In this document: in pieces, positions 1 to 64,000 of the stretch
Position numbering within the stretch: position 1 is the first letter of the stretch
Layout: the number at the start of each line of letters is the position of its first letter
Source: Rhodoplanes serenus
Lineage (GTDB): Bacteria > Pseudomonadota > Alphaproteobacteria > Rhizobiales > Xanthobacteraceae
DNA length: 64,000 bases
Reading direction: 5' to 3'
Assembly (NCBI GenBank): GCA_945897515.1
Contig: CAMDFO010000019.1
Span: 1-64,000, forward strand
Position numbers and translations under genes: made by a program
Notes under the pieces: generated by a model
Databases searched by the model: none
The model's input: only the letters and a program-made list of their open reading frames with translations
Told to the model about the DNA's origin: nothing

Positions 1-1
1 T

Positions 2-760
2 AATAATAACAACAACAGCAATCCGAACCGGGGCCATCATCAGAACCCTCTGACCAGGGTTTATGAGTCCAACGGTCAGGACGTGAAAATCCGCGGGACC
101 GCGCACACCGTCGCCGAGAAGTACCTGCAGCTTGCGCGCGACGCCGCGATGGCCGGCGACCATGTCACCGCCGAGAACCACCACCAGCATGCCGAACATT
201 ATTTGCGCGTGATCGCCACCGCGCAGGAACAGTTCCGCCAGCAGAATCCGTATTACCAGCCGCAGCAGGCGGCGCCGAGCGCCGACAGCAACGACGGCTC
301 GTTCGATGACGACGGCGACGACGGCCAGCCGATGCAGGGGCAGCCGCAGCAAGGCCAACCGCCGCAGCAGAGCGGCCAGCCTCAGCAAAATCATCAGCCG
401 CAGCAGAATCATCAGCCGGTTCATCAGAACCAGCCGAACTACGGCAATCAGCAGCCATCCTATCCGCCGCGCGAGCAGCCGCAGCCCTACGTCCCGCAGC
501 ACCAGCCGCAACCGCAGCAGGCGCGCCCGCAACACCAGCCGCAACCGCAACCGCAGCCTTCGAGCTTCGAAGGCAACAACGGCCTGCCGTCCTTCATCAC
601 CGGGACGCAGCCGTCGGTTCCGCAACCGGACGCAAACGGCCAGGGCGCTCATGACGCGGGCGGCGACCGCTTCCCGTTGCACCGCCGCCGCCGGCGCCAT
701 CGCGGCCCGCGGCCGGAAGGCGGAGCGCCGGATTTCCAACGCGATCCGGTCACCGAATAA
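2..760 (+). CDS. DUF4167 domain protein, 5' end cut by window
   Basis: The reading frame is open from base 2 and ends at 760, so about 252 residues are visible and the start lies upstream. An Asn-rich stretch precedes the motif RVYESNGQDVKIRGTAHTVA, then EKYLQLARDA and a His-rich helix (HHQHAEHYLRV). These are the hallmarks of DUF4167, a family of unknown function in Hyphomicrobiales. From about residue 85 the protein becomes a low-complexity Gln/Pro-rich tail and it ends in a basic HRRRRRHRG cluster. The basic end and the disordered tail suggest nucleic-acid binding, but that is inference. The family is confident; the function is unknown. Confidence 0.85.
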   Translation, partial: NNNNNSNPNRGHHQNPLTRVYESNGQDVKIRGTAHTVAEKYLQLARDAAMAGDHVTAENHHQHAEHYLRVIATAQEQFRQQNPYYQPQQAAPSADSNDGSFDDDGDDGQPMQGQPQQGQPPQQSGQPQQNHQPQQNHQPVHQNQPNYGNQQPSYPPREQPQPYVPQHQPQPQQARPQHQPQPQPQPSSFEGNNGLPSFITGTQPSVPQPDANGQGAHDAGGDRFPLHRRRRRHRGPRPEGGAPDFQRDPVTE

Positions 761-783
761 TTTGTTTCGATCGACGATGCGAA

Positions 784-810
784 ACGGCCGGGCTTGCCCG
801 GCCGTTTTTT
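784..810. terminator. Rho-independent terminator after the DUF4167 gene
   Basis: A 9 bp GC-rich stem (ACGGCCGGG with CCCGGCCGT) closes over a short loop and is followed by six T on the plus strand. It lies 24 bp past the DUF4167 stop and at the 3' edge of the convergent methyltransferase gene, so it probably ends plus-strand transcription. Directly visible in the sequence. Confidence 0.85.
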
Positions 811-1558
811 ATCGAAGCTGCCGCGCCGCGCCGCCCGGCGAAGGCGCGAGCACCGGCTCGAGCGACGGCATCAGCGCGCGCTTCTCGCGGCGGGCCGGAA
901 CGGCGCGATAGACCTGTTTGGTCGCTTCGACCAGATGAACGCCGGCAAACGGCGCCGACAGCGTCGCGCCGGTGCGCTCCCAGGCGACCGCCGAGCGCAG
1001 GAACCAGCCGCGGCCAATCGGCGGCACGTAGAGCGCTTCGCCCCATGACACCGGCGTAAACCAGGTCTCGCGCAACAGATGCGTGATCTGCGAGCGCGAA
1101 TAGGGCCGGCCGTGACCGAATGGAGTGGTGTCCATGCGCGCCCACAGCCCGCGCCGGTTCGGCACCACGGCGAGCAACTGCCCACCCGCGGAAAGCACGC
1201 GCCAAATCTCGCGCAACAGCGCGACCGGATCCGGCGCCATTTCCAGCGCGTGAACCAGCAGCACGCGGTCGATCGAAGCATCCGGCAACGGAAGGTCGAG
1301 CTCCTCGACCAACGCCGCGAGCGCGGGCCGCGTCGACGGCCATTTCACCACGCCTTGCGTCGCCGGCATGAAGGCGAGGCAGCGCTCGGCTTCCTCACGG
1401 AACAGCCCGAGATAGGGCGTCGCATAACCGAGCCCAACCACGCGCTGGCCGTGCAGGTCGATCCAGCGCTTGCGGATGCCGCGCCCGATGAAATGCCGCG
1501 CGACCGTGCCGAGCCGGTGGGCGTAGAAATTGCGCAGATCGACGACGTCGATGGACAT
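809..1558 (-). CDS. class I SAM-dependent methyltransferase
   Basis: 249 aa. The fold can be read from VVGLGYATPYLGLFRE (residues about 40-55, glycine-rich SAM loop of the Methyltransf_11 type), then DRVLLVHALEMAPDP and EIWRVLSAGGQLLAVVPNR, the post-I and motif III region of small-molecule methyltransferases. The C-terminus from about residue 205 is a basic, Pro-rich tail. It is divergent from gloB with about 90 bp between the starts. In alphaproteobacteria this type is often found beside gloB, but the substrate is not known and cannot be read from the sequence. The stop overlaps the T-run of the terminator that follows the DUF4167 gene. Confidence 0.82.
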   Translation of the reverse strand: MSIDVVDLRNFYAHRLGTVARHFIGRGIRKRWIDLHGQRVVGLGYATPYLGLFREEAERCLAFMPATQGVVKWPSTRPALAALVEELDLPLPDASIDRVLLVHALEMAPDPVALLREIWRVLSAGGQLLAVVPNRRGLWARMDTTPFGHGRPYSRSQITHLLRETWFTPVSWGEALYVPPIGRGWFLRSAVAWERTGATLSAPFAGVHLVEATKQVYRAVPARREKRALMPSLEPVLAPSPGGAARQLR

Positions 1559-1650
1559 ACCGGAAGTTTAGCACGAACCGGTTGCGGTTCGGGCGTTTCA
1601 GGAGCGGCGGTTAACCATGCTAGATTTGCGAGAACCCATGAGGACATCCA

Positions 1651-2418
1651 ATGCCCGCTGAAACCCATCTGTTCCGCTGCCTCAACGACAATTACGGCGT
1701 GCTGATCCACGACCCGGCGACCGGCGCCACCGCGGCCATCGACGCGCCGGAAAGCGCGCCGGTCGAAGCCGCGCTCAAGGCCAAGGGCTGGAAGCTGACC
1801 GACATCCTGGTGACGCATCATCACGGCGACCACACCGGCGGCATCGCCGACCTGAAGCAACGCCACGGCTGCCGGGTGGTGGCGCCGCAGGCCGAGGCCG
1901 GAAAAATTCCGCTGGTGGATGAGACCGTGCGCGAGGGCGACACGGTGCGGGTCGGCAATCTGTCGGCCAATGTGATCGAGACGCCCGGTCACACGTCCGG
2001 TCACATCACGTTCTGGTTTCACGGCGACAAGATCGCATTCGCCGGCGACACGCTGTTCTCGATCGGCTGCGGGCGTGTGATCGAGGGCACGCCGGAGATG
2101 ATGTGGGATTCGCTGCGCAAGCTGCGCGACCTGCCGGGCGATACGCGGGTCTATTGCGGCCACGAGTACACGCTGGCCAACATCAAGTTCGCCCAGACCA
2201 TCGAGCCGGACAACAAGGCGCTGGCGGCACGCGCTGCGGAAGCCGCGAAACAGATCGCGGCCGGCCAGTTTACCATTCCGACCACGATCGACGAGGAGAA
2301 GGCAGCGAACGTGTTCCTGCGCGCCGACGTGCCGGCAGTCGCGGCGGCGGTGGGGTTGTCGGGCAAGCCCGCGGCGCAGGTGTTCGCCGAGGTGCGGGCG
2401 AGGAAGAATAAGTTTTAG
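1651..2418 (+). CDS. gloB: hydroxyacylglutathione hydrolase (glyoxalase II)
   Basis: 255 aa, the usual glyoxalase II length. It hydrolyses S-lactoylglutathione to lactate and glutathione, the second step of methylglyoxal detoxification, in the cytoplasm. The binuclear metal motif THHHGDHTGG is at about residues 53-62, followed by ETPGHTSGHITFW, FAGDTLFSIGCGR and YCGHEYTLANIKF, which carry the remaining His/Asp ligands. The C-terminal glutathione-binding helices end in a short ARKNKF tail. An AGGACA ribosome site sits about 8 bp before the ATG. All expected ligands are present. Confidence 0.95.
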   Translation: MPAETHLFRCLNDNYGVLIHDPATGATAAIDAPESAPVEAALKAKGWKLTDILVTHHHGDHTGGIADLKQRHGCRVVAPQAEAGKIPLVDETVREGDTVRVGNLSANVIETPGHTSGHITFWFHGDKIAFAGDTLFSIGCGRVIEGTPEMMWDSLRKLRDLPGDTRVYCGHEYTLANIKFAQTIEPDNKALAARAAEAAKQIAAGQFTIPTTIDEEKAANVFLRADVPAVAAAVGLSGKPAAQVFAEVRARKNKF

Positions 2419-2456
2419 CGGTGCGCGCGATGCGCTTTGCACACCACACTCTCCGC

Positions 2457-2634
2457 TGTCATGCCCGGGCTTGACCCGCCTGCGGGCCGTAGCGGTCGTT
2501 GAAAGGGGTGCGCGTGGCACCCCTTCGGCGGGCGAAGGCCCGGGCATCCATGAGATGGTGCGGCGAACATTGACCGTACGTTCGGTTGTCGCGGATGAAC
2601 CGTATGGATTGCCGGGTCAAGCCCGGCAATGACA
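2457..2634. repeat. paired palindromic repeat (family 1), nested copy
   Basis: The left arm begins TGTCATGCCCGGGC and the right arm at 2605-2634 is TGGATTGCCGGG...CCCGGCAATGACA, giving the GTCAT...ATCCA / TGGAT...ATGAC frame of the family. Here the left arm is interrupted: CCCGGGC and its partner GCCCGGGCATCCA are split by about 60 bp that contain another hairpin (AAGGGGTGC with GCACCCCTT). The element fills the gloB-efp convergent gap; there is no gene in this 258 bp stretch. Confidence 0.75.
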
Positions 2635-2676
2635 GCGGAGAGAGGTGCTGCGCTGCGCCCGGGACAAAAAGAAAAA

Positions 2677-3243
2677 CTAATCCTTCGCGCGCTCGACGTA
2701 GGAATTGTCCTCGGTCATCACCACGATGCGCGTACCCGGCCCAATGAACGGCGGCACCATGGTGCGCAGGCCGTTCGACAGCACCGCGGGCTTGTAGGAC
2801 GACGACGCAGTCTGGCCCTTGGTTGCCGGTTCGGTGTCGACCACTTCGAGCGTGGCGCGCTGCGGCATCTCGATGGCGACCACCACGTTCTCGAACACGC
2901 TGAGCTTCACCATCATTTCCGGCGCGAGGTAATCCTTGGCGGCGCCGATGACGTCCTCGGTGACCTGGACCTGCTCGTAGTTTTCCAGGTTCATGAAATG
3001 ATAGCCGTCGCCGTCGTTGTAGAGGAACTGGTACTCGCGATCCTCCACGTGGGCGCGTTCGACCTGCTCGGTGGTCTTGTAGCGCTGCGTGGTCTTCACG
3101 CCGTCGCTGATACGCCGCATGTCGACCTGCGTGGTCGGCGTGCCCTTGCCGGGATGAAAGCTTTCGGCGGTCAGGACGATGTAGAGCTTGCTGTCGATCT
3201 CGAGAACGTTGCCCTTGCGAAGCGAGCTGGCGATGACTCTCAC
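2677..3243 (-). CDS. efp: translation elongation factor P
   Basis: 188 aa, exactly the family length. EF-P rescues ribosomes stalled at polyproline. Start chosen at GTG 3243 because AAGGA lies 8 bp upstream and the protein then opens [17 protein letters not shown]; the frame stays open much further upstream but only antisense to epmA. The KOW-like domain I loop reads SFHPGKGTP, so the modified residue is Lys33, the lysine type that EpmA beta-lysylates (not the Arg type rhamnosylated by EarP). The OB domains follow and end in [18 protein letters not shown]. It is divergent from epmA and shares the 144 bp intergenic space with it. Confidence 0.97.
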
Positions 3244-3387
3244 GGGTCGTATTCCTTGTCTGGATGGAAAGGGGGCCGAAGGGCCGTCGCCCCTCTCGAT
3301 TTCGACCGCACCATACCCATCCTGGCCGGCTTCGCCAGCATTTTCCCCAGCGCCCAAGACGCCTAAAACAGTGTTTATGAGGCCCGT

Positions 3388-4434
3388 ATGACCGCACCCT
3401 CCCCCTGGTGGGACCAGAACGTCTATGCCGACCGGCGGCCCATGCTGCTGGCGCGCGGCCGCATCACGGCGGCGCTGCGGGACTGGTTCTGCCATCGCGG
3501 CTTCGTCGAGGTCGAAACCCCGATCCTCCAGGTCTCGCCCGGCAACGAGACCCACCTCCACGCGCTGAACACCGAGATCGTGGGGACGGACGGGGCGCAC
3601 ACCCCGCGCTATCTGCACACCTCGCCGGAGTTCACCTGCAAGAAGCTGCTGGCGGCGGGTGAGCCGAAGATCGTCACTTTCGCCCGCGTGTTCCGCAACC
3701 GCGAGCGAGGCGCCCTGCACCATCCGGAATTCACCATGCTGGAATGGTACCGGGCCAACGAGCCCTACGAGGCGCTGATGGCGGACTGCGCGGCGCTGCT
3801 CCGGGAAGCCGCCAAGGCCGCGGGCCACGCGCCATGGCGCTTCAAGGATCGCACCTGCGATCCCTATGCCGCGCCCGAGCGCGTCACCGTGGCCGATGCG
3901 TTCGCCCGCTTTGCGATGATCGATCTGATGGCGACGCTGCCTGGCGGCGAGCCCGACGCCGCCATGCTGGCGAGCGCGGCCCGCGCCATCGGTATCCGCG
4001 TGGCGGCCGACGATACCTGGTCCGATGTGTTCAGCCGGATTCTGTCCGAGCGCGTGGAGCCGAACCTCGGCCTCGGGACGGCGACGATCCTCACCGAGTA
4101 TCCGATTCCGGAAGCAGCGCTGGCGCGGCCGGCCGCCGATCCTCGGGTCGCGCAGCGCTTCGAGCTTTACGCCTGCGGCGTCGAGCTCGCCAACGGCTTC
4201 GGCGAACTGACCGATCCGGTCGAGCAGCGCCGCCGCTTCGAACACGCGATGGCCGAGAAGGCACGCATCTACGGCGAGCGATATCCGATCGATCCGGATT
4301 TTCTTGCCGCGCTCGGCAAGATGCCGGAGGCCTCGGGCATCGCGCTTGGCCTCGACCGCCTGGTCATGCTGGCGACCGGCGCCACCAGGATCGAGCAGGT
4401 GCTCTGGGCGCCGGTCGCCCTGCCGGAAGACTGA
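3388..4434 (+). CDS. epmA: EF-P lysyl/beta-lysyl ligase EpmA (GenX/PoxA)
   Basis: 348 aa, a class II lysyl-tRNA synthetase catalytic core with no anticodon-binding domain, slightly longer than E. coli EpmA. Motif 1 is in [21 protein letters not shown], motif 2 is [21 protein letters not shown] (about residues 99-119), and motif 3 is [17 protein letters not shown] near the C-terminus. It attaches (R)-beta-lysine to the conserved lysine of EF-P. It is divergent from efp, and the matching aminomutase epmB lies 1.2 kb downstream, separated by one receptor gene. The pair with a Lys-type EF-P makes the assignment firm. Confidence 0.93.
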
Positions 4435-4527
4435 GCCGCGACGCCGGAGCATTGGCCGCATTGACCGGCCCAATGCGCCCGACCTAGGCTGCGGCAACGA
4501 TCACGCCAGTCAAACGAGGGATTGCCC

Positions 4528-5496
4528 ATGTCCGCGTTCCGCGCCGCCGCCCGCATGTCCGCTGTCGCCGCGCTGCTGGCAGGCTCCGCATTGCCGGGGC
4601 ATGCCCAGACCTATCCGACGCAACCGGTCACCGTGATCGTGGCGTTCCCGGCAGGCGGGCTCGCCGACATGATCGGGCGTCTGGTTTCGACCAAGCTGGC
4701 CGATCGCATCAAGCAGAGCGTGGTGGTGGAAAACCGCGGCGGCGCCGGCGGCAACATCGCCGCGAAGGCGGTGGCCAGCGCGACGCCGAATGGATACACG
4801 CTGCTGGCGACGACCTCGGGCCTGGCGGCCAACCTCACCGCGTCGAAGAACAGAGGATTTGAGCAGGACGATCTTCGCCCGGTCGCGTTCGTCGCCATCA
4901 GCCCCGATGTGATCGCCATCCATCCGAGCAATCCGGCGAAGAACCTGAAGGAGTTCATCGCTAACGCCAAGGAGAAGAGCTTCACCTACGGCAGCGCCGG
5001 CGCCGGCACCGGCCCGCAGATCGGCGCGGAGTATTTCTTCAAGGAGGTCGCCAAGGTGAAGTACGTGCACGTGCCGTTCCAGGGCGGCGCGCCGGCGATC
5101 ACCGCGACGCTCGGCAATCACGTGGACTCGCTGGTGCTGACGCTGCCGCCATCGGTGCCGCACATCCGCAGCGGCGCATTGCGCGGCATCGGCGTGGCGA
5201 GCCCAACACGCAACAAGGCGATCCCCGACGTGCCGACCTACGGCGAGATGGGGTATCCGAATGTCTATTCCGGTTCCTGGGTCGCATTCTTCGCCCCGGC
5301 CAAAACGCCCGACGCGGTGGTGGCGAAGCTCAACGCCGAGATCAATGTGGTGATGAAGGACCCGGATTCGCTGGACCGGCTGGCGAAGGCCGGATTCGAT
5401 CCGATCGTGATGACGCTTGCGGAGGCGAACGCCTACTACAAGAGCGAGGTCGAGAGCTGGGGCAAGATGGTTCGCGCGGTCGGGTTTTCGAACTAA
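4528..5496 (+). CDS. tripartite tricarboxylate transporter receptor (Bug family)
   Basis: 322 aa periplasmic binding protein. The start at ATG 4528 follows ACGAGGG by 7 bp and gives a signal peptide: basic MSAFRAAARM, a hydrophobic stretch, then cleavage near GHAQT. The mature part opens YPTQPVTVIVAFPAGGLADMIGR and contains VVENRGGAGGNIAAKAV, both typical of Bug/TctC proteins that bind small carboxylates. No TctA or TctB membrane genes are nearby, so it is an orphan receptor, as is common for this family. It sits between epmA and epmB, which are usually adjacent, so it looks like an insertion. Ligand unknown. Confidence 0.88.
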   Translation: MSAFRAAARMSAVAALLAGSALPGHAQTYPTQPVTVIVAFPAGGLADMIGRLVSTKLADRIKQSVVVENRGGAGGNIAAKAVASATPNGYTLLATTSGLAANLTASKNRGFEQDDLRPVAFVAISPDVIAIHPSNPAKNLKEFIANAKEKSFTYGSAGAGTGPQIGAEYFFKEVAKVKYVHVPFQGGAPAITATLGNHVDSLVLTLPPSVPHIRSGALRGIGVASPTRNKAIPDVPTYGEMGYPNVYSGSWVAFFAPAKTPDAVVAKLNAEINVVMKDPDSLDRLAKAGFDPIVMTLAEANAYYKSEVESWGKMVRAVGFSN

Positions 5497-5544
5497 GGTC
5501 TTCCCGGACGCCGCGACGCATAGGGCGTTCGCATCTCTCTCCAC

Positions 5545-5656
5545 GTCATTGCCGGGCTTGACCCGGCAATCCATGCGATCTATCCGCGAACACAGACGTA
5601 CGATCGTTCTTGCCGCGCTGCCTCATGGATGCCCGGGTCAAGCCCGGGCATGACAG
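5545..5656. repeat. paired palindromic repeat (family 1)
   Basis: Left arm GTCATTGCCGGGCTTGACCC... ending AATCCA, right arm TGGATGCCCGGGTCAAGC... ending CATGACAG, with a spacer of about 52 bp. Each arm is itself a hairpin. It fills most of the gap between the Bug receptor gene and epmB. Confidence 0.8.
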
Positions 5657-5690
5657 TGGGGTGTGTGGCTGCGCAACGTGAGCCAATCCC

Positions 5691-6743
5691 ATGAATGCCG
5701 CACCGAAAACCCTGCGCCATCTCTCCGAACTGAATGCGGCCGGCCTCACTAGCCCTGACCAGCGCGCCGCGCTCGAACAGGTCGCAGCGCGCTACGCGGT
5801 CGCGATCACGCCGGCGATGGCGGCTCTGATCGACTCCGCCGATCCGCACGATCCGATCGCGCGCCAGTTCGTCCCCGATGCGGCCGAACTCGTCGCCACG
5901 CCGGAAGAGACCGCCGACCCGATCGGCGATCATCCGCACAGTCCGGTGCCCGGCATCGTGCATCGCTATCCGGACCGCGTACTGCTCAAGCTCACGCACG
6001 TCTGCGCGGTGTATTGCCGGTTCTGCTTCCGGCGCGAGATGGTTGGACCCGGCGCGAAGGCGCTTTCGTCGCGCGAGCTCGATGCGGCGTTCGAATACAT
6101 CGCCGGGCATCCGGAAATCTGGGAGGTGGTGCTGACCGGCGGCGACCCGCTGGTGCTGTCGCCGCGGCGGATCAAGCACGTGGTGTCGCGGCTGGCCGCC
6201 ATTCCGCATGTGAAGATCGTCCGCGTCCACACCCGCATCCCGGTGGTCGAGCCGGAGCGCATCACGTCCGAACTCACGCGCGCGCTGAAGGCGAAGGGCA
6301 AGGCGACCTACGTGGTGCTGCACGCCAACCACGCGCGCGAGCTGACCGACGCCGCCCGCGAAGCCTGCGCGCGGTTGGTCGACGCCGGCATCCCGATGCT
6401 CAGCCAGTCCGTCCTGCTGCACGGCGTCAACGACAATCCGCAGGTTCTCGGCGAACTGATGCGCACGTTCGTCGAGTGCCGCATCAAGCCGTATTACCTG
6501 CACCATGGCGATCTCGCGCCGGGCACATCGCACATGCGCACGTCGATCGAGCGCGGCCAGGAATTGATGCGCGCACTTCGCGGCAGGGTGTCCGGTTTGT
6601 GCCAGCCGAGCTACGTGCTCGATATTCCGGGCGGCCACGGCAAATCGCCGATCGGTCCGAACTATCTTTCGCGGGACGCCGCCGGTGGCACACTCGTCGA
6701 AGACTTCAACGGAGGCCTGCATTGCTATCCGCCCAAGCCATAA
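5691..6743 (+). CDS. epmB: EF-P beta-lysylation protein EpmB (radical-SAM lysine 2,3-aminomutase family)
   Basis: 350 aa, close to E. coli EpmB and shorter than clostridial lysine 2,3-aminomutase. The radical SAM cluster motif is CAVYCRFCFRRE (about residues 104-115, CxxxCxxC), followed by VVLTGGDPLVLSPRR, the SAM-binding GGD motif. HANHARELT and GVNDNPQVL match the KamA/EpmB core. The enzyme converts lysine to (R)-beta-lysine for EpmA. The 3' end overlaps the start of the cupin gene by 22 bp. An alternative is a free lysine aminomutase, but co-location with efp and epmA favours EpmB. Confidence 0.92.
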   Translation: MNAAPKTLRHLSELNAAGLTSPDQRAALEQVAARYAVAITPAMAALIDSADPHDPIARQFVPDAAELVATPEETADPIGDHPHSPVPGIVHRYPDRVLLKLTHVCAVYCRFCFRREMVGPGAKALSSRELDAAFEYIAGHPEIWEVVLTGGDPLVLSPRRIKHVVSRLAAIPHVKIVRVHTRIPVVEPERITSELTRALKAKGKATYVVLHANHARELTDAAREACARLVDAGIPMLSQSVLLHGVNDNPQVLGELMRTFVECRIKPYYLHHGDLAPGTSHMRTSIERGQELMRALRGRVSGLCQPSYVLDIPGGHGKSPIGPNYLSRDAAGGTLVEDFNGGLHCYPPKP

Positions 6744-7141
6744 TCCGGCTGCTCGAACTCAAGCCGCATCCCGAGGGCGGGCACTATCGCGAGACCTTCC
6801 GCGACAGCCGCACCATCGAGGGCGGCCGCGCCGCGTCGACCGCGATCTATTTTCTGCTGGGGCGCGGCGAGCGCTCGCACTGGCACCGTGTCGACGCGGT
6901 GGAGACGTGGCATTGGCATGCCGGCGCGGCGTTGGTGCTGGAAATCAACGACGGCGGGGGCGCGACTATCGTCCGCCTTGGACCGGACCTCGCGGCTGGC
7001 GAGCGGCCGCAAGGCATCGTGCCCGCGCACGCGTGGCAGGCAGCCGAAACCACCGGCGAGTGGACGCTGGTCGGCTGCACCGTCGCGCCGGGATTTGAAT
7101 TTTCTGGATTCGAGCTGGCGCCGAAGGGCTGGGCGCCCTGA
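6722..7141 (+). CDS. cupin protein, DUF985 type
   Basis: 139 aa. The frame is open far upstream; a TTG at 6722 was chosen because GGAGG at 6711-6715 stands 6 bp before it and the protein then begins LLSAQAIIRLLELKPHPEGG, the usual DUF985 opening. HYRETFRDS, IYFLLGRGERSHWHRV and ETWHWHAGAALVLEI show the cupin beta-barrel with its His residues. The start lies inside epmB, so the two are translationally coupled. DUF985 proteins have no firmly established role; this one has the metal-type His pattern. Family sure, function unknown. Confidence 0.85.
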   Translation: MLSAQAIIRLLELKPHPEGGHYRETFRDSRTIEGGRAASTAIYFLLGRGERSHWHRVDAVETWHWHAGAALVLEINDGGGATIVRLGPDLAAGERPQGIVPAHAWQAAETTGEWTLVGCTVAPGFEFSGFELAPKGWAP

Positions 7142-7148
7142 CCACACG

Positions 7149-7311
7149 TGTCCCGGACAAGGTGCGCCGCGTCAGCGGTGCACCGCAGATCCGGGACCCC
7201 GGTTGCTTGCAAAATAGAAAGCTGGGTCCCGGGTCTGCAGCGCACCACCATAGCGCGTCGAAGACGCGCGTAACCGCGCTTATGGCGGTGCTGCGCTGCG
7301 CCCAGGACACA
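7149..7311. repeat. long GC-rich repeat (family 2)
   Basis: Starts TGTCCCGGACAAGGTGC, has a central pair CCGGGACCCCGGTT and CTGGGTCCCGGGTCTGCAG, the stretch CATAGCGCGTCGAAGACGCG, and ends CTGCGCCCAGGACAC. Two further copies occur at 34401-34554 and 60353-60520. It occupies the convergent gap between the cupin gene and phaB, where I see no gene. Confidence 0.75.
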
Positions 7312-7315
7312 GTCA

Positions 7316-8041
7316 TCAGGCCAAATACTGCCCGCCGTTCGCCGACAGCGTCGAGCCGGTGATCAGTCCCGCGTCGTCCGACGCGAGGAACACCACGCAG
7401 CGCGCGATCTCTTCCGGCTCGCCGAGCCGGCCGATCGGGATCAGCGGCAGGATGCTCTTCTCCAGCACGTCCTTCGGCACCGCCTGCACCATCTCGGTGT
7501 TGATGTAGCCCGGCGCGATCGCGTTTACGGTGATGCCCGCGCGCGCCCCCTCCAGGGCCAGCGCCTTGGTGAAGCCGATCTCGCCGGCCTTGGCCGCGGA
7601 GTAGTTGGACTGGCCGAACTGGCCCTTCTGGCCGTTGATCGACGAGATGTTGACGATGCGGCCGAACTTGCGCGTCCGCATGCCCTCGATCACCGGCCGG
7701 CACATGTTGAACAGCGAGCCGAGATTGGTGTTGATCACCGCGCTCCACTGTTCGGGCGTCATGCGGTGGAACGGCGCGTCGCGGGTGATGCCGGCGTTGT
7801 TGACCAGCACCTCGACCGGACCGAGATCGGCCTCGACCTGCTTGATGCCGGCGGCGCAAGCGTCGAACGACGAGACGTCCCACTTGTAAACCGCGATCCC
7901 GGTCTCGGCCTTGAACTTGTTTGCAGCCTCGTCATTGCCGCCGTAGTTGGCCGCGACCTTGTAGCCGGCAGCCTTCAGCGCCTTGGAGATTGCGGCACCG
8001 ATACCGCGAGTTCCGCCAGTCACCACAGCAACGCGAGCCAT
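7316..8041 (-). CDS. phaB: acetoacetyl-CoA reductase
   Basis: 241 aa short-chain dehydrogenase. It opens MARVAVVTGGTRGIGAAISK with the NADP-binding TGGxxGIG loop. NNAGITRDAPFHRM is the NNAG motif, the active-site Ser-Tyr-Lys appears as NISSINGQKGQFGQSNYSAAK, and PGYINTEMVQAVP follows. It reduces acetoacetyl-CoA to (R)-3-hydroxybutyryl-CoA with NADPH for polyhydroxybutyrate. GQKGQFGQSNYSAAKAG is very typical of PhaB rather than FabG. It lies downstream of phaA on the same strand with a hairpin between them, and phaR is close by. GGGAGGA precedes the ATG. Confidence 0.93.
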   Translation of the reverse strand: MARVAVVTGGTRGIGAAISKALKAAGYKVAANYGGNDEAANKFKAETGIAVYKWDVSSFDACAAGIKQVEADLGPVEVLVNNAGITRDAPFHRMTPEQWSAVINTNLGSLFNMCRPVIEGMRTRKFGRIVNISSINGQKGQFGQSNYSAAKAGEIGFTKALALEGARAGITVNAIAPGYINTEMVQAVPKDVLEKSILPLIPIGRLGEPEEIARCVVFLASDDAGLITGSTLSANGGQYLA

Positions 8042-8104
8042 TCATTCCTCCCAGATTTTTTCAGCGTCCCTCGGCATTCACAGATTAGAGACGTCAATCG
8101 CAAA

Positions 8105-8128
8105 GGGCCACGGCTTTTGCCGTGGCCC
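8105..8128 (-). terminator. hairpin between phaA and phaB
   Basis: A perfect 10 bp stem, GGGCCACGGC paired with GCCGTGGCCC over a TTTT loop. Read on the minus strand it is followed by TTTGCG, a weak U-run. It may act as an attenuator or partial terminator that lowers phaB relative to phaA, or as an mRNA-stabilising stem. The structure is plain; the role is inferred. Confidence 0.6.
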
Positions 8129-8172
8129 GGATTGGCTCGTTGCGTTCGAATGATGCAGTGCGAAAAAGTCGC

Positions 8173-9348
8173 TTATCGTTCCACGCACATGGCGATGCCC
8201 ATGCCGCCGCCGATGCAGAGCGTGGCGAGGCCCTTCTTCGAGTTCCGCTTGCCCATCTCGAACAGCAGCGTGGTCAGCACGCGTGCGCCGGACGCGCCGA
8301 TCGGATGACCTATTGCGATTGCGCCGCCGTTGACGTTGACCTTGTCGATGTCCCAGCCCAGGTCCTTGTTGACCGCGCAGGCCTGCGCCGCGAACGCCTC
8401 GTTGGCCTCGATTAGGTCGAGGTCCTCGGCCTTCCAGCCGGCGCGCTGCAGGGCCGCGCGCGACGCCGGGATCGGGCCGGTGCCCATGATCGCGGGATCG
8501 ACGCCGGCGTGAGCCCACGACACGATCCGCGCCAGCGGCGTCTTGCCGAGCTTGGCCGCCTCGCTCGCCCGCATCAGCACCAAGGCGGCGGCGCCGTCGT
8601 TGATGCCCGAGGCGTTACCCGCGGTGACCGAGCCTTCCTTGTCGAACGCCGGCCGCAGCTTGCCGATCGATTCCATGGTGGTGCCGTGCTTGGGATATTC
8701 GTCGGTGTCGACCACGGTGTCGCCTTTGCGGGTCTTGATCGTGACCGCCGCGATCTCGTCCTTGAACTTGCCGGCCTTCTGCGCGGCCTCGGCCTTGTTC
8801 TGCGACTTGACCGCGAACTCGTCCTGCTGCTGCCGGGTGATCTGCCACTTCTTGGCGACGTTCTCGGCAGTGGTGCCCATGTGGTAGCCGTTGAAGGCGT
8901 CCCACAGGCCGTCCTTGATCATGGTATCGACCATTTCGAGCGAGCCCATCTTGGTGCCGTTGCGCAGGTGCGCGACGTGCGGGGCCATGCTCATGGATTC
9001 CTGGCCGCCGGCCACCACGATGTCGGCGTCGCCGTTGAGGATGGCCTGGTAGCCGAGCGCGACCGCCCGCAGGCCGGAGCCGCAGAGCTGGTTGACGCCC
9101 CAGGCCGGGCTCTCGACCGGGATGCCGGCGGCGATCGAAGCCTGCCGCGCCGGGTTCTGGCCCTGACCCGCGGTCAGGATCTGGCCCATGATGACCTCGG
9201 AGACCCGGCCGCCCTCGACGCCGGCGCGCTTGAGCGCCTCCTGGATCGCGATCTTGCCCAGCTCATGGGCGGGCAGGCTCGCAAGCGCCCCATTGAATGC
9301 CCCAACGGGCGTACGAGCGGCGCTGACGATGACGATGTCGTCTTTCAT
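8173..9348 (-). CDS. phaA: acetyl-CoA acetyltransferase
   Basis: 391 aa thiolase of biosynthetic length. It condenses two acetyl-CoA to acetoacetyl-CoA, the first step of PHB synthesis. The start at 9348 ([20 protein letters not shown]) has GGGAGA upstream; the open frame extends 5' of this but overlaps phaR antisense. The acylated Cys is in [14 protein letters not shown] (about residue 88), the second catalytic pair in [15 protein letters not shown] and [16 protein letters not shown]. phaB follows on the same strand and phaR is divergent, the standard arrangement in Hyphomicrobiales. Confidence 0.95.
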
Positions 9349-9576
9349 CGGAAGTCTCCCACTGTGGCTTTCACTCTCGATAGCCCGGCGAACCCTGCCC
9401 TGTCCATATGACGGGGGCTTGACCGCAGCGCAAGGATTGGCGGCGTTCCGGGGCGTTTTTGGCCCATAAGCCGGGCCTTTAGCCCGGTCTGGCGCTGCAC
9501 AAAGAAGTGGCCCGCTGCGCGGAAACCGCTTAGCCTTGGGCAACGGCACAGCGCGACCGGGGCGGGGCGGAGCGAC
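9349..9576. promoter_or_regulatory. divergent phaA / phaR control region
   Basis: A 228 bp GC-rich spacer between the two divergent starts. It contains an inverted repeat CCGGGC-CTTTA-GCCCGG at 9471-9487 and two CGCTGC words about 30 bp apart near phaR. I cannot fix promoters here. PhaR is expected to bind in this space, but no perfect TGC-N-GCA palindrome stands out. Confidence 0.4.
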
Positions 9577-10167
9577 ATGGCAAAAACCGACGGGCCGATC
9601 ACCATCAAGAAGTACGCCAACCGGCGGCTCTACAACACCGGCACCAGCACCTACGTGACGCTCGAAGACCTGGCCACGATGGTCAAGGCGGGCGAGGATT
9701 TCGTGGTGTTCGACGCCAAGACCGGCGAAGAAATCACCCGCTCGGTGCTTGCCCAGATCATCTTCGAGCAGGAGGCCAAGGAAGGGCAGCAGCAACTGCT
9801 GCCGATCAACTTCCTGCGACAACTCATCCGATTTTACGGCGACAACATGCAGATGCTGGTGCCGCGCTACCTCGAAGTCTCGATCGACTCGCTGACACGC
9901 GAGCAGGAAAAGCTTCGCGGCCAGGTCGCCCAGGCTTTCGGCATGAGCGGCTTCGGTGCAATCGAAGAGCAGGTGCGGCGGAACATGGAAATGTTCGAGC
10001 GCACCTTCGCGATGTTCGCGCCGTTCGCACGAAGCGGTGGGCAGCCTCCCTCGCCCGACCAGCAGCCGGATACGGCGGCGCCAAAGCCGCCGGCCGAGAT
10101 CGACGATCTCAAGCGCCAGATGGAAGAGATGGCGAAGCGGCTGGACCGGCTGACCAACAAGGACTAG
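9577..10167 (+). CDS. phaR: polyhydroxyalkanoate synthesis repressor PhaR
   Basis: 196 aa. The N-terminal DNA-binding PHB_acc_N domain reads [20 protein letters not shown] and is followed by [30 protein letters not shown], and by the PHB_acc repeat [26 protein letters not shown]. The C-terminal third has a Pro-rich linker and a short predicted coiled coil ([19 protein letters not shown]). PhaR senses PHB granules and represses phasin and other PHA genes. It is divergent from phaA and convergent with the GGDEF-EAL gene, whose stop is only 6 bp away. Confidence 0.95.
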
Positions 10168-10173
10168 CGAACG

Positions 10174-12060
10174 TTACGTCCGCGTGCCCTTGCGCCGGTC
10201 GCCCTGGACCGCGCCGCCCCACGGCCGCTCGACCGATGCCAGCCCGATCAGCCTGCCTTGCAAGTGGTCGCAGCCCCACGCCGCAAGCATCTGGGCCGCG
10301 TCCTCGTCCTGCACCCATTCGGCGACCGTGGTCAGGCCGAGCCGCTTGGCAAGATCGATCAGCGTGCGCACGAACGCCCGGTCGTCCTCGGACCGCATCA
10401 GGTTCTGCACATAGGCGCCGTCGATCTTGAGGATGTCGACGCCGAGCTTGCGCAGGTTGCGGAACGAGGTGTAGCCGGCGCCGAAATCGTCGATCGCAAT
10501 CCGGCAACCCAGATCCTTGACGCGCGTGACGAACCCACGGGTGTCGTCGATGTCGTGGATCGCCGCCATTTCGGTGATTTCGATGGTGAGCCGTTCGGCA
10601 ACGCCCTGGTGCGAGCGCAGCGCCGCGCCCAGCGCCGACCACCAGTCGGGATCGGTCGTGGAGGCGGGCGAGACGTTGACGCTGGCGCGCAGCTCCGGCA
10701 CCGCGACCATTTCGCCAACCAGCAATTCCAGCACGCGGTGATCGAGCAACCGCACGAGACCCAGCCGCTCCGCGATCGGAATGACCTCCGCCGCCGGCGC
10801 CAGGCCGCCACCGGAGCGCCGGATGCGCATCAGGCATTCGTAGAACGCGGGCTTGCGCGACGCTGTCTCCACCACCGGCTCGAACGCCAGCAGGATGCGC
10901 CGCTCGTTGAGCGCCGCCACGATCTCGTCGGCCGCGCGCACGTTCTCGCGGCGCACCGCCTCGCGTTCGACGTTGGGGCGATAGGCCTGGAACGATCCCC
11001 GGCGTTTGGCCTTGGCGGAATCCAGCGTCTCCTGCGCTCGCGCCAGGATTTCCGGCACGTCGCGGGCGTGGCGCGGTGCCGTCACGCCGCCGATGGTGAC
11101 GGTGACCGCCACCGGTCCGGCTCCGGTGCGCACCACATCGTCGCGCACGCCGGCGAGCAAGCGGTCGGCGGCGATGTCCATGTCTTCCGGGCTGCAATTC
11201 TTCAGGATCACGGCGAACGTGTTGCCGGAGAATCGGCCGAGCCGGTCGTCGCCGCGCATCTTGGTGCGCAGACGCTTGGCCACCGCGTTGATGACCTCGT
11301 CGGCGATGTCGAAGCCATAGGCTTCGTTGACGCGGGCGAGATGGTCGATCGCGACCAGCATGAAGCCGCACGAGTTGCGCTGCCGGGTCGCTTCGTCGAG
11401 CGTCTCCTGCAGCACCTCGGTCAGGTGCCAGCGGTTCATCTCGCCGGTCAGCCCGTCGAAGCGCGACAGATAGTTGAGCCGCTCTTCTCGTTCGTGCCGC
11501 TCGTTGATGACGCGGACCACGCCGTGCGCACGCACCGGGCGGCCATCGCGATCGGCGAACCAGCGGCCGGTGTCCTCGATCCACAGTGCCGATGCCGCTC
11601 CGGCGGGACGCAGCGCGTATTGCGCCTGGTAGGGAACGCCGGCGCCTTCATCGCGATGCGGCGATTTCATCACGGCGTCGAAACGCGTGAGCGTCGAGTC
11701 CGGATCGAGCATCTGGGCGTAAGCCCGGCCGTTCGAAAGCGTCGCCTTGTCACGGACCATCAGGACGTCGCAGGCGTTGACGCCCCACGACAGCGTGTCG
11801 CTGTCGATCGACCACTCGTAGGGAGCCTCGCCGACCGAGGCCATGATGCGGAAGGAATCGAGCCCATCGGTTGACGGCGGCTTCGGGGCAGGCGTTGCAA
11901 TCGCCGGCGCGAACATGCTGGGTTCCGGCGGCTGCACGCCGCCGTCGAGCGACACGAACACGCTCGGCTGCGGCGCCGACGCGAACACGTTCGGTTCGGC
12001 AAATACATTTGGCTGCGGGACTTTGTCCGAGCCTCGGGTGGCGGAACGCCGATCTCTCAC
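10174..12060 (-). CDS. PAS-GGDEF-EAL cyclic-di-GMP phosphodiesterase with degenerate GGDEF
   Basis: 628 aa. Residues 1-70 are a low-complexity stretch with repeated PNVFA-like words, 71-190 a PAS-like sensor, about 195-355 GGDEF and 370-610 EAL. The GGDEF signature reads SGNTF within RLGRFSGNTFAVIL, so cyclase activity is unlikely. In the EAL domain the key residues remain: E in FYECLMRI (ECL for EAL), N in SVNVSP, E in IEITE, DD in IDDFGAG, K in LKIDGAY, E in VAEWV and Q in LQGRLIG. It is therefore probably a phosphodiesterase controlled by the N-terminal sensor. No membrane segment is seen. The GTG start has AAAGG upstream. Confidence 0.88.
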   Translation of the reverse strand: MRDRRSATRGSDKVPQPNVFAEPNVFASAPQPSVFVSLDGGVQPPEPSMFAPAIATPAPKPPSTDGLDSFRIMASVGEAPYEWSIDSDTLSWGVNACDVLMVRDKATLSNGRAYAQMLDPDSTLTRFDAVMKSPHRDEGAGVPYQAQYALRPAGAASALWIEDTGRWFADRDGRPVRAHGVVRVINERHEREERLNYLSRFDGLTGEMNRWHLTEVLQETLDEATRQRNSCGFMLVAIDHLARVNEAYGFDIADEVINAVAKRLRTKMRGDDRLGRFSGNTFAVILKNCSPEDMDIAADRLLAGVRDDVVRTGAGPVAVTVTIGGVTAPRHARDVPEILARAQETLDSAKAKRRGSFQAYRPNVEREAVRRENVRAADEIVAALNERRILLAFEPVVETASRKPAFYECLMRIRRSGGGLAPAAEVIPIAERLGLVRLLDHRVLELLVGEMVAVPELRASVNVSPASTTDPDWWSALGAALRSHQGVAERLTIEITEMAAIHDIDDTRGFVTRVKDLGCRIAIDDFGAGYTSFRNLRKLGVDILKIDGAYVQNLMRSEDDRAFVRTLIDLAKRLGLTTVAEWVQDEDAAQMLAAWGCDHLQGRLIGLASVERPWGGAVQGDRRKGTRT

Positions 12061-12201
12061 GATGGACCTTTTTCAGAAAGCCGGCGTTGTCCCGATTGGC
12101 GACACCGGAGCGGAAAACTCAGGGCTAAGCTACGTTAAAACCCTAAATAAACAGCAAAATCGACCCGTGCGTTTGACGGCCCGAACGGCACGGCGCTTGC
12201 G

Positions 12202-12471
12202 ATGTCTCCATCAGCGGCAACCACGCTGTCCCGCGATGAGACAAAGGCCATGCTGGCAACAGACGATTTACCATCTTCGAATCGTGCGCTCGTCGTCGTC
12301 GCGCCTGAGCAGACCCGCGCGCATCACGCCAGCACGCCGCGGGATGCCGCCTTCCTCGCCCATCTGATCGCTACCGCACAAAAGCTTCCGCAAACGCGGC
12401 AGCGCTGCCGCGCGGAACCAGGCGAAGCCGTCGCCGCCTATAAAGCTGCCTTGATGAGCTCGGCTCAGTAG
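12202..12471 (+). CDS. small conserved hypothetical protein
   Basis: 89 aa. The C-terminal half (TPRDAAFLAHLIATAQKLPQ followed by TRQRCRAEPGEAVAAYKAA) resembles a small uncharacterised protein I associate with Hyphomicrobiales, so it is likely real. It has no signal peptide or membrane helix. A later ATG at 12250 (MLATDDLPSSNRALVVV) is also possible. It is divergent from the GGDEF-EAL gene and its stop overlaps the ggt stop by 3 bp in convergent orientation. Function unknown. Confidence 0.7.
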   Translation: MSPSAATTLSRDETKAMLATDDLPSSNRALVVVAPEQTRAHHASTPRDAAFLAHLIATAQKLPQTRQRCRAEPGEAVAAYKAALMSSAQ

Positions 12472-14048
12472 CCGAGCGCGCAGCCGTCCTTGCGCGGCTC
12501 GGAGCCGCCGATCAGCACGCCGCGATCCCAGTCGATGCGGATCGCCTGACCGCCGCCCCATGGCGACGCCTCGACCATGACGTTGTGGCCGCGGCTTTTC
12601 AGTCCCTCGATGGTCGCAGCAGAGATGCCGCGCTCGACCAGCGTGCTCTCGCCCTCGAAGAATGCGCGCGGCGCGTCGATCGCGCTCTGGATGTCCATGC
12701 CGTAGTCGACCATGTTGAGCACCATCTGGACGTGGCCCATCGGTTGATAGTGCGCGCCCATCACGCCGAACGAGGTCTCGACGCGGCCGTTGCGCATCGC
12801 CAGCGCCGGAATGATGGTGTGCATCGGCCGCTTGTTGGGGCCGAGCGCGTTCGGATGATCCGGGTCGAGCACGAAGCCCGAACCGCGATTGTTGAACATG
12901 ACGCCGGTCTTCTCGGTGCAGATGCCGGTGCCGAAGCTGGAGTAGAGCGAGTTGATGATCGACACCGCGCGGCGATCGCGGTCGACGACGGTGAGATAGA
13001 TCGTATCGCTGCCCGGCGCCGGATGTGCCGGAAGCGGCACGCGCTTGGCGCGGTCGATCTTCGCGGCGAGCCGTTTCGCAAACGCCTTGTCGAGCAGTTC
13101 CGGCACCGGCATTCGCATGTAGGCCGGCTCGGCGATGTGGGTGTCGCGCACGCCGAATGCCATGCGGGCGGCTTCGAGCATGAGATGAAATCGGTCGGCG
13201 CCGAGCGGATCGAGCGCGGCCATGTCGAAATTTTCGAGGATGTTGAGCAGGACTAGCGCCGTGAGGCCCTGCCCGTTCGGCGGCATCTCGACCAGATCGA
13301 GCCCGCGATAATTGGTCGAGATCGGCTCCTGGGCTTCGCCCCGATGGCGCGCGAAGTCCTCGACGGTGAGCACCGAGCCGCGCGCTTGCAATGTCGCGAC
13401 CATGTCTTCGGCGATCGCGCCTTCGTAGAACGCGCGTGGCCCGTCTTTCGCGATAGCCTTGAGCGTCGCGGCGAGCGCCGGAAGCTTGATGACGTCGCCC
13501 TCGGTCGGCGACTTGCCGTCAAACAGATAGTGCCTGGTGGCGCCGGGACTGTTGCCGAGCTTTCCAATTTGCTTGGCCCAATCCGACGCAACGCGCGGCG
13601 CGACCGGGAAGCCCTCCTCGGCATAGCGGATGGCGGGCGCGAGCACGCGCTCCAGCGGCCAGGTGCCGCGGGCTTTGAGGATCGCGCCCCAGGCTTCGAT
13701 CGCGCCCGGCACGTTCACGGCGTGCGGCGAGGTGGGCTCGATCGCGCGCATGCCCTTGGCGGTCAGCGCCTCGGTCGACGCCTTGTGGCCGGCGCGGCCG
13801 CAGCCGTTGTAGCCCCAGACCGGCTTGTCGGCCTCGGCGATCAGCGTGAAGCAGTCGCCGCCGATCCCCGTCATATGCGGCTCGATTACGCACAGCACCG
13901 CGACCGCGGAGATCGCCGCGTCGACGGCGTTGCCGCCGGCGCGCAGCACATCGATGGCGGTGAGCGTCGCAAGCGGGTGAGAGGTCGCCGCCATGCCGTC
14001 GCGTGCGATCACCGGCGAGCGGCCGGGCAGGTGGAAATCGCGTGCCAT
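12465..14048 (-). CDS. ggt: gamma-glutamyltransferase / glutathione hydrolase family
   Basis: 527 aa Ntn-hydrolase. The large-subunit part opens with MVAATSHPLATLTAIDVLRAGGNAVDAA-like sequence (here GMAATSHPLATLTA) and LCVIEPHMTGIGGD. The autoprocessing Thr that starts the small subunit is in GSDTIYLTVVDRDRRAVSII, followed by NSLYSSFGTGI and the glycine loop near the end (SPWGGGQAIRIDWDRG). No signal peptide is evident, unlike E. coli Ggt, so it may be the cytoplasmic Ywrd/acylase-like subgroup. Substrate could be glutathione or another gamma-glutamyl amide. It ends convergently on the small hypothetical gene. Confidence 0.88.
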   Translation of the reverse strand: MARDFHLPGRSPVIARDGMAATSHPLATLTAIDVLRAGGNAVDAAISAVAVLCVIEPHMTGIGGDCFTLIAEADKPVWGYNGCGRAGHKASTEALTAKGMRAIEPTSPHAVNVPGAIEAWGAILKARGTWPLERVLAPAIRYAEEGFPVAPRVASDWAKQIGKLGNSPGATRHYLFDGKSPTEGDVIKLPALAATLKAIAKDGPRAFYEGAIAEDMVATLQARGSVLTVEDFARHRGEAQEPISTNYRGLDLVEMPPNGQGLTALVLLNILENFDMAALDPLGADRFHLMLEAARMAFGVRDTHIAEPAYMRMPVPELLDKAFAKRLAAKIDRAKRVPLPAHPAPGSDTIYLTVVDRDRRAVSIINSLYSSFGTGICTEKTGVMFNNRGSGFVLDPDHPNALGPNKRPMHTIIPALAMRNGRVETSFGVMGAHYQPMGHVQMVLNMVDYGMDIQSAIDAPRAFFEGESTLVERGISAATIEGLKSRGHNVMVEASPWGGGQAIRIDWDRGVLIGGSEPRKDGCALGY

Positions 14049-14080
14049 GAGATGGACCGGCGGTTAGGGCGAACGGGACG

Positions 14081-14497
14081 TCAGGACGTCAGCGCCCCGA
14101 CCTTTTCGATCGTCATGTCGCGCTGCGCGGTGCGCAACGTCACGATGAAGCCGGCGACCACGTCAACGATGCTGATCATCATCAGGATGAAGAACGTCGA
14201 GGTGCCGGCCTGCGGAACCAGAATGAATTCCACCAGCATGGCGACGAATAGCACCATCGAGAGAACGTGATCGACAATCGAGCGCACACCGATGCGCGTC
14301 GCCTTCAGGATTTCGATCGGCAGCAGCAGGATCGCCAGCGTGAGCAGCAGGTCTTCCGTCGTCACCGTCCAGAGCTGGCCGGAGACAAGCTGGAAGCTCA
14401 AGGTCGTGTCGGTCCATCCCAGGCCCGGCGTCAGGAACGCCAGCATGTTGTAGATCGCGAACGGGATGACCAGCAGCGGGAAACCGATCAGATACAT
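14081..14497 (-). CDS. small integral membrane protein, hypothetical
   Basis: 138 aa with about four hydrophobic helices: LIGFPLLVIPFAIYNMLAF, LLLTLAILLLPIEIL, HVLSMVLFVAMLVEFILV and STFFILMMISIVDVVAGFIV. The loop between helices 1 and 2 is long and polar. I do not recognise a named family with certainty. It lies upstream of ggt on the same strand with a 32 bp gap, so the two may be co-transcribed. Confidence 0.75.
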   Translation of the reverse strand: MYLIGFPLLVIPFAIYNMLAFLTPGLGWTDTTLSFQLVSGQLWTVTTEDLLLTLAILLLPIEILKATRIGVRSIVDHVLSMVLFVAMLVEFILVPQAGTSTFFILMMISIVDVVAGFIVTLRTAQRDMTIEKVGALTS

Positions 14498-14563
14498 GGC
14501 CCTGCTTCCTCAGATTTGCGCCACGGAAGGACAAACCAGCGGTTGGACACCAGACCTATCCAC

Positions 14564-14655
14564 GTCATCACCGGGCTTGTCCCGGTGATCTCGATTCGCT
14601 GGGCACCAGGTTGCCACTCTTGTCGGGATGGCCGGGACAAGCCCGGCCATGACAG
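14564..14655. repeat. paired palindromic repeat (family 1)
   Basis: Left arm GTCATCACCGGGCTTGTCCC with GGTGATC, right arm GGATGGCCGGGACAAGCCCG ending CCATGACAG. It sits between rpmF and the small membrane-protein gene. Confidence 0.78.
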
Positions 14656-14671
14656 CATAGAGGTCGGCTGC

Positions 14672-14857
14672 CTAGACCTCGGTCTTGGGCTTGAGCACCG
14701 CCCGGCCCTTGTACATGCCGGTCTTGAGGTCGATGTGGTGGGGGCGGCGCAGCTCGCCTGAATCCTTGTCCTCGATGTAGGACGGCTTCTTCAGCGCATC
14801 GGCCGAACGGCGCATGCCGCGCCGGGACGGCGATGTTTTTCTCTTTGGCACGGCCAT
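14672..14857 (-). CDS. rpmF: 50S ribosomal protein L32
   Basis: 61 aa, full family length. It opens [20 protein letters not shown], the invariant L32 N-terminus, and has [19 protein letters not shown] near the end. No CxxC zinc pair is present, so this is the zinc-free type, the usual one in alphaproteobacteria. It lies downstream of mtgA on the same strand, an arrangement known in this order. Confidence 0.97.
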
Positions 14858-14994
14858 GATTGCGTCTCCTAAAACCTCGGCGCCAGGCGCCGGAATGCCA
14901 TATCTCTCGGGAAGCCGGGCTTATAGAGGAACCCTTCCGGCAACGCCATAGCATTTTCCGGCGTTGGGAACACCGGTTCGCCTGGAAACAGCGA

Positions 14995-15720
14995 TCACGA
15001 CGGCGGCCTGGAAACCCGCACGCAGGCGTCGATGGTGGCGGCGGACGCCGCCCGGGCCTGGACGGTTCCGGCGATCCGGCGGACCGCCGGACCCGGTTGG
15101 CGGGCGCTGCGCCGGTGCGGATTGGGCAGCACCGCGGCGAGCAGGGCCGCCTCCCCGGCGTTCAGGTTGCGCGCGGCCTTGTTGAAGGCCCGCCGGGCCC
15201 CGGCTTCGACGCCGAACTGGCCGCCCGGACCCCATTCGGCGATGTTGAGATAGATTTCCAGCACCCGCCGCTTGCCCAGCACCAGGTCGATCCAGAGCGC
15301 CAGCGGGGCCTCGAGCGCCTTGCGGACGAAGCTCCGGCCCGGCCACAGGAACAGGTTCTTGGCGACCTGCTGGGTGATGGTCGAGCCGCCCCGCGCCTCG
15401 CTGATGTCGTCTGCCTCCTCGATCGATTCCTGGACCACCTGCCAATCGATCCCGGAATGGCTGCAGAACCGCGAATCCTCCGAGGCGATGACCGTACGCG
15501 GCAGGATCGGCGCCATCGCCTCCAATGGGACGAAGGTGCGCTGCATCGGGTATCCGCGGACCGAGCGCCACGCCATCAGGGTCGAGACCGGATCGATGAA
15601 ACGATAGAACGGCGCGACCAGGTAGGGCAGCAGCAGCACGAACACGATCAGCGCCAGCAGCCAGCGCAGGATGCGGCCCAGGGTGCTTCGGGATCGGCGC
15701 GGAGACGCGGCGCTTGTCAT
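14995..15720 (-). CDS. mtgA: monofunctional peptidoglycan transglycosylase
   Basis: 241 aa, GT51 family. It polymerises lipid II glycan strands in the periplasm. A single N-terminal membrane anchor ([20 protein letters not shown]) is followed by the catalytic motif [16 protein letters not shown] with the general-base Glu, and by [37 protein letters not shown] completes the GT51 signature. The start at 15720 ([16 protein letters not shown]) was chosen because the frame upstream is antisense to the prenyl synthase. It is divergent from that gene with only 27 bp between the starts. Confidence 0.94.
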
Positions 15721-15747
15721 CGCGCCCGAGTTAAGCACAATTGATTC

Positions 15748-16695
15748 ATGTCGCGTGCGGCCGCCATCACCAGTCTCGACGCTCCGTTTGCCGCGCGGCT
15801 CGACGCCGTGGCCGCCGAGACCGAGCGGTTGCTCGACCGCCTGCTGTCGGCGCAACCGCTCGGCGGCGAAACTGTTCGACCCCAGCGGCTGATCGACGCC
15901 ATGCGCCATGCCAGCCTGGGCGGCGGCAAGCGGTTGCGACCGTTCCTAACGGTCGAGACCGCCGCCCTGTTCCAGGCGCCGCGCGAGCGCGCGCTGATGG
16001 CAGGTGCGGCGATCGAATGCGTGCATTGCTACTCGCTGATCCATGACGACCTTCCGGCGATGGACGACGACGCGCTGCGCCGCGGCCGCCCGACCGTGCA
16101 CAAGGCGTTCGACGAGGCGACCGCGATCCTGGCCGGGGATAGCCTGCTCACGCTCGCCTTCGACATCATGGTGCGGCCCGAGACCCATCCCGATGCCGCG
16201 GTGCGGGTCGCGCTGGTGTCGGGGCTGGCCCGCGCCGCCGGTGTCGGCGGCATGACCGGAGGTCAGATGCTCGATCTCGCCGCCGAAGGCCGCTTCGGCA
16301 TGCAAGGCCCGCGCAGCGAATCCGACACGCTGACCATGCAGGCGATGAAGACCGGCGCGCTGCTTCGCTTGGCCTGCGTCGCGGGGGCGATTCTCGGCAG
16401 CGCGCCGCAGGACGCGCATGATGCGCTGGCGCGTTACGGCAACGCGCTGGGCCAGGCGTTTCAGATCGCCGACGACCTGCTCGACGTCGAAGGCGATGCC
16501 GCAACGCTCGGCAAGTCCACCGGCAAGGACGCAGCCAACGGCAAGGCGACGCTGGTGAGCATCCTCGGTCTCGACGGTGCGCATGCCCGACTCGATGCGC
16601 TGGTCGCGGACGCCGAAGACGCGCTGGCGCCGTTCGGGGCCGCCGCGGGAACGCTTCGCGCCGCCGCCCGTTTTGTCGCCGAGCGGCGCGCGTAG
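15748..16695 (+). CDS. ispA: polyprenyl diphosphate synthase (farnesyl/geranylgeranyl type)
   Basis: 315 aa trans-prenyl transferase. First Asp-rich motif in [18 protein letters not shown] (about residues 91-108) and second in [21 protein letters not shown] and [12 protein letters not shown] bind the substrates. It extends DMAPP with IPP. The two-residue insertion in DDLPAMDD and the length fit short-chain FPP/GGPP synthases; exact chain length cannot be read. ispG lies 4 kb away. Shares a very short divergent space with mtgA. Confidence 0.88.
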
Positions 16696-16716
16696 ACGCG
16701 CCTTCGAGGCCATCGC

Positions 16717-17409
16717 ATGAGCAAGCAGACAAAAGCGAAATCGGCACGGACGTCGGTCTGGATCGTCCGCGTGGCTTGGGCACACCTGCGGCTGTGGGTG
16801 GCGATCGCGGTGGCGGTCGTGACATTCCTGGCGCTGCCCGGAACGCTGCTGCCCGGAAGCTGGTCGGCCGTCACCCGCATGATCGTCGCGTGGGATGTCG
16901 GGCTGCTCTACTATCTCGCAGCGGCGGCAAGCATGATGGCGAGCTCCACGCACGCCGACATCGTCAAGCATTCGCAGGATCAGGACGAAGGCGCGTTCGG
17001 AATCATGCTGCTGACGCTGGGAGCCGCGGCGGCGAGCCTCGGCGCGATCTTTCTGGAGCTGGCGGAGGCCAAGGACGCGTCGCGGGGACCGTGGCCTTAT
17101 GCGCTCGCGATCACCACCGTGGTGCTGTCGTGGGCGTTCACGCATCTCATCTTCGCTCTACACTACGCCTACGAATATTACGGCGAGGGCGACAGCACCC
17201 GCGGGTTGGATTTTCCGGATAGCAAGAATCCGGATTATTGGGATTTCATCTATTTTTCGTCGGTGATCGGAACGACGTTCCAGGTTTCGGACGTTGCCAT
17301 CACCAACCGGGTCATCCGCCACTCGGTTACGGCGCATGGGGTGCTGTCGTTTTTCTTCAACACGACGGTGATAGCGCTCACCGTGAACATGGCCGCCAAC
17401 GCGTTCTGA
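16717..17409 (+). CDS. DUF1345 membrane protein
   Basis: 230 aa with five hydrophobic segments: LRLWVAIAVAVVTFLALPGTL, MIVAWDVGLLYYLAAAASMM, IMLLTLGAAAASLGAIFLEL, YALAITTVVLSWAFTHLIFAL and VLSFFFNTTVIALTVNMAA. HYAYEYYGEGD, NPDYWDFIYFSSVIGTTFQVSD and HSVTAHGVLSFFFN are signatures of DUF1345. Function unknown. It follows ispA by 21 bp and may be read through from it. Confidence 0.88.
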   Translation: MSKQTKAKSARTSVWIVRVAWAHLRLWVAIAVAVVTFLALPGTLLPGSWSAVTRMIVAWDVGLLYYLAAAASMMASSTHADIVKHSQDQDEGAFGIMLLTLGAAAASLGAIFLELAEAKDASRGPWPYALAITTVVLSWAFTHLIFALHYAYEYYGEGDSTRGLDFPDSKNPDYWDFIYFSSVIGTTFQVSDVAITNRVIRHSVTAHGVLSFFFNTTVIALTVNMAANAF

Positions 17410-17428
17410 AAATCTTTTTAGGCCTTGC

Positions 17429-17475
17429 TTGACTCCGGTCCAGGCCTTGGCTATTTAACCAAAAGGTTATTTAAC
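17429..17475 (+). promoter_or_regulatory. promoter with overlapping ArsR-type operator
   Basis: A near-consensus sigma-70 promoter is visible: TTGACT at 17429-17434, a 17 bp spacer, TATTTA at 17452-17457. A perfect palindrome TAACC-AAAA-GGTTA at 17456-17469 overlaps the -10 and start region, and TATTTAAC is repeated on both sides. The position suits autorepression by the ArsR protein whose gene starts 18 bp further on. The stretch is AT-rich in a GC-rich genome. Confidence 0.72.
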
Positions 17476-17493
17476 GGACTAGTAAAATAACAA

Positions 17494-17865
17494 ATGACCA
17501 CCGACCGCCTGAGCACCACCTTCGCAGCCCTCGCCGACCCGACGCGGCGGGCGATTCTGGCGCGGCTGGTGCAGGGCGAAACCTCGGTGACGGACCTCGC
17601 CAAGCCGTTCGATATCAGCGGGCCGGCCATTTCCAGGCATCTCAAGGTGCTGGAGCACGCCGGCCTGATTACCCGCGGGCGCGAGGCGCAGTGGCGGCCG
17701 TGCCGGATCGAGCCGAACGCGCTCAAGAGCGTCGACGACTGGCTCGAAAAATACCGCCGGTTCTGGGAGGAGCGCTTCGACCGTCTGGAAGACTATCTGG
17801 AAGAGCTGCAAGCCAAGGAACTGAAAGAGAAGCCGATGCAGAAGAAGCGCGGGCGCAGGAAATAG
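17494..17865 (+). CDS. ArsR-family winged-helix repressor
   Basis: 123 aa. It reads TTFAALADPTRRAILARLVQ, TSVTDLAKPFDISGPAISRH and LKVLEHAGLITRGREAQWRP, the usual helix-turn-helix of the ArsR subgroup paired with SRPBCC proteins. No metal-binding Cys pair is seen, so it is probably not a metal sensor. It heads an operon with a VOC protein and two SRPBCC proteins, and a palindrome overlaps its promoter. The C-terminus is basic (KKRGRRK). Confidence 0.9.
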   Translation: MTTDRLSTTFAALADPTRRAILARLVQGETSVTDLAKPFDISGPAISRHLKVLEHAGLITRGREAQWRPCRIEPNALKSVDDWLEKYRRFWEERFDRLEDYLEELQAKELKEKPMQKKRGRRK

Positions 17866-17924
17866 CGTTCAGCCGAAATCTCGACCGCCTTGCAACACCG
17901 AAACGTCAAACGAACGAGAAAACC

Positions 17925-18332
17925 ATGCCCGTGACACCGTATCTGTTCTTCGACGGCCGCTGCGAAGAGGCCCTCGATTTCTACAAGAAGGCGCTCGGCG
18001 CCGAAGTCGGGATGATGATGCGCTTCAAGGAGAATCCAGAGAAGCCATCCGCCGACTGCATGCCGGCCAGCGACGAAAAGATCATGCATGCCTGCATGAC
18101 GATCAACGGCACCGCCGTGATGGCGTCCGACGGAATGGCGAAAGGCCAGCCGAAGTTCGAGGGCTTCTGCCTCTCGGTCAATGCAAAGGACGAAGCCGAT
18201 GCCGACCGCAAGTTCGCGGCGCTGGCGGACGGCGGCACGGTGCAGATGCCGCTCGGCAAGACATTTTTCGCCAAGCGCTTCGGCATGGTGGCGGACCGTT
18301 TCGGCGTCGGCTGGATGATCATCGTGGAGTAG
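17925..18332 (+). CDS. VOC family protein, PhnB-like
   Basis: 135 aa. Opens MPVTPYLFFDGRCEEALDFY and continues with YKKALGAEVGMMMRF, the vicinal-oxygen-chelate fold of PhnB / 3-demethylubiquinone methyltransferase-like proteins. The end FFAKRFGMVADRFGVGWMII is also characteristic. The enzymatic role of this subgroup is unknown. Start at ATG 17925 was chosen over the long 5' open frame, which overlaps the ArsR gene in another frame. Second gene of the ArsR operon. Confidence 0.85.
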   Translation: MPVTPYLFFDGRCEEALDFYKKALGAEVGMMMRFKENPEKPSADCMPASDEKIMHACMTINGTAVMASDGMAKGQPKFEGFCLSVNAKDEADADRKFAALADGGTVQMPLGKTFFAKRFGMVADRFGVGWMIIVE

Positions 18333-18376
18333 CGAGCCGTCGACCACCCGCAACCTGCAACGAGTAGAGACCCGTG

Positions 18377-18901
18377 ATGAACGCTCACCAATCCGACGCC
18401 AAAAGCGCCGACTTCGTCATCAGCCGTGTGTTCGATGCACCGCGCGACCTCGTGTGGAAGGCATTCACCGACCCCGAGCACATGAAGCAATGGTGGGGCC
18501 CGAAAGGTTTCACCGTTATCCATTCCAAAATGGACCTGCGCCCCGGCGGTACTTATCACTACGGCATGAAGGCGCCCGACGGCACGCCCATGTGGGGCTT
18601 GTTCCGCTATCGTGAAATCGTTGCGCCGGAGCGGATGGTATTCGTCAATTCGTTCTCGGATGAGGCGGGGAGCGTCACGCGGCACACGGGTCACATGGCT
18701 TGGCCGCTAGAAATGGTCACGACGTTCACGTTCGAAGAGCTGCCAAACGGCAAGACCAAGCTTACGACCCGCTCGTCGGCCCACAACGCGACCGAACAAG
18801 AGCAGAAGACCTTCGACACCTCGCACGACAGCATGAAGCAAGGCTGGACCGGAACGTTGGACCAGCTCACCGGCTATCTCGCCAAACCAAAAGCGCGCTG
18901 A
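18377..18901 (+). CDS. SRPBCC / AHSA1-like protein
   Basis: 174 aa. RVFDAPRDLVWKAFTDPEHM followed by KQWWGPKGFT is the START-like AHSA1 signature, with DLRPGGTYHYGMKAPDG and ending in DQLTGYLAK. These proteins have a hydrophobic ligand cavity; ligand unknown. ATG 18377 is directly preceded by an in-frame GTG that could also serve. Third gene of the ArsR operon. Confidence 0.87.
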   Translation: MNAHQSDAKSADFVISRVFDAPRDLVWKAFTDPEHMKQWWGPKGFTVIHSKMDLRPGGTYHYGMKAPDGTPMWGLFRYREIVAPERMVFVNSFSDEAGSVTRHTGHMAWPLEMVTTFTFEELPNGKTKLTTRSSAHNATEQEQKTFDTSHDSMKQGWTGTLDQLTGYLAKPKAR

Positions 18902-18929
18902 CCGCGTCCGCCCTATTGGAGGAAATGTC

Positions 18930-19463
18930 ATGCTCAAGATCATCGGCATCGTCGCCGTTGTCCTGGTGGTCGCGGTCGCGGCGGTTCTCGTCTATGCGGC
19001 GACCAAGCCCGACACGTTCCGCGTCACCCGCTCCACCAGCATCGAGGCGCCGCCGGAGAAAGTCTTCGCACTGATCAACGACTTCCGTTCATGGGGCGTC
19101 TGGTCGCCCTACGAGAAACTCGATCCCAACCTGAAGCGGACCTACGAGGGACCGGCGAGCGGCAAGGGCGCCGTCTATTCCTGGGAAGGCAACAAGGCGG
19201 GTGCGGGTCGCATGGAAATCCTCGACGCGCCGGCACCGTTGCGGGTCACCATCAAACTGGATTTCACCAAGCCGTTCCAGGCGCACAACACGGCCGAGTT
19301 CACCATGGTACCGCAGGGCGACACGACAAACGTCACCTGGGCGATGTTCGGGCCGAATGTGTTCATCGGCAAGGTGATGAGCACCTTCATGAGCATCGAC
19401 AAGATGGTCGGCAAGGACTTCGAAGCCGGCCTCGCCAACCTCAAGACCGCCGCCGAAAAGTAA
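18930..19463 (+). CDS. SRPBCC (polyketide cyclase-like) protein with N-terminal membrane anchor
   Basis: 177 aa. An N-terminal hydrophobic helix (IIGIVAVVLVVAVAAVLVYA) is followed by FRVTRSTSIEAPPEKVFALI and WSPYEKLDPNLKRTYEGPA, typical of the polyketide-cyclase SRPBCC group. The helix could anchor it at the inner membrane with the domain in the periplasm. GGAGG lies 9 bp before the ATG. Last intact gene of the ArsR operon. Confidence 0.85.
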   Translation: MLKIIGIVAVVLVVAVAAVLVYAATKPDTFRVTRSTSIEAPPEKVFALINDFRSWGVWSPYEKLDPNLKRTYEGPASGKGAVYSWEGNKAGAGRMEILDAPAPLRVTIKLDFTKPFQAHNTAEFTMVPQGDTTNVTWAMFGPNVFIGKVMSTFMSIDKMVGKDFEAGLANLKTAAEK

Positions 19464-19481
19464 GCGCACCGCCATCACCGT

Positions 19482-19954
19482 ATGTTCGAAGCGCCGCGCG
19501 ATCTCGTGTTCAAGACGAGGACCTGCCCACAACATCGACCATCGAAACTGCCATGAAGCCATCCGCCCAGCACGCCACCTTCGTCATCGAGCGCACCTTC
19601 AGGGCACCGCCCAAACTCCATGTGAATCAGCCGATGCAGAGCATCGTCGGCGACCGACTCCGTCCGGCGGGAAGCAAAGACCCGTATGGCGTCGAGCAGA
19701 ACAAGGCCCGGCTGCACACGGCCTACGGCATGATCGAGCAGGACATCGCCGGCCAAACCTGGGCAATGGGCGAAGACTTCACCGTGGCCGACTGCGCTGC
19801 GGCGCCGGCGCTGTTCTACGCCAACCTGGTGATGCCGTTCGGCGATGCGCACAAGAACGTGGCGGCGTATTTTGACCGGCTGATGCAGCGCCCATCATTC
19901 GCCCGCGCGGTGACGGAGGCGAAGCCGTATTTCCACCTCTTTCCGAAGGAATAG
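19482..19954 (+). pseudogene. decayed SRPBCC fragments joined to a glutathione S-transferase C-terminal domain
   Basis: At 19482 an ATG frame reads MFEAPRDLVFKT before it breaks, a piece of an AHSA1 protein like the one at 18377. A second frame opens at ATG 19553 with ATFVIERTFRAP, another SRPBCC N-terminus, then changes abruptly into LHVNQPMQSIVGDRL..., EQDIAGQTWAMGEDFTVADC and HKNVAAYFDRLMQRPSFARA, a clear GST C-terminal helical domain with no thioredoxin-like domain in front. The 133-codon frame 19553-19954 may still be translated, but it looks like the scar of two deletions. Not a normal gene in either family. Confidence 0.75.
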
Positions 19955-19962
19955 CCAACCGG

Positions 19963-20045
19963 TGTCATCGTCCGCGAAGGCGGACGATCCAGCCATGCGG
20001 CGATCACGCTCTACGGTCTGGATGCCCGCCTTCGCGGGCATGACA
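19963..20045. repeat. paired palindromic repeat (family 1)
   Basis: Left arm GTCATCGTCCGCGAAGGCGG with GATCCA, right arm TGGATGCCCGCCTTCGCGGG ending CATGACAG. The stems are of the CGCGAAGGCG type. Between the GST remnant and ispG. Confidence 0.78.
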
Positions 20046-20088
20046 GATGAGGGATGGCGCGCCCTGCCGCGGATGACAGCGGACAGAT

Positions 20089-21333
20089 TTATTCCGCCGC
20101 CCGCGCGCCGGGGCCGAACCGGCGCTCGATGTAATCCACCACCATCTGCTTGAAATCGGTGGTCAGCGTCGGACCGCGCAGGGTCGCCGCCTTCTTGCCG
20201 TCGATGAACACCGGCGCGGTCGGCGTCTCGCCGGTGCCGGGCAGTGAGATGCCGATGTCCGCATGCTTGCTCTCGCCCGGGCCGTTGACGATGCAGCCCA
20301 TCACCGCGACGTTGAGCCCTTCGACGCCGGGATAGCGCTGCTTCCAGGCCGGCATCGAGTCGCGAATGAAATCCTGGATGTCCTTCGCCAACTCCTGGAA
20401 CGTGGTCGAGGTGGTGCGCCCGCAGCCCGGACACGCCGCAACCAGCGGCACGAAGGTGCGGAAGCCCATGGTCTGCAAAAGCTCCTGCGCCACCGTGACT
20501 TCCACGGTGCGGTCGCCGTTCGGCTCGGGCGTCAGCGAGACACGGATGGTGTCGCCGATGCCCTGCTGCAGCAGCACGCCCATCGCGGCCGACGACGCGA
20601 CGATGCCCTTCGACCCCATGCCCGCTTCGGTCAGCCCGAGGTGCAGCGTATAGTCCGAGCGGCGCGCCAGTTCGAGATAGACCTCGATCAGGTCCTGCAC
20701 CGCCGAGACTTTCGCCGACAGGATGATCCGGTTGCGCGGCAGACCGATCGCCTCGGCGCGCTCGGCCGACAGCAACGCCGACTGCACCATGGCTTCGCGC
20801 GTCACCGCGCGGGCTTCCAATGGCTTGGCCGAGCGGCTGTTCAGGTCCATCAGGTGCGTGAGCAGTTCCTGGTCGAGCGAGCCCCAGTTGGCGCCGATCC
20901 GAACCGGCTTGTTGTGCTTGATCGCCATTTCGACGATGGCGGAGAACTGGCGGTCCTTCTTGTCCTTGAAGCCAACGTTGCCGGGATTGATGCGGTACTT
21001 GTCGAGCGCCTCGGCGCAGGCGGGATGATCGGCGAGCAGCTTGTGGCCGATGTAATGGAAGTCGCCGACGATCGGCACGTGCACGCCCATGCGCACCAGC
21101 CGCTCCTTGATCTTCGGAACGGCGGCGGCGGCCTCGTCGCGGTCCACCGTGATACGGACCAGCTCGGAGCCGGCCAGCGCCAGCGCCGCGACCTGGCGCG
21201 CGGTGCCTTCGACGTCGGCGGTGTCGGTGTTGGTCATCGACTGCACGACGATCGGCGCCCCGCCACCGACGGTCACGCCACCGACGTCGACCGCGACGGT
21301 CCGGTGCCTTGCCTGCATCGATGCTTCGGACAT
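20089..21333 (-). CDS. ispG: 4-hydroxy-3-methylbut-2-enyl diphosphate synthase
   Basis: 414 aa. Penultimate step of the MEP isoprenoid pathway. [20 protein letters not shown] and [20 protein letters not shown] form the TIM-barrel start; the 4Fe-4S ligands are in [16 protein letters not shown] and [20 protein letters not shown]. Full length, all three Cys present. It supplies IPP/DMAPP for the prenyl synthase at 15748. The EamA exporter and Zur-like genes lie upstream on the same strand with a 15 bp gap. Confidence 0.96.
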
Positions 21334-21348
21334 GGGGAAAATATAGTC

Positions 21349-22248
21349 CTATCTCGGGCGGTTGACGAGAACGAGCCCGGCCGCCACCAGCACCACCGCA
21401 AGCGCGAAAGCCGGCGTCAGCGGCTCGCCGAGCACCAGATGGCCCGCCGCCACCCCGAACAATGGCGTGAGGAATGTGAAGGCCGAAAGACGGCCCGCCG
21501 AATAGCGCACGATCAGCACGAACCACGCCGCGAAGGTGAAGCTCACCACCAGGGTCTGGTAGACCAGCGACCCGAGCGCGACCGGGCCGGGCATCGCGGT
21601 GACGCGCTCGCCGAAGACGAAGGCCGCGGCCGTCACCATCGGCACCGAGACCACGAGCTGATAGAGCAGCGTCTTCTCTCCCGAGATCTTGTTGAGCGCG
21701 CTCGCCTTGATCACCAGCGTGGTCGCAGCCCAGGCTGCGGCCGCTCCCACCATCATCAGGTCGCCCAGGATCTGGCGCGGATCGGCGGCCGGGGTCGGCA
21801 AGCCGAATGCGATCACCATGCCGAGAAACGACAGGATCAGCCCGGTCCATTGCATCGGACCGAAGCGGTCGCCCGGCATGAACCAGCGCGCCCCGATCAC
21901 CACGAAGAACGGCGCGAGATAGATGAACAGCACCGCGCGCGACGCCGTGGTGTAGAGCAGGCCGCGATAGATCAGAATGAATTCGATGCCGAACAGCGCG
22001 CCCGCGGCCAGGCCCGCAACCAGCGTGCCGTCGCGCGCGGTCAGCGGGATGCCACGCATGGCAGCCCATGCGGCGACGATCAACGTCGCCAGGCTTGAGC
22101 GGATCGCACACTGGATCAGCGGCGGAATCTCTGCGATCGCCAGCTTTATCGCCGGCTGGTTGAAGCCCCAGCACACGCACAACAGCACGACCAGCGCCAT
22201 GCCGGCGCCGTCGAGCGGACGGGTGTGATGCGACGGCGCCTGTGCCAT
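21349..22248 (-). CDS. EamA/DMT-family transporter
   Basis: 299 aa with about ten membrane helices and two EamA repeats (first around CVCWGFNQPAIKLAIAEIPP, second around LGDLMMVGAAAAWAATTLVI). Drug/metabolite exporter family; substrate unknown. Its ATG overlaps the TGA of the Fur-family gene (TGATG), so the pair is translationally coupled, which hints at a metal link, but DMT proteins carry many substrates. Confidence 0.87.
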   Translation of the reverse strand: MAQAPSHHTRPLDGAGMALVVLLCVCWGFNQPAIKLAIAEIPPLIQCAIRSSLATLIVAAWAAMRGIPLTARDGTLVAGLAAGALFGIEFILIYRGLLYTTASRAVLFIYLAPFFVVIGARWFMPGDRFGPMQWTGLILSFLGMVIAFGLPTPAADPRQILGDLMMVGAAAAWAATTLVIKASALNKISGEKTLLYQLVVSVPMVTAAAFVFGERVTAMPGPVALGSLVYQTLVVSFTFAAWFVLIVRYSAGRLSAFTFLTPLFGVAAGHLVLGEPLTPAFALAVVLVAAGLVLVNRPR

Positions 22249-22736
22249 CAAGCCGAGGCTTGCCGGCAGTGCGCGCAGATCCCGGATATCTCGATCACCG
22301 GCGCCTTGGGCGTGAAGCCGGCGGCGCGTGCCGCGCTCTTGAGCTGGTCGGTGATGCCCTCGGAGGAGGCCTCGCCGACCTCGCCACAGTCCTCGCAGAT
22401 CAGGAACACCACAAGGTCGCCGCTGGCGTGGTTGCCGACGCAAGCCACGAAGGCGTTGCGGCTCTCGATGCGGTGCACCAGGCCCTGCTCGCGCAGAAAG
22501 TCGAGCGCGCGATAGATCGTGATCGGCGCCGGCCGCGGCGTGCCGGCGGGCGCGCGGTCGATGATCTCGTAGGCGCCGAGCGGCTTGTGGCTTTCGAGCA
22601 ATGTCGTCAGCACCTGGCGGCGGATCGGCGTCAGACGTTGCGCCCGCTGCGCGCACAGCGTCTCGGCGTGCGCCAGCGCATCGGCCGTGCAGCGGTCGTG
22701 ATCGTGGCCGGGCTCGTGGAAGATCGGTTGCGACAT
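22248..22736 (-). CDS. zur: Fur-family regulator, probably Zur
   Basis: 162 aa from the start MSQPIFHEPGHDHDRC. RLTPIRRQVLTTLLESHKPL and APITIYRALDFLREQGLVHR make the winged helix; zinc ligands are seen in FLICEDCGEVGEA and ISGICAHCRQ (two CxxC pairs), and an N-terminal HxHDRC sequence is present. The layout with early Cys and His fits Zur better than Fur. No ZIP or ZnuABC gene is in the window. Translationally coupled to the EamA gene. Start could be 22790, but the extra residues are unlike the family. Confidence 0.8.
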   Translation of the reverse strand: MSQPIFHEPGHDHDRCTADALAHAETLCAQRAQRLTPIRRQVLTTLLESHKPLGAYEIIDRAPAGTPRPAPITIYRALDFLREQGLVHRIESRNAFVACVGNHASGDLVVFLICEDCGEVGEASSEGITDQLKSAARAAGFTPKAPVIEISGICAHCRQASA

Positions 22737-22809
22737 TTCTTTGGGGACCGTGATTCCATCAACATAAGCTCCCCGTCCCACAGATTGCACCTCTCACCTT
22801 TCAGGGAAC

Positions 22810-22864
22810 TTGTGTGCATCGCAATACATTTAATATTGCATCGCAATATAAAAGCGCCATGTTA
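22810..22864 (+). promoter_or_regulatory. two tandem operator-like sites upstream of the patatin gene
   Basis: A perfect palindrome ATATTGC-ATC-GCAATAT at 22833-22849, and an imperfect copy with the same GCATCGCAATA core at 22816-22826; the cores are 22 bp apart, two helical turns. The region is strongly AT-rich, with possible -10 words TAATAT and TATAAA. The half-site TTGC-N3-GCAA resembles the CTGC-N3-GCAG sites reported for PhaR, so PhaR control is a guess worth testing. Confidence 0.55.
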
Positions 22865-22981
22865 AGGCGGAAACGGGAGATTGGTTTGCTGGCAATTCCT
22901 AGTTTATTGATGTCTTTCCATATACTTACCGCAGCTTTTGCTGCAGGTCGGCGTGCACCGAGAATCCGCCCTGCCGCCCCA

Positions 22982-24016
22982 ATGCCACGACCTCGGAGGA
23001 CCCATCCCCATGCCAAGCGGGTCAGCCTTGCGCTGCAGGGCGGCGGCGCACACGGCGCCTTCACCTGGGGCGTCCTCGACCACCTGCTGGAGGATGGGCG
23101 AATCGCGGTCGCTGGCATTTCGGGCACATCGGCGGGCGCGATGAATGCCGTGATGCTGGCCGACGGCCTCGCCCGAGGCGGACCCGAGGAGGCGCGCCAG
23201 CGCCTGGCGGATTTCTGGCGAGCCGCAAGCCTGGGCGGCGGGCTGCCGGGGCCGCAACGTGCCGTGTTCGACCGGATGCTCTCCCTGATGCCCGCTCCCG
23301 CGCCGATGCAGGCCCTGGTGCGCGGGCTGTCGCGATATCTCTCGCCGTATGACTTCAACCCGTTGAACATCAATCCGCTCAAGGACCTGATCGCGAGCAA
23401 AGTCGATTTCGAGGCCGTGCGCCGCTTCTCCGACATCGAGCTGTTCATCTCGGCCACCAACGTCCACACCGGCGAGCCGCGCACCTTCACGCGCGAGGAA
23501 ATAACCGCCGACGTGGTGATGGCCTCGGCGGCGCTGCCGCTGTTGTTCCGCGCGGTGGAGATCGACGGCGTGCCCTATTGGGACGGCGGCTACGGCGCCA
23601 ACCCGGCGATCCTGCCGCTGGCGCGCGCGGCAAAGACCACAGACGTGCTGGTGGTTCAGATCAATCCGGCCGAGCGGCTCGCGACGCCCAATTCGTCACA
23701 GGAGATCGTCGACCGCATCAACGAGATCACATTCAACGCATCGCTGTCGGCTGAGCTGAAGATGATCGGCATGATCGACCGGTTGATCGACGACGGCTGC
23801 CTGAAACCCGGCGACGGCTATCGCCGCGTCAACCTGCACCGCATCGCACTCAACGGCGGACCGCAGCTCACGCCCGCGAGCCGGTTCAACACCGACTACG
23901 ATTTTCTCGAAGCGCTGCATCATGCCGGACGCCGCGCGGCGGGGCTTTTTCTCGACGAGCATTTCGACGACATCGGCGTGCGCGGGACGATCGAGGCGGA
24001 GAAGGCCGCGGCGTGA
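22982..24016 (+). CDS. patatin-like phospholipase
   Basis: 344 aa from ATG 22982. The frame is open back to 22814, but codons before about 22960 are AT-rich and rare for this genome, so that part is probably leader; 22859 is another possible start. The patatin fold shows VSLALQGGGAHGAFTWGVLD (oxyanion hole), ISGTSAGAMNAVMLADGL (nucleophile Ser in GTSAG) and VPYWDGGYGANPAI (DGG with the catalytic Asp). Such enzymes hydrolyse lipid esters. Followed by the macrodomain gene after 11 bp. Confidence 0.88.
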   Translation: MPRPRRTHPHAKRVSLALQGGGAHGAFTWGVLDHLLEDGRIAVAGISGTSAGAMNAVMLADGLARGGPEEARQRLADFWRAASLGGGLPGPQRAVFDRMLSLMPAPAPMQALVRGLSRYLSPYDFNPLNINPLKDLIASKVDFEAVRRFSDIELFISATNVHTGEPRTFTREEITADVVMASAALPLLFRAVEIDGVPYWDGGYGANPAILPLARAAKTTDVLVVQINPAERLATPNSSQEIVDRINEITFNASLSAELKMIGMIDRLIDDGCLKPGDGYRRVNLHRIALNGGPQLTPASRFNTDYDFLEALHHAGRRAAGLFLDEHFDDIGVRGTIEAEKAAA

Positions 24017-24027
24017 TAGAATGGTGC

Positions 24028-24576
24028 ATGAACGCGCCGCTTCTCACAGCCAAGCTTGGGACGACCCAACTCGAAATCGTCGTCGCCGATATCACCACGC
24101 TTAACGTCGATGCGATCGTCAACGCCGCGAACGAGACGCTGCTCGGCGGCGGCGGTGTGGACGGCGCTATCCATCGCGCGGCCGGTCCGGAGCTTCTCGC
24201 GGAATGCAAGCCGCTCGGCGGCTGCCAAACCGGCCAGGCCAAGATCACGCGCGGCTATCGGTTGAAGGCGAAGTACGTCATCCACGCGGTGGGGCCGGCG
24301 TGGAACGGCGGCGGCAGGGGCGAACATGACCTGCTGGCGTCGTGCTATCGCACCGCGATCGATATCGCCGCAAGCTACGAGCTGCGCACGATAGCGTTCC
24401 CGGCAATCTCGACCGGGGTGTATCGCTTCCCAGCCAACATCGCGGCGCGCGTTGCCGCCGGCGCAGTCATGATGTGCGCCGCTCCGCGCGACATGGAGCG
24501 GGTGGTGTTCTGCTGTTTCTCAGCGGAATCGGCGGAGCATCACAGAGTTGCGTTCAGGGAATTCGGTCTCGCCTAG
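24028..24576 (+). CDS. macrodomain protein, O-acetyl-ADP-ribose deacetylase type
   Basis: 182 aa. VVADITTLNVDAIVNAANET, LLGGGGVDGAIHRAAG and FPAISTGVYRFPANIAA are the ADP-ribose-binding loops of MacroD/YmdB proteins, including the catalytic-loop Asn and Asp. It removes acetyl or ADP-ribose groups from small molecules or proteins. It lies 11 bp after the patatin gene and is probably in its operon. ATG 24028 is chosen over a GTG at 24013 that overlaps the patatin stop. Convergent with the metallo-hydrolase gene. Confidence 0.9.
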   Translation: MNAPLLTAKLGTTQLEIVVADITTLNVDAIVNAANETLLGGGGVDGAIHRAAGPELLAECKPLGGCQTGQAKITRGYRLKAKYVIHAVGPAWNGGGRGEHDLLASCYRTAIDIAASYELRTIAFPAISTGVYRFPANIAARVAAGAVMMCAAPRDMERVVFCCFSAESAEHHRVAFREFGLA

Positions 24577-24591
24577 CGTCGGGGCGCGCGC

Positions 24592-25389
24592 CTACAACTT
24601 CGGCGCTTCGTCCAGCTTCACCACCCAGCCCTCCAGCCCCGGCCTGGCCGCCGGATAGCTCGCCGTCACCGCCGGATCGTGGCCCGGCACGATGTGCGCG
24701 CGCGACGGCGCGAGCCGCTTGAGCGTCTCGTAGCCCTCCAGCACCTCGGCGATGTTGTAGGTGGTCGGAAAAATCCGCATCTCGTCGAGGTGCGGCGCGA
24801 GATGCACGGCGTCCGAAGCCAGTACCACCGGACCCCTTTTGGTTTTCACCACCACGCTTTGCAGGCCCTTCGCGTGCCCGCCGATGTGATGCACCGTGAT
24901 GCCCGGCGCGATCTCGTCGACGCCGTTGTGATAGCGCACGCGGCCGGCGAACAGCTTGCGCACCATCGCGACCACGTAATCCTCTTCGTAGGAATTCCGG
25001 AGCTGCGCATGGCACATGCAGCGCCCGGTGCACATCTCCATCTCCTTGTCCTGCACGTGGTAGGTCGCATTCGGGAAGATGTCGAAGTTGCCGCAGTGGT
25101 CGTAGTGCATGTGGCTGATGATCACGGTGTCGATCTTGTCAGGATCGACGCCGACCGCCTTGAGCCCGTCGCGCAGCGGCTTAGTGTGGGTGCGGCCGCG
25201 CCGCTTGCCCACCACCTCGTCGAAACCGGTGTCGAGGATAACGGTCCGCTTCGGACTGACCAGCGCATAGACGAAATAATCCAGCGGCTGGAGCACGTCG
25301 TGCGGATCGCCGCCGATGAAATTCTCCGCCGCCTTGCGCGGATGATGGGCGTATTTGACCGCGAAAATCTCGTGGATGTCGTCGCTCAT
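24592..25389 (-). CDS. MBL-fold hydrolase, N-acyl-homoserine-lactonase-like
   Basis: 265 aa. The zinc motif is TVIISHMHYDHCGNFDIFPN (about residues 90-109, HxHxDH), with VHHIGGHAKGLQ, VVLASDAVHLAPH and HIVPGHDPAV providing the remaining ligands. The pattern matches the AiiA/AttM (BlcC) lactonase family, which opens acyl-homoserine lactones or gamma-butyrolactone; other lactones are equally possible. Last gene of the long minus-strand run that begins with the MetE-like genes. It follows the dehydrogenase gene by 9 bp, so co-transcription is likely. Confidence 0.82.
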   Translation of the reverse strand: MSDDIHEIFAVKYAHHPRKAAENFIGGDPHDVLQPLDYFVYALVSPKRTVILDTGFDEVVGKRRGRTHTKPLRDGLKAVGVDPDKIDTVIISHMHYDHCGNFDIFPNATYHVQDKEMEMCTGRCMCHAQLRNSYEEDYVVAMVRKLFAGRVRYHNGVDEIAPGITVHHIGGHAKGLQSVVVKTKRGPVVLASDAVHLAPHLDEMRIFPTTYNIAEVLEGYETLKRLAPSRAHIVPGHDPAVTASYPAARPGLEGWVVKLDEAPKL

Positions 25390-25398
25390 GCTCCGCCC

Positions 25399-26295
25399 CT
25401 ACGCTTTCTTCAGTGAGCGCATCTGGATGCCGGCGCCCTTTTCGACGGTCTTGGCCAGCTCCGTGAAATCGCTGTTGTCGCCGTGCTCGGCCAACGCCTT
25501 TTCCCAGAGCTTGCCGACCGCCTGCGCCACTTCGATCGGAATGCCGTAGTCAGCCGCCTCCGCCAGGAACAGCCGCACGTCCTTCACCATCAGCGCCATG
25601 CCGAACCCGTAATCGAAGGTGCCGGGCAGCACGGAGCGCGGAAACTTCTGAGTGGTCGCGGTGTTCATGCCGCTGCCGGCATTGATGACGTCGCACATGA
25701 GGTTCGGGTCCAAGCCGGCCTTGACGCCCATCGCGATCGCTTCCGAGCTTGCCGCCATGCCGGTTGCCGAGAGGAAATTGTTCGCGAGCTTCATGCTCTG
25801 CGCCATGCCGGGCTTGTCGCCGCAGTAGAACACCTTGCCGAACACCTCGAGCGCCGGACGGAGCGGATCGACCTCGTCCTTCGGGCCGGACACCATCACG
25901 GCGAGCGTGCCCTTCTCGGCGCCGGCCACGCCGCCCGAAACCGGGCAGTCGATCTGCACGATGCCGCGCTCTTTCAGGATATCGGCGGTCTTGATCGCGG
26001 CGCGCGAGCCGGTGGTCGAGAGATCGACATAGCGCCGCACGCGGTTGCCGCGAATGATGCCGTCCTCGCCGGTCGCGACCTTGAGCCCGATGTCCAGCGA
26101 CGGCAGGCTGGTCATCACGGTTTCGACGCTGTTCGCCACGTCGGCCGGAGACTTCGCTGCCCGGGCGCCGATCTTGGTCAGCCGCTCCACCGCCTCGGGC
26201 CGCGTGTCGAACACGGTGAGTTGGTGGCCGGCCTCGACGAGGCGGCGGCTCATGGGGCCGCCCATGTTGCCGAGACCGATGAATCCGATTTCCAT
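25399..26295 (-). CDS. beta-hydroxyacid dehydrogenase (3-hydroxyisobutyrate dehydrogenase family)
   Basis: 298 aa. N-terminal Rossmann motif MEIGFIGLGNMGGPMSRRLV, substrate-binding DCPVSGGVAGAEKGTLAVMV, catalytic Lys in AQSMKLANNFLSATGMAASS. These oxidise 3-hydroxyisobutyrate, tartronate semialdehyde or related beta-hydroxyacids with NAD(P). Exact substrate cannot be told. Sits between the CoA-transferase and the lactonase-like gene with gaps of 18 and 9 bp, so it is part of the same unit. Confidence 0.88.
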   Translation of the reverse strand: MEIGFIGLGNMGGPMSRRLVEAGHQLTVFDTRPEAVERLTKIGARAAKSPADVANSVETVMTSLPSLDIGLKVATGEDGIIRGNRVRRYVDLSTTGSRAAIKTADILKERGIVQIDCPVSGGVAGAEKGTLAVMVSGPKDEVDPLRPALEVFGKVFYCGDKPGMAQSMKLANNFLSATGMAASSEAIAMGVKAGLDPNLMCDVINAGSGMNTATTQKFPRSVLPGTFDYGFGMALMVKDVRLFLAEAADYGIPIEVAQAVGKLWEKALAEHGDNSDFTELAKTVEKGAGIQMRSLKKA

Positions 26296-26313
26296 TCTTT
26301 CCTCCCTGAACGC

Positions 26314-27441
26314 TCAAACCTTAGCAGCGAATTCCGCGCGAATCTTCTCGGTATGCTCGCCCAGCGCCGGTACCGGACCATAGCTGCGTGGCTTGCCGGT
26401 GCGCTGCGCCGCCGGCGCGGGATAGAACACCGGCCCGGTCGGGGTATCGACGTTGATGCGGCGCAGATGCGGATGGCGCGCGAGATCCGCCGGCTCGCTG
26501 ACGCGCGCGAACGCTATGTCGGCCGAGGCGAGGCGCGCGATCAACGCATCGGCGTTGAGCGAGCCGAACACAGCGGCGACCTTGCCATCGGTCTGCGCGC
26601 GGCGCTTCATCCTCTCGACATTGGTGGCAAAGTCCGGATCGGTGGCAAGCTTCGCGTCGCCCAGCACATGCTCCGCCAGCGCGCGCCATTCGCGATCGTT
26701 CTGGATTGAAATCAAAACGCCCGCGCCGTCGCGCGACTGGAACACGCCGTAGGGCGAAATCGAGGTGTGCGCCAGCCCGACGCGCTTCGGCGGCATGCCG
26801 CCCTCGTGCTGCAGCAGTGGCACCGTCATCCAATCCGCAATGGCGTCGAACATCGACACTGAGATTGCAGCGCCCTCACCGGTCCGGCCCCGCGCAATTA
26901 ACGCCTCCAGGATCGCCTCATAGGCGTTCATGCCCGACGCGATGTCACACACCGACACGCCGACGCGCGCCGGCGCTTCGGGTCCGCCGGTAACCGAGGC
27001 AAGACCGGCCTCGGCTTGGATCAGGAGGTCATAGGCCTTGCGCTGCGCATACGGGCCTTCCTCGCCGTAGCCCGACACCGAGCACACAATCAGTCTCGGA
27101 TAATCGCGGCGCAGACGCTCGATGGCGAAGCCGAGCTTTTTCACCGCGCCCGGCTTGAGGTTCTGCACGAACACGTCGGCCCGGGCGAGCATCGCTTCGA
27201 GCAACGCCTTGTCCTCGTACTTTGCGAGGTCCAGCACCAGCGATTCCTTCCCGCGGTTGAGCCAGACGAAATAGCTGCTCTCGCCATGCACCACGTCGTC
27301 ATAGCCGCGTGCGAAGTCACCTTCCGGCCGCTCGATCTTGATGACGCGCGCGCCCGCATCGGCCAGCCGGCAGGTGCACATCGGCGCGGCGACGGCTTGT
27401 TCGAGCGAGACGACAAGGAGGCCGGAGAGGGGAAGGGTCAT
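26314..27441 (-). CDS. CaiB/BaiF (class III) CoA-transferase
   Basis: 375 aa from ATG 27441 (MTLPLSGLLVVSLEQAVAAP). ADAGARVIKIERPEGDFARG, FVWLNRGKESLVLDL and SVSGYGEEGPYAQRKAYDLL are family signatures; the catalytic Asp lies in VGVSVCDIASGMNAYEAI. It moves CoA between carboxylic acids, here probably to activate the substrate of the neighbouring acyl-CoA dehydrogenase, hydratase and SDR. The GIY-YIG/repeat unit separates it from those genes. Confidence 0.9.
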   Translation of the reverse strand: MTLPLSGLLVVSLEQAVAAPMCTCRLADAGARVIKIERPEGDFARGYDDVVHGESSYFVWLNRGKESLVLDLAKYEDKALLEAMLARADVFVQNLKPGAVKKLGFAIERLRRDYPRLIVCSVSGYGEEGPYAQRKAYDLLIQAEAGLASVTGGPEAPARVGVSVCDIASGMNAYEAILEALIARGRTGEGAAISVSMFDAIADWMTVPLLQHEGGMPPKRVGLAHTSISPYGVFQSRDGAGVLISIQNDREWRALAEHVLGDAKLATDPDFATNVERMKRRAQTDGKVAAVFGSLNADALIARLASADIAFARVSEPADLARHPHLRRINVDTPTGPVFYPAPAAQRTGKPRSYGPVPALGEHTEKIRAEFAAKV

Positions 27442-27474
27442 GCTATTCGCACACTCGCGGCCACCCAAACCGCC

Positions 27475-27850
27475 GTCATCGCCGGGCTTGTCCCGGCGAT
27501 CCCGAATGATGGGTTACGAAATCTCGTCATACAGATCGCGCCACGTATCGTTCTGCTTTGCGATGAGCCTCGTCTTATAGACGCGCGGCCAGTGCTTGAT
27601 GTTTTTCTCACGTTGGATCGCCTGATACGCCGTATCGTAAACTTCGAAATACACGAGCTGGTCAACTCCGTATCGTTTCGTAAAGCCCGGCACCAGCCCG
27701 TTCTTGTGTTCATAGACGCGGCGAACAAGATCGTTTGTCACGCCTACGTAGATCGCTCCACCCGGCCTGCTCGCGAGAATGTAGACATAGAACTGGCGCA
27801 CCGGCGGAGCTTCGCGAATCGGGATGGCCGGGACAAGCCCGGCCATGACG
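27475..27850. mobile_element. paired palindromic repeat (family 1) carrying a GIY-YIG nuclease gene
   Basis: Left arm GTCATCGCCGGGCTTGTCCC with GGCGATCC at 27475-27503, right arm GGATGGCCGGGACAAGCCCG with GCCATGAC at about 27821-27849. In all other copies the arms are 20-60 bp apart (the nested copy apart); here the spacer is about 315 bp and is filled by one gene whose ATG lies inside the right arm. The whole looks like a compact mobile or formerly mobile unit placed between the CoA-transferase and acyl-CoA dehydrogenase genes. Mobility is inferred, not shown. Confidence 0.55.
27514..27846 (-). CDS. small GIY-YIG nuclease
   Basis: 110 aa. The GIY-YIG core reads FYVYILASRPGGAIYVGVTN, then DLVRRVYEHKNGL with the catalytic Arg, and YQAIQREKNIKHWPR with the metal-binding Glu, as in the YhbQ/UPF0213-like subgroup. 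The first ten residues (MAGLVPAIPI) are encoded by the repeat arm; a GTG at 27801 (MRQFYVYILA) may be the original start. Such small proteins are abundant in Hyphomicrobiales and their role is not established. Its position inside a palindromic doublet suggests it acts on that repeat. Confidence 0.87.
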   Translation of the reverse strand: MAGLVPAIPIREAPPVRQFYVYILASRPGGAIYVGVTNDLVRRVYEHKNGLVPGFTKRYGVDQLVYFEVYDTAYQAIQREKNIKHWPRVYKTRLIAKQNDTWRDLYDEIS

Positions 27851-27894
27851 GCGGTGGTTGTGACAACGGCGGATATCGACGCAGTGGGCGAGGC

Positions 27895-29055
27895 TCAATA
27901 CGACCTCGGCAGGCCGAGCACGTGCTCCGCGAGATACGACAGCACCATGTTGGTCGAAATCGGGGCCACCGTGTAAAGTCGCGTCTCGCGGAATTTGCGC
28001 TCGATGTCGAACTCCTCGGCGAAGCCGAAGCCGCCGTGGGTCTGCACGCACATGTCGGCGGCGGCCCAGGACGCTTCGGCGGCGAGCTGCTTGGCCATGT
28101 TGGCCTCTTCGCCGCAATCTTCGCCGGCCTCGTAGCGCCGCGCCGCCTCGTGCACCATCAGCTCGGCGGCGCGCATCTGCATGTGCGCACGCGCGATCGG
28201 AAACTGCACGCCCTGGTTCTGGCCGATCGGCCGGCCGAACAGCACGCGCTCTTTGGCATAGGCGGTCGCCTTTTCGATGAACCACTTGGCGTCGCCGATA
28301 CATTCGGAGCCGATCAGAATGCGTTCGGCGTTCATGCCCGACAGTATGTAGCGGAAGCCCTTGCCCTCCTCGCCGACGAGATTCTCCGCCGGCACCCGCA
28401 TGTTGTCGAAGAACACCTCGGTGGTCGCATGGTTCATCATGGTGCGGATCGGCCGGATGGTCAGACCCTTGTCCTTCACCGTTCGCATGTCCACGAGGAA
28501 CACCGACAATCCATCGGTGCGCTTGGCGACCTGCTCGCGCGGCGTGGTGCGGGCAAGCAGCAGCATCAGATCGGAATACTCGGCGCGCGAGGTCCATATC
28601 TTCTGGCCGTTGACGACATAAGCGTTGTTGCCGTCGCGCACCGCGGTGGTGCGCAAGCTCAGCGTGTCGGTGCCCGAGGTCGGCTCGGTGACGCCGAACG
28701 CCTGCAAGCGCAGTTCGCCGCTGGCGATTCCGTGGAGATATTTCTGCTTCTGCTCGACGCTGCCGTGACGGAGCACGGTGCCCATGGTGTACATCTGGGC
28801 GTGACAGGCCGCGCCGTTGCAGCCCGAGGCGTGGATTTCCTCCATGATCGCGGCCGCCGCCATCATGGTGAGTCCGCTGCCGCCATACTCCTCGGGAATC
28901 AGGGCGGCGAGAAAGCCGGCCTGGGTCAGAGCCGCGACGAATGCGGCCGGATATTCGCGCTCGCGGTCGAGCTTGCGCCAATACTCGCCGGGAAATTTGG
29001 CGCAGAGGTCACGCACCGCCTCGCGGATCGGCGCAAGATCGATGGCCTCGCTCAT
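27895..29055 (-). CDS. acyl-CoA dehydrogenase
   Basis: 386 aa FAD flavoprotein. FGVTEPTSGTDTLSLRTTAV and VVNGQKIWTSRAEYSDLMLL bind FAD and substrate; the C-terminal helices read VQTHGGFGFAEEFDIERKFR. After GGFGFAEEFDIER comes LYTVAPISTNMVLSY; the usual ACDH general-base Glu region (here near THGGFGFAEE) is present but I cannot assign it without alignment. It oxidises an acyl-CoA to the enoyl-CoA. ATG 29055 overlaps the stop of the MaoC gene by 4 bp, so the two are coupled. Confidence 0.91.
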   Translation of the reverse strand: MSEAIDLAPIREAVRDLCAKFPGEYWRKLDREREYPAAFVAALTQAGFLAALIPEEYGGSGLTMMAAAAIMEEIHASGCNGAACHAQMYTMGTVLRHGSVEQKQKYLHGIASGELRLQAFGVTEPTSGTDTLSLRTTAVRDGNNAYVVNGQKIWTSRAEYSDLMLLLARTTPREQVAKRTDGLSVFLVDMRTVKDKGLTIRPIRTMMNHATTEVFFDNMRVPAENLVGEEGKGFRYILSGMNAERILIGSECIGDAKWFIEKATAYAKERVLFGRPIGQNQGVQFPIARAHMQMRAAELMVHEAARRYEAGEDCGEEANMAKQLAAEASWAAADMCVQTHGGFGFAEEFDIERKFRETRLYTVAPISTNMVLSYLAEHVLGLPRSY

Positions 29056-29912
29056 GGCTTGATCTCGGCGCGGCCGTTGGTCATGGCCACGATGTTGCGC
29101 TCCGGCACCAGCGCGCGGAAGCTGATGACGTTGCCATCGCGCCAGAATTCGGTGCGGATGGTCTCGCCCGGGAACACCGGCGCGGAGAACCGCCCAGCAA
29201 ACGAGACGACACGCGTTGGATCGTAGTCGCAGACCGTCTTGAGCAGCGCGTGGCCGACCACGCCGAAGGTGCCAAGCCCATGCAGGATCGGCCTGGGATA
29301 GCCCGCGGCCTTGGCGATCTCGGGATCGATGTGCAGCGGATTGCGGTCGGCGCTCAGGCGATAGATCATCGCCTGTTCCGGGCGCGTGCCGAGATCGCAA
29401 GTCAGGTCCGGTGCACGTTCGGGCAGCTTATGCACTGGCGGGCTCTCGCGCGGTGGGCCGCCAAAGCCCCCGTCGGCGCGGCAGAACGTGGTCTGCGTCA
29501 CGGTCGCGAGCAGTTCGCCACTCGCCTTGTCGGTCACTTTGCGCTCCGTGTAGACGAGCGCGCCCTTGCCCTGCCCCTTGTCGATCGCCTCGACGATGCG
29601 GGTCTTGCCGAGCACGGTGCCTTTCGCCTTGAGCGGCGCGTGCAGCACGAACCCCTGCTCGCCGTTGACGATCTTCACCCAGTCGATGCCGGTGTCCAGA
29701 TCGCGCACCCAGAAGCCCGGATAGCCGAGCACGCAGCAGAAACTCGGCAACGGTTTCAGGTTCTTCTCATAGACGAAGTCGAGCTGCTTCACGTCGAGCG
29801 GGTCGTGGCCGAGCCCGACGCCGAGCGCGTAGAGCATCGTGTCCTTGTCGGTATACGTGTGCTCGACGTCCGGGATTTTCAGCGCGAGCAGCTTTTCGTA
29901 GTTGATCGGCAT
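29052..29912 (-). CDS. MaoC-type (R)-specific enoyl-CoA hydratase 2
   Basis: 286 aa, a double hot-dog protein like the hydratase part of peroxisomal MFE-2. The hydratase 2 motif YRLSADRNPLHIDPEIAKAA then GYPRPILHGLGTFG holds the catalytic Asp and His. The N-terminal half (YTDKDTMLYALGVGLGHDPL) matches the non-catalytic hot-dog. It hydrates trans-2-enoyl-CoA to the (R)-3-hydroxyacyl-CoA. The SDR gene upstream is the matching MFE-2-like dehydrogenase. Start at ATG 29912 (MPINYEKLLALKIPDVE). Confidence 0.91.
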   Translation of the reverse strand: MPINYEKLLALKIPDVEHTYTDKDTMLYALGVGLGHDPLDVKQLDFVYEKNLKPLPSFCCVLGYPGFWVRDLDTGIDWVKIVNGEQGFVLHAPLKAKGTVLGKTRIVEAIDKGQGKGALVYTERKVTDKASGELLATVTQTTFCRADGGFGGPPRESPPVHKLPERAPDLTCDLGTRPEQAMIYRLSADRNPLHIDPEIAKAAGYPRPILHGLGTFGVVGHALLKTVCDYDPTRVVSFAGRFSAPVFPGETIRTEFWRDGNVISFRALVPERNIVAMTNGRAEIKP

Positions 29913-29931
29913 CGGTCGCCACACTCTCCGC

Positions 29932-30008
29932 TGTCATCGCCCGCGAAGGCGGGCGATCCAGGCTTTTTGCAAGGAGCACTGGATGCCCCGCCTTCGCGGG
30001 GCATGACA
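29932..30008. repeat. paired palindromic repeat (family 1)
   Basis: Left arm TGTCATCGCCCGCGAAGGCG with GATCCA, right arm TGGATGCCCCGCCTTCGCGG ending CATGACA. Lies between the MaoC and SDR genes, within the minus-strand run. Confidence 0.8.
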
Positions 30009-30030
30009 AGCCCCAAAGATAGACCTGGAA

Positions 30031-30945
30031 TCAAATCGGGTCCCAGGCAAACACGTCGCCGGAGCGGTCGAGAGGCGTGAACGACGGGCCGAACGCGCCC
30101 TTGAGCTGCGCGTCGAGCTTCTCCGGCGTCCAGCCGTCAGAGCGGTGCATCGATCGGATCGGGCGGGTCTGGTTGAACAGGAATATCTCATTGTTGCGCA
30201 CCGAGAAGATCTGCCCGGAGATGCCGGCGGCGTTGTCCGATCCGAGATAAACCACCAGCGGTGCGATCTTCTCCGGGGTCATCTGCTGCAACCGCTCGAC
30301 ACGCTCCTTCTCGGCGTCGGTCTCGGTTGGAATCGATGAGATCATCCGGCCCCAGGCGAACGGCGCAATCGCGTTGGAGCGAATGTTGAACCGCTGCATG
30401 TCAAGCGCGATGCCGCGCGACAGCCCGACGATGCCCATCTTCGCCGCCATGTAGTTGGCCTGACCGAAATTGCCGATCAGCCCCGACGTCGAGGTCATGT
30501 GGATCATCGATCCGGAATTCTGCTCGCGGAAGTGCGTCGCGCAGGCACGGCTCATGCTGAACGAGCCGTGCAGGTGCACGCTGATCACATCCGACCAGTC
30601 CGACCAGCTCATGCGATGGAAAATCTTGTCGCGCAGAATGCCGGCGTTGTTGACCAGGATGTCGATGCGGCCGAAGGCTTCGAGCGCGGTAGCGACGATC
30701 TTGTCGGCGTTCTGCGGCTCGCCGATCGAGAGCGTGGACGCGATGGCCTGGCCGCCGGCACCCTTGATCTCGTCGACCACCTGCTGCGCCGGGCCGGTGT
30801 CGCCGCCCGAGCCGTCGAGCGCCGCGCCAACGTCGTTGACCAGGACCTTGGCGCCCTCCTGGGCGAGCAGCATGGCAATGGCGCGGCCGATGCCGCGGCC
30901 CGCGCCGGTGACGATGGCGACTTTGTTTTCGACGATACCGGGCAC
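30031..30945 (-). CDS. SDR, MFE-2-type 3-hydroxyacyl-CoA dehydrogenase
   Basis: 304 aa from GTG 30945, which has GGAGAG 5 bp upstream. NKVAIVTGAGRGIGRAIAML and KVLVNDVGAALDGSGGDTGP are typical of the (3R)-hydroxyacyl-CoA dehydrogenase domain of multifunctional enzyme 2; NNAGILRDKIFHRM and GNFGQANYMAAKMGIVGLS carry the Asn, Tyr and Lys. It oxidises (R)-3-hydroxyacyl-CoA with NAD. With the MaoC protein it forms a split MFE-2. The long C-terminal tail (after residue about 255) ends FTPLDRSGDVFAWDPI. Confidence 0.88.
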   Translation of the reverse strand: MPGIVENKVAIVTGAGRGIGRAIAMLLAQEGAKVLVNDVGAALDGSGGDTGPAQQVVDEIKGAGGQAIASTLSIGEPQNADKIVATALEAFGRIDILVNNAGILRDKIFHRMSWSDWSDVISVHLHGSFSMSRACATHFREQNSGSMIHMTSTSGLIGNFGQANYMAAKMGIVGLSRGIALDMQRFNIRSNAIAPFAWGRMISSIPTETDAEKERVERLQQMTPEKIAPLVVYLGSDNAAGISGQIFSVRNNEIFLFNQTRPIRSMHRSDGWTPEKLDAQLKGAFGPSFTPLDRSGDVFAWDPI

Positions 30946-30957
30946 AATTCTCTCCAC

Positions 30958-31040
30958 GTCATGCCCGGGCGTGTCCCGGGCATCCACGACTTGGCTGCAC
31001 ATTAAAGACGTGGATGGCCGGGACAAGCCCGGCCATGACG
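30958..31040. repeat. paired palindromic repeat (family 1)
   Basis: Left arm GTCATGCCCGGGCGTGTCCC with GGGCATCCA, right arm TGGATGGCCGGGACAAGCCC ending CCATGACG. Between the first MetE-like gene and the SDR gene. Confidence 0.8.
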
Positions 31041-31062
31041 GGGTTAGAGCAGCGCCCTGCCG

Positions 31063-32169
31063 CTAGCGCCCCCACACCTCGTCCGCGACCTCCACGATCA
31101 GCCGAAGCTTGGCCCATTGCTCGTCCTCGGTCAGGGTGTTGCCCTCCTCGGTCGAGGCGAAGCCGCATTGGCCGGACAGGCACAGGTTCTCGATGTCGGT
31201 GTATTTCGCCGCTTCGTCGATCCGGCGCTTCAGCTCGTCCTTGCTCTCAAGCTTGCCGGTTTTCGTGGTCACGAGGCCGAGCACGACCTGCTTGCCCTTC
31301 GGCAGCAGCCGTAACGGCTCGAACCCTCCGGCTCGCTCGGAGTCGTACTCCATGAAATAGCCGTGCACGTTGATCCGGTTGAACAGAACCTCGGCCTCCG
31401 CCTCGTAGCCACCGGAACCCATGAATGTGGATTTGTAGTTGCCGCGGCACAGATGCATGGTGATCGTCATGTCGGAGGGAATGTCCGACATCGCGGCGTT
31501 GATCAGGTCGCCGTACAGCGGACCGAGCTTTTCCGGGTCGTCGCCGCGTGCCGTCATCTGGTCGCGATACTTCGGGTCGCACAGCATGGCGATGAACACC
31601 TCGTCGAGCTGCAGGTAGCGGCACCCGGCTTCGGCGAAGCCGCGCACCGCGTTCTTGTACGCCTGGCCGAGATCGCCCCAGAATTTGTCCATCGTGGGAT
31701 ACGCCGATTTGTCGATCGGCGTCATCGCCGGCCGGCCGTAGATCGCGGACGGCGCCGGAATGGTGATCTTTGGCGTGCGCGTGGTGTGCGCCGCGACGAA
31801 CTTGAAATGATCGACCATCGGATGCGGCCCGGCCATGCCGAGCTCGCCCGTGACCTTGACGCCCTCATTGCGCGTCGTCACCGCCGCGAACGCGATGCCC
31901 TCGTCCATCACATGCTTTTCGGCGCCGTCGAGGCCCCAGAGAAAATCGAGATGCCACCACGAACGTCGGAACTCGCCGTCGGTAATCGCCTGAAGCCCGA
32001 CCTCTTCCTGTTTCTTGATGACGCGTTCGATCTCGCGGTCTTCGATTTCCTGGAGTTGTTCCACCGCGATCTCGCCACGGGCGCGCTTCCGCCGCGCCTC
32101 ATGCAGCACCGCGGGACGCAGCAGGCTGCCGACGTGATCGGCGCGGAATGGCGGCTTGGTTCGTTTCAT
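31063..32169 (-). CDS. MetE C-terminal-domain-like methyl/alkyltransferase, paralogue 1
   Basis: 368 aa, corresponding only to the C-terminal catalytic barrel of cobalamin-independent methionine synthase (about 750 aa). The expected zinc ligands are in TMHLCRGNYKSTF (His and Cys), FMEYDSERAGGFEPLR (Glu) and LSGQCGFASTEEGN (Cys). It opens MKRTKPPFRADHVGSLLRPA. The family covers short archaeal-type MetE and epoxyalkane:coenzyme M transferase; without the N-terminal domain the true methyl or alkyl donor is unknown. Active-site strand: YLQLDEVFIAMLCD. Its ATG overlaps the stop of paralogue 2 by 4 bp. Confidence 0.9.
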   Translation of the reverse strand: MKRTKPPFRADHVGSLLRPAVLHEARRKRARGEIAVEQLQEIEDREIERVIKKQEEVGLQAITDGEFRRSWWHLDFLWGLDGAEKHVMDEGIAFAAVTTRNEGVKVTGELGMAGPHPMVDHFKFVAAHTTRTPKITIPAPSAIYGRPAMTPIDKSAYPTMDKFWGDLGQAYKNAVRGFAEAGCRYLQLDEVFIAMLCDPKYRDQMTARGDDPEKLGPLYGDLINAAMSDIPSDMTITMHLCRGNYKSTFMGSGGYEAEAEVLFNRINVHGYFMEYDSERAGGFEPLRLLPKGKQVVLGLVTTKTGKLESKDELKRRIDEAAKYTDIENLCLSGQCGFASTEEGNTLTEDEQWAKLRLIVEVADEVWGR

Positions 32170-33269
32170 CCCCACACCTCTTCGGCGATCTCCACCACCA
32201 TGCGCAGCTTCGCCCATTGTTCGTCTTCCGCCAGGATATTGCCCTCCTCGCTGGAGGCGAAGCCGCATTGCGGCGATAGGCAAATCTGATCGAGCGGCAC
32301 GAACTTCGCCGCCTGATCGATGCGGCGCTTGATGTCGTCCTTGGATTCCAGCGTGCCGCTTTTGCTGGTGACGAGGCCGAGCACCACCGTCTTGCCCTTC
32401 GGCACAAACCGCAGCGGCTCGAATCCGCCGGCGCGCTCGGTGTCGTACTCCATGAAGTAGCCGTGCACATTGATGGTGTTGAACAACAGTTCCGCAACAG
32501 GCTCGTAGCCGCCCGACGCGATGAAGGTCGAGCGGAAGTTGCCGCGGCACAGGTGCATGGTGATCGTCATGTCATCCGGAATGTCCGACATCGCGGCATT
32601 GATCATCGACGCATAGACGGCGGGCAGCGTGTCGGGGTCCTCGCCACGGTCGATCACGATCTGGCGCTGATTCGGGTCGCACAGATAGGTGAAGTTGACC
32701 TCGTCGAGTTGCAGATAGCGGCAGCCGGCGTCGGCGAAGCCGCGCACCGCCTTGCGGTAGAGCTGACCGAGATCGCGGTAGAACTCATCCATGTCCGGAT
32801 AGATCGCTTCCGGCACGCCCTCGCGGCCGTGGCGGAAATGCACCGCCGACGGCGACGGAATGGTCATCTTCGGCGTCCGCCCGGTGTGCGCCTGCACGAA
32901 CTTGAAGTGGTCGATCATCGGATGGCCGTCGAAGGATCCAAGCTTTCCGTTCACGCGGATCAGCACCTGAGGCGACTGAACACCCTGGAACTTGAACTTG
33001 CGCTCTCCGGCGTAGGATTCGATGCCGGGAAGACGCTCCAGGAAATCGATCTGCCAAGAGCGGCGGCGGAATTCGCCGTCGGTGATGGATTGCAGACCGG
33101 CCGCTTCCTGCTTCCTGATGAGACTTTCGATCTCGCGGTCTTCGATCTGTTTCAACGCCCCGGCGGTGATCTCACCGCTGGCGCGCCTGGCGCGCGCTTC
33201 CTTCAACGCGGCGGGGCGCAGCAGGCTGCCGACGTGGTCGGCGCGGAAGGGGGGCGTGGTACGGCGCAT
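32166..33269 (-). CDS. MetE C-terminal-domain-like methyl/alkyltransferase, paralogue 2
   Basis: 367 aa from ATG 33269 (MRRTTPPFRADHVGSLLRPA). Zinc ligands in TMHLCRGNFRSTF, YFMEYDTERAGGFEPL and LSPQCGFASSEEGN. The strand YLQLDEVNFTYLCD places it in the same LDEV subtype as paralogues 1 and 3. It is 5 bp from the stop of paralogue 3 and overlaps the start of paralogue 1, so these three form one tight operon. The frame allows a start at 33287, but that would overlap paralogue 3. Confidence 0.9.
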   Translation of the reverse strand: MRRTTPPFRADHVGSLLRPAALKEARARRASGEITAGALKQIEDREIESLIRKQEAAGLQSITDGEFRRRSWQIDFLERLPGIESYAGERKFKFQGVQSPQVLIRVNGKLGSFDGHPMIDHFKFVQAHTGRTPKMTIPSPSAVHFRHGREGVPEAIYPDMDEFYRDLGQLYRKAVRGFADAGCRYLQLDEVNFTYLCDPNQRQIVIDRGEDPDTLPAVYASMINAAMSDIPDDMTITMHLCRGNFRSTFIASGGYEPVAELLFNTINVHGYFMEYDTERAGGFEPLRFVPKGKTVVLGLVTSKSGTLESKDDIKRRIDQAAKFVPLDQICLSPQCGFASSEEGNILAEDEQWAKLRMVVEIAEEVWG

Positions 33270-33274
33270 CGCGC

Positions 33275-34381
33275 TCACCGCCCCCACACTTCCTCAGCCA
33301 CCTCGACGATCCGCCGAAGTTTCGCCCATTGCTGTTCCTCGGCGAGAATGTTGCCCTCCTCCGTGGAAGCGAAGCCGCATTGCGGCGACAGGCAGAGCTG
33401 GTCAAGGTCGATAAATTTCGCGGCCTCGTCGATGCGCCGCTTGAGCTCGTCCTTGGTTTCCAGCGTGCCGGATTTCGACGTGACGAGACCCAGCACCACC
33501 AGCTTGTCCTTCGGCACGAACCGCAGCGGTTCGAAGCCGCCGGCGCGGTCGCTGTCGTATTCCATGAAGTAAGTTTTGATCCTGATCTCGTTGAACAGAG
33601 TTTCCGCCACCGGCTCGTAACCGCCCGACGCCACAAAGGTCGACTGGAAATTGCCGCGGCACAGATGCATCGCGGTCATCATGTCGGCCGGCGCGTCGGC
33701 GATCGCCGCGTTGATCATCTCGGCATAGACGTGCGGCAACTGCTCGACATCGTCGCCGCGCTGGCGCACCTGCTCGCGCAGCGTCGGATCGCAGAGATAG
33801 GTAAAGTTCACCTCATCGAGCTGGATGTAGCGGCAGCCGGCATCGGCGAACGCTTTGACCGCGTGACGATAGGTCTTTCCGAGATCGCGGTAGAAATCGT
33901 TCATGTCCGGATAGATCGCTTCCGGCACCGCCGAACGGCCATACCGGAAATGCAGCGACGACGGCGACGGGATCGTCATCTTCGGCGTCTGTCGGGTGTG
34001 CTCTTTCACGAAACGGAAGTGATCCAGCATCGGATGGCCGCTGAACGTGCCGAGCTTACCGGTCACGCGCAGCATCATCGGCCGCGGCTGCGGCCCCTGG
34101 AACTTGATCTTGCGCTCGCCGAGATAGGCCTCAACGCCGTCGAGCTTGCCGAGGAAGTCGTAGTTCCAGAATGCGCGGCGATATTCGCCGTCGGTGATGG
34201 ACTTGAGGCCGACCTCCTCCTGCTTCTTGATGATGGCGTCGATCTCACGATCCTCGACCGCCTTCAACTGCTCGGCCGTAATCTCGCCGCGCTCGCGCCC
34301 GGCGCGCGCATCCTTCAGCGCGGCGGAGCGCAAAAAGCTGCCGACGTGATCGGCGCGGAACGGAGGCTTGGTGCGTTGCAT
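33275..34381 (-). CDS. MetE C-terminal-domain-like methyl/alkyltransferase, paralogue 3
   Basis: 368 aa. Zinc ligands in AMHLCRGNFQSTF, YFMEYDSDRAGGFEPL and LSPQCGFASTEEGN; strand YIQLDEVNFTYLCD. Closest by eye to paralogue 2 (both share KMTIPSPS, LHFRYGR/VHFRHGR and PEAIYPDMN/DEFYRDLG). Start at ATG 34381 (MQRTKPPFRADHVGSFLRSA). A family 2 repeat of about 155 bp separates it from paralogue 4. Confidence 0.9.
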   Translation of the reverse strand: MQRTKPPFRADHVGSFLRSAALKDARAGRERGEITAEQLKAVEDREIDAIIKKQEEVGLKSITDGEYRRAFWNYDFLGKLDGVEAYLGERKIKFQGPQPRPMMLRVTGKLGTFSGHPMLDHFRFVKEHTRQTPKMTIPSPSSLHFRYGRSAVPEAIYPDMNDFYRDLGKTYRHAVKAFADAGCRYIQLDEVNFTYLCDPTLREQVRQRGDDVEQLPHVYAEMINAAIADAPADMMTAMHLCRGNFQSTFVASGGYEPVAETLFNEIRIKTYFMEYDSDRAGGFEPLRFVPKDKLVVLGLVTSKSGTLETKDELKRRIDEAAKFIDLDQLCLSPQCGFASTEEGNILAEEQQWAKLRRIVEVAEEVWGR

Positions 34382-34400
34382 CGTTGTTTGTTCTCTCATT

Positions 34401-34554
34401 TGTCCCGGACAAGGTGCAGCGCCATTAGCGCGTTTACGCGCGTCTCCGACGCACTATGGCGCTGCGCCGCCGATCCGGGACCCCGGTTTCTAGAAAGCTG
34501 GGTCCCGGGTCTGCAGCGCATCATCAAGCGATGCTGCGCTGCGCCCGGGACACG
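34401..34554. repeat. long GC-rich repeat (family 2)
   Basis: Begins TGTCCCGGACAAGGTGCAGC, carries CGCGTTTACGCGCGTCTCCG and the central CCGGGACCCCGGTTTC / AAAGCTGGGTCCCGGGTC pair, and ends TGCGCCCGGGACAC. Same framework as the copy at 7149-7311, with the inner stretches rearranged. Sits between paralogues 3 and 4. Confidence 0.77.
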
Positions 34555-34562
34555 AGAACGTG

Positions 34563-35669
34563 TTACCGCCCCCAAACCTCATCGGCCAATTCCACGATCA
34601 TCCGCAGCTTGGCCCATTGCTCGTCCTCGGCCAGCACGTTGCCCTCTTCCGTGGAAGCGAAGCCGCACTGCGGACTGAGCGCGAGCTGATCGAGCGCAAC
34701 GTATTTCGTCGCCTCGTCGATCCGCCGCTTGATGGCGTCCTTGCTCTCCAGGGTGCCGCTTTTGGAGGTGACGAGGCCGAGCACGACCTGCTTCTGTCCC
34801 TTGGGAAAGAAACGCAGCGGCTCGAAACCGCCGGAGCGATCGGTGTCGTATTCCAGGAAAAAGCCGTCGATGTCGACTTTGCCCAGCAGGTGCTCGGCGA
34901 CGAACTCGTAGCCGCCGCTGGCGATGAAGGTCGAACGGAAATTACCGCGGCAGGAGTGCATGGTGACGATCATGTCAGAGGGACGGCCCTCCAGCGCCTT
35001 GTTGGTCATCGCCGCGTAGATCGCCGGCAGCGCATCGGGATCGTCACCGCGTTCGCGCGAATGCTCGCGCTCCTTCGGATCGCACATCATCGACCAGGCG
35101 GTGTCATCCATTTGCAGATAGCGGCAGCCGGCGTCGTAGAACCCGCGGATCGCCTTCCGGTAGCCCACGGCGACGTCGTCGAAAAACGTCTCCATATCGG
35201 GATAGGCCTGCTTGCTGACATTCTGCCGGCCCTGGCGGAAGTGCAGCGTCGAGGGCGCCGGGATGGTCATCTTCGGCGTCACCTTGGTGTGCGCCTTGAG
35301 GAACTTGAAGTGATCGAGGTGGGCGTGGCCGCTGAAGCCTACCCGGCCAACGATGCGCACGGCTTCGGCCTTGGTCTCGACGCCGGCGAACACGATGCCC
35401 TTACCGGTGTCGAACATCTCAACGCCGTCGAGCCCCTTGTAGAAGTCGAAGTGCCACCATGAGCGGCGGAACTCGCCATCGGTCGCGAGCTTGAGCCCGA
35501 TCTCTTCCTGCTTGCGGACGATCTTCTCGATCTCGCGGTCTTCGACCGCTTTCAGCGCAGCGTCGTCGAGCTTGCCTTCGGCGTGTTTAGCGCGCGCCTG
35601 TTTCAGCGCCGCCGGACGCAGCAGACTGCCGACGTGGTCGGCGCGGAAGGGTGGCTTGGTGCGTTGCAT
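34563..35669 (-). CDS. MetE C-terminal-domain-like methyl/alkyltransferase, paralogue 4
   Basis: 368 aa from ATG 35669. Zinc ligands in TMHSCRGNFRSTF, FFLEYDTDRSGGFEPL and LSPQCGFASTEEGN. The strand reads YLQMDDTAWSMMCD, a different subtype from paralogues 1-3 (DDTAW in place of LDEV). The region after residue 80 (GKGIVFAGVETKAEAVRIVG) also departs from paralogues 2-3. Same catalytic zinc set but probably another substrate. Upstream ATGs (to 35702) are less likely because the family start is MQRTKPPFRADHVGS. Confidence 0.9.
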   Translation of the reverse strand: MQRTKPPFRADHVGSLLRPAALKQARAKHAEGKLDDAALKAVEDREIEKIVRKQEEIGLKLATDGEFRRSWWHFDFYKGLDGVEMFDTGKGIVFAGVETKAEAVRIVGRVGFSGHAHLDHFKFLKAHTKVTPKMTIPAPSTLHFRQGRQNVSKQAYPDMETFFDDVAVGYRKAIRGFYDAGCRYLQMDDTAWSMMCDPKEREHSRERGDDPDALPAIYAAMTNKALEGRPSDMIVTMHSCRGNFRSTFIASGGYEFVAEHLLGKVDIDGFFLEYDTDRSGGFEPLRFFPKGQKQVVLGLVTSKSGTLESKDAIKRRIDEATKYVALDQLALSPQCGFASTEEGNVLAEDEQWAKLRMIVELADEVWGR

Positions 35670-35696
35670 GGTTGTTACTCGCTCAACTTGCTCTGC

Positions 35697-35786
35697 TGTC
35701 ACCCCCGGGCTTGACCCGGGGGTCCATCGGTCACCGAAAGCTCGTCTCAGAGCAGATGGATCGCCGGGTCAAGCCCGGCGATGACA
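35697..35786. repeat. paired palindromic repeat (family 1)
   Basis: Left arm TGTCACCCCCGGGCTTGACC with GGGGGTCCA, right arm TGGATCGCCGGGTCAAGCCC ending CGATGACA. Between paralogues 4 and 5. The left arm has GTCAC in place of GTCAT. Confidence 0.77.
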
Positions 35787-35818
35787 TCGTGAATCGGTTC
35801 GGCCACACGCCGTACCGG

Positions 35819-36922
35819 TCAGCCCCAAACCTCCTGCGCGATCTCGACCACCTGGCGCATCTTGGCCCATTGTTGCTCGTCGGTGAGGATGTTGCCCTCT
35901 TCCGTGCTGGCGAAGCCGCATTGCGGACTCAGCGCCAGTTGATCGAGCGGCGCGAATTTGGAAGCCTCGTCGATGCGGCGTTTGACGGTATCCTTGCTTT
36001 CCAGCGTGCCGCTCTTCGAGGTGACGACGCCAACCACGACGATCTTGTTGCCCTTCGGCAGGAAGCGCAGCGGCTCGAAACTGCCGGCGCGCTCGCTGTC
36101 GTATTCCAGGAAATAGCCGTCGTAGTTGCACTGCGCCAGCATGCGTTCGGCGATCGGTTCGTAGCCGCCGGACGCGATCCAGGTCGAGCGGAAATTTCCG
36201 CGGCAGACGTGGGTCGTAATCGTCATGTCGGCCGGCTTGTCCTTGATCGATTCGTTGATCAGGCGCGTATAAGCATCGGCAAGGCCATCGGTGTGCATGC
36301 CGCGCTCCTTAGCCTTCTTCATCTCGACGTCGGAGCAGAGGTAGGCCCAGGCGGTATCGTCGAATTGCAGATAGCGGCAGCCGGCGTCGTAGAATGCCTT
36401 GACCGCCTTGCGGTAGGCGGCAGCCAGGTCGTCGTAGATCGCGTCGCGATCGGAATAGACCTTGCTATCGACCGCACCCGGCTCCAGCCGGAAGTGCATC
36501 ACCGTCGGCGCCGGGATGCACATTTTTGGCATTACTTTGGTGTTGGCCTTCAGGAACTTGAAGTGGTCGAGCATCGGATGGTTGGTGAAGTCGATCTTGC
36601 CCTTGACCCGGATGCTCTTGGGCTTGGTCTGCACGCCCTGGAACTGGATGCCGTGGTCGAGCTCATAGATCTCGACGTTGTCGAGGCCGTCGTAGAAATC
36701 GAAATGCCAGAACATGCGCCGATATTCGCCGTCGGTCGTGCACTGCAGGCCGACCTCTTCCTGCTTCTTGATGACCTTCGGAATTTCCTGGTCTTCGACT
36801 TTCTTCAGGTCGGCCGCGCTGATCTGGCCCTTGTCGCGTTTCGCGCGGGCTTCGGTGATCGGCGCAGTGCGCAGGTAGCTGCCGACATGGTCGGCGCGGA
36901 ACGGCGGCTTGGCTCTTGGCAT
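35819..36922 (-). CDS. MetE C-terminal-domain-like methyl/alkyltransferase, paralogue 5
   Basis: 367 aa, first gene of the minus-strand run. Zinc ligands in TTHVCRGNFRSTW, YFLEYDSERAGSFEPL and LSPQCGFASTEEGN; strand YLQFDDTAWAYLCS, the DDTAW subtype shared with paralogue 4. It opens MPRAKPPFRADHVGSYLRTA. It is divergent from the ABC transporter receptor gene across 310 bp, so importer and enzymes may be controlled from one region. Confidence 0.9.
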   Translation of the reverse strand: MPRAKPPFRADHVGSYLRTAPITEARAKRDKGQISAADLKKVEDQEIPKVIKKQEEVGLQCTTDGEYRRMFWHFDFYDGLDNVEIYELDHGIQFQGVQTKPKSIRVKGKIDFTNHPMLDHFKFLKANTKVMPKMCIPAPTVMHFRLEPGAVDSKVYSDRDAIYDDLAAAYRKAVKAFYDAGCRYLQFDDTAWAYLCSDVEMKKAKERGMHTDGLADAYTRLINESIKDKPADMTITTHVCRGNFRSTWIASGGYEPIAERMLAQCNYDGYFLEYDSERAGSFEPLRFLPKGNKIVVVGVVTSKSGTLESKDTVKRRIDEASKFAPLDQLALSPQCGFASTEEGNILTDEQQWAKMRQVVEIAQEVWG

Positions 36923-37232
36923 CTTTCGTCTCTCCTGCGGGGTTCTAGCGGTGCTTTTCTAGAACCATTGCATGGGTGTTGTCAGTCGTCGAGAACGGAC
37001 CCGGTTCGGCGGCCCCCGCAGGCGGTCGAACAGCGCGTGGGCCGTTTCCCATTGTTGGACTCCCAACTAAAGGACCCGAGCCCGTTCAAAGCCCATTTTT
37101 GCAGGAAAAACGCGCGTGCCCGCGCATTCCGCCACACCTCCCACCGCTTGCGTAGATTTGGTTTTTCGCCCTAGTATCCGGCCGAAGCCGGGCGAGAGCT
37201 GACGCCGGTTGAACACCTTCGGGAGGAAATTC
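36923..37232. promoter_or_regulatory. divergent control region between MetE-like genes and Liv-type importer
   Basis: 310 bp without a convincing gene. A candidate sigma-70 promoter for the importer is TTGCGT (37148-37153), 18 bp, TAGTAT (37172-37177). A short inverted repeat GTTGG-ACTC-CCAAC lies at 37054-37067 and could be an operator. GGGAGG at 37221-37226 is the receptor ribosome site. Nothing else stands out; no riboswitch was recognised. Confidence 0.5.
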
Positions 37233-38429
37233 ATGATGAAGCGCATTCTCGCGGCATCGGCCGCGATCGCGATTTCGGCATCCTGGGCTCAGGCTCAGGA
37301 GATCAAAGTGGGCGTCAATCTGCCTTACACGGGAATCGGCGCTGAGTTCGCGCAACTGATCGACCGCGGCATGGAGATGTACCTCAAGCTCAACGCCGAC
37401 AAGGTGAAGCCCTACACCATCAAGCTGATCAAGCGCGACGCCAAGAACCCGGGAGGCAACGATTCGCGCGTTGCGACCCAGGAATTGCTGACGCAGGAGA
37501 ACGTCGACATCCTCGCCGGCTGGGTCTATTCGCCGAACGCCATCGCCTCTGCGCCGGTCGTCAACGCCGGCAAGAAGCCCGCCGTGATCATGAACGCCGG
37601 TACCGCGCACATCACCCAGATGTCGAATTACTACCTGCGCACCTCGTTCAGCATGTGGCATGCCGGCTACGCCATCGGCGAAGCGGCGGCCAAGCAACTC
37701 AAAGCCAAGACCGCGGTCGTCGGCTACACCGACTTCCCGCCCGGCAAGGACAGCCTGAACGCATTCAAGCGTTCGTTCGAGGCCAACGGCGGCAAGGTGA
37801 TCGACGAGATTCCGATGGGTGGCGCCGGAGCGGTGCCGGATATGACGCCGTTCTTCCAGCGCGCCAAGGACCAGAAGCCTGACGTGTTCTTCGTGTTCGT
37901 GCCGGCCGGCGACCACGCGGCCGCCGTGACCAAGACCTACGGCGCGCTCGGCATGCAGCAGGCCGGCATCAAGCTGATCGGCCCTGGCGACATCACTCAG
38001 GATACCAAGCTGCAAGCGATGGGCGACGCCGCCGTCGGCCTCATCACCATGCATCATTACCACGCCGATCTCGACAACGCCGAGAACAAGCGCTTCGTCG
38101 CAGAGTGGAAGAAGACCTATGGCGCCAACACCACGCCGGACTTCATGGCGGTCGGTGGCTATGACGGCATGGCGCTGATCGTGCACATCGCGCACCAGCT
38201 CAAGGGCAAGATCGACGGCGACAAGGCCATCGAGGCGGCCAAGACCTTCAAGTACAACAGCCCGCGCGGCCCGATCTCGATCGATCCGGAAACCCGCGAC
38301 ATCGTGATGAACGAGTATCTGTCCGAGGTCGTGAAGGGCAAGGACGGCAAGCTGATGCAAAAGACCATCGGCCAGATCGCCAATGTGAAGGATGCCTGCA
38401 AGGCGCAGAAAATCGCGCCCTGCAAGTAG
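37233..38429 (+). CDS. Liv-type ABC transporter substrate-binding protein
   Basis: 398 aa. Start at ATG 37233, six bases after GGGAGG; it gives a signal peptide MMKRILAASAAIAISASWAQ cut near AQAQE. The mature part begins EIKVGVNLPYTGIGAEFAQL and has the type I periplasmic fold of LivK/Peripla_BP_6 proteins (KVKPYTIKLIKRDAKNPGGN, VDILAGWVYSPNAIASAPVV). Ligand unknown; related receptors bind amino acids, aromatic acids and amides. A terminator hairpin follows it, so it is probably made in excess over the permeases. Confidence 0.9.
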   Translation: MMKRILAASAAIAISASWAQAQEIKVGVNLPYTGIGAEFAQLIDRGMEMYLKLNADKVKPYTIKLIKRDAKNPGGNDSRVATQELLTQENVDILAGWVYSPNAIASAPVVNAGKKPAVIMNAGTAHITQMSNYYLRTSFSMWHAGYAIGEAAAKQLKAKTAVVGYTDFPPGKDSLNAFKRSFEANGGKVIDEIPMGGAGAVPDMTPFFQRAKDQKPDVFFVFVPAGDHAAAVTKTYGALGMQQAGIKLIGPGDITQDTKLQAMGDAAVGLITMHHYHADLDNAENKRFVAEWKKTYGANTTPDFMAVGGYDGMALIVHIAHQLKGKIDGDKAIEAAKTFKYNSPRGPISIDPETRDIVMNEYLSEVVKGKDGKLMQKTIGQIANVKDACKAQKIAPCK

Positions 38430-38452
38430 CCGTTACGCGGCCAACCGCAACG

Positions 38453-38478
38453 CCGCCGCCCCAACGGGCGGCGGTTTT
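38453..38478 (+). terminator. terminator/attenuator between receptor and permease genes
   Basis: Stem CCGCCGCCC / GGGCGGCGG (9 bp, perfect) with a CAAC loop, followed by TTTT. It lies 24 bp after the receptor stop and 150 bp before the permease start. This placement is typical for keeping receptor mRNA above permease mRNA. Confidence 0.8.
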
Positions 38479-38633
38479 ACTTTGCGAGCGAATTGCCGCG
38501 TCCCAGACCTTTGCTTTGACGTGGGGCGCTTTCGTCTTAGAATTTGAGAAACGACGGCCGGCTGAACCGGTTTCTGGGGGACTGCAATGAAGTGCGGGCA
38601 TGCGGCGAGCGCCCACATCAGGCGGGCACAGCC

Positions 38634-39506
38634 GTGATCTTCGGCATCGATTTCGCCAGCATGATCCTGGGCGGCATGGCCTGGGGCGTGGTGCTGTTCA
38701 TCGTGTCGGTCGGCCTATCGGTGACGATGGGCCTGATGGGATTCGTGAACCTAGCGCACGGTGCGTTCGCCATGCTCGGCGGCTACATCATCGTGCTGTC
38801 GATGCGCCATCTGGGCATCGGCTTTATCCCCGCGCTGGCGGTCGGCTTCTTCGGAACCGCCGCGATCAGCATGCTGTTCGAGCGCACGCTTTATTCCCGA
38901 CTCTATAAAGCGGGCGAACTCGACCAGGTGCTGTTCACCATCGGGCTGGCGTTCATCTTCATCGCGTCGCTGACGGTGTTCGTCGGTCCCGAGAACCAGC
39001 CCGTGACGCTTCCGCCTGAGCTCCGGGGACAGTTCGATCTCGGTTTCATGCAGTACCGCACCTACAGCATCTTCATCATCGCGGTCGGCGTCGCCATCGT
39101 GGTCGGGCTGTGGCTGGGCTTCGAGCGCACCCGCTTCGGCGCGCAGATCCGCGCCGCGGTCGACAACCGCCGCATGGCGGAATCGCTTGGCATCAACATC
39201 GACCGGCTGTTCTCCATCACCTTCGGATTTGGCAGCGGCATGGCGGCGCTCGGCGGTGGGCTCGGCGCCGAGTTTCTCGGGCTCGATCCGCAATATGCGC
39301 TGAAATACCTCGTGTTCTTCCTCATCGTCGTCGCCGTGGGCGGGGCGGGCAGCATCGTCGGCGTGTTCAGCGCTTCGCTCATCATCGGCGTGCTCGACTT
39401 TGTGCTGAAGAAATACGTGCCGCAGGGCGGCACCCTGTTCATCTACGCGCTGACCATCCTCCTCCTGTTGTGGCGGCCGCAGGGCCTGTTCGGGAAATCG
39501 ACATGA
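38634..39506 (+). CDS. livH: Liv-type ABC transporter permease (LivH family)
   Basis: 290 aa from GTG 38634 (VIFGIDFASMILGGMAWGVV); the frame opens at 38544 but those extra residues are polar and unlike the family. About eight membrane helices; MGLMGFVNLAHGAFAMLGGY is the LivH signature and GFERTRFGAQIRAAVDNRRM then AESLGINI is the cytoplasmic loop that meets the ATPases. Ends RPQGLFGKST. Stop overlaps the next ATG by 4 bp. LivH here is a family name; substrate not known. Confidence 0.89.
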   Translation: MIFGIDFASMILGGMAWGVVLFIVSVGLSVTMGLMGFVNLAHGAFAMLGGYIIVLSMRHLGIGFIPALAVGFFGTAAISMLFERTLYSRLYKAGELDQVLFTIGLAFIFIASLTVFVGPENQPVTLPPELRGQFDLGFMQYRTYSIFIIAVGVAIVVGLWLGFERTRFGAQIRAAVDNRRMAESLGINIDRLFSITFGFGSGMAALGGGLGAEFLGLDPQYALKYLVFFLIVVAVGGAGSIVGVFSASLIIGVLDFVLKKYVPQGGTLFIYALTILLLLWRPQGLFGKST

Positions 39507-40528
39507 GCGCGATGCCGACCTTGACCGAGCATCCGGCCGCGCTGGCCCTGACGCGGCGTCACCGGCTGCGCTGGTGGGAGCCGCTGCCATGGGTCCTGGC
39601 GCTGGCGTTCTATTTCCTGTTTCCGCGCCATCTCGGCTTCGGCACCGAGCTCCTGATCATGGTGCTGTTCGCGATCTCGCTCGATCTCGCGCTCGGCTAT
39701 GCCGGCATCATCACGCTCGGCCACGCCGCGTTCTTCGGCGCCGGCGCCTATACGGTCGGGATGCTGGCGCAGTACGGCATCTGGACCGAGCCGATCACCG
39801 GCCTGATCGCGGGTGCGGCGGTTGCTGCCTTGATCGGCTTCCTGTCCGGGCTGGTGCTGCTGCGCACCACCGGGCTGACGCTGCTGATGCTGACGCTCTG
39901 CACCATGGCGCTGCTGGAGGAGGCAGCGAATCTCGGGCACGACTGGACTGGCGGCTTCGATGGCCTGACCGGGATCACCATCCCGCCGCTGTTCGGACTG
40001 TTCGAGTTCAATCCGCTGTTTCCCAAGACGCAATATCTCTACGTGCTCGGCGTGCTGTTCGTCTGCTTCGTGTTCGCACGCACGCTGGTCTATTCGCCGT
40101 TCGGTCAGAGCCTGACCGGAATTCGCGAGAACACTTTGCGCATGCACGCGGTCGGCGCGCCGGTGCGGACGCGGCTGGTGGTCTGCTACACGATCTCGGC
40201 TGCGCTCGCCGGGATTGCCGGCGGCATCTGGGCGCAGGCCAACGCCTATGTGAACCTCTCGACGCTCGGTCTCGATCGGGCCGCGACCGTGCTGATCATC
40301 CTGGTGCTTGGCGGCTACGGCCGGCTGTACGGCGCGTTCGTCGGCGCCCTCGCCTACATGGCTCTCGCGCATTTCCTGTCGCAGGTCTATCCGACCGCCT
40401 GGCAGCTCGGCCTCGGTCTCCTGCTGGTGGCGATCGCGCTGTTCGCACGCGGCGGCATCATTGGCGTCGGCGAGACGCTGGTCCAGCGGCTCCGGCCCAA
40501 GATGTATCAGAAGCAGCCGCCGTCATGA
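39503..40528 (+). CDS. livM: Liv-type ABC transporter permease (LivM family)
   Basis: 341 aa. Starts at ATG 39503 overlapping the livH stop. LALGYAGIITLGHAAFFGAG is the LivM counterpart of the inner-membrane signature, and YSPFGQSLTGIRENTLRMHA is the ATPase-coupling loop. About nine to ten helices. Its stop overlaps the start of the ATPase gene by 4 bp, so all four downstream genes are coupled. Confidence 0.9.
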   Translation: MSAMPTLTEHPAALALTRRHRLRWWEPLPWVLALAFYFLFPRHLGFGTELLIMVLFAISLDLALGYAGIITLGHAAFFGAGAYTVGMLAQYGIWTEPITGLIAGAAVAALIGFLSGLVLLRTTGLTLLMLTLCTMALLEEAANLGHDWTGGFDGLTGITIPPLFGLFEFNPLFPKTQYLYVLGVLFVCFVFARTLVYSPFGQSLTGIRENTLRMHAVGAPVRTRLVVCYTISAALAGIAGGIWAQANAYVNLSTLGLDRAATVLIILVLGGYGRLYGAFVGALAYMALAHFLSQVYPTAWQLGLGLLLVAIALFARGGIIGVGETLVQRLRPKMYQKQPPS

Positions 40529-41283
40529 CCGCGACGCTCCTCGAAACCCGCTCCGTCAGCAAGAATTTCGGAGCATTGCGCGCCGCAAGCGACGTCACGT
40601 TCAAGCTCGAGGAAGGCGCGCGCCACGCGCTGATCGGGCCGAACGGGGCGGGCAAGACCACGTTCATCAACCTGCTCACCGGTGTGCTGCTGCCGACCTC
40701 GGGCGCGGTGTACCTGAAGGGCCAGGACATCACCACGATGGAGCAGGCCGCGCGGGTTAAACGCGGTATCGCGCGCACCTTTCAGATCAACCGGCTGTTC
40801 CGCGGCCTCTCGGTCCTGGAGAACGTCTACATCTCGGTGGCCGAACGGGTCGGCGCCGCGCCGCAGATGCTCAAACCGGCGGGAGCGCGCCGGGACGTGA
40901 TCGACGAGGCGATGCACCTGCTCGAGACGCTCAAGATCGCCAACGACGCACACCACACCATTGCCGGGCTGCCGTATGGCCGCCAGCGGCTGGTCGAGCT
41001 CGCCATCGCGCTGGGGCTCAAGCCCGAGGTGCTGCTGCTCGACGAGCCGGCTGCCGGCGTGCCGAGCGCCGAGAGCCACATCATCCTGGACGCCATCGAC
41101 GCTCTGCCCAAGACCATCGGGGTGCTGATCATCGATCACGACATGGACCTGGTGTTTCGTTTCGCCAAGAAGATCACCGTGTTGGTGCGCGGCGCGATCT
41201 TCGCCGAGGGGACGCCGAAGGAAATCGGCGCCAATCCCGACGTGCGCGCGGTCTATCTCGGTCAGGCCACCACCCATGGCTGA
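40525..41283 (+). CDS. livG: Liv-type ABC transporter ATPase (LivG family)
   Basis: 252 aa. Walker A GPNGAGKTTFINLLTG, Q-loop in IARTFQINRLFRGLSVLENV, signature LPYGRQRLVELAIALGLKP, Walker B VLLLDEPAAGV, switch His in LIIDHDMDLVFRFAK. LPYGRQR in place of LSGGQ is normal for LivG. Forms the ATPase heterodimer with LivF. Overlaps livF by 8 bp. Confidence 0.92.
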   Translation: MTATLLETRSVSKNFGALRAASDVTFKLEEGARHALIGPNGAGKTTFINLLTGVLLPTSGAVYLKGQDITTMEQAARVKRGIARTFQINRLFRGLSVLENVYISVAERVGAAPQMLKPAGARRDVIDEAMHLLETLKIANDAHHTIAGLPYGRQRLVELAIALGLKPEVLLLDEPAAGVPSAESHIILDAIDALPKTIGVLIIDHDMDLVFRFAKKITVLVRGAIFAEGTPKEIGANPDVRAVYLGQATTHG

Positions 41284-41983
41284 AAACGCACTGGAACTGA
41301 AAGACGTGTCGGCCGGCTACGGCGAAACCGTGGTGCTGGAGGACATCAATTTCACGGTGGCGCCGGGCGAGAGCATCAGCGTGATCGGGCGGAACGGCGT
41401 CGGCAAGACCACGCTGCTGGCGACCGTGATGGGCCACACCACGCTGCACAAGGGCGAGGTGGCGCTCGCCGGCAAGAGCCTCAAGGGCGTGCCGATCTAT
41501 CGCCGCGCCGCCGCGGGGCTGGGCTTCGTGCCGCAGGAGCGCGAGATTTTTCCGTCGCTGACGGTGCGCGAAAATCTCGACGTCGGGGCGCGGCCCGGCG
41601 AATGGACCGACCAGCGGCTGTTCGAGCTGTTCCCGAACTTGAAGGAACGGCTCGGCAACCGCGGCAACCAGCTCTCCGGCGGCGAGCAGCAGATGCTATC
41701 GATCGCACGTGCGCTGTTGACCAATCCGTCGGTGCTGCTGCTCGACGAGCCGACCGAGGGACTCGCGCCGGTGATCGTCGAGGCGCTGACCGCAGTGCTG
41801 GCCAAGCTGCGCAACGAAAGCGGTCTGTCGATCATCCTGGTGGAGCAGAACAGCCGGATCGCGCTGGAGTTCTCGCCGCGCTGCGTGGTGATGGACAAGG
41901 GCCGCATCGTCTATGATGGCGAGTCGGCGCCGTTGCGCAACGACCCGGAGAAGCTGGCGCAGTTCATCGGCGTCAGCGAGTAG
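41276..41983 (+). CDS. livF: Liv-type ABC transporter ATPase (LivF family)
   Basis: 235 aa. Walker A IGRNGVGKTTLLATVMGHTT, Q-loop GLGFVPQEREIFPSLTVREN, signature NQLSGGEQQMLSIARALLTN, Walker B VLLLDEPTEGLAP, and His-loop replaced by LVEQNSRIAL, as in LivF proteins. Closes the importer operon. Confidence 0.93.
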   Translation: MAENALELKDVSAGYGETVVLEDINFTVAPGESISVIGRNGVGKTTLLATVMGHTTLHKGEVALAGKSLKGVPIYRRAAAGLGFVPQEREIFPSLTVRENLDVGARPGEWTDQRLFELFPNLKERLGNRGNQLSGGEQQMLSIARALLTNPSVLLLDEPTEGLAPVIVEALTAVLAKLRNESGLSIILVEQNSRIALEFSPRCVVMDKGRIVYDGESAPLRNDPEKLAQFIGVSE

Positions 41984-42044
41984 CTAGACTCCCTTCCCTC
42001 GGTCCCTCATGCTGAAGCAAACAAGTTGCTTCGGGGGAAGCGCC

Positions 42045-43022
42045 ATGACAATCCATCGCCGCCGTTTCCTGCAACTCGCAGCGGGCGCCGCCGCGCTGCC
42101 CGCCGCTCCGCACATCGCTCGCGCGCAAGCCTATCCGGCGCGGCCGGTGCGCTGGCTTCTCGGCTTCGCGGCGGGCGGCACCACCGACATCGTATCCCGG
42201 ATCGTCGCCCAGGCGCTTACCGAACAGCTCGGCCAGCCGTTCATGATCGAGGCCCGGCCCGGCGCCGGCACCAATCTCGCCACCGAGGCGGTGATCCGCG
42301 CTCCGGCCGACGGCTACACGCTGCTGCTGGCGGGCACGCCGAATGCCATCAACGCCTCGCTCTACGGCAAGCTGAATTTCAACTTCATCCGCGACGCCGC
42401 GCCGGTGATCAGCCTGGTCGGCGTGCCGCAGGTCATGGTGGTGCACCCGTCGGTCCCGGCCAAGACCACCGCCGAGTTCATCGCTTACGCCAAGGCCAAT
42501 CCCGGCAAGATCAACATGGCGTCGTCCGGCGTCGGATCGACGCCGCATCTTGCCGGCGAGCTGTTCAAGATGATGGCCGGCGTCGACGTGCAGCACGTGC
42601 CATACCGCGGCGCCGCACCGGCAGTCACCGATTTGCTGGCGGGTCAAGTGCAGCTCTATTTCGTCACCACGCCGGTGTCGATCGAGTACATCAGGTCCGG
42701 CAAACTTCGCGCCCTCGCGGTGACCACCGCGCAGCGCTCGGAGTCGATGCCAGACCTGCCGACCGTCGGCGAGACCGTGAAGGGCTACGAGGCCAGCGCG
42801 TGGTACGGCCTTGCCACCGCGAAGGACACGCCCGCGGACGTCGTCGAGCGGCTGAACCGAGAGGTCAATGGGATCCTCGCGGACCCGAAGATCAAGGCGC
42901 GATTCGCCGATCTCGGCTGCACCGTGCTTGGGGGATCGCCCGCCGATTTTGGCAGGCTGATCGCCGAGGAAACCGAAAAGTGGGCCAAGGTCGTGAACTT
43001 CTCGGGCGCCAAGCTGCAGTGA
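42045..43022 (+). CDS. Bug-family receptor with Tat-type signal (1)
   Basis: 325 aa from ATG 42045, with GGGGGAAG 7 bp upstream. Signal: MTIHRRRFLQLAAGAAALPA, a twin-arginine (RRRFLQL) type, cleaved near ARAQA. Mature part YPARPVRWLLGFAAGGTTDI, VSRIVAQALTEQLGQPFMIE and VPYRGAAPAVTDLLAGQVQL are family typical. No TctAB membrane genes are present. About 50% like the next gene by eye; the pair looks like a tandem duplication. Ligand unknown, possibly an aromatic or dicarboxylic acid given the lig genes beside it. Confidence 0.88.
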   Translation: MTIHRRRFLQLAAGAAALPAAPHIARAQAYPARPVRWLLGFAAGGTTDIVSRIVAQALTEQLGQPFMIEARPGAGTNLATEAVIRAPADGYTLLLAGTPNAINASLYGKLNFNFIRDAAPVISLVGVPQVMVVHPSVPAKTTAEFIAYAKANPGKINMASSGVGSTPHLAGELFKMMAGVDVQHVPYRGAAPAVTDLLAGQVQLYFVTTPVSIEYIRSGKLRALAVTTAQRSESMPDLPTVGETVKGYEASAWYGLATAKDTPADVVERLNREVNGILADPKIKARFADLGCTVLGGSPADFGRLIAEETEKWAKVVNFSGAKLQ

Positions 43023-43115
43023 CGGGCGATGGCCCATGGCTTGAGCCCATGGCTTGCCGCCGGCTGCAAAAAGCGCGCATCCTCTATGCGACAAATTGAA
43101 CCGGAGGGGCGCACC

Positions 43116-44093
43116 ATGACCATTCACCGCCGTCGTTTTCTTCATCTCGCGGCAGCGGCAGCCGCGCTTCCCGCAACAACCGGAGTATCCATGGCGCAGG
43201 CCTATCCGACGAAGCCCATCCGTTTCGTCATCAGCTTCCCGCCCGGCGGCCCGAACGACACCCTCGGACGGATCGCGGCCGGATGGCTATCGCAGCAACT
43301 CGGTCAGCCGTTCCAAGCGGAAAATCGTGGAGGCAACTCCGGCAACACCGGCACCGAGATCGTCGTGCGTGCGCCCGCGGATGGCTACACCGTCCTGCTG
43401 TGCGGCCCCGCAAATGCGATCAGCGGATCGCTGTTCCCCAACCTGAGCTTCAACTTCTTGCGGGATATGACACCGGTAGCCGGCATTACCCGCGAAGCGC
43501 TGGTCATGGTCGTGCATCCTTCAGTGCCGGCACGCACCGTTCCCGAGTACATCGCCTACGCCAAAGCCAATCTGGCCAACACCAAGATGGCATCGACCGG
43601 CAATGGCTCGTCACCGCACGTCACCGGCGAACTGTTCAAGATCATGACCGGTCTGCCGCTCAACGTCGTTCACTACGGCGGCGGCGGACCGGCGCTGAAG
43701 GCAATGATCGCGGGCGAGGCGCAAATGATGTTCGAACCGATGTCGGCTTCGATCGAGCCGGTGCGCAAAGGCCAACTGCGCGCGATCGCGGTCACCACCA
43801 CGGCGCGCTCGGAGGCGCTTCCGGAGGTTCCGCCGATGGCCGAGACAGTGCCGGGCTACGAAGCGAGCGCCGTCACCGGCATTGCGGTGCCCAAAGGAAC
43901 GCCGGCCGAGATCATCGAGACGCTCAACAAGGCCATGAATGCGGCCTTCGCCGATCCGGCGATGCGGACGAAGCTCGCCGACACCGGCGGCGCGCCGCTG
44001 CCGGGCTCGTCCGCCGAGTTCGCAAAGGTGATGGCGGCGGAGACTGCAAAGTGGGGCGACGTGGTGAAGCGGGCCGGGGTCAAGGCGGGTTGA
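43116..44093 (+). CDS. Bug-family receptor with Tat-type signal (2)
   Basis: 325 aa, same length as the preceding gene. Start at ATG 43116 after GGAGGGG; signal MTIHRRRFLHLAAAAAALPA is nearly identical to that of the neighbour. Mature part YPTKPIRFVISFPPGGPNDT, LSQQLGQPFQAENRGGNSGN and VVHYGGGGPALKAMIAGEAQ. Convergent with ligC. Its substrate may differ: PPGGPNDT here versus AAGGTTDI in the first copy at the ligand-binding loop. Confidence 0.88.
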   Translation: MTIHRRRFLHLAAAAAALPATTGVSMAQAYPTKPIRFVISFPPGGPNDTLGRIAAGWLSQQLGQPFQAENRGGNSGNTGTEIVVRAPADGYTVLLCGPANAISGSLFPNLSFNFLRDMTPVAGITREALVMVVHPSVPARTVPEYIAYAKANLANTKMASTGNGSSPHVTGELFKIMTGLPLNVVHYGGGGPALKAMIAGEAQMMFEPMSASIEPVRKGQLRAIAVTTTARSEALPEVPPMAETVPGYEASAVTGIAVPKGTPAEIIETLNKAMNAAFADPAMRTKLADTGGAPLPGSSAEFAKVMAAETAKWGDVVKRAGVKAG

Positions 44094-44145
44094 GCACCCT
44101 TAACGCCGGGCGTGGCGCAGCGCGCGCCGCAACACACACTCTCGC

Positions 44146-44230
44146 TGTCATCGCCCGCGAAGGCGGGCGATCCAGTCTCGTCTCAGTGCTCTTTGCAAAC
44201 TGGATGCCCCGCTTTCGCGGGGCATGACAG
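44146..44230. repeat. paired palindromic repeat (family 1)
   Basis: Left arm TGTCATCGCCCGCGAAGGCG with GATCCA, right arm TGGATGCCCCGCTTTCGCGG ending CATGACAG. In the convergent gap between the second Bug gene and ligC; the right stem has one C-to-T change (CTTTCG for CCTTCG). Confidence 0.8.
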
Positions 44231-44254
44231 CCTTATTGATTGAAAGACCGCGTT

Positions 44255-45211
44255 CTACGCGTGCGCCTTGCGCTGCGGGTCGATGATCTTTTCCAGCTTG
44301 CCCAGCACGTGCATGCACGGCAGCAACTGCTGCAAGCTCCCGTTCGGCTCGCGCTTCTCGCGGATCGCCGCGATGAACTCGCGGTCCTCCAGTTCGATGC
44401 CGTCCATCGAGACGTCGACCTTCGAAACGTCGATCTTATTGTCCTTGCCGTCGCTGAGATCGTCGTAGAACGCCTTGAAGGTGCCGTTGTCGCAGATGTA
44501 GCGGAAGAACGAGCCAAGCGGCCCGTCGTTGTTGAACGACAGCGACAGCGTCAGCATCGAGCCCGACGGCGTGCGCGCCACGATGCCCATATCCATCGCG
44601 ATGTTGAGCTGCGGATGGATCGGGCCCTGCACGGCGTAGCAATCTGAGATGTTCTCGCCGACCTGATATTGGAACAGATCGATGGTGTGCGCGGCGTGGT
44701 GCCAGAGCAGATGATCCGTCCAGCTCCGCGCGTTGCCGGCGGCGTTGATGTTCTTTCGCCGGAAGAAATAGGTCTGCACGTCCATCTGCTGGATCTTCAA
44801 CTCGCCGGCCACGATCTTCTTGTGCACGTACTGATGGCTCGGGTTGAACCGCCGGACGTGGCCGCCCATCGCGGTGACGCCGGTTTCCTTGGCGATCTTC
44901 GCCAGATTCTCGGCGTCCTCGACCGAGTCGGTCACCGGGATTTCGACCAGCACGTGCTTGCCGGCGCGCATCACCTGCTCGCCCTGGCGGAAGTGCATCT
45001 TGGTCGGCGTGGTGAGGATCACAGCGTCGGCGCGCTTGATGCCCTCGCTGAGATCGCCGGTGTAATGCGGGATGCCGTATTTCTTGGCTATCGCAGCGGT
45101 CGAATCCTGGTTTCCGCCGACCAGCGACGTAACTTCCACGCCGTCAATGCGCTTGAGCGCGTCGAGATGCTTCTGGCCGAAAGCGCCCTGCCCGGCGACA
45201 CAGATTTTCAT
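44255..45211 (-). CDS. ligC: 4-carboxy-2-hydroxymuconate-6-semialdehyde dehydrogenase
   Basis: 318 aa, Gfo/Idh/MocA fold. N-terminal MKICVAGQGAFGQKHLDALK (NADP loop GxGxFG), TPTKMHFRQGEQVMRAGKHV and the LigC-specific MDVQTYFFRRKNINAAGNAR then SWTDHLLWHHAAHTIDLFQY. It oxidises the ring-cleavage product of protocatechuate (in its hemiacetal form) to 2-pyrone-4,6-dicarboxylate. Last gene of the ligI-A-B-C set. The extra 5' frame up to 45316 is only the repeat (MAGLVPAIHVF) and is not part of the protein. Confidence 0.93.
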   Translation of the reverse strand: MKICVAGQGAFGQKHLDALKRIDGVEVTSLVGGNQDSTAAIAKKYGIPHYTGDLSEGIKRADAVILTTPTKMHFRQGEQVMRAGKHVLVEIPVTDSVEDAENLAKIAKETGVTAMGGHVRRFNPSHQYVHKKIVAGELKIQQMDVQTYFFRRKNINAAGNARSWTDHLLWHHAAHTIDLFQYQVGENISDCYAVQGPIHPQLNIAMDMGIVARTPSGSMLTLSLSFNNDGPLGSFFRYICDNGTFKAFYDDLSDGKDNKIDVSKVDVSMDGIELEDREFIAAIREKREPNGSLQQLLPCMHVLGKLEKIIDPQRKAHA

Positions 45212-45239
45212 TTTATGAGTTCCTCTCTGATCTCTCCCC

Positions 45240-45320
45240 GTCATGCCCGCGCTCGTTGCGGGCATCCACGTCTTGCTTGCCATGAAGACGTGGATGGCCG
45301 GGACAAGCCCGGCCATGACG
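45240..45320. repeat. paired palindromic repeat (family 1)
   Basis: Left arm GTCATGCCCGCGCTCGTTGC with GGGCATCCA, right arm TGGATGGCCGGGACAAGCCC ending CCATGACG. Lies between ligB and ligC. The two arms have different stems. Confidence 0.78.
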
Positions 45321-45327
45321 ACAACGA

Positions 45328-46732
<1,405 letters not shown>

Positions 46733-46824
46733 CGGCGTGCTCCACTCGGGCGCGGCAAGAGGCTGATATGTCGATGATATATCCAGCGGAACCGGGGTTT
46801 GCAACGGCGGCCGGTTCGAGACGG

Positions 46825-47694
46825 TCAACCCCAGTAGAGTCGCATTGGATTGTCGACCAGCAGCTTGCGTTGCAGCTCCGCCGTGGTCGCGATCTTGGGG
46901 ATCATGTCGGTGATGACCCCGTCGTCCGGCGCCTCTTTGGGCATGTTCGGGTGCGGCCAGTCGGTGCCCCAGATCACGCGGTCCGGGAACCGCTCGACGA
47001 TGGCCTTGGCGTACGGCACCACGTCGTCGTAGGGCGGGCCGACGAGCGTGAAGCGCTCCGGGCAGGTCACCTTGGTGATCCAGTTCTTGTTGGCGTCGAG
47101 CGCCTTCACCCAGTTCTGGAAGTTCTTGCCGTCGACGCCCTCTTTCAAATTCGGACAGGCCATGTGGTCGAACACCAGCGTGGTCGGCAGCGATTTCAGG
47201 AACGGCCCCATCTCGTCGAGGTCGGCGTGCTCGAAATAGACCACGATGTGCCAACCGAGCTTGGCGATCCGGTTGGCGATCCGCACCATCACGTCCTTCG
47301 GCGTGGAATCGACCAGCCGCTTGATGAAGTTGAAGCGCACACCCTTGACGCCATCGCGGTCGAGCGCCTTCAGGTCGCCGTCGGAGAAGCTCTCGTCGAC
47401 GAAAGCCACGCCCTTGGCCCGGCCGTTGGATGTGACCAGCGCGTCGACCAGCGCTCGATTGTCGACGTCGTGGCAGGTCGCCTGCACGATCACCGCCTTG
47501 TCGAAGCCCAGGAAGTCGTGCAGCGCGAACAGCTTCTCCTTCGGGGCGTCGCACGGCGTGTATTTGCGCTTCGGCGCGAACGGAAACTTCGCCTCGGGAC
47601 CGAACACGTGGTTGTGCGCGTCCACCGCCCCCGCCGGCGGCTTGTATTTCGGCTTCGACGGATTGGGATGGAACGGAATGTAGCCGGCGCTCAT
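46825..47694 (-). CDS. ligI: 2-pyrone-4,6-dicarboxylate hydrolase
   Basis: 289 aa amidohydrolase. Metal His pair in AVDAHNHVFGPEAKFPFAP, then VKGVRFNFIKRL, TTLVFDHMACPNLKEGVDGK and the metal Asp in RVIWGTDWPHPNMPKEAPDD. It hydrolyses the LigC product to 4-oxalomesaconate. First of the four lig genes in reading order. ligJ, ligU and ligK, needed to finish the pathway, are not in the window. Confidence 0.93.
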   Translation of the reverse strand: MSAGYIPFHPNPSKPKYKPPAGAVDAHNHVFGPEAKFPFAPKRKYTPCDAPKEKLFALHDFLGFDKAVIVQATCHDVDNRALVDALVTSNGRAKGVAFVDESFSDGDLKALDRDGVKGVRFNFIKRLVDSTPKDVMVRIANRIAKLGWHIVVYFEHADLDEMGPFLKSLPTTLVFDHMACPNLKEGVDGKNFQNWVKALDANKNWITKVTCPERFTLVGPPYDDVVPYAKAIVERFPDRVIWGTDWPHPNMPKEAPDDGVITDMIPKIATTAELQRKLLVDNPMRLYWG

Positions 47695-47723
47695 GGGCAC
47701 GTGAGGTCTCTCCACCTAACTGC

Positions 47724-47827
47724 TGTCATGCCCCGCGAAGGCGGGGCACCCAGTAACCACAGGCGATGCCCTTAAGGCACCGTCGTCGACCAAGAGCTGG
47801 ATCGCCCGCCTTCGCGGGCGATGACAG
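47724..47827. repeat. paired palindromic repeat (family 1)
   Basis: Left arm TGTCATGCCCCGCGAAGGCG with GGGCACCCA, right arm TGGATCGCCCGCCTTCGCGG ending CGATGACA. Between the thiolase gene and ligI. Confidence 0.78.
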
Positions 47828-47832
47828 CGGAA

Positions 47833-49038
47833 TTAAACTCTCTCCACCGCCAGCGAAACGCCCTGGCCGACGCCAACGCACATCGTGGCCAGCCCGAACC
47901 GGCCGCCGCGCTCGTGCAGCGCATGCACCGTCGTCATGGCGAGCCGCGCGCCCGACATGCCGAGCGGATGGCCGAGCGCAATCGCGCCGCCGTTCGGATT
48001 GACATGCTCGGCGTCGTCGGCAAGCCCGAGCTGCCGCATGCAGGCGAGCGCTTGCGACGCGAACGCCTCGTTCAGCTCGATGACATCGAAATCGCCGATC
48101 TTGAGGTTGAGCCGCTCCATCAGCTTGCGCGTCGACGGCACCGGCCCGATCCCCATGATGCGCGGCGGCACCGCGGCCGACGCCATGCCGAGCACCCGCG
48201 CGCGCGGCGTAAGCCCATGTTTTTTCACTGCGGCTTCGGAGGCGAGGATCATCGCTGCGGCGCCGTCGTTGACACCCGAGGAGTTGCCGGCGGTCAGCGT
48301 GCCCGGATCGCGCACGAAGTTCTTCAGCTTCGCCAGCGTCTCCATCGTCGTGTCGGCGCGCGGGTGCTCGTCGGTGTCAACCACGATCGGCCCGGCCCGG
48401 CCGCCGGGCGCCGCGACCGGCACAATCTCCTCGGTGAAGAAACCCGACGCCTGCGCTTTCGCCGCGCGCTGCTGCGAACGCAAGGCAAACGCGTCCTGGT
48501 CGGTGCGCGAGACCTGGAATTCCTCGGCGACGTTCTCACCGGTCTCCGGCATGGCATCGACGCCGTACTGCTTCTTCAGCAGCGGGTTGATAAAGCGCCA
48601 GCCGATAGTGGTGTCGTAGATTTCATTTGAGCGCTGGAACGCCTCGGCGGCCTTGCCCATGACGAACGGCGCGCGCGTCATCGATTCGACGCCGCCGGCG
48701 ATCGCAAACTCGGTCTCTCCCGACTTGATGTCGCGCGCGGCCGAACCGACCGCGTTGAGCCCCGAAGCGCAGAGACGGTTGACGGTGATGCCCGGAATCG
48801 AATCCGGCAAGCCCGCGAGCAGCAGCGACATGCGCGCGACGTTGCGGTTGTCTTCGCCGGCCTGGTTGGCGCAGCCGAAATAGACCTCGTCGAGCGCCGC
48901 CCAGTCGACGTTCTTGTTGCGCGACATCAGGGTCTTGAGCGGCACCGCGCCGAGGTCGTCGGCGCGCACCTTGGACAGCCCGCCGGCGTAGCGCCCGATC
49001 GGCGTCCGGATCGCATCGCAGATGAATACGTTGCGCAT
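47833..49038 (-). CDS. pcaF: 3-oxoadipyl-CoA / acyl-CoA thiolase
   Basis: 401 aa. RNVFICDAIRTPIGRYAGGL is close to PcaF (CDAIRTPIGRYGGAL); the nucleophile Cys is in VNRLCASGLNAVGSAARDI, with GGAIALGHPLGMSGARLAM and ATMCVGVGQGVSLAVERV. It splits 3-oxoadipyl-CoA to succinyl- and acetyl-CoA. A perfect AAGGAGG precedes the ATG. Being next to the CoA-transferase pair supports PcaF; it could also supply thiolase for the phenylpropenoid operon. Confidence 0.87.
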   Translation of the reverse strand: MRNVFICDAIRTPIGRYAGGLSKVRADDLGAVPLKTLMSRNKNVDWAALDEVYFGCANQAGEDNRNVARMSLLLAGLPDSIPGITVNRLCASGLNAVGSAARDIKSGETEFAIAGGVESMTRAPFVMGKAAEAFQRSNEIYDTTIGWRFINPLLKKQYGVDAMPETGENVAEEFQVSRTDQDAFALRSQQRAAKAQASGFFTEEIVPVAAPGGRAGPIVVDTDEHPRADTTMETLAKLKNFVRDPGTLTAGNSSGVNDGAAAMILASEAAVKKHGLTPRARVLGMASAAVPPRIMGIGPVPSTRKLMERLNLKIGDFDVIELNEAFASQALACMRQLGLADDAEHVNPNGGAIALGHPLGMSGARLAMTTVHALHERGGRFGLATMCVGVGQGVSLAVERV

Positions 49039-49048
49039 GATAACCTCC

Positions 49049-49822
49049 TTATGCCGCCGCGCCGTGGGCGCGGGCGGTGCGCGCTTGCAGGTCGCGCAGC
49101 GCTTCCAGTTCGATTTTTGTCGGCGGCGGTGTCTCGGCGACCGTCGCAGCGAAACGCACCGGCCAGCCGGTGTTCTCGACAATCTGCTCGCGCGTCACGC
49201 CTGGATGGAGCGACGTGACGATCATCTCGTTGCTTCCGGGCTCGGGCTCGAACACCGCCAGATCGGTCATCAGCCGGGTCGGGCCTTTGGTCTTGACGCC
49301 GAGCCGCGCGCGATGGTCGCCGCCTTCGCCGTGGCCGAGCGAGGTGACAAAGTCGAGCTTCGGCACGAACGCGCGCTTACCCTGCGCCATGATGATGAAA
49401 ATCTCGCCGCACGAGGTCGCGATTTCCGGCGCACCGCCGCCGCCGGGCAGCCGCACCTTCGGCTTGTCATACGGGCCGACCACCGTGGTGTTGAGATTGG
49501 CGTGCTTATCGATCTGCGCGCCGCCGAGGAAGCCGACGGTGATGCGGCCGCCTTGCAGCCAGTAGCGAAACATCTCCGGCACCGACACTGTGGTCAGCGC
49601 GGTCTCGCACAATTCGGGATCGCCGATCGAAAGCGGCAGCACCGTCGGCTTGGTGCCGAGCGTGCCGGATTCGTAGATCAGCACGATGTCGGGCGCGTGC
49701 GTGAGCCGCGCCAGATTAGCCGCCGCCGACGGCATGCCGATGCCGACGAAGCACACATCCTCGTTGCGGAGCGCGCGCGCCGCCGCAACGGTCATCATCT
49801 CGTTGGGCTTGTAGTCGGCCAT
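49049..49822 (-). CDS. catJ: 3-oxoadipate CoA-transferase, beta subunit (CatJ type)
   Basis: 257 aa class I CoA-transferase subunit. YKPNEMMTVAAARALRNEDV, FVGIGMPSAAANLARLTHAP and the nucleophile Glu in IVLIYESGTLGTKP. The length and FLGGAQIDKHANLNTTVVGP fit CatJ rather than the shorter PcaJ. Works with the alpha subunit 3 bp upstream, transferring CoA from succinyl-CoA to 3-oxoadipate. Glutaconate or another diacid is a possible alternative substrate. Confidence 0.82.
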   Translation of the reverse strand: MADYKPNEMMTVAAARALRNEDVCFVGIGMPSAAANLARLTHAPDIVLIYESGTLGTKPTVLPLSIGDPELCETALTTVSVPEMFRYWLQGGRITVGFLGGAQIDKHANLNTTVVGPYDKPKVRLPGGGGAPEIATSCGEIFIIMAQGKRAFVPKLDFVTSLGHGEGGDHRARLGVKTKGPTRLMTDLAVFEPEPGSNEMIVTSLHPGVTREQIVENTGWPVRFAATVAETPPPTKIELEALRDLQARTARAHGAAA

Positions 49823-49825
49823 GCG

Positions 49826-50686
49826 CTACTCCGCCGCCTGCAGCATCTTGCGCGCCTGCGCGGCGAACACCTCGGGTCCCACGTCCAGCACATTGGCCTT
49901 CATCCAAGCCACGAACGAGTCGCGATCCTTCGCGATGGTGTCCCAGGTCTTGTAGAAGGCGTTGTCGCGCTTGTAGTAGCCGAACGTGTAGGACGGATAC
50001 GCGCCGCCCGGCACCACCGCGAGCGCACCCACGGTCCAGGCCGGCAGGATCGTCGCGTTCGGGCTGCGCGGGCCGAACTCCTCCACCACCTCTTCGACGG
50101 TGACGATGGAGCGCTTGGAGGCCAGCACGACCTCCTTCTGCACGCCGACGATACCCTCGATCAAGACGTTGCCGGCGCGGTCGGCCTTCTGGGCGTGGAT
50201 GACGCCGACATCCGGCCGGATCGACGGCACCGCCGCGAGCTTCTCGCCGGTGAACGGACAGACGATGCTCTTGATGTTCGGATTGACCGCCGGCAGGCCC
50301 GCGCCGATGTAGCCGCGCAACACCGCCAGCGGCAGGCCGGCCGCGCCGGCCTCGTAAGCGTTGGCCATCGCGGCGTGGGAATGCTCCTCGATCTTGAGCG
50401 GATGCGGCCAGCCGTTCTCGACGGCGTCGCGAAACCGGTGCAGCGACCCGACCCCCGGATTGCCTCCCCAGGAGAACACCGCCTTCTCGGCGCAACCCAT
50501 GCCGATCATCTGATCGTAGATCAGGTCCGGCGTCATGCGGATCAGCGTCAGGCGCTTGCGCCCCTGCCGGATGATCTCATGGCCCGCGGCGTGCGGGATC
50601 AGATGGGTGAAGCCCTCCAGGGCAACTGAATCGCCGTCATGAACAACGGATTCCACAGCCTCGGCGAGGGACAACAGACGCGACAT
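49826..50686 (-). CDS. catI: 3-oxoadipate CoA-transferase, alpha subunit (CatI type)
   Basis: 286 aa. SVVHDGDSVALEGFTHLIPH, FSWGGNPGVGSLHRFRDAVE and ENGWPHPLKIEEHSHAAMAN are typical of CatI and glutaconate CoA-transferase A. First gene of the catI-catJ-pcaF operon; divergent from the crotonase gene across 122 bp. Substrate call rests on the pcaF neighbour. Confidence 0.82.
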   Translation of the reverse strand: MSRLLSLAEAVESVVHDGDSVALEGFTHLIPHAAGHEIIRQGRKRLTLIRMTPDLIYDQMIGMGCAEKAVFSWGGNPGVGSLHRFRDAVENGWPHPLKIEEHSHAAMANAYEAGAAGLPLAVLRGYIGAGLPAVNPNIKSIVCPFTGEKLAAVPSIRPDVGVIHAQKADRAGNVLIEGIVGVQKEVVLASKRSIVTVEEVVEEFGPRSPNATILPAWTVGALAVVPGGAYPSYTFGYYKRDNAFYKTWDTIAKDRDSFVAWMKANVLDVGPEVFAAQARKMLQAAE

Positions 50687-50808
50687 ACCTTGAACGGTTC
50701 CTGCGCTTTTCCTGCGTTTGGTGCCGGAATTTAGGGGCCATCCCGGGCGGGGTCAAACTGGCTTGACCGGCCTGGGCAGAGCCCGCATGACTCCGGCAAG
50801 GAAACGCC

Positions 50809-51612
50809 ATGCCCGCATCATCGGATACCAATTTCGGCGATCTGCCGCCCTCGCTCGCAGCCGAGCGGCGGGGCGCGATTGCGATCCTGCGCCTATCGCG
50901 GCCGGAGAAGCGCAATGCGCTGGACGACGGCACCGTTCTCGGGATCGAAAGCTTCTTCACGCGGTTGCCCGAAGGCATCAAGGCGGTCGTCGTGCACGGC
51001 CAGGGCGAGCACTTTTCCGCCGGCCTCGACCTCAGCGAACTCACCGAGCGCGACACCGCGCAAGGCGTCGAGCATTCGCGGATGTGGCACCGCGCGTTCC
51101 AGCAGATCGAGTTCGGCAAGGTGCCGGTGGTCGCGGTGCTGCACGGCGCGGTGGTCGGCGGCGGACTGGAGCTGGCGGCGGCGGCGCATATCCGGGTGGC
51201 CGAGAAATCGGCCTATTACGCGCTGCCCGAAGGCAGCCGCGGCATCTATGTCGGCGGTGGCGCGTCGGTGCGGTTGCCGAAGCTGATCGGCGTCTCGCGG
51301 ATGCAAGATATGATGCTGACAGGACACAGCTACAGCGCCGACGAAGGACTGGCGATCGGGCTGTCGCATTATGTCGTCGATGTCGGCGCGGGACTGGCCA
51401 AGGGAATCGAACTCGCCGAGCGCATCGCGCAAAATGCCCCGCTCACCAACTTCGCGGTGATGCACGTCCTGCCGCGCATCGCCGAGAGCGATCCGGCGAG
51501 CGGCTATCTTGCGGAGTCGCTGATGGCGGCGATCGCGCAGGGCAGCGACGAGGCCAAGGCGCGGCTGAAGGATTTCCTGGAGAAGCGCGGCACCAAGGTG
51601 CTGCGCGGGTAA
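50809..51612 (+). CDS. crotonase-family enoyl-CoA hydratase
   Basis: 267 aa. Oxyanion loops HFSAGLDLSELTERDTAQGV and VVGGGLELAAAAHIRVAEKS; ALPEGSRGIYVGGGASVRLP carries one active-site Glu. First gene of an operon with feruloyl-CoA synthetase (4 bp gap), SDR and thioesterase, so it probably hydrates feruloyl- or coumaroyl-CoA. Whether it also cleaves the product to vanillin, as Ech does, cannot be told; the SDR downstream argues for oxidation rather than aldol cleavage. Confidence 0.85.
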   Translation: MPASSDTNFGDLPPSLAAERRGAIAILRLSRPEKRNALDDGTVLGIESFFTRLPEGIKAVVVHGQGEHFSAGLDLSELTERDTAQGVEHSRMWHRAFQQIEFGKVPVVAVLHGAVVGGGLELAAAAHIRVAEKSAYYALPEGSRGIYVGGGASVRLPKLIGVSRMQDMMLTGHSYSADEGLAIGLSHYVVDVGAGLAKGIELAERIAQNAPLTNFAVMHVLPRIAESDPASGYLAESLMAAIAQGSDEAKARLKDFLEKRGTKVLRG

Positions 51613-51615
51613 ACC

Positions 51616-53493
51616 ATGGCCGAAGCGATGCGAGACACTGGCGCTGCTGCGCCGCTTCGGCCGGTCCGGCTCGGGCCTTCGGACGTCACGCTTGAGCGGC
51701 GAGCCGACGGCACGCTTTATCTGCGCTCGCCGCAGCCGCTCGAAGCCTATCCCGACAAGATCACGCAGCGCCTGGAGCATTGGGCGGAGGCGGCGCCCGA
51801 GCGCGTGTTCATCGCGCAGCGCAGTGCCGACGGGTCCTGGCGCACGCTGACCTACGAACAAACGCTGGCGCAGGTGCGCGGCATTGCGCAGGCGCTGCTG
51901 TCGCGCGATCTCTCCACCGAGAGGCCGATCGGCATTCTCTCCGGCAACGACATCGAGCACGCGCTTCTTGCGCTCGCCGCGATGTTCGCCGGCATTCCCT
52001 ATGCGCCGATCTCAGTGCCCTATTCGCTGATGTCCGGCGATTTCGCCAAGCTCAAATCGATCATCGAGATTCTGACGCCGGGAATGGTGTTCGCCGCCGA
52101 TGGCAAGCCGTTCGCCCGCGCAATCGAGGCGACCGTTCCGTTCGACGTCGAGATCGTGACAACGGTCAATCCGCTCGGCAGCCGCTTCACCACCCCTTTT
52201 TCCGATCTCATCGTGACCGAGCCTACAGACGCAGTCGACGAGGCGCATGCCAAGGTCGGTCCGGACACGATCGCAAAAATCCTGTTCACCTCGGGCTCGA
52301 CCGGAAACCCCAAGGGCGTCATCAACACCCAGCGCATGCTGTGCTCGAACCAGGCGCAGGTGCGCGCCGGGCTGACATTCGTCGGCGAGGAGCCGCCGGT
52401 GATTGTCGACTGGCTGCCGTGGAACCACACCTTCGGCAGCAACCACAATTTCAACCTGGTGCTGGACAACGGCGGCTCGCTCTACATCGACGAAGGCAAG
52501 CCACTGCCAGGCGCGATTGCGGCGACCGCGCGCAATCTGAAGGACATCGCACCGACGATCTACTTCAACGTGCCAAAGGGTTTCGAGACGCTGCTGCCGT
52601 TTCTGCGGGACGACAAGGCACTGCGCGAAAACTTCTTCAGCCGCCTGAAGGTGATGTTCTATGCCGGCGCGGGCCTGCAGCAGCACGTCTGGGACGAGCT
52701 CACACGGCTCAGCGTCGAGACCACCGGCCAGCGCGTGATCTTTCTCTCCAGCATCGGCTCGACCGAAACCGCGCCGATGGCACTGGCCTTGAATTCCGAT
52801 TTCCACCGGCCGGGCAACATCGGCCTGCCGGCGCCCGGCGTCGAGCTGAAACTCGTTCCGCAGGACGGCAAGCTCGAGTGCCGCCTCAAGGGCCCGAACA
52901 TCACGCCGGGCTACTGGCGGCGGCCGGACCTCACCGCCGAAGCGTTCGACGACGAGGGCTATTACAAAATCGGCGACGCGCTGAAATTCGTCGATGCCGA
53001 CGAGCCGGGCAAAGGCCTGTTGTTCGACGGCCGGCTCGCGGAGGATTTCAAGCTCGCAAGCGGCACCTGGGTCAGCGCCGGCGCGCTACGGGCGCAGTTC
53101 GTCGATCATTGCGCGCCACTCATTCGCGACGCCGTGGTCGCCGGCGCCGACCGCGACGATATCGCGGTGCTGGCGTTCCCCGACGTGGAGGCCTGCCGCA
53201 AGCTGTCCGGCCTGGCGGCGGACGCGGCGGCTACAGCCGTGCTCGACCATCCGGCGGTGCGCGAGGAGTTCGGCCGGCGGCTCACGGTATTGGCGCGCCG
53301 GAGCACGGGCGGCTCGACCCGTATCTGCCGAGTCATTCTGATGGCGGAGCCGCCTTCGCTCGACGCCGGCGAGGCGACCGACAAGGGCTCGATCAATCAG
53401 CGCGCGGTGCTGACGCGACGCGCGGCACTGGTGGATGAGCTATATGCACGGCCGGTGAGCGCGCGGGTGATAGCGATCGAAGGAAGCATCTGA
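51616..53493 (+). CDS. fcs: feruloyl-CoA synthetase
   Basis: 625 aa acyl-adenylate ligase. ILFTSGSTGNPKGVINTQRM is the P-loop, VIVDWLPWNHTFGSNHNFNL and FLSSIGSTETAPMALALNSD are typical of feruloyl-CoA synthases, and the late motif GEATDKGSINQRAVLTRR carries the catalytic Lys region. It activates ferulate, p-coumarate or caffeate with ATP and CoA. Its stop is directly followed by the SDR start. Gene order crotonase-fcs-SDR-thioesterase supports the call. Confidence 0.91.
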   Translation: MAEAMRDTGAAAPLRPVRLGPSDVTLERRADGTLYLRSPQPLEAYPDKITQRLEHWAEAAPERVFIAQRSADGSWRTLTYEQTLAQVRGIAQALLSRDLSTERPIGILSGNDIEHALLALAAMFAGIPYAPISVPYSLMSGDFAKLKSIIEILTPGMVFAADGKPFARAIEATVPFDVEIVTTVNPLGSRFTTPFSDLIVTEPTDAVDEAHAKVGPDTIAKILFTSGSTGNPKGVINTQRMLCSNQAQVRAGLTFVGEEPPVIVDWLPWNHTFGSNHNFNLVLDNGGSLYIDEGKPLPGAIAATARNLKDIAPTIYFNVPKGFETLLPFLRDDKALRENFFSRLKVMFYAGAGLQQHVWDELTRLSVETTGQRVIFLSSIGSTETAPMALALNSDFHRPGNIGLPAPGVELKLVPQDGKLECRLKGPNITPGYWRRPDLTAEAFDDEGYYKIGDALKFVDADEPGKGLLFDGRLAEDFKLASGTWVSAGALRAQFVDHCAPLIRDAVVAGADRDDIAVLAFPDVEACRKLSGLAADAAATAVLDHPAVREEFGRRLTVLARRSTGGSTRICRVILMAEPPSLDAGEATDKGSINQRAVLTRRAALVDELYARPVSARVIAIEGSI

Positions 53494-54255
53494 ATGGATC
53501 CCAAGGGACACGCCGCGATCGTCACCGGCGCAGCCTCCGGGCTTGGCGCCGAGACCGCCGCGGCCCTGGCGCGGGCCGGCGCGAAGGTGGCGCTGCTCGA
53601 CGTCAATCTGGACGCCGCAAAGGCGATGGCTGACAAGATCGGTGGCATCGCCATCCGCTGCGACGTCACCAGTTCCGACAATGCCGTGGCGGCGCTGGCC
53701 CAAGCCAAGGAACAGCACGGCGTGGCGCGCATCCTCGTCAACTGCGCCGGCGTCGGTCCGGCCAAGCGCATGGTCGGCCGCGACGGCCCGATGCCGCTGT
53801 CGGATTTCGAGAGGGTCATCGCGATCAACTTGATCGGCACCTTCAACATGATGCGGCTCGCGTCCGCCGACATGCAGGCGCTCGACCCGCTGGCCGACGG
53901 CGAGCGCGGCGTCATTGTCTCGACCGCGTCGGTCGCGGCCTTCGAAGGCCAGATCGGCCAGACCGCCTACGCAGCGTCGAAGGGCGGCGTCGCGGCGCTG
54001 ACGCTGCCGGCGGCGCGCGAGCTGTCGCAGTTCGGCATCCGCGTCATGGCGATCGCACCTGGCATTTTCGGCACGCCGATGCTCAAAGCGCTACCGCAGG
54101 CCGCGCAGGACTCGCTCGGCGCTTCGGTGCCGTTTCCGAAGCGCCTGGGCGAGCCGCGCGAGTTTGCCGATCTCGTGCTGAACATCGTGCGAAGCGGCTA
54201 TCTCAACGGCGAAGTGATCCGGATCGACGGCGCGCTGCGCATGGCGCCGCGCTGA
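53494..54255 (+). CDS. SDR, 3-hydroxyacyl-CoA dehydrogenase type II-like
   Basis: 253 aa. GHAAIVTGAASGLGAETAAA, LVNCAGVGPAKRM and IGQTAYAASKGGVAALTLPA with Tyr and Lys; PGIFGTPMLKALPQAAQDSL closely follows HSD10-type enzymes. It would oxidise the 3-hydroxy-3-arylpropionyl-CoA from the crotonase step. ATG immediately follows the fcs stop (no gap). Confidence 0.88.
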   Translation: MDPKGHAAIVTGAASGLGAETAAALARAGAKVALLDVNLDAAKAMADKIGGIAIRCDVTSSDNAVAALAQAKEQHGVARILVNCAGVGPAKRMVGRDGPMPLSDFERVIAINLIGTFNMMRLASADMQALDPLADGERGVIVSTASVAAFEGQIGQTAYAASKGGVAALTLPAARELSQFGIRVMAIAPGIFGTPMLKALPQAAQDSLGASVPFPKRLGEPREFADLVLNIVRSGYLNGEVIRIDGALRMAPR

Positions 54256-54282
54256 CGGCATGGTATTAATATCGGGGGACGG

Positions 54283-54705
54283 ATGCTGACCTACACCAGA
54301 AACGCGCGCATCGAATGGGGCGACTGCGACCCGGCGGGAATCGTGTTCTTTCCACGCTATTTCGCGATGTTCGATTCCTGCACCACCGCGCTGTTCTCGC
54401 AGGCGCTCGGCCTGAGCAAATACCAGTTCACGCGAAAGTATGCGTTCGCCGGCTATCCGATGGTCGAAACCCGCGCGCGGTTTCTCAAGCCTACAAAATT
54501 CGGCGACGACGTGGTGATCGAGACCAAGATCACCAAGTTCGGCCGGTCGAGCTTCGACGTTCAGCACCGCATCACGCTCAACGGCGAGCTGTGCGTCGAA
54601 TGCTTCGACACGAGGGTCTGGGCGGAGCGCGACCCGAACGATCCGGAGAAGATCAAGGCCAAGCCGGTCCCGGCCGAGGTGATCGAGAAGTTCAACGCGG
54701 GTTGA
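54283..54705 (+). CDS. 4-hydroxybenzoyl-CoA-type thioesterase
   Basis: 140 aa hot-dog protein. The catalytic Asp motif is IEWGDCDPAGIVFFPRYFAM, exactly the pattern of Pseudomonas 4-hydroxybenzoyl-CoA thioesterase. It would release 4-hydroxybenzoate or vanillate from the aroyl-CoA left after side-chain removal, which then reach protocatechuate and LigAB. Last gene of the fcs operon; convergent with the membrane hydrolase gene. Confidence 0.88.
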   Translation: MLTYTRNARIEWGDCDPAGIVFFPRYFAMFDSCTTALFSQALGLSKYQFTRKYAFAGYPMVETRARFLKPTKFGDDVVIETKITKFGRSSFDVQHRITLNGELCVECFDTRVWAERDPNDPEKIKAKPVPAEVIEKFNAG

Positions 54706-54708
54706 CGA

Positions 54709-55911
54709 CTAAGGCGTGTAACCCGCATCCGGGCCGAACGCCGCGACCACCTCGTTGCCCCGCGTCGCCCATTCCTCGACCGGCACCGGGCCGCACGTCA
54801 GCATGAAATAGTCGTAGGCAGCGCGCCGGTCGTTCGCCATGATGAACTGGTAGTGCATGCGGAAGAAGTTGACGCGGATGCGCTTGTAGAGCTCCGGCGA
54901 CAGCATCTCGCGGAAGCGCACCTTCCAAATCAGCGGGTTGCAGCGGGCCGGGCCGGCATCGACGCCGATCCCGGCCACCGGATCGAAATCGTAGAAGTTC
55001 AGGATGTCCTTGCGCGACTGCACATCGATCCATCGCACCGAGGGCTCGACCGCGACGCGTTCGATGATCTTGTGCAGCGCCGACGCCTGCGGATCCACGC
55101 CGGCGCCCGGCATGATCGATCCGAGCGTGAGCAGGACGACCTTCGGGCCGTGCCTGCCGACGTCGGGATCCATCGCGAGCGCCCGCGCCATCACGGCGGG
55201 CCCAAGCACACCGCCGCCGCTGTGGCCTATCACCACGATCTCGTCGGCGGCATTGGCGCGCGCCGCCTCAACGAGACGCCACGCCGCGGCCTCGACCGGC
55301 GCGTCGAAGCATGAAGGATTGCCACGCGCATAGTCGACCAGATAGGGCCAGTGGCTGTTGATCTGGATGATCATGAACCGGTTGGCCAGCGGCTTCAGCA
55401 GAACGAAGCACCCCAATGCGGCAACGGCGCCGGCGATGAACGACACCGCGGGCGGCATGCCCGCATAACGCACGGCGGCGAACGCCGCGAGCCAACCGGC
55501 CACCACCGACAGCGTCAACCACAGCAGCAGCCCGAACTGGAAAAACACCAGCGCTAGCCCGTAGTGCCACGATGCGCGGAACACCCGGAAGATCGTGCCG
55601 GTGAGGAAATATTCCAGCGCCCAACCGATGGCGCGCGGCACCTGCCGCCACAGCGGCTCCGCCATGTTGCCGCGGATCATCTGTTCCTGGCGCAGAAACT
55701 CGTAGCGCGTATCGACCTGCCAGTTCGGCCCGGCCGCTTCGATGTCCCAATGAGCGAAGTCCTCCGAATCGATCTGCAACGGGCCCACTTTGGCGCGCAG
55801 CGGCCAGATGTTCAGGAACCGTTTCCATGAGCGCGTAAACAGATTGTAGTAGCCCTCCGCGCCCTGCGGATCGTAGCCCTCGACATAGATGACGTGCCGC
55901 CGCCGGATCAT
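54709..55911 (-). CDS. membrane-associated alpha/beta hydrolase, unknown substrate
   Basis: 400 aa. Two to three hydrophobic helices in the middle (YGLALVFFQFGLLLWLTLSV, VSFIAGAVAALGCFVLLKPL) separate an N-terminal region that opens RRRHVIYVEGYDPQGAEGYY from a hydrolase part with the nucleophile elbow EIVVIGHSGGGVLGPAVMAR. WIDVQSRKDILNFYDFDPVA and VNFFRMHYQFIM look conserved. I do not know a named family. The gene is 31 bp from the AMP-ligase stop and probably co-transcribed with it. Confidence 0.75.
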   Translation of the reverse strand: MIRRRHVIYVEGYDPQGAEGYYNLFTRSWKRFLNIWPLRAKVGPLQIDSEDFAHWDIEAAGPNWQVDTRYEFLRQEQMIRGNMAEPLWRQVPRAIGWALEYFLTGTIFRVFRASWHYGLALVFFQFGLLLWLTLSVVAGWLAAFAAVRYAGMPPAVSFIAGAVAALGCFVLLKPLANRFMIIQINSHWPYLVDYARGNPSCFDAPVEAAAWRLVEAARANAADEIVVIGHSGGGVLGPAVMARALAMDPDVGRHGPKVVLLTLGSIMPGAGVDPQASALHKIIERVAVEPSVRWIDVQSRKDILNFYDFDPVAGIGVDAGPARCNPLIWKVRFREMLSPELYKRIRVNFFRMHYQFIMANDRRAAYDYFMLTCGPVPVEEWATRGNEVVAAFGPDAGYTP

Positions 55912-55942
55912 GGCTTGCTTTTGCGTTTCCGCGCCGGCCGCG

Positions 55943-57478
55943 TCAATGAGGATCGCGCAAACGTTCGCGCAGCTTGTGGCGCTGGAGCTTGCCGGTGGCG
56001 GTGCGCGGCAGATCGGCCGCCGCTGCAAACCGCCGCGGCAGCTTGTACGGCGGCAGCACCTGCGCCAGTCGCTCGCGCGCCGCCGCGATGGCGGCGTCGC
56101 GGTCCGCGCCGGACGCCGGCACGACATAGAGCACGATCTCCGCCAGACCGAGCGCGCTCTCGCCCAGCACGGCCGCGGTTTCGGCGATCGACGCGATGCC
56201 GGCGAGGGCGTCCTCGATCTCGGAGGGCGCGACCCAGATGCCCGATACGCGCAGCATGTCGCCGCTGCGGCCGCGGTGATGGTAGAAGCCGTCGGCGTCC
56301 TGCGTGTATTCATCGCCGGTTGCGAACCAGCCGTCCGGCCGGAACCGGTCCGCCGGACGTTGCGGCGGATCGGCCGGATTGCCGGTCGCATCGCGATATC
56401 CGGCACAGACCGATGGCATGCGCACCTCGAGCCGTCCGGCCTTGCCCGGCTCGGCGAGCACCGCACCTGCATCGTCGACAATGCGCAACTCGACGCCCGG
56501 CATGGCGCGGCCTGACGAGCCGGGCCGGCGCGAGCCAGGCGTGTTGCCGATCACCATATAGACCAACTCCGAGCAGCCCAGCCCGTCGAGAATGGGATGG
56601 CCTCCTGCCTGCTCCCACGCATTCCAGATCTGCGGCGGCATCCGCTCGCCCGCGGACACATACCAGCGCACCTCGCGAAATGCCGGCGTCCGCGCCAGGC
56701 CCTCGTCAAGCAACCGGTGATAGACGGCGGGAACGCTGAGCACGAGCGTCGGCTTGAAGCGCTGCATGGTGGCGTCGACTGTCGGCGCGGTGGCCCAGCG
56801 CTCGAGCAGAACGTTGGTGGCGCCAAGCCGCAATGTGCCGAACATGTTGCCGAGCGAATAGGCAAAGTGTAGACGCGAGGTCGCGAATGTGCGGTCTGCG
56901 GATGTGGTGTCGAGCACCTCCCGGTAATAATCCGCGCAGATGCCGACGTTGCCATGACGGTGCTCGACCGCCTTCGGCTGGCCGGTGGTGCCCGAGGTCA
57001 TCACCCAGAACGCCGGATCGGCAGGCCCGCGCGGCGTCGGCGCGAGCGCGGCGGCGGGCCCGGCCTTCCAGGCATAAAGCTCGCGGTCGCGCCGCAGCAA
57101 CTGCGCGTGCGGCGCCGACAGCGCGACGGCCTTGGCCGCCGCATCGACGAATTCGGCGTCGACCACGACCGCGACCGGCTGAACCACGGCCAGCGCCTGC
57201 GCGAGGTCTTCGACAGTCGCCCGGTTGGAGAGCGCAACCGAGACCGCACCCACCGCCATCGCGGCGAGATGCAGCGCGACCATATCCGGCGTGTCGATCA
57301 TCAGCAGCACGACGCGGTCGCCGGCATTGACGCCCGCGTTGCGCAGGCCGGCGCCGAACTGGCCGACGCGTGTGGCGAGCGCGCCGTAGGTGAGGGATTC
57401 CTCGGCGCACAGGATCGCCGGATGGTCGGGTCCGGAGACCCCGAGGCCGTGCAGCAAGCAATATTCAACGGCGTTCAT
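55943..57478 (-). CDS. AMP-forming acyl-CoA ligase, benzoate-CoA-ligase-like
   Basis: 511 aa. AFWVMTSGTTGQPKAVEHRH (P-loop), YVSAGERMPPQIWNAWEQAG, ILDGLGCSELVYMVIGNTPG and the C-terminal catalytic Lys in LPRTATGKLQRHKLRERL. SAGE and DGLGCSE are features of the benzoate/aryl acid-CoA ligase group. Substrate unknown. The SDR-rich aromatic setting fits an aromatic acid. Confidence 0.87.
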   Translation of the reverse strand: MNAVEYCLLHGLGVSGPDHPAILCAEESLTYGALATRVGQFGAGLRNAGVNAGDRVVLLMIDTPDMVALHLAAMAVGAVSVALSNRATVEDLAQALAVVQPVAVVVDAEFVDAAAKAVALSAPHAQLLRRDRELYAWKAGPAAALAPTPRGPADPAFWVMTSGTTGQPKAVEHRHGNVGICADYYREVLDTTSADRTFATSRLHFAYSLGNMFGTLRLGATNVLLERWATAPTVDATMQRFKPTLVLSVPAVYHRLLDEGLARTPAFREVRWYVSAGERMPPQIWNAWEQAGGHPILDGLGCSELVYMVIGNTPGSRRPGSSGRAMPGVELRIVDDAGAVLAEPGKAGRLEVRMPSVCAGYRDATGNPADPPQRPADRFRPDGWFATGDEYTQDADGFYHHRGRSGDMLRVSGIWVAPSEIEDALAGIASIAETAAVLGESALGLAEIVLYVVPASGADRDAAIAAARERLAQVLPPYKLPRRFAAAADLPRTATGKLQRHKLRERLRDPH

Positions 57479-57522
57479 CGATGGCGCACGCTCTGCAGAC
57501 TCCGCTGTCTCGATTCTGAGAA

Positions 57523-58569
57523 CTAGACCGCGACGGCTTCGACGATCTCGATCGCCGGATGCGCCGTCGGCAACACCCGCGCGAGCCGCAGTCCGGATTC
57601 GTCGAACAGCGCGGAGTACTGTTCCACGGTGCGCTCGCGGCCGCCGACCAGCAGCATCACGTGCAGATCGAGCCAGCGTCCCGGCCCCGGCGTGTCGTCG
57701 GTCGGCACGGTCTTTTCGAGCACCAGCAGACGCGTTCCGGGCTGCATAGCGCGGCGAATGCTGGTGAGGATGCGTCGCGCGTCCGGGTCGTCGTAATCGT
57801 GCAGCATGTGGCGGCAAAGATAGAGGTCGCCGCCTTTCGGCACCGAGTCGACATCGAACACGTCGCCGGCCGCGAGCGTCACGTTCGGCAAGGGGCCGCC
57901 CTCGCCGCGCCGCGCCGCCGCGATGCCTTCCGGCAGATCGAACAAGGTGGCGCGACGGCCGGGATGCGCGGCGAGGATCGCCGACAGCAGGGAGCCGTTA
58001 CCGCCGCCGACGTCGATGATGTGATTGGATGCGGCAAAGTCATAAGCCGCCACGATCGCCGGCGTCTCCGGCGAATGAACCTCGACCATCATGCGCTGGA
58101 AGCGTGCGCCCTGCGCCGGATTGGCGTGCAGCCAATCGAACATCGGCTGGCCCTTGAGCGCCTCGAACGCGACACCGCCAGCGAGCGCGCCGTCGAGCTC
58201 GCCCCAGATCTCGGCATGATATTCGGTGAGCAGTTCGGCCGCAGTTCGCATCGAATGCGGCGAGCTCGCTGTGAGCAGGCCGCCGAGCGGCGTCAGCGCG
58301 AACTGGCCGCCGGCGCCTTCGGTAACGATGCCGACCGTGGTGAGCGCGCGCAGCAGCCGGTAGACCCGATCGGCGTTGAGGCCGCGCGCCGCCGCGATGG
58401 TCGCGGCATCCGCGGGCGTGGCTTCGATCACATCGGCAAGGCCGAGCCGCGCGAACGACCCGATCGCATGGGTCACCCACAGGCTGCTCAAGAGCATCAT
58501 CATCTTCTTGTGCAGCGATCCGGCATCGGCCGGGGCCTTCGGCGGCTTGACGCTTTCGATCTTCATCAT
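57523..58569 (-). CDS. SAM-dependent methyltransferase, O-methyltransferase family 2
   Basis: 348 aa. An N-terminal dimerisation winged helix (HAIGSFARLGLADVIEATPA, VYRLLRALTTVGIVTEGAGG) precedes the SAM domain with IIDVGGGNGSLLSAILAAHP and GDLYLCRHMLHDYDDPDARR. Resembles acetylserotonin/hydroxyneurosporene O-methyltransferases. Substrate unknown; phenolic acids are plausible here. GGAG lies 5 bp before the ATG. Confidence 0.86.
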   Translation of the reverse strand: MMKIESVKPPKAPADAGSLHKKMMMLLSSLWVTHAIGSFARLGLADVIEATPADAATIAAARGLNADRVYRLLRALTTVGIVTEGAGGQFALTPLGGLLTASSPHSMRTAAELLTEYHAEIWGELDGALAGGVAFEALKGQPMFDWLHANPAQGARFQRMMVEVHSPETPAIVAAYDFAASNHIIDVGGGNGSLLSAILAAHPGRRATLFDLPEGIAAARRGEGGPLPNVTLAAGDVFDVDSVPKGGDLYLCRHMLHDYDDPDARRILTSIRRAMQPGTRLLVLEKTVPTDDTPGPGRWLDLHVMLLVGGRERTVEQYSALFDESGLRLARVLPTAHPAIEIVEAVAV

Positions 58570-58676
58570 GCGCTCCGGGCGAACTGCGAAAATAAGCGGC
58601 GTGCGATGTCCGGCTAGCGGCGAAGCCATAGACCAACGGGCTGGGCGAATCCAGCGGCCCGGAATGACGCGACAGG

Positions 58677-59156
58677 CTAGCCCAATTCGGCGGTGATCTT
58701 GCGCAGGATCGCGAGGAACCGCGCGCGATCGCGTAGTCCGACGACCCGGTCGAGGTCGCGTTCGTGCTCCTGCGCGCAATCGGTGAGTTGGCCCAGCAGC
58801 CGGTCGCCGGCCGGCGTCAACGCCAGCCGATAGGTGCGCCGATCGCCCCGCGTGCGCGTGCGGCGGATCAGGCCGCGCTTGGCGAAATCGGTCAGCAACG
58901 GCGTGAGCGTGGACTTGTCGCGACCGTTGGCGCGGCTGAGCGCGGTCTGACTGATGCCCGGATTTTGCCCGATCAACCGCAGCGTCGCCATGCGGCCGGG
59001 CCGCTCGCCGATCTCCTTCGACAGGCGCGCGAAGGATGCAAACGACGCGCTCTGCGCCAGCCGCAGGTTGAAGCCGATCCAGTTCTCGAGCGGACCGTAG
59101 TCGACCGGCTCGGCGCCATTGCTCTTGCCGTTGCGGGATGCCGGTGGCCGCGCCAT
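58677..59156 (-). CDS. MarR-family regulator
   Basis: 159 aa from ATG 59156; a GTG at 59174 is the alternative. FARLSKEIGERPGRMATLRL, GISQTALSRANGRDKSTLTP and LIRRTRTRGDRRTYRLALTP form the winged helix with the recognition helix and wing; LTDCAQEHERDLDRVVGLRD is the dimer helix. Divergent from the TRAP receptor gene, so it probably controls the transporter. MarR proteins in this setting often sense aromatic acids or their CoA esters. Confidence 0.9.
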   Translation of the reverse strand: MARPPASRNGKSNGAEPVDYGPLENWIGFNLRLAQSASFASFARLSKEIGERPGRMATLRLIGQNPGISQTALSRANGRDKSTLTPLLTDFAKRGLIRRTRTRGDRRTYRLALTPAGDRLLGQLTDCAQEHERDLDRVVGLRDRARFLAILRKITAELG

Positions 59157-59310
59157 TCGCTTTAACGTCCTCACGTTCGGGGAGATTGTTTTATATCCAA
59201 CAATCCAACTTTGGGAGCCTTTACAGCGGCCACGACTTGCGTCTCAATATACGGAAAGTTGGCGCTACAACCAACGCTCAATGGCAAGTATAGGGTGGAG
59301 GAGACAAGCC
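59157..59310. promoter_or_regulatory. divergent MarR / TRAP control region
   Basis: 154 bp, AT-richer than its surroundings. CCAAC/GTTGG half-sites occur four times: a direct pair in TCCAACAATCCAAC at 59196-59209 and an inverted pair GTTGG-N8-CCAAC at 59258-59275. These are candidate MarR operators. GGAGGAG at 59297-59303 is the ribosome site of the receptor gene. No promoter can be fixed with confidence. Confidence 0.5.
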
Positions 59311-60342
59311 ATGCGGTTGAAAAATTCATTAGCGATCATCACCGCCGTCGTCGGCCTTTCGCTGCTGACAACTGCGGCATACACGCAGGACAAGAGTTTC
59401 GAGTTGCGTCTGGCGCATTGGGTGCCGCCGTCGCATCCATTGCAGAAGGCGATGGAGGAGTGGGGCACTTCGCTCGAGAAGGCCACCAACGGCACCGTGA
59501 AGTTCAAGGTGTATCCCGCGCAGCAGCTCGGCAAGGCGTTCGATCATTACGACATGGCGCGCGACGGCATCGCCGACGTGACCTACATCAACCCGGGCTA
59601 TCAGCCGGGCCGGTTCCCGCTGATCGGCGCCGGCGAGCTGCCGTTCCTGATGTCCACTGCGAAGGGCGGCTCGCAGGCGCTCGACGCCTGGTACCGCAAA
59701 TACGCCGAGCAGGAGATGCGCGACGTCAAGTTCTGCCTGGCGTTTGTGCACGATCCGGGCACGTTCCATTCCAAGGCCAAGAAGATCATGGTGCCCGGAG
59801 ACATCAAGGGCATGAAGATCCGCCCGGCGCACGCCACCATCGCGACCTGGGTCACCCAGCTCGGCGGCAGCAACGTGCAGTCGAGCGCGCCCGAGGTGCG
59901 CGACATCATCGAGAAGGGCGTTGCCGAGGCCGTAACCTTCCCGTGGGGCTCGATCCCGCTGTTCGGCATCGACAAGGTGACGAAGTACCACATGGATGCG
60001 CCGTTGTACGTGACGACGTTCGCCTGGGTGATGAACAAGGCGAAGTACAATGAGATGTCGGCGTCGCAGAAAAAGGCCGTCGACGCTCACTGCACCAACG
60101 AATGGGCGCTCAAGGTCGCTGCGCCATGGGCCGACTTCGAGCACCTCGGCGTGCAAAAGCTCAAGGCCGATCCGGCGCACGAGGTCTATTCGATCACGCC
60201 GGCGCAACTCGCCGAATGGCGCAAGTCCGCCGAGCCGCTGGAGAAGACCTGGGCCGACAACGTGCGGAAGGCGCGCGGCAACCCGGACGTTGCGATGAAG
60301 GAGCTCAAGGCCGAGCTTGCCAAGTTCAAAGCGGCGTACTGA
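59311..60342 (+). CDS. TRAP transporter substrate-binding protein (DctP family)
   Basis: 343 aa. Signal peptide MRLKNSLAIITAVVGLSLLT cut near AYTQD. Mature part FELRLAHWVPPSHPLQKAME, TNGTVKFKVYPAQQLGKAFD and IKGMKIRPAHATIATWVTQL; the Arg of KIRPA is the one that usually binds the ligand carboxylate in DctP proteins. Ligand unknown; some DctP proteins of this group take aromatic acids. Confidence 0.9.
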   Translation: MRLKNSLAIITAVVGLSLLTTAAYTQDKSFELRLAHWVPPSHPLQKAMEEWGTSLEKATNGTVKFKVYPAQQLGKAFDHYDMARDGIADVTYINPGYQPGRFPLIGAGELPFLMSTAKGGSQALDAWYRKYAEQEMRDVKFCLAFVHDPGTFHSKAKKIMVPGDIKGMKIRPAHATIATWVTQLGGSNVQSSAPEVRDIIEKGVAEAVTFPWGSIPLFGIDKVTKYHMDAPLYVTTFAWVMNKAKYNEMSASQKKAVDAHCTNEWALKVAAPWADFEHLGVQKLKADPAHEVYSITPAQLAEWRKSAEPLEKTWADNVRKARGNPDVAMKELKAELAKFKAAY

Positions 60343-60352
60343 CGATCGCTTG

Positions 60353-60520
60353 TGTCCCGGGCGCGGCGCAGCATGAGCACTTGCGAATGATGCGCCGCAG
60401 ACCCGGGACCCCGGTTCTTGTCGATCCCAACCGGGACCCCGCGTCTGCGATGCACCGCCATAGCGCGTCGAAGACGCGCGTAAACGCGCTTATTGCGCTG
60501 CATCGCGCGCGGGGAACGCG
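60353..60520. repeat. long GC-rich repeat (family 2)
   Basis: Begins TGTCCCGGGCGCGGCGCAGC, has ACCCGGGACCCCGGTTCTTG and CATAGCGCGTCGAAGACGCG, the latter identical to the copy at 7149-7311, and a degenerate right end (CGCGGGGAACGCG). It fills the gap between the TRAP receptor and small permease genes. Confidence 0.72.
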
Positions 60521-60547
60521 TCGAGATTTGCATCCGGATTTCCGCGT

Positions 60548-61078
60548 ATGGCTGTGAATGACACCATCCCGCCCAACGCGATGGATCGCTTCATCGATTC
60601 GATCGAATGGGTCGCGGCGCTGTTCGTCGGCGTGGTGGCCGCCGACGTCTTCCTCACGGTGATGCTGCGCTATTTCTTCGGCATCTCGATTCCGGATTCC
60701 TACGATTTCGGCCAGCAACTGCTCGGTATCCTGATCTTCTGGGGGATCGCGGCGACTTCCTATCGTGGCACCCACATCACGGTCGATCTGCTGTGGGCCA
60801 ATGTCGGCCCGAAGTGGCAACGCGCGATCGACGTGTTCGCGACGCTGGTCCTGCTGTTTGTCGTGATGGTGCAGACCTACACGCTGTTCGACAAGGTCGT
60901 CTCCACGCGCGACGCCAATCTCCAGACCTTCGATCTGCGGCTTCCGGTCTGGCCGTTCTATGCCGTGGCCTGGATCGGCGATGTAGCCGCCGTCCTGCTG
61001 ATCGCCGTGCGCACCTGGCGGCTGATCTTCCATCCCGAGATGATGCGGCGCGACACCGCCATCAAGCCGGTGGAGTGA
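60548..61078 (+). CDS. TRAP transporter small permease (DctQ family)
   Basis: 176 aa, four helices: WVAALFVGVVAADVFLTVML, LLGILIFWGIAATSY, VFATLVLLFVVMVQTYTLFD and WPFYAVAWIGDVAAVLLIAV. DctQ signature LRYFFGISIPDSYDFGQQLL. ATG at 60548 is chosen. It is 6 bp from the large permease gene. Confidence 0.87.
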   Translation: MAVNDTIPPNAMDRFIDSIEWVAALFVGVVAADVFLTVMLRYFFGISIPDSYDFGQQLLGILIFWGIAATSYRGTHITVDLLWANVGPKWQRAIDVFATLVLLFVVMVQTYTLFDKVVSTRDANLQTFDLRLPVWPFYAVAWIGDVAAVLLIAVRTWRLIFHPEMMRRDTAIKPVE

Positions 61079-61084
61079 CGAGCG

Positions 61085-62383
61085 ATGAGCGCCGACCTCG
61101 TCGCCATCCTCGGTTTTGTCACGCTGTTTGTGCTGATGCTTCTGCGCGTGCCGGTCGGCATGGCGATGGGACTCGTGGGCGTGAGCGGCTTCGCCTATCT
61201 GGTCGGCGGCGGGCCGGCGCTGAAGATCGTCGGCCACACCACGATGCGGACAGTGACCGACTACAACTTCGCGGTCATTCCGCTGTTCCTATTGATGGGC
61301 GCGTTCGCCACCACCTCGGGCATGAGCCGCGAGCTGTTCCGCGCAGCCAACACGTTCGTCGGCCATCTGAGAGGCGGACTCGGCATCGCGACCATCGCGG
61401 CCTGCGGCGGGTTCTCGGCGATCTGCGGCTCGTCGGTCGCGACGGCGGCGACGTTCTCCAAGGTCGCCTATCCGGAGATGCGGCGCTTCAACTATCCGCA
61501 ATCCTTCGCCACCGGCGTGATCGCGGCCGGCGGCACCCTCGGCATCATGATCCCGCCATCGACCGTGCTCGCGGTCTATGGCCTCATCACCGAGCAGGAT
61601 GTCGGCAAGCTGTTCGTTGCCGGCATCGTTCCCGGCATTCTCGCCGTCATCATGTACATCGTGACGATCTCCATCATCGGAGCCGCGCGGCCCGGCCACC
61701 TGCCGGCGGGCCCCCGCCACACCTGGAAAGAGCGCCTCGCATCGCTGCGCGACGTGTGGGCGACGGTCCTGCTGTTCGCCTTCGTGATCGGCGGCATCTA
61801 CGGCGGCGTTTTCACCGCAACCGAAGCGGCGGGCGCGGGCGCCGGCGGCGCCTTCATCATCGGCCTGTTGCGGGGGCGCCTGTCGCGCGCCGACATTCTC
61901 GCCGCCCTGCTCGAGACCACGCGCACCACCGCGGCCATCTTCACCATCCTGATCGGCGCGCTGCTGTTCGGTTACTTCCTCACCATCACGCAGACGCCGC
62001 AGAAGGTGACCGAATTCCTGACCGGCACAGGGTTGGGCAGCTACGGCATCCTGGGCATCATCCTGCTGATGTACCTGGTGCTGGGATGTCTCATGGACGC
62101 GCTCGCCATGATCATCCTCACGGTCCCGATCATCTTCCCGGTGATCAAGGCGCTCGGCTTCGATCCGATCTGGTTCGGCATCATCATCGTGATGACGGTC
62201 GAGCTCGGGCTTATCCATCCCCCGGTCGGCATGAACATCTTCGTCATCAAGAGCGTGATCGAGGACGTAAAAATATCGACGATATTCTATGGCGTGTTGC
62301 CGTTCATTATCACCGACCTGATCCGGCTCGCGATCCTGGTGGCGTTCCCGATCATCGCGACCTGGCTGCCCTCGCATATGTGA
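61085..62383 (+). CDS. TRAP transporter large permease (DctM family)
   Basis: 432 aa with about twelve helices. GLGIATIAACGGFSAICGSS, VATAATFSKVAYPEMRRFNY and AAGGTLGIMIPPSTVLAVYG are classic DctM signatures; PPVGMNIFVIKSVIEDV and similar loops follow. Couples Na+ influx to substrate uptake with DctP and DctQ. Followed after 144 bp by the ThDP enzyme gene. Confidence 0.92.
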   Translation: MSADLVAILGFVTLFVLMLLRVPVGMAMGLVGVSGFAYLVGGGPALKIVGHTTMRTVTDYNFAVIPLFLLMGAFATTSGMSRELFRAANTFVGHLRGGLGIATIAACGGFSAICGSSVATAATFSKVAYPEMRRFNYPQSFATGVIAAGGTLGIMIPPSTVLAVYGLITEQDVGKLFVAGIVPGILAVIMYIVTISIIGAARPGHLPAGPRHTWKERLASLRDVWATVLLFAFVIGGIYGGVFTATEAAGAGAGGAFIIGLLRGRLSRADILAALLETTRTTAAIFTILIGALLFGYFLTITQTPQKVTEFLTGTGLGSYGILGIILLMYLVLGCLMDALAMIILTVPIIFPVIKALGFDPIWFGIIIVMTVELGLIHPPVGMNIFVIKSVIEDVKISTIFYGVLPFIITDLIRLAILVAFPIIATWLPSHM

Positions 62384-62527
62384 GGTTGCAAAAATGCAGC
62401 CCCGCACCATTGTCGGCTTGTAAACCGTCGAGTAAGACAACCCACCGCCCCGACGACTTCCGCTCCGATGGCGGCCGCATGCCCGCTATGATCCGGCCTG
62501 CGTACCTGTAACCCGAGGACTGGAATC

Positions 62528-64000
62528 ATGGCACAGCCGACCGCACAGCGCGCCGACAGCAAGGACCGCGCGCCGATCGCCGGAGAGGCGTTCCTGCGTG
62601 CGCTTGCCGACCACGGCATCGACTATTTCTTCGCCAATCCGGGGACCGACTTCGCGCCGATCGTCGAAGCCTACAGCCGCGCCAAGCAGTCGAATGCCAA
62701 GGTGCCGACGCCCTACGTCATCCCGCACGAGAACCTGGCCGTGGCGATGGCGCATGGCGCCTACCTGATGAATGGCCGCCCGCAGACCGTGATGCTGCAC
62801 GTCAACGTCGGCACCGCCAACGCGATCAACAACATCATCAACCTGAACCGCGACAACGTCCCGCTGATCCTCGCGGCCGGCGGCACCCCGATCACCGAGA
62901 AGGGCAAGTTCGGCGGACGCAACCGCTACATCCACTGGGCGCAGGAAATGTTCGACCAGGCCGGCATGCTGCGCGAGGCGGTCAAATGGGACTATGAACT
63001 GCGCGTTCCCGAGCAGGTCGGCGACGTTGTATCGCGCGCCTATGAGATCACCATGACCGCGCCGCGCGGGCCGGTCTATCTCGTGCTGCCGCGCGAGCCG
63101 TTGGCGGCGGCGCTGTCCGAGCCGGTGGGTCCGGTGAAGCCGCGCAGCATTCCGGCGCCGCCGCATCCCGATCCGCAGCGGATCGCGGAACTGGCCGGAT
63201 GGATCGCCGCGGCGGAAAAGCCGCTCATCATCACGACCACCAGCGGCCCGGAGGCCATGGGCGCGCTCGGCCGCATCGCCGAGAGCTATGCGATACCGGT
63301 CGTCACCCAGCGCCAGCGCAGCGTCTGCCTGCCGTCCAGCCATCCGATGCACATGGGCTACGACCCCGGCGGGCTGGTCGAAAAGGCCGACCTGGTGCTG
63401 GTGATCGAGGCCGACGTACCGTGGATTCCGAGCGAGCAGCAGCCGCGTGAGGATTGCAAGTTTGCCACGATGGGCGTGGACTCGGTGTTCGCGCGTTATC
63501 CGATGCGCAGCTTCCCGAGCGATCTCGCCATCACGGCGACCGCGGCGAACGGCCTCGACGCGCTCGAAGCCGCGCTTGCCAAGCAGACCATCCCCGAGGC
63601 GCGCATTGCCGCACGCCGCACGCGCATGGCCGATCACAAGCGCAAGCGCAACGAGCAGCTCGCCAAGGCGTCGGCCGCGCCGGCCAGCGACAAGATCACG
63701 CCGGCCTATCTCAGCCGCATCATCGGCGAGGTGATGGGTCCCGATTCGGTGATCTTCAACGAATACACGCTGATGCAGGACCACTGCCCGCGCGACAAGG
63801 CCGGCACGTTCTACGGGCTGAGCCCCGCCGGCGGTCTCGGCTGGGGTCTGGGCGCGGCGCTCGGCGCCAAGCTCGCGGCGCCTGAGAAGTTCGTCGTCGC
63901 GGTGCTGGGCGACGGCGCCTACATGTTCAACAATCCGACCGTCGGCCACTGGGTGTCGGACGTCTACAAGCTTCCTGTGCTGGTCATCATCTTCAACAAC
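62528..64000 (+). CDS. thiamine-diphosphate-dependent enzyme (acetolactate synthase/benzoylformate decarboxylase family), 3' end cut by window
   Basis: Frame open from ATG 62528 to the window end, 491 codons. N-terminal AFLRALADHGIDYFFANPGT (with FANPGT, the Pyr-domain start) and VIPHENLAVAMAHGAYLMNG carrying the ThDP-activating Glu; the PP domain reads VVAVLGDGAYMFNNPTVGHW, the GDG...NN metal motif. SVCLPSSHPMHMGYDP suggests the decarboxylase-like family. Substrate unknown; with the aromatic TRAP and MarR genes, an alpha-keto aromatic acid is possible. Stop not seen; family length about 560-600 aa. Confidence 0.88.
   Translation, partial: MAQPTAQRADSKDRAPIAGEAFLRALADHGIDYFFANPGTDFAPIVEAYSRAKQSNAKVPTPYVIPHENLAVAMAHGAYLMNGRPQTVMLHVNVGTANAINNIINLNRDNVPLILAAGGTPITEKGKFGGRNRYIHWAQEMFDQAGMLREAVKWDYELRVPEQVGDVVSRAYEITMTAPRGPVYLVLPREPLAAALSEPVGPVKPRSIPAPPHPDPQRIAELAGWIAAAEKPLIITTTSGPEAMGALGRIAESYAIPVVTQRQRSVCLPSSHPMHMGYDPGGLVEKADLVLVIEADVPWIPSEQQPREDCKFATMGVDSVFARYPMRSFPSDLAITATAANGLDALEAALAKQTIPEARIAARRTRMADHKRKRNEQLAKASAAPASDKITPAYLSRIIGEVMGPDSVIFNEYTLMQDHCPRDKAGTFYGLSPAGGLGWGLGAALGAKLAAPEKFVVAVLGDGAYMFNNPTVGHWVSDVYKLPVLVIIFNN

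Follow-up and report, generated by a model that had tools for sequence, protein, structure and literature searches.

Why should a nuclease gene lie between the two arms of a palindromic repeat whose other copies hold only a short spacer? The question is raised by one locus in the stretch of Rhodoplanes serenus DNA analyzed here (64,000 nucleotides, hereafter the window), which comes from a 4.47-Mb draft genome of 119 contigs. The element occupies positions 27474 to 27850 (377 bp) and is composed of arm, spacer, GIY-YIG gene, spacer and arm, with outer ends CGTC and GACG placed by analogy with the paired copies L249 and L250 discussed below. The left arm (27474–27502, forward strand; z −4.35 versus shuffles) has its CGTC tag outside and its CC tail inside, and the right arm (27822–27850, reverse strand; z −5.09) lies in mirror orientation upstream of the gene. 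Folded as DNA, both leave the CGTC tag unpaired, form a stem of 9 bp (first bases AT) with a loop of 5 nt, and end in a CC tail, which reads CCC in the nuclease element and CCA in most other copies in the window. The longest open reading frame (27514–27846, reverse strand, 110 aa) matches GIY-YIG (PF01541, 57.8 bits) as its sole Pfam family, confirming the first-pass annotation, which had described a GIY-YIG gene between two hairpin arms; the arms face inward. The neighboring genes presumably encode a CoA-transferase on one side and an acyl-CoA dehydrogenase on the other. Positions 27300–28000 gave no Rfam match at the gathering threshold, and PADLOC gave no match to a defense system.

The ATG had also been assigned to the right arm. 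This is correct for the start of the longest reading frame (ATG 27846) but probably not for the start of translation, as relatives favor GTG 27801. Of the elements at the same site, L334 starts with ATG and the window, L317 and L336 with GTG, all just outside the arm. Likewise, a start codon is present between arm and core in 58/58 elements with an upstream arm detected by the scanner, the scanner having seen no such arm in the other 86 of the 144 elements assembled below. These orthologs suggest that translation begins at GTG 27801, outside the arm, giving a gene of 95 aa (27514–27801, reverse strand). When a predicted protein carries an N-terminal peptide such as MAGLVPAI, a repeat can be its source.

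With their CGTC/TGTC tag, their stem, loop and tail, their high copy number and their mostly inverted dimers, the window arms fit the CGTC REP superfamily, whose members have stems of 8–9 bp beginning with AT, loops of 4–5 nt and a CCA-like tail. Scanning yielded 23 arms in the window compared with 0–4 in ten dinucleotide shuffles. Eight tails-in pairs are empty doublets with spacers of 25–58 bp, in accordance with the 20–60 bp noted earlier as normal; the scanner-defined arms of the nuclease element are separated by 323 bp. The doublet at 14563–14654 has a left inner end, CTCGATTCG, that resembles CCCGATTCG of the window's nuclease element, with a best register-locked match of 9/13, a level also reached by 19/170 shuffled ends. 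Inner ends at 30957–31040 are CCACGACTTG and CCACGTCTTT (10/13 to nuclease element L098), and those at 45239–45320 are CCACGTCTTGC and CCACGTCTTC, the second of which is like that of nuclease element L240 (10/13). Two doublets are of a TTGACC-loop type (5544–5655, inner end CCATG; 35697–35786, inner end CCATC) and three of a GAAGG-loop type (29932–30008, 44146–44229 and 47724–47826). In the whole genome, a strict pattern covering one arm type only detected 156 arms (79 forward, 77 reverse) and its reversed-pattern control none. A further repeat family of the CCGGGACCC type (7175–7296, 34459–34526 and 60387–60506) looks by eye like the flanks of nucleases L157 and L233. Positions 31070–36922 contain five tandem copies of ~1.1–1.3 kb, 64–80% alike, which are probably a tandem array of paralogous genes.

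Homologs were searched for in a collection of one genome per species (84,980 species) using the nuclease core as query. Arm-encoded residues were left out of this query, so the arms were unable to bias the selection of loci, and the best 80 of at least 568 confirmed loci were kept. A model-free test, in which the 150 bp upstream is compared with the reverse complement of the 150 bp downstream (pass score ≥15), detected a flanking inverted repeat at 63/80 nucleases and at 15/1080 control ORFs. Inward arms within 200 bp on both sides were found for 51/80 nucleases versus 9/1069 other ORFs in the same loci, and the remaining nuclease loci had an upstream arm only (7), a downstream arm only (6) or neither (16). 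Not all of the 51 represent tight nesting, since part of the arms counted within this distance come from complete doublets nearby, and the model-free test is the fairer count because the scanner misses long-loop arms. One of the nine control ORFs with both arms is a Pfam-confirmed second nuclease copy in L101, and the same copy is the single case among 244 control ORFs of 80–160 aa. Neighboring arms in these loci were arranged tails-in 77 times, heads-in 24 times and in the same direction 5 times.

Similarly, 102 of 398 genomes in a sample of the phylum contained a match at E ≤ 1e-15. From among the matches listed we tested 69 loci, one per genome (29 the best by the tool, 40 hand-picked, some from the window's own family), and the inverted repeat was present at 43/69 nucleases versus 5/189 control ORFs. 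These loci are phylogenetically non-independent and the control ORFs stem from a mechanical caller. The nucleases without an inverted repeat at threshold (17/80 and 26/69) count against the reading that we favor below. It had been noted that the nesting would be chance if homologs elsewhere lacked the repeat; in both of these sets most of them are associated with it. Taking all sets together, 144/192 loci pass the test, the 192 loci representing 187 distinct nucleases and the 144 elements 139; the fragment L226 was dropped for its low score from the copies of multi-copy genomes. A GTC[AG][TC] head is found at both ends of 101/144 elements, compared with 2/144 after shuffling, and the base before GTC is C in 65–68% and T in 23–25% (93 elements). 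Outside the own family the arms often differ, e.g. GTCATTCCCGCG..GCGGGAATCCA, but the tag persists. Seven named records were picked from 34 that match the nuclease, and five of them pass: Azospirillum lipoferum (score 42), Novosphingobium aromaticivorans (31), Neisseria gonorrhoeae (22.5), Sinorhizobium meliloti (18) and Aeromonas caviae (15.5), while Planktothrix agardhii (14) and Spirosoma oryzicola (10) remain below threshold. In Azospirillum lipoferum 4B (AZO_p3, L303), a nuclease element lies between sufB and sufC of the Fe-S assembly cluster.

The unit composed of arm, gene and arm appears to be mobile. L249 and L250 belong to a single genome and share 88% identity, and their homology starts at TCGTC and stops at GACG between unrelated flanks. 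Sixteen similar pairs with unrelated flanks were compared, some loci occurring in several pairs. On the left, homology breaks off at the tag or ≤4 nt from it in 7 of them; on the right it does so at a distance of ≤5 nt in 4, and the remaining edges lie inside the gene or an arm, or farther out. At the window's own site, a neighbor gene was matched in 95/149 family genomes and both neighbors were found in 24 of the best 30 loci. The gap between them is 0–20 bp in 13 of these 24, 65 bp in one and filled by this element in four; three loci contain empty CGTC doublets of other types and three contain other palindromes, one of which (L339, same genus) holds a DUF559 gene inside. Presence and absence at orthologous sites and copies with sharp common ends, both expected of a mobile element, are thus found, and judged by comparative sequence evidence the mobility of the unit is well supported. 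A target-site duplication was not found in 93 elements (mean direct end match 0.19 bp versus 0.33 bp shuffled), in which one of 1–2 bp is possible.

The site between dnaN and recF of Rhodopseudomonas, where 15/16 loci were readable and types were assigned by reading, illustrates the decay of such units. Two loci hold intact elements, and four hold derivatives in which both arms survive, together with traces of the ends of the gene. Another four carry doublets of another family; in a third palindrome type, three loci carry a DUF559 gene and two are gene-less. From these forms it follows that the loss of internal sequence can turn an element into an empty doublet. For 85 empty doublets, the inner ends (170 ends) were also compared at 13 register-locked positions with a nuclease element of another locus. 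Matches of ≥11/13 were obtained for 21/170 ends inside, 1/170 in the outside control and 0/170 after shuffling, and the best were mostly from Rhodopseudomonas. At ≥9/13 the counts are 79, 59 and 19 of 170, respectively, a weak contrast that counts against the reading favored below, and because of these values only the strong matches speak.

Multi-copy genomes carry divergent paralogs whose arm types are often different. For 43 paralogs from seven genomes, we compared the arms of the nearest nuclease from another genome with the arms of all paralogs. The own arm was the best match in 26/43 with 3 ties, where ~7 are expected, and the sum exceeded all 20,000 permutations; restricted to arm-only regions with the gene edge excluded, the own arm was best in 27/43. 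Since common descent of whole loci could produce such co-variation, the 4 pairs sharing flanking peptides were removed, leaving 23/39 with 6.1 expected and a sum of 1510 against a permuted maximum of 1306. On these comparisons, the arms stay with their gene even across distances at which the flanking sequence no longer matches, which does not in itself amount to binding of one by the other. Near-identical copies within a genome are rare, with one pair above 80% in six multi-copy genomes, and this counts against the reading favored below.

We consider it likely that the arm–GIY-YIG–arm unit is an autonomous mobile element of the CGTC-REP type, that its nuclease cuts at the tags of its arms and so moves the unit, and that empty doublets are gene-less derivatives. 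The nuclease would recognize the hairpin that its own arms form in a single strand or a cruciform, comparable to the action of its structural relative Slx1 on branched DNA, and would cut at the YGTC tags. The unit would then be copied or moved to other intergenic sites with no target duplication; joining would need host repair because GIY-YIG enzymes are hydrolytic. Loss of the gene by internal deletion would leave an empty doublet, which the nuclease may mobilize in trans. Binding of the arms, cleavage at the tags, the joining step and the mobilization of gene-less doublets in trans are steps that we infer. The comparison itself shows an association across Proteobacteria, co-variation, sharp CGTC/GACG ends, orthologous sites occupied in some relatives and empty in others, a unit duplicated within one genome, internal-deletion derivatives and purifying selection. 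A mobilizing nuclease offers the simplest explanation for the nesting and the co-variation, and for the lack of any other recurrent gene in the loci covered. The first-pass annotation suggested that this element may be what spreads the short repeats; the association, the co-variation and the gene-less derivatives support that suggestion by comparison, and the lead as a whole is right and wider than stated.

A nuclease that cuts existing hairpins or doublets could also have its gene copied in by break repair and so spread only into sites that already hold a repeat. GIY-YIG is a superfamily of homing endonucleases (PMC1564403), and the window protein has a weak match to phrog_5123 (E 0.006). In R. 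palustris, the L257 element adjoins a remnant resembling another doublet family found at the same place in sister species. Half arms, consisting of the tag and the 5′ stem and ending near the loop, were seen in L038, L044, L046, L066, L075 and L082 and are possibly traces of cutting or insertion within the hairpin; a half arm directly precedes a full arm of the same direction in 8 cases, compared with one mirror case. Nevertheless, the window's site is free of repeats, with a gap of only 0–20 bp, in those 13/24 loci, and the homology of L249 and L250 stops at CGTC/GACG between unrelated flanks, although at the occupied sites and in this pair an earlier doublet could have been present. A homing endonuclease gene would be expected to sit in, and disrupt, its own target allele; the empty orthologous sites in relatives show no recognizable target, an observation that favors neither side. 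Such homing into repeats is, in our judgment, unlikely.

Alternatively, the doublets may be moved by another enzyme, a RAYT or other transposase, while the nuclease gene merely rides between the arms. The 149 family genomes contain 4305 strict arms (one arm type only) and 352 nuclease matches at E ≤ 0.001, so that nucleases are few and repeats many, the pattern that the first reading proposed to look for. The median is 26 strict arms in the 107 genomes with a close nuclease and 5 in the 42 without (p 4e-7), and nuclease copies correlate with arms (Spearman 0.45). Of the 149 genomes, seven that lack a close nuclease exceed 20 strict arms, which favors a separate mobilizer and counts against the nuclease as mobilizer, as do another seven with a close nuclease but at most two strict arms. 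We also know of no joining activity in GIY-YIG enzymes, which again would suit a passenger gene. However, no other gene is recurrently nested: among the nine control ORFs with both arms, setting aside the nuclease copy, four have a complete doublet to either side, and the remaining four are long or seemingly spurious frames next to a single arm on one side or both. The co-variation of nuclease and arm types argues in the same direction. Y1 transposases occur in 20/61 family genomes, and arm numbers do not follow the presence of a Y1 gene (medians 21.5 and 18, p 0.12). Of the 29 Y1 loci listed, 26 were tested, three contig-edge fragments being left out and one more being unscorable; a CGTC arm lies within 200 bp at 1/26, and 18/26 have their own inverted repeat, which doubles as a positive control for the test. 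RAYT was rejected as the mobilizer on these grounds. Altogether, a passenger gene is distinctly improbable.

A third possibility is that the nuclease serves the host, having been recruited to process or restrain hairpin repeats by cutting cruciforms, and adjoins them as its substrate. Median dN/dS is 0.22 over 818 pairs and 0.117 for L249/L250. Among the 12 pairs of lowest dS it is 0.04–0.15 in seven and 0.71–0.87 in five; the latter, which count against the reading favored above, are distant proteins with dN ~0.4. By this measure the nuclease is under purifying selection and the protein is kept functional, as a host enzyme would be. Y16, G18, R26, E63 and N82 are invariant in 26 chosen sequences, and the window protein shows the features of the superfamily, namely the GIY and YIG motifs, Arg, Glu and Asn. 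We take the Asn to be an active-site residue and assume the assignment of alignment columns to catalytic residues. Arg and Glu are described for the GIY-YIG active site (PMC1564403). The AlphaFold (AF2) model has a mean pLDDT of 93. UPF0213 BH0048 (1zg2) was found by profile search (E 5e-8) and was the only match below E 0.001 in the fold search with the model (1e-4), followed by Slx1 chains at E 0.016 or weaker and UvrC at 0.15. To our knowledge, the solved UPF0213 proteins have no known function. Slx1 is a eukaryotic repair nuclease that works with its partner Slx4 on branched DNA. Since Slx1 cuts branched DNA, cutting of an extruded hairpin by the window nuclease is plausible by analogy. 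These relatives, Slx1 below significance, would suit a host-serving role, as would the occupation of the window's site in another genus (L334 and L336). Against this role stand the position of the nuclease as the sole gene within the repeat pair, the divergent paralogs per genome with often different arm types, the absence at many orthologous sites and the decay by internal deletion in sister species, which together give the locus the look of a selfish element. We therefore regard a host-serving nuclease as very improbable.

Coincidental nesting among dense repeats deserves hardly any credence: the arm density of the 80 loci is 0.27 per kb, but the control ORFs (15/1080, 9/1069, 5/189) and the shuffled heads (2/144) contradict it.

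The arrangement is not restricted to one nuclease family. Genes of DUF559 (PF04480) occur beside or inside a different palindrome of the CTCTCCCCGC..GCGGGGAGAG type (L258, L260, L261, L339 and L273–L302), those in L260 and L339 being confirmed by Pfam, and an inverted repeat was found at 13/29 scorable loci versus 0/33 control ORFs. A gene-less version of this palindrome is present at the dnaN-recF site in L271 and L272. DUF559 is thus another nuclease-like family arranged in this way. Palindromes of the CATCCTGAGG / CCTCGAAGGATG type are the usual flanks of a second GIY-YIG clade, which is UPF0213-like and of weaker similarity (L002, L340–L348); an in-frame stop codon interrupts the L002 copy, which lies in the window's own genome. 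This weaker clade, with L001 and L006, was tried as a negative control and proved unsuitable because L002 and 7/9 of L340–L348 sit in inverted repeats, mostly of another type; L001 and L006 do not. Whether all this amounts to a new class of transposable element, in which a GIY-YIG nuclease as the sole protein acts as transposase on CGTC hairpins and is the source of many palindromes of Proteobacteria, including the Neisseria dRS3 repeats, with DUF559 and the second GIY-YIG clade doing likewise for other palindromes, is in our estimation an even question.

Among dispersed palindromes, the CGTC repeats form a large class centered on alphaproteobacteria, for which the defining paper left the spreader open. 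The nested nuclease would be a likely spreading enzyme for a class of hairpin repeats thought to have none, and with a cognate nuclease inside the repeats the question of their spread becomes directly testable. It would add a second enzyme fold to RAYT-type systems and offers a possible function for many genes annotated merely as "GIY-YIG nuclease family protein". Among the matches listed in a literature search, covering titles and the beginnings of abstracts, no prior report of a GIY-YIG nuclease associated with REPs was found.

Selfish nuclease genes whose spread is linked to DNA cutting are known from GIY-YIG homing endonucleases, which include free-standing phage enzymes, and the window element resembles them in this respect. 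Unlike them, it has conserved hairpin ends and gene-less derivatives. I-TevI is an intron-encoded member, and homing enzymes are described as recognizing only the uninterrupted target and not their own mobile DNA (PMC1564403). The likeness to MITEs lies in short gene-less units with inverted ends that, at least in part, are derivable from an autonomous element by internal deletion; in contrast to MITEs, the window-type elements lack a DDE transposase and show no target-site duplication. For the nuclease itself, UPF0213 (BH0048, 1zg2) and Slx1 are the nearest sequences and folds.

The repeats themselves correspond to published families. CGTC/TGTC-tagged REPs are described as hairpins with a stem of 9 bp whose first bases are AT, a loop of 5 nt and CC(A) as the tail, with dimer spacers mostly of 20–100 bp and a distribution mainly in alphaproteobacteria; the Neisseria dRS3 repeats are counted as CGTC-1 (Di Nocera et al. 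2013, PMC3733652). Judged by this description, the window element is alike in tag, stem, loop, tail and dimers. As presented in the main text of that paper, in which "GIY" does not occur, the CGTC repeats have no association with a transposase gene and apparently no dedicated transposase (PMC3733652). In the window, a GIY-YIG gene is present inside the dimer.

The closest parallel in organization is the RAYT/REPtron: a small enzyme gene flanked by inverted REP arms of a type dispersed through the genome, few enzyme copies and many empty repeats, and enzyme and repeat types that co-vary. For RAYTs and REPs such co-variation is general knowledge and is also reported alongside the CGTC families (PMC3733652). 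Where RAYT/REPtrons combine an HUH/Y1 fold with a GTAG tag, the window system combines a GIY-YIG fold with a CGTC tag. No Y1/HUH transposase was found in the nuclease gene, as Pfam gives GIY-YIG only and the best PDB match of the model is UPF0213. The parallel to RAYTs with a different nuclease fold, drawn in the first-pass annotation, holds in anatomy, co-variation and gene-less derivatives. The system is thus RAYT-like in its working, yet it is not a RAYT, because its enzyme is not of the Y1/HUH type.
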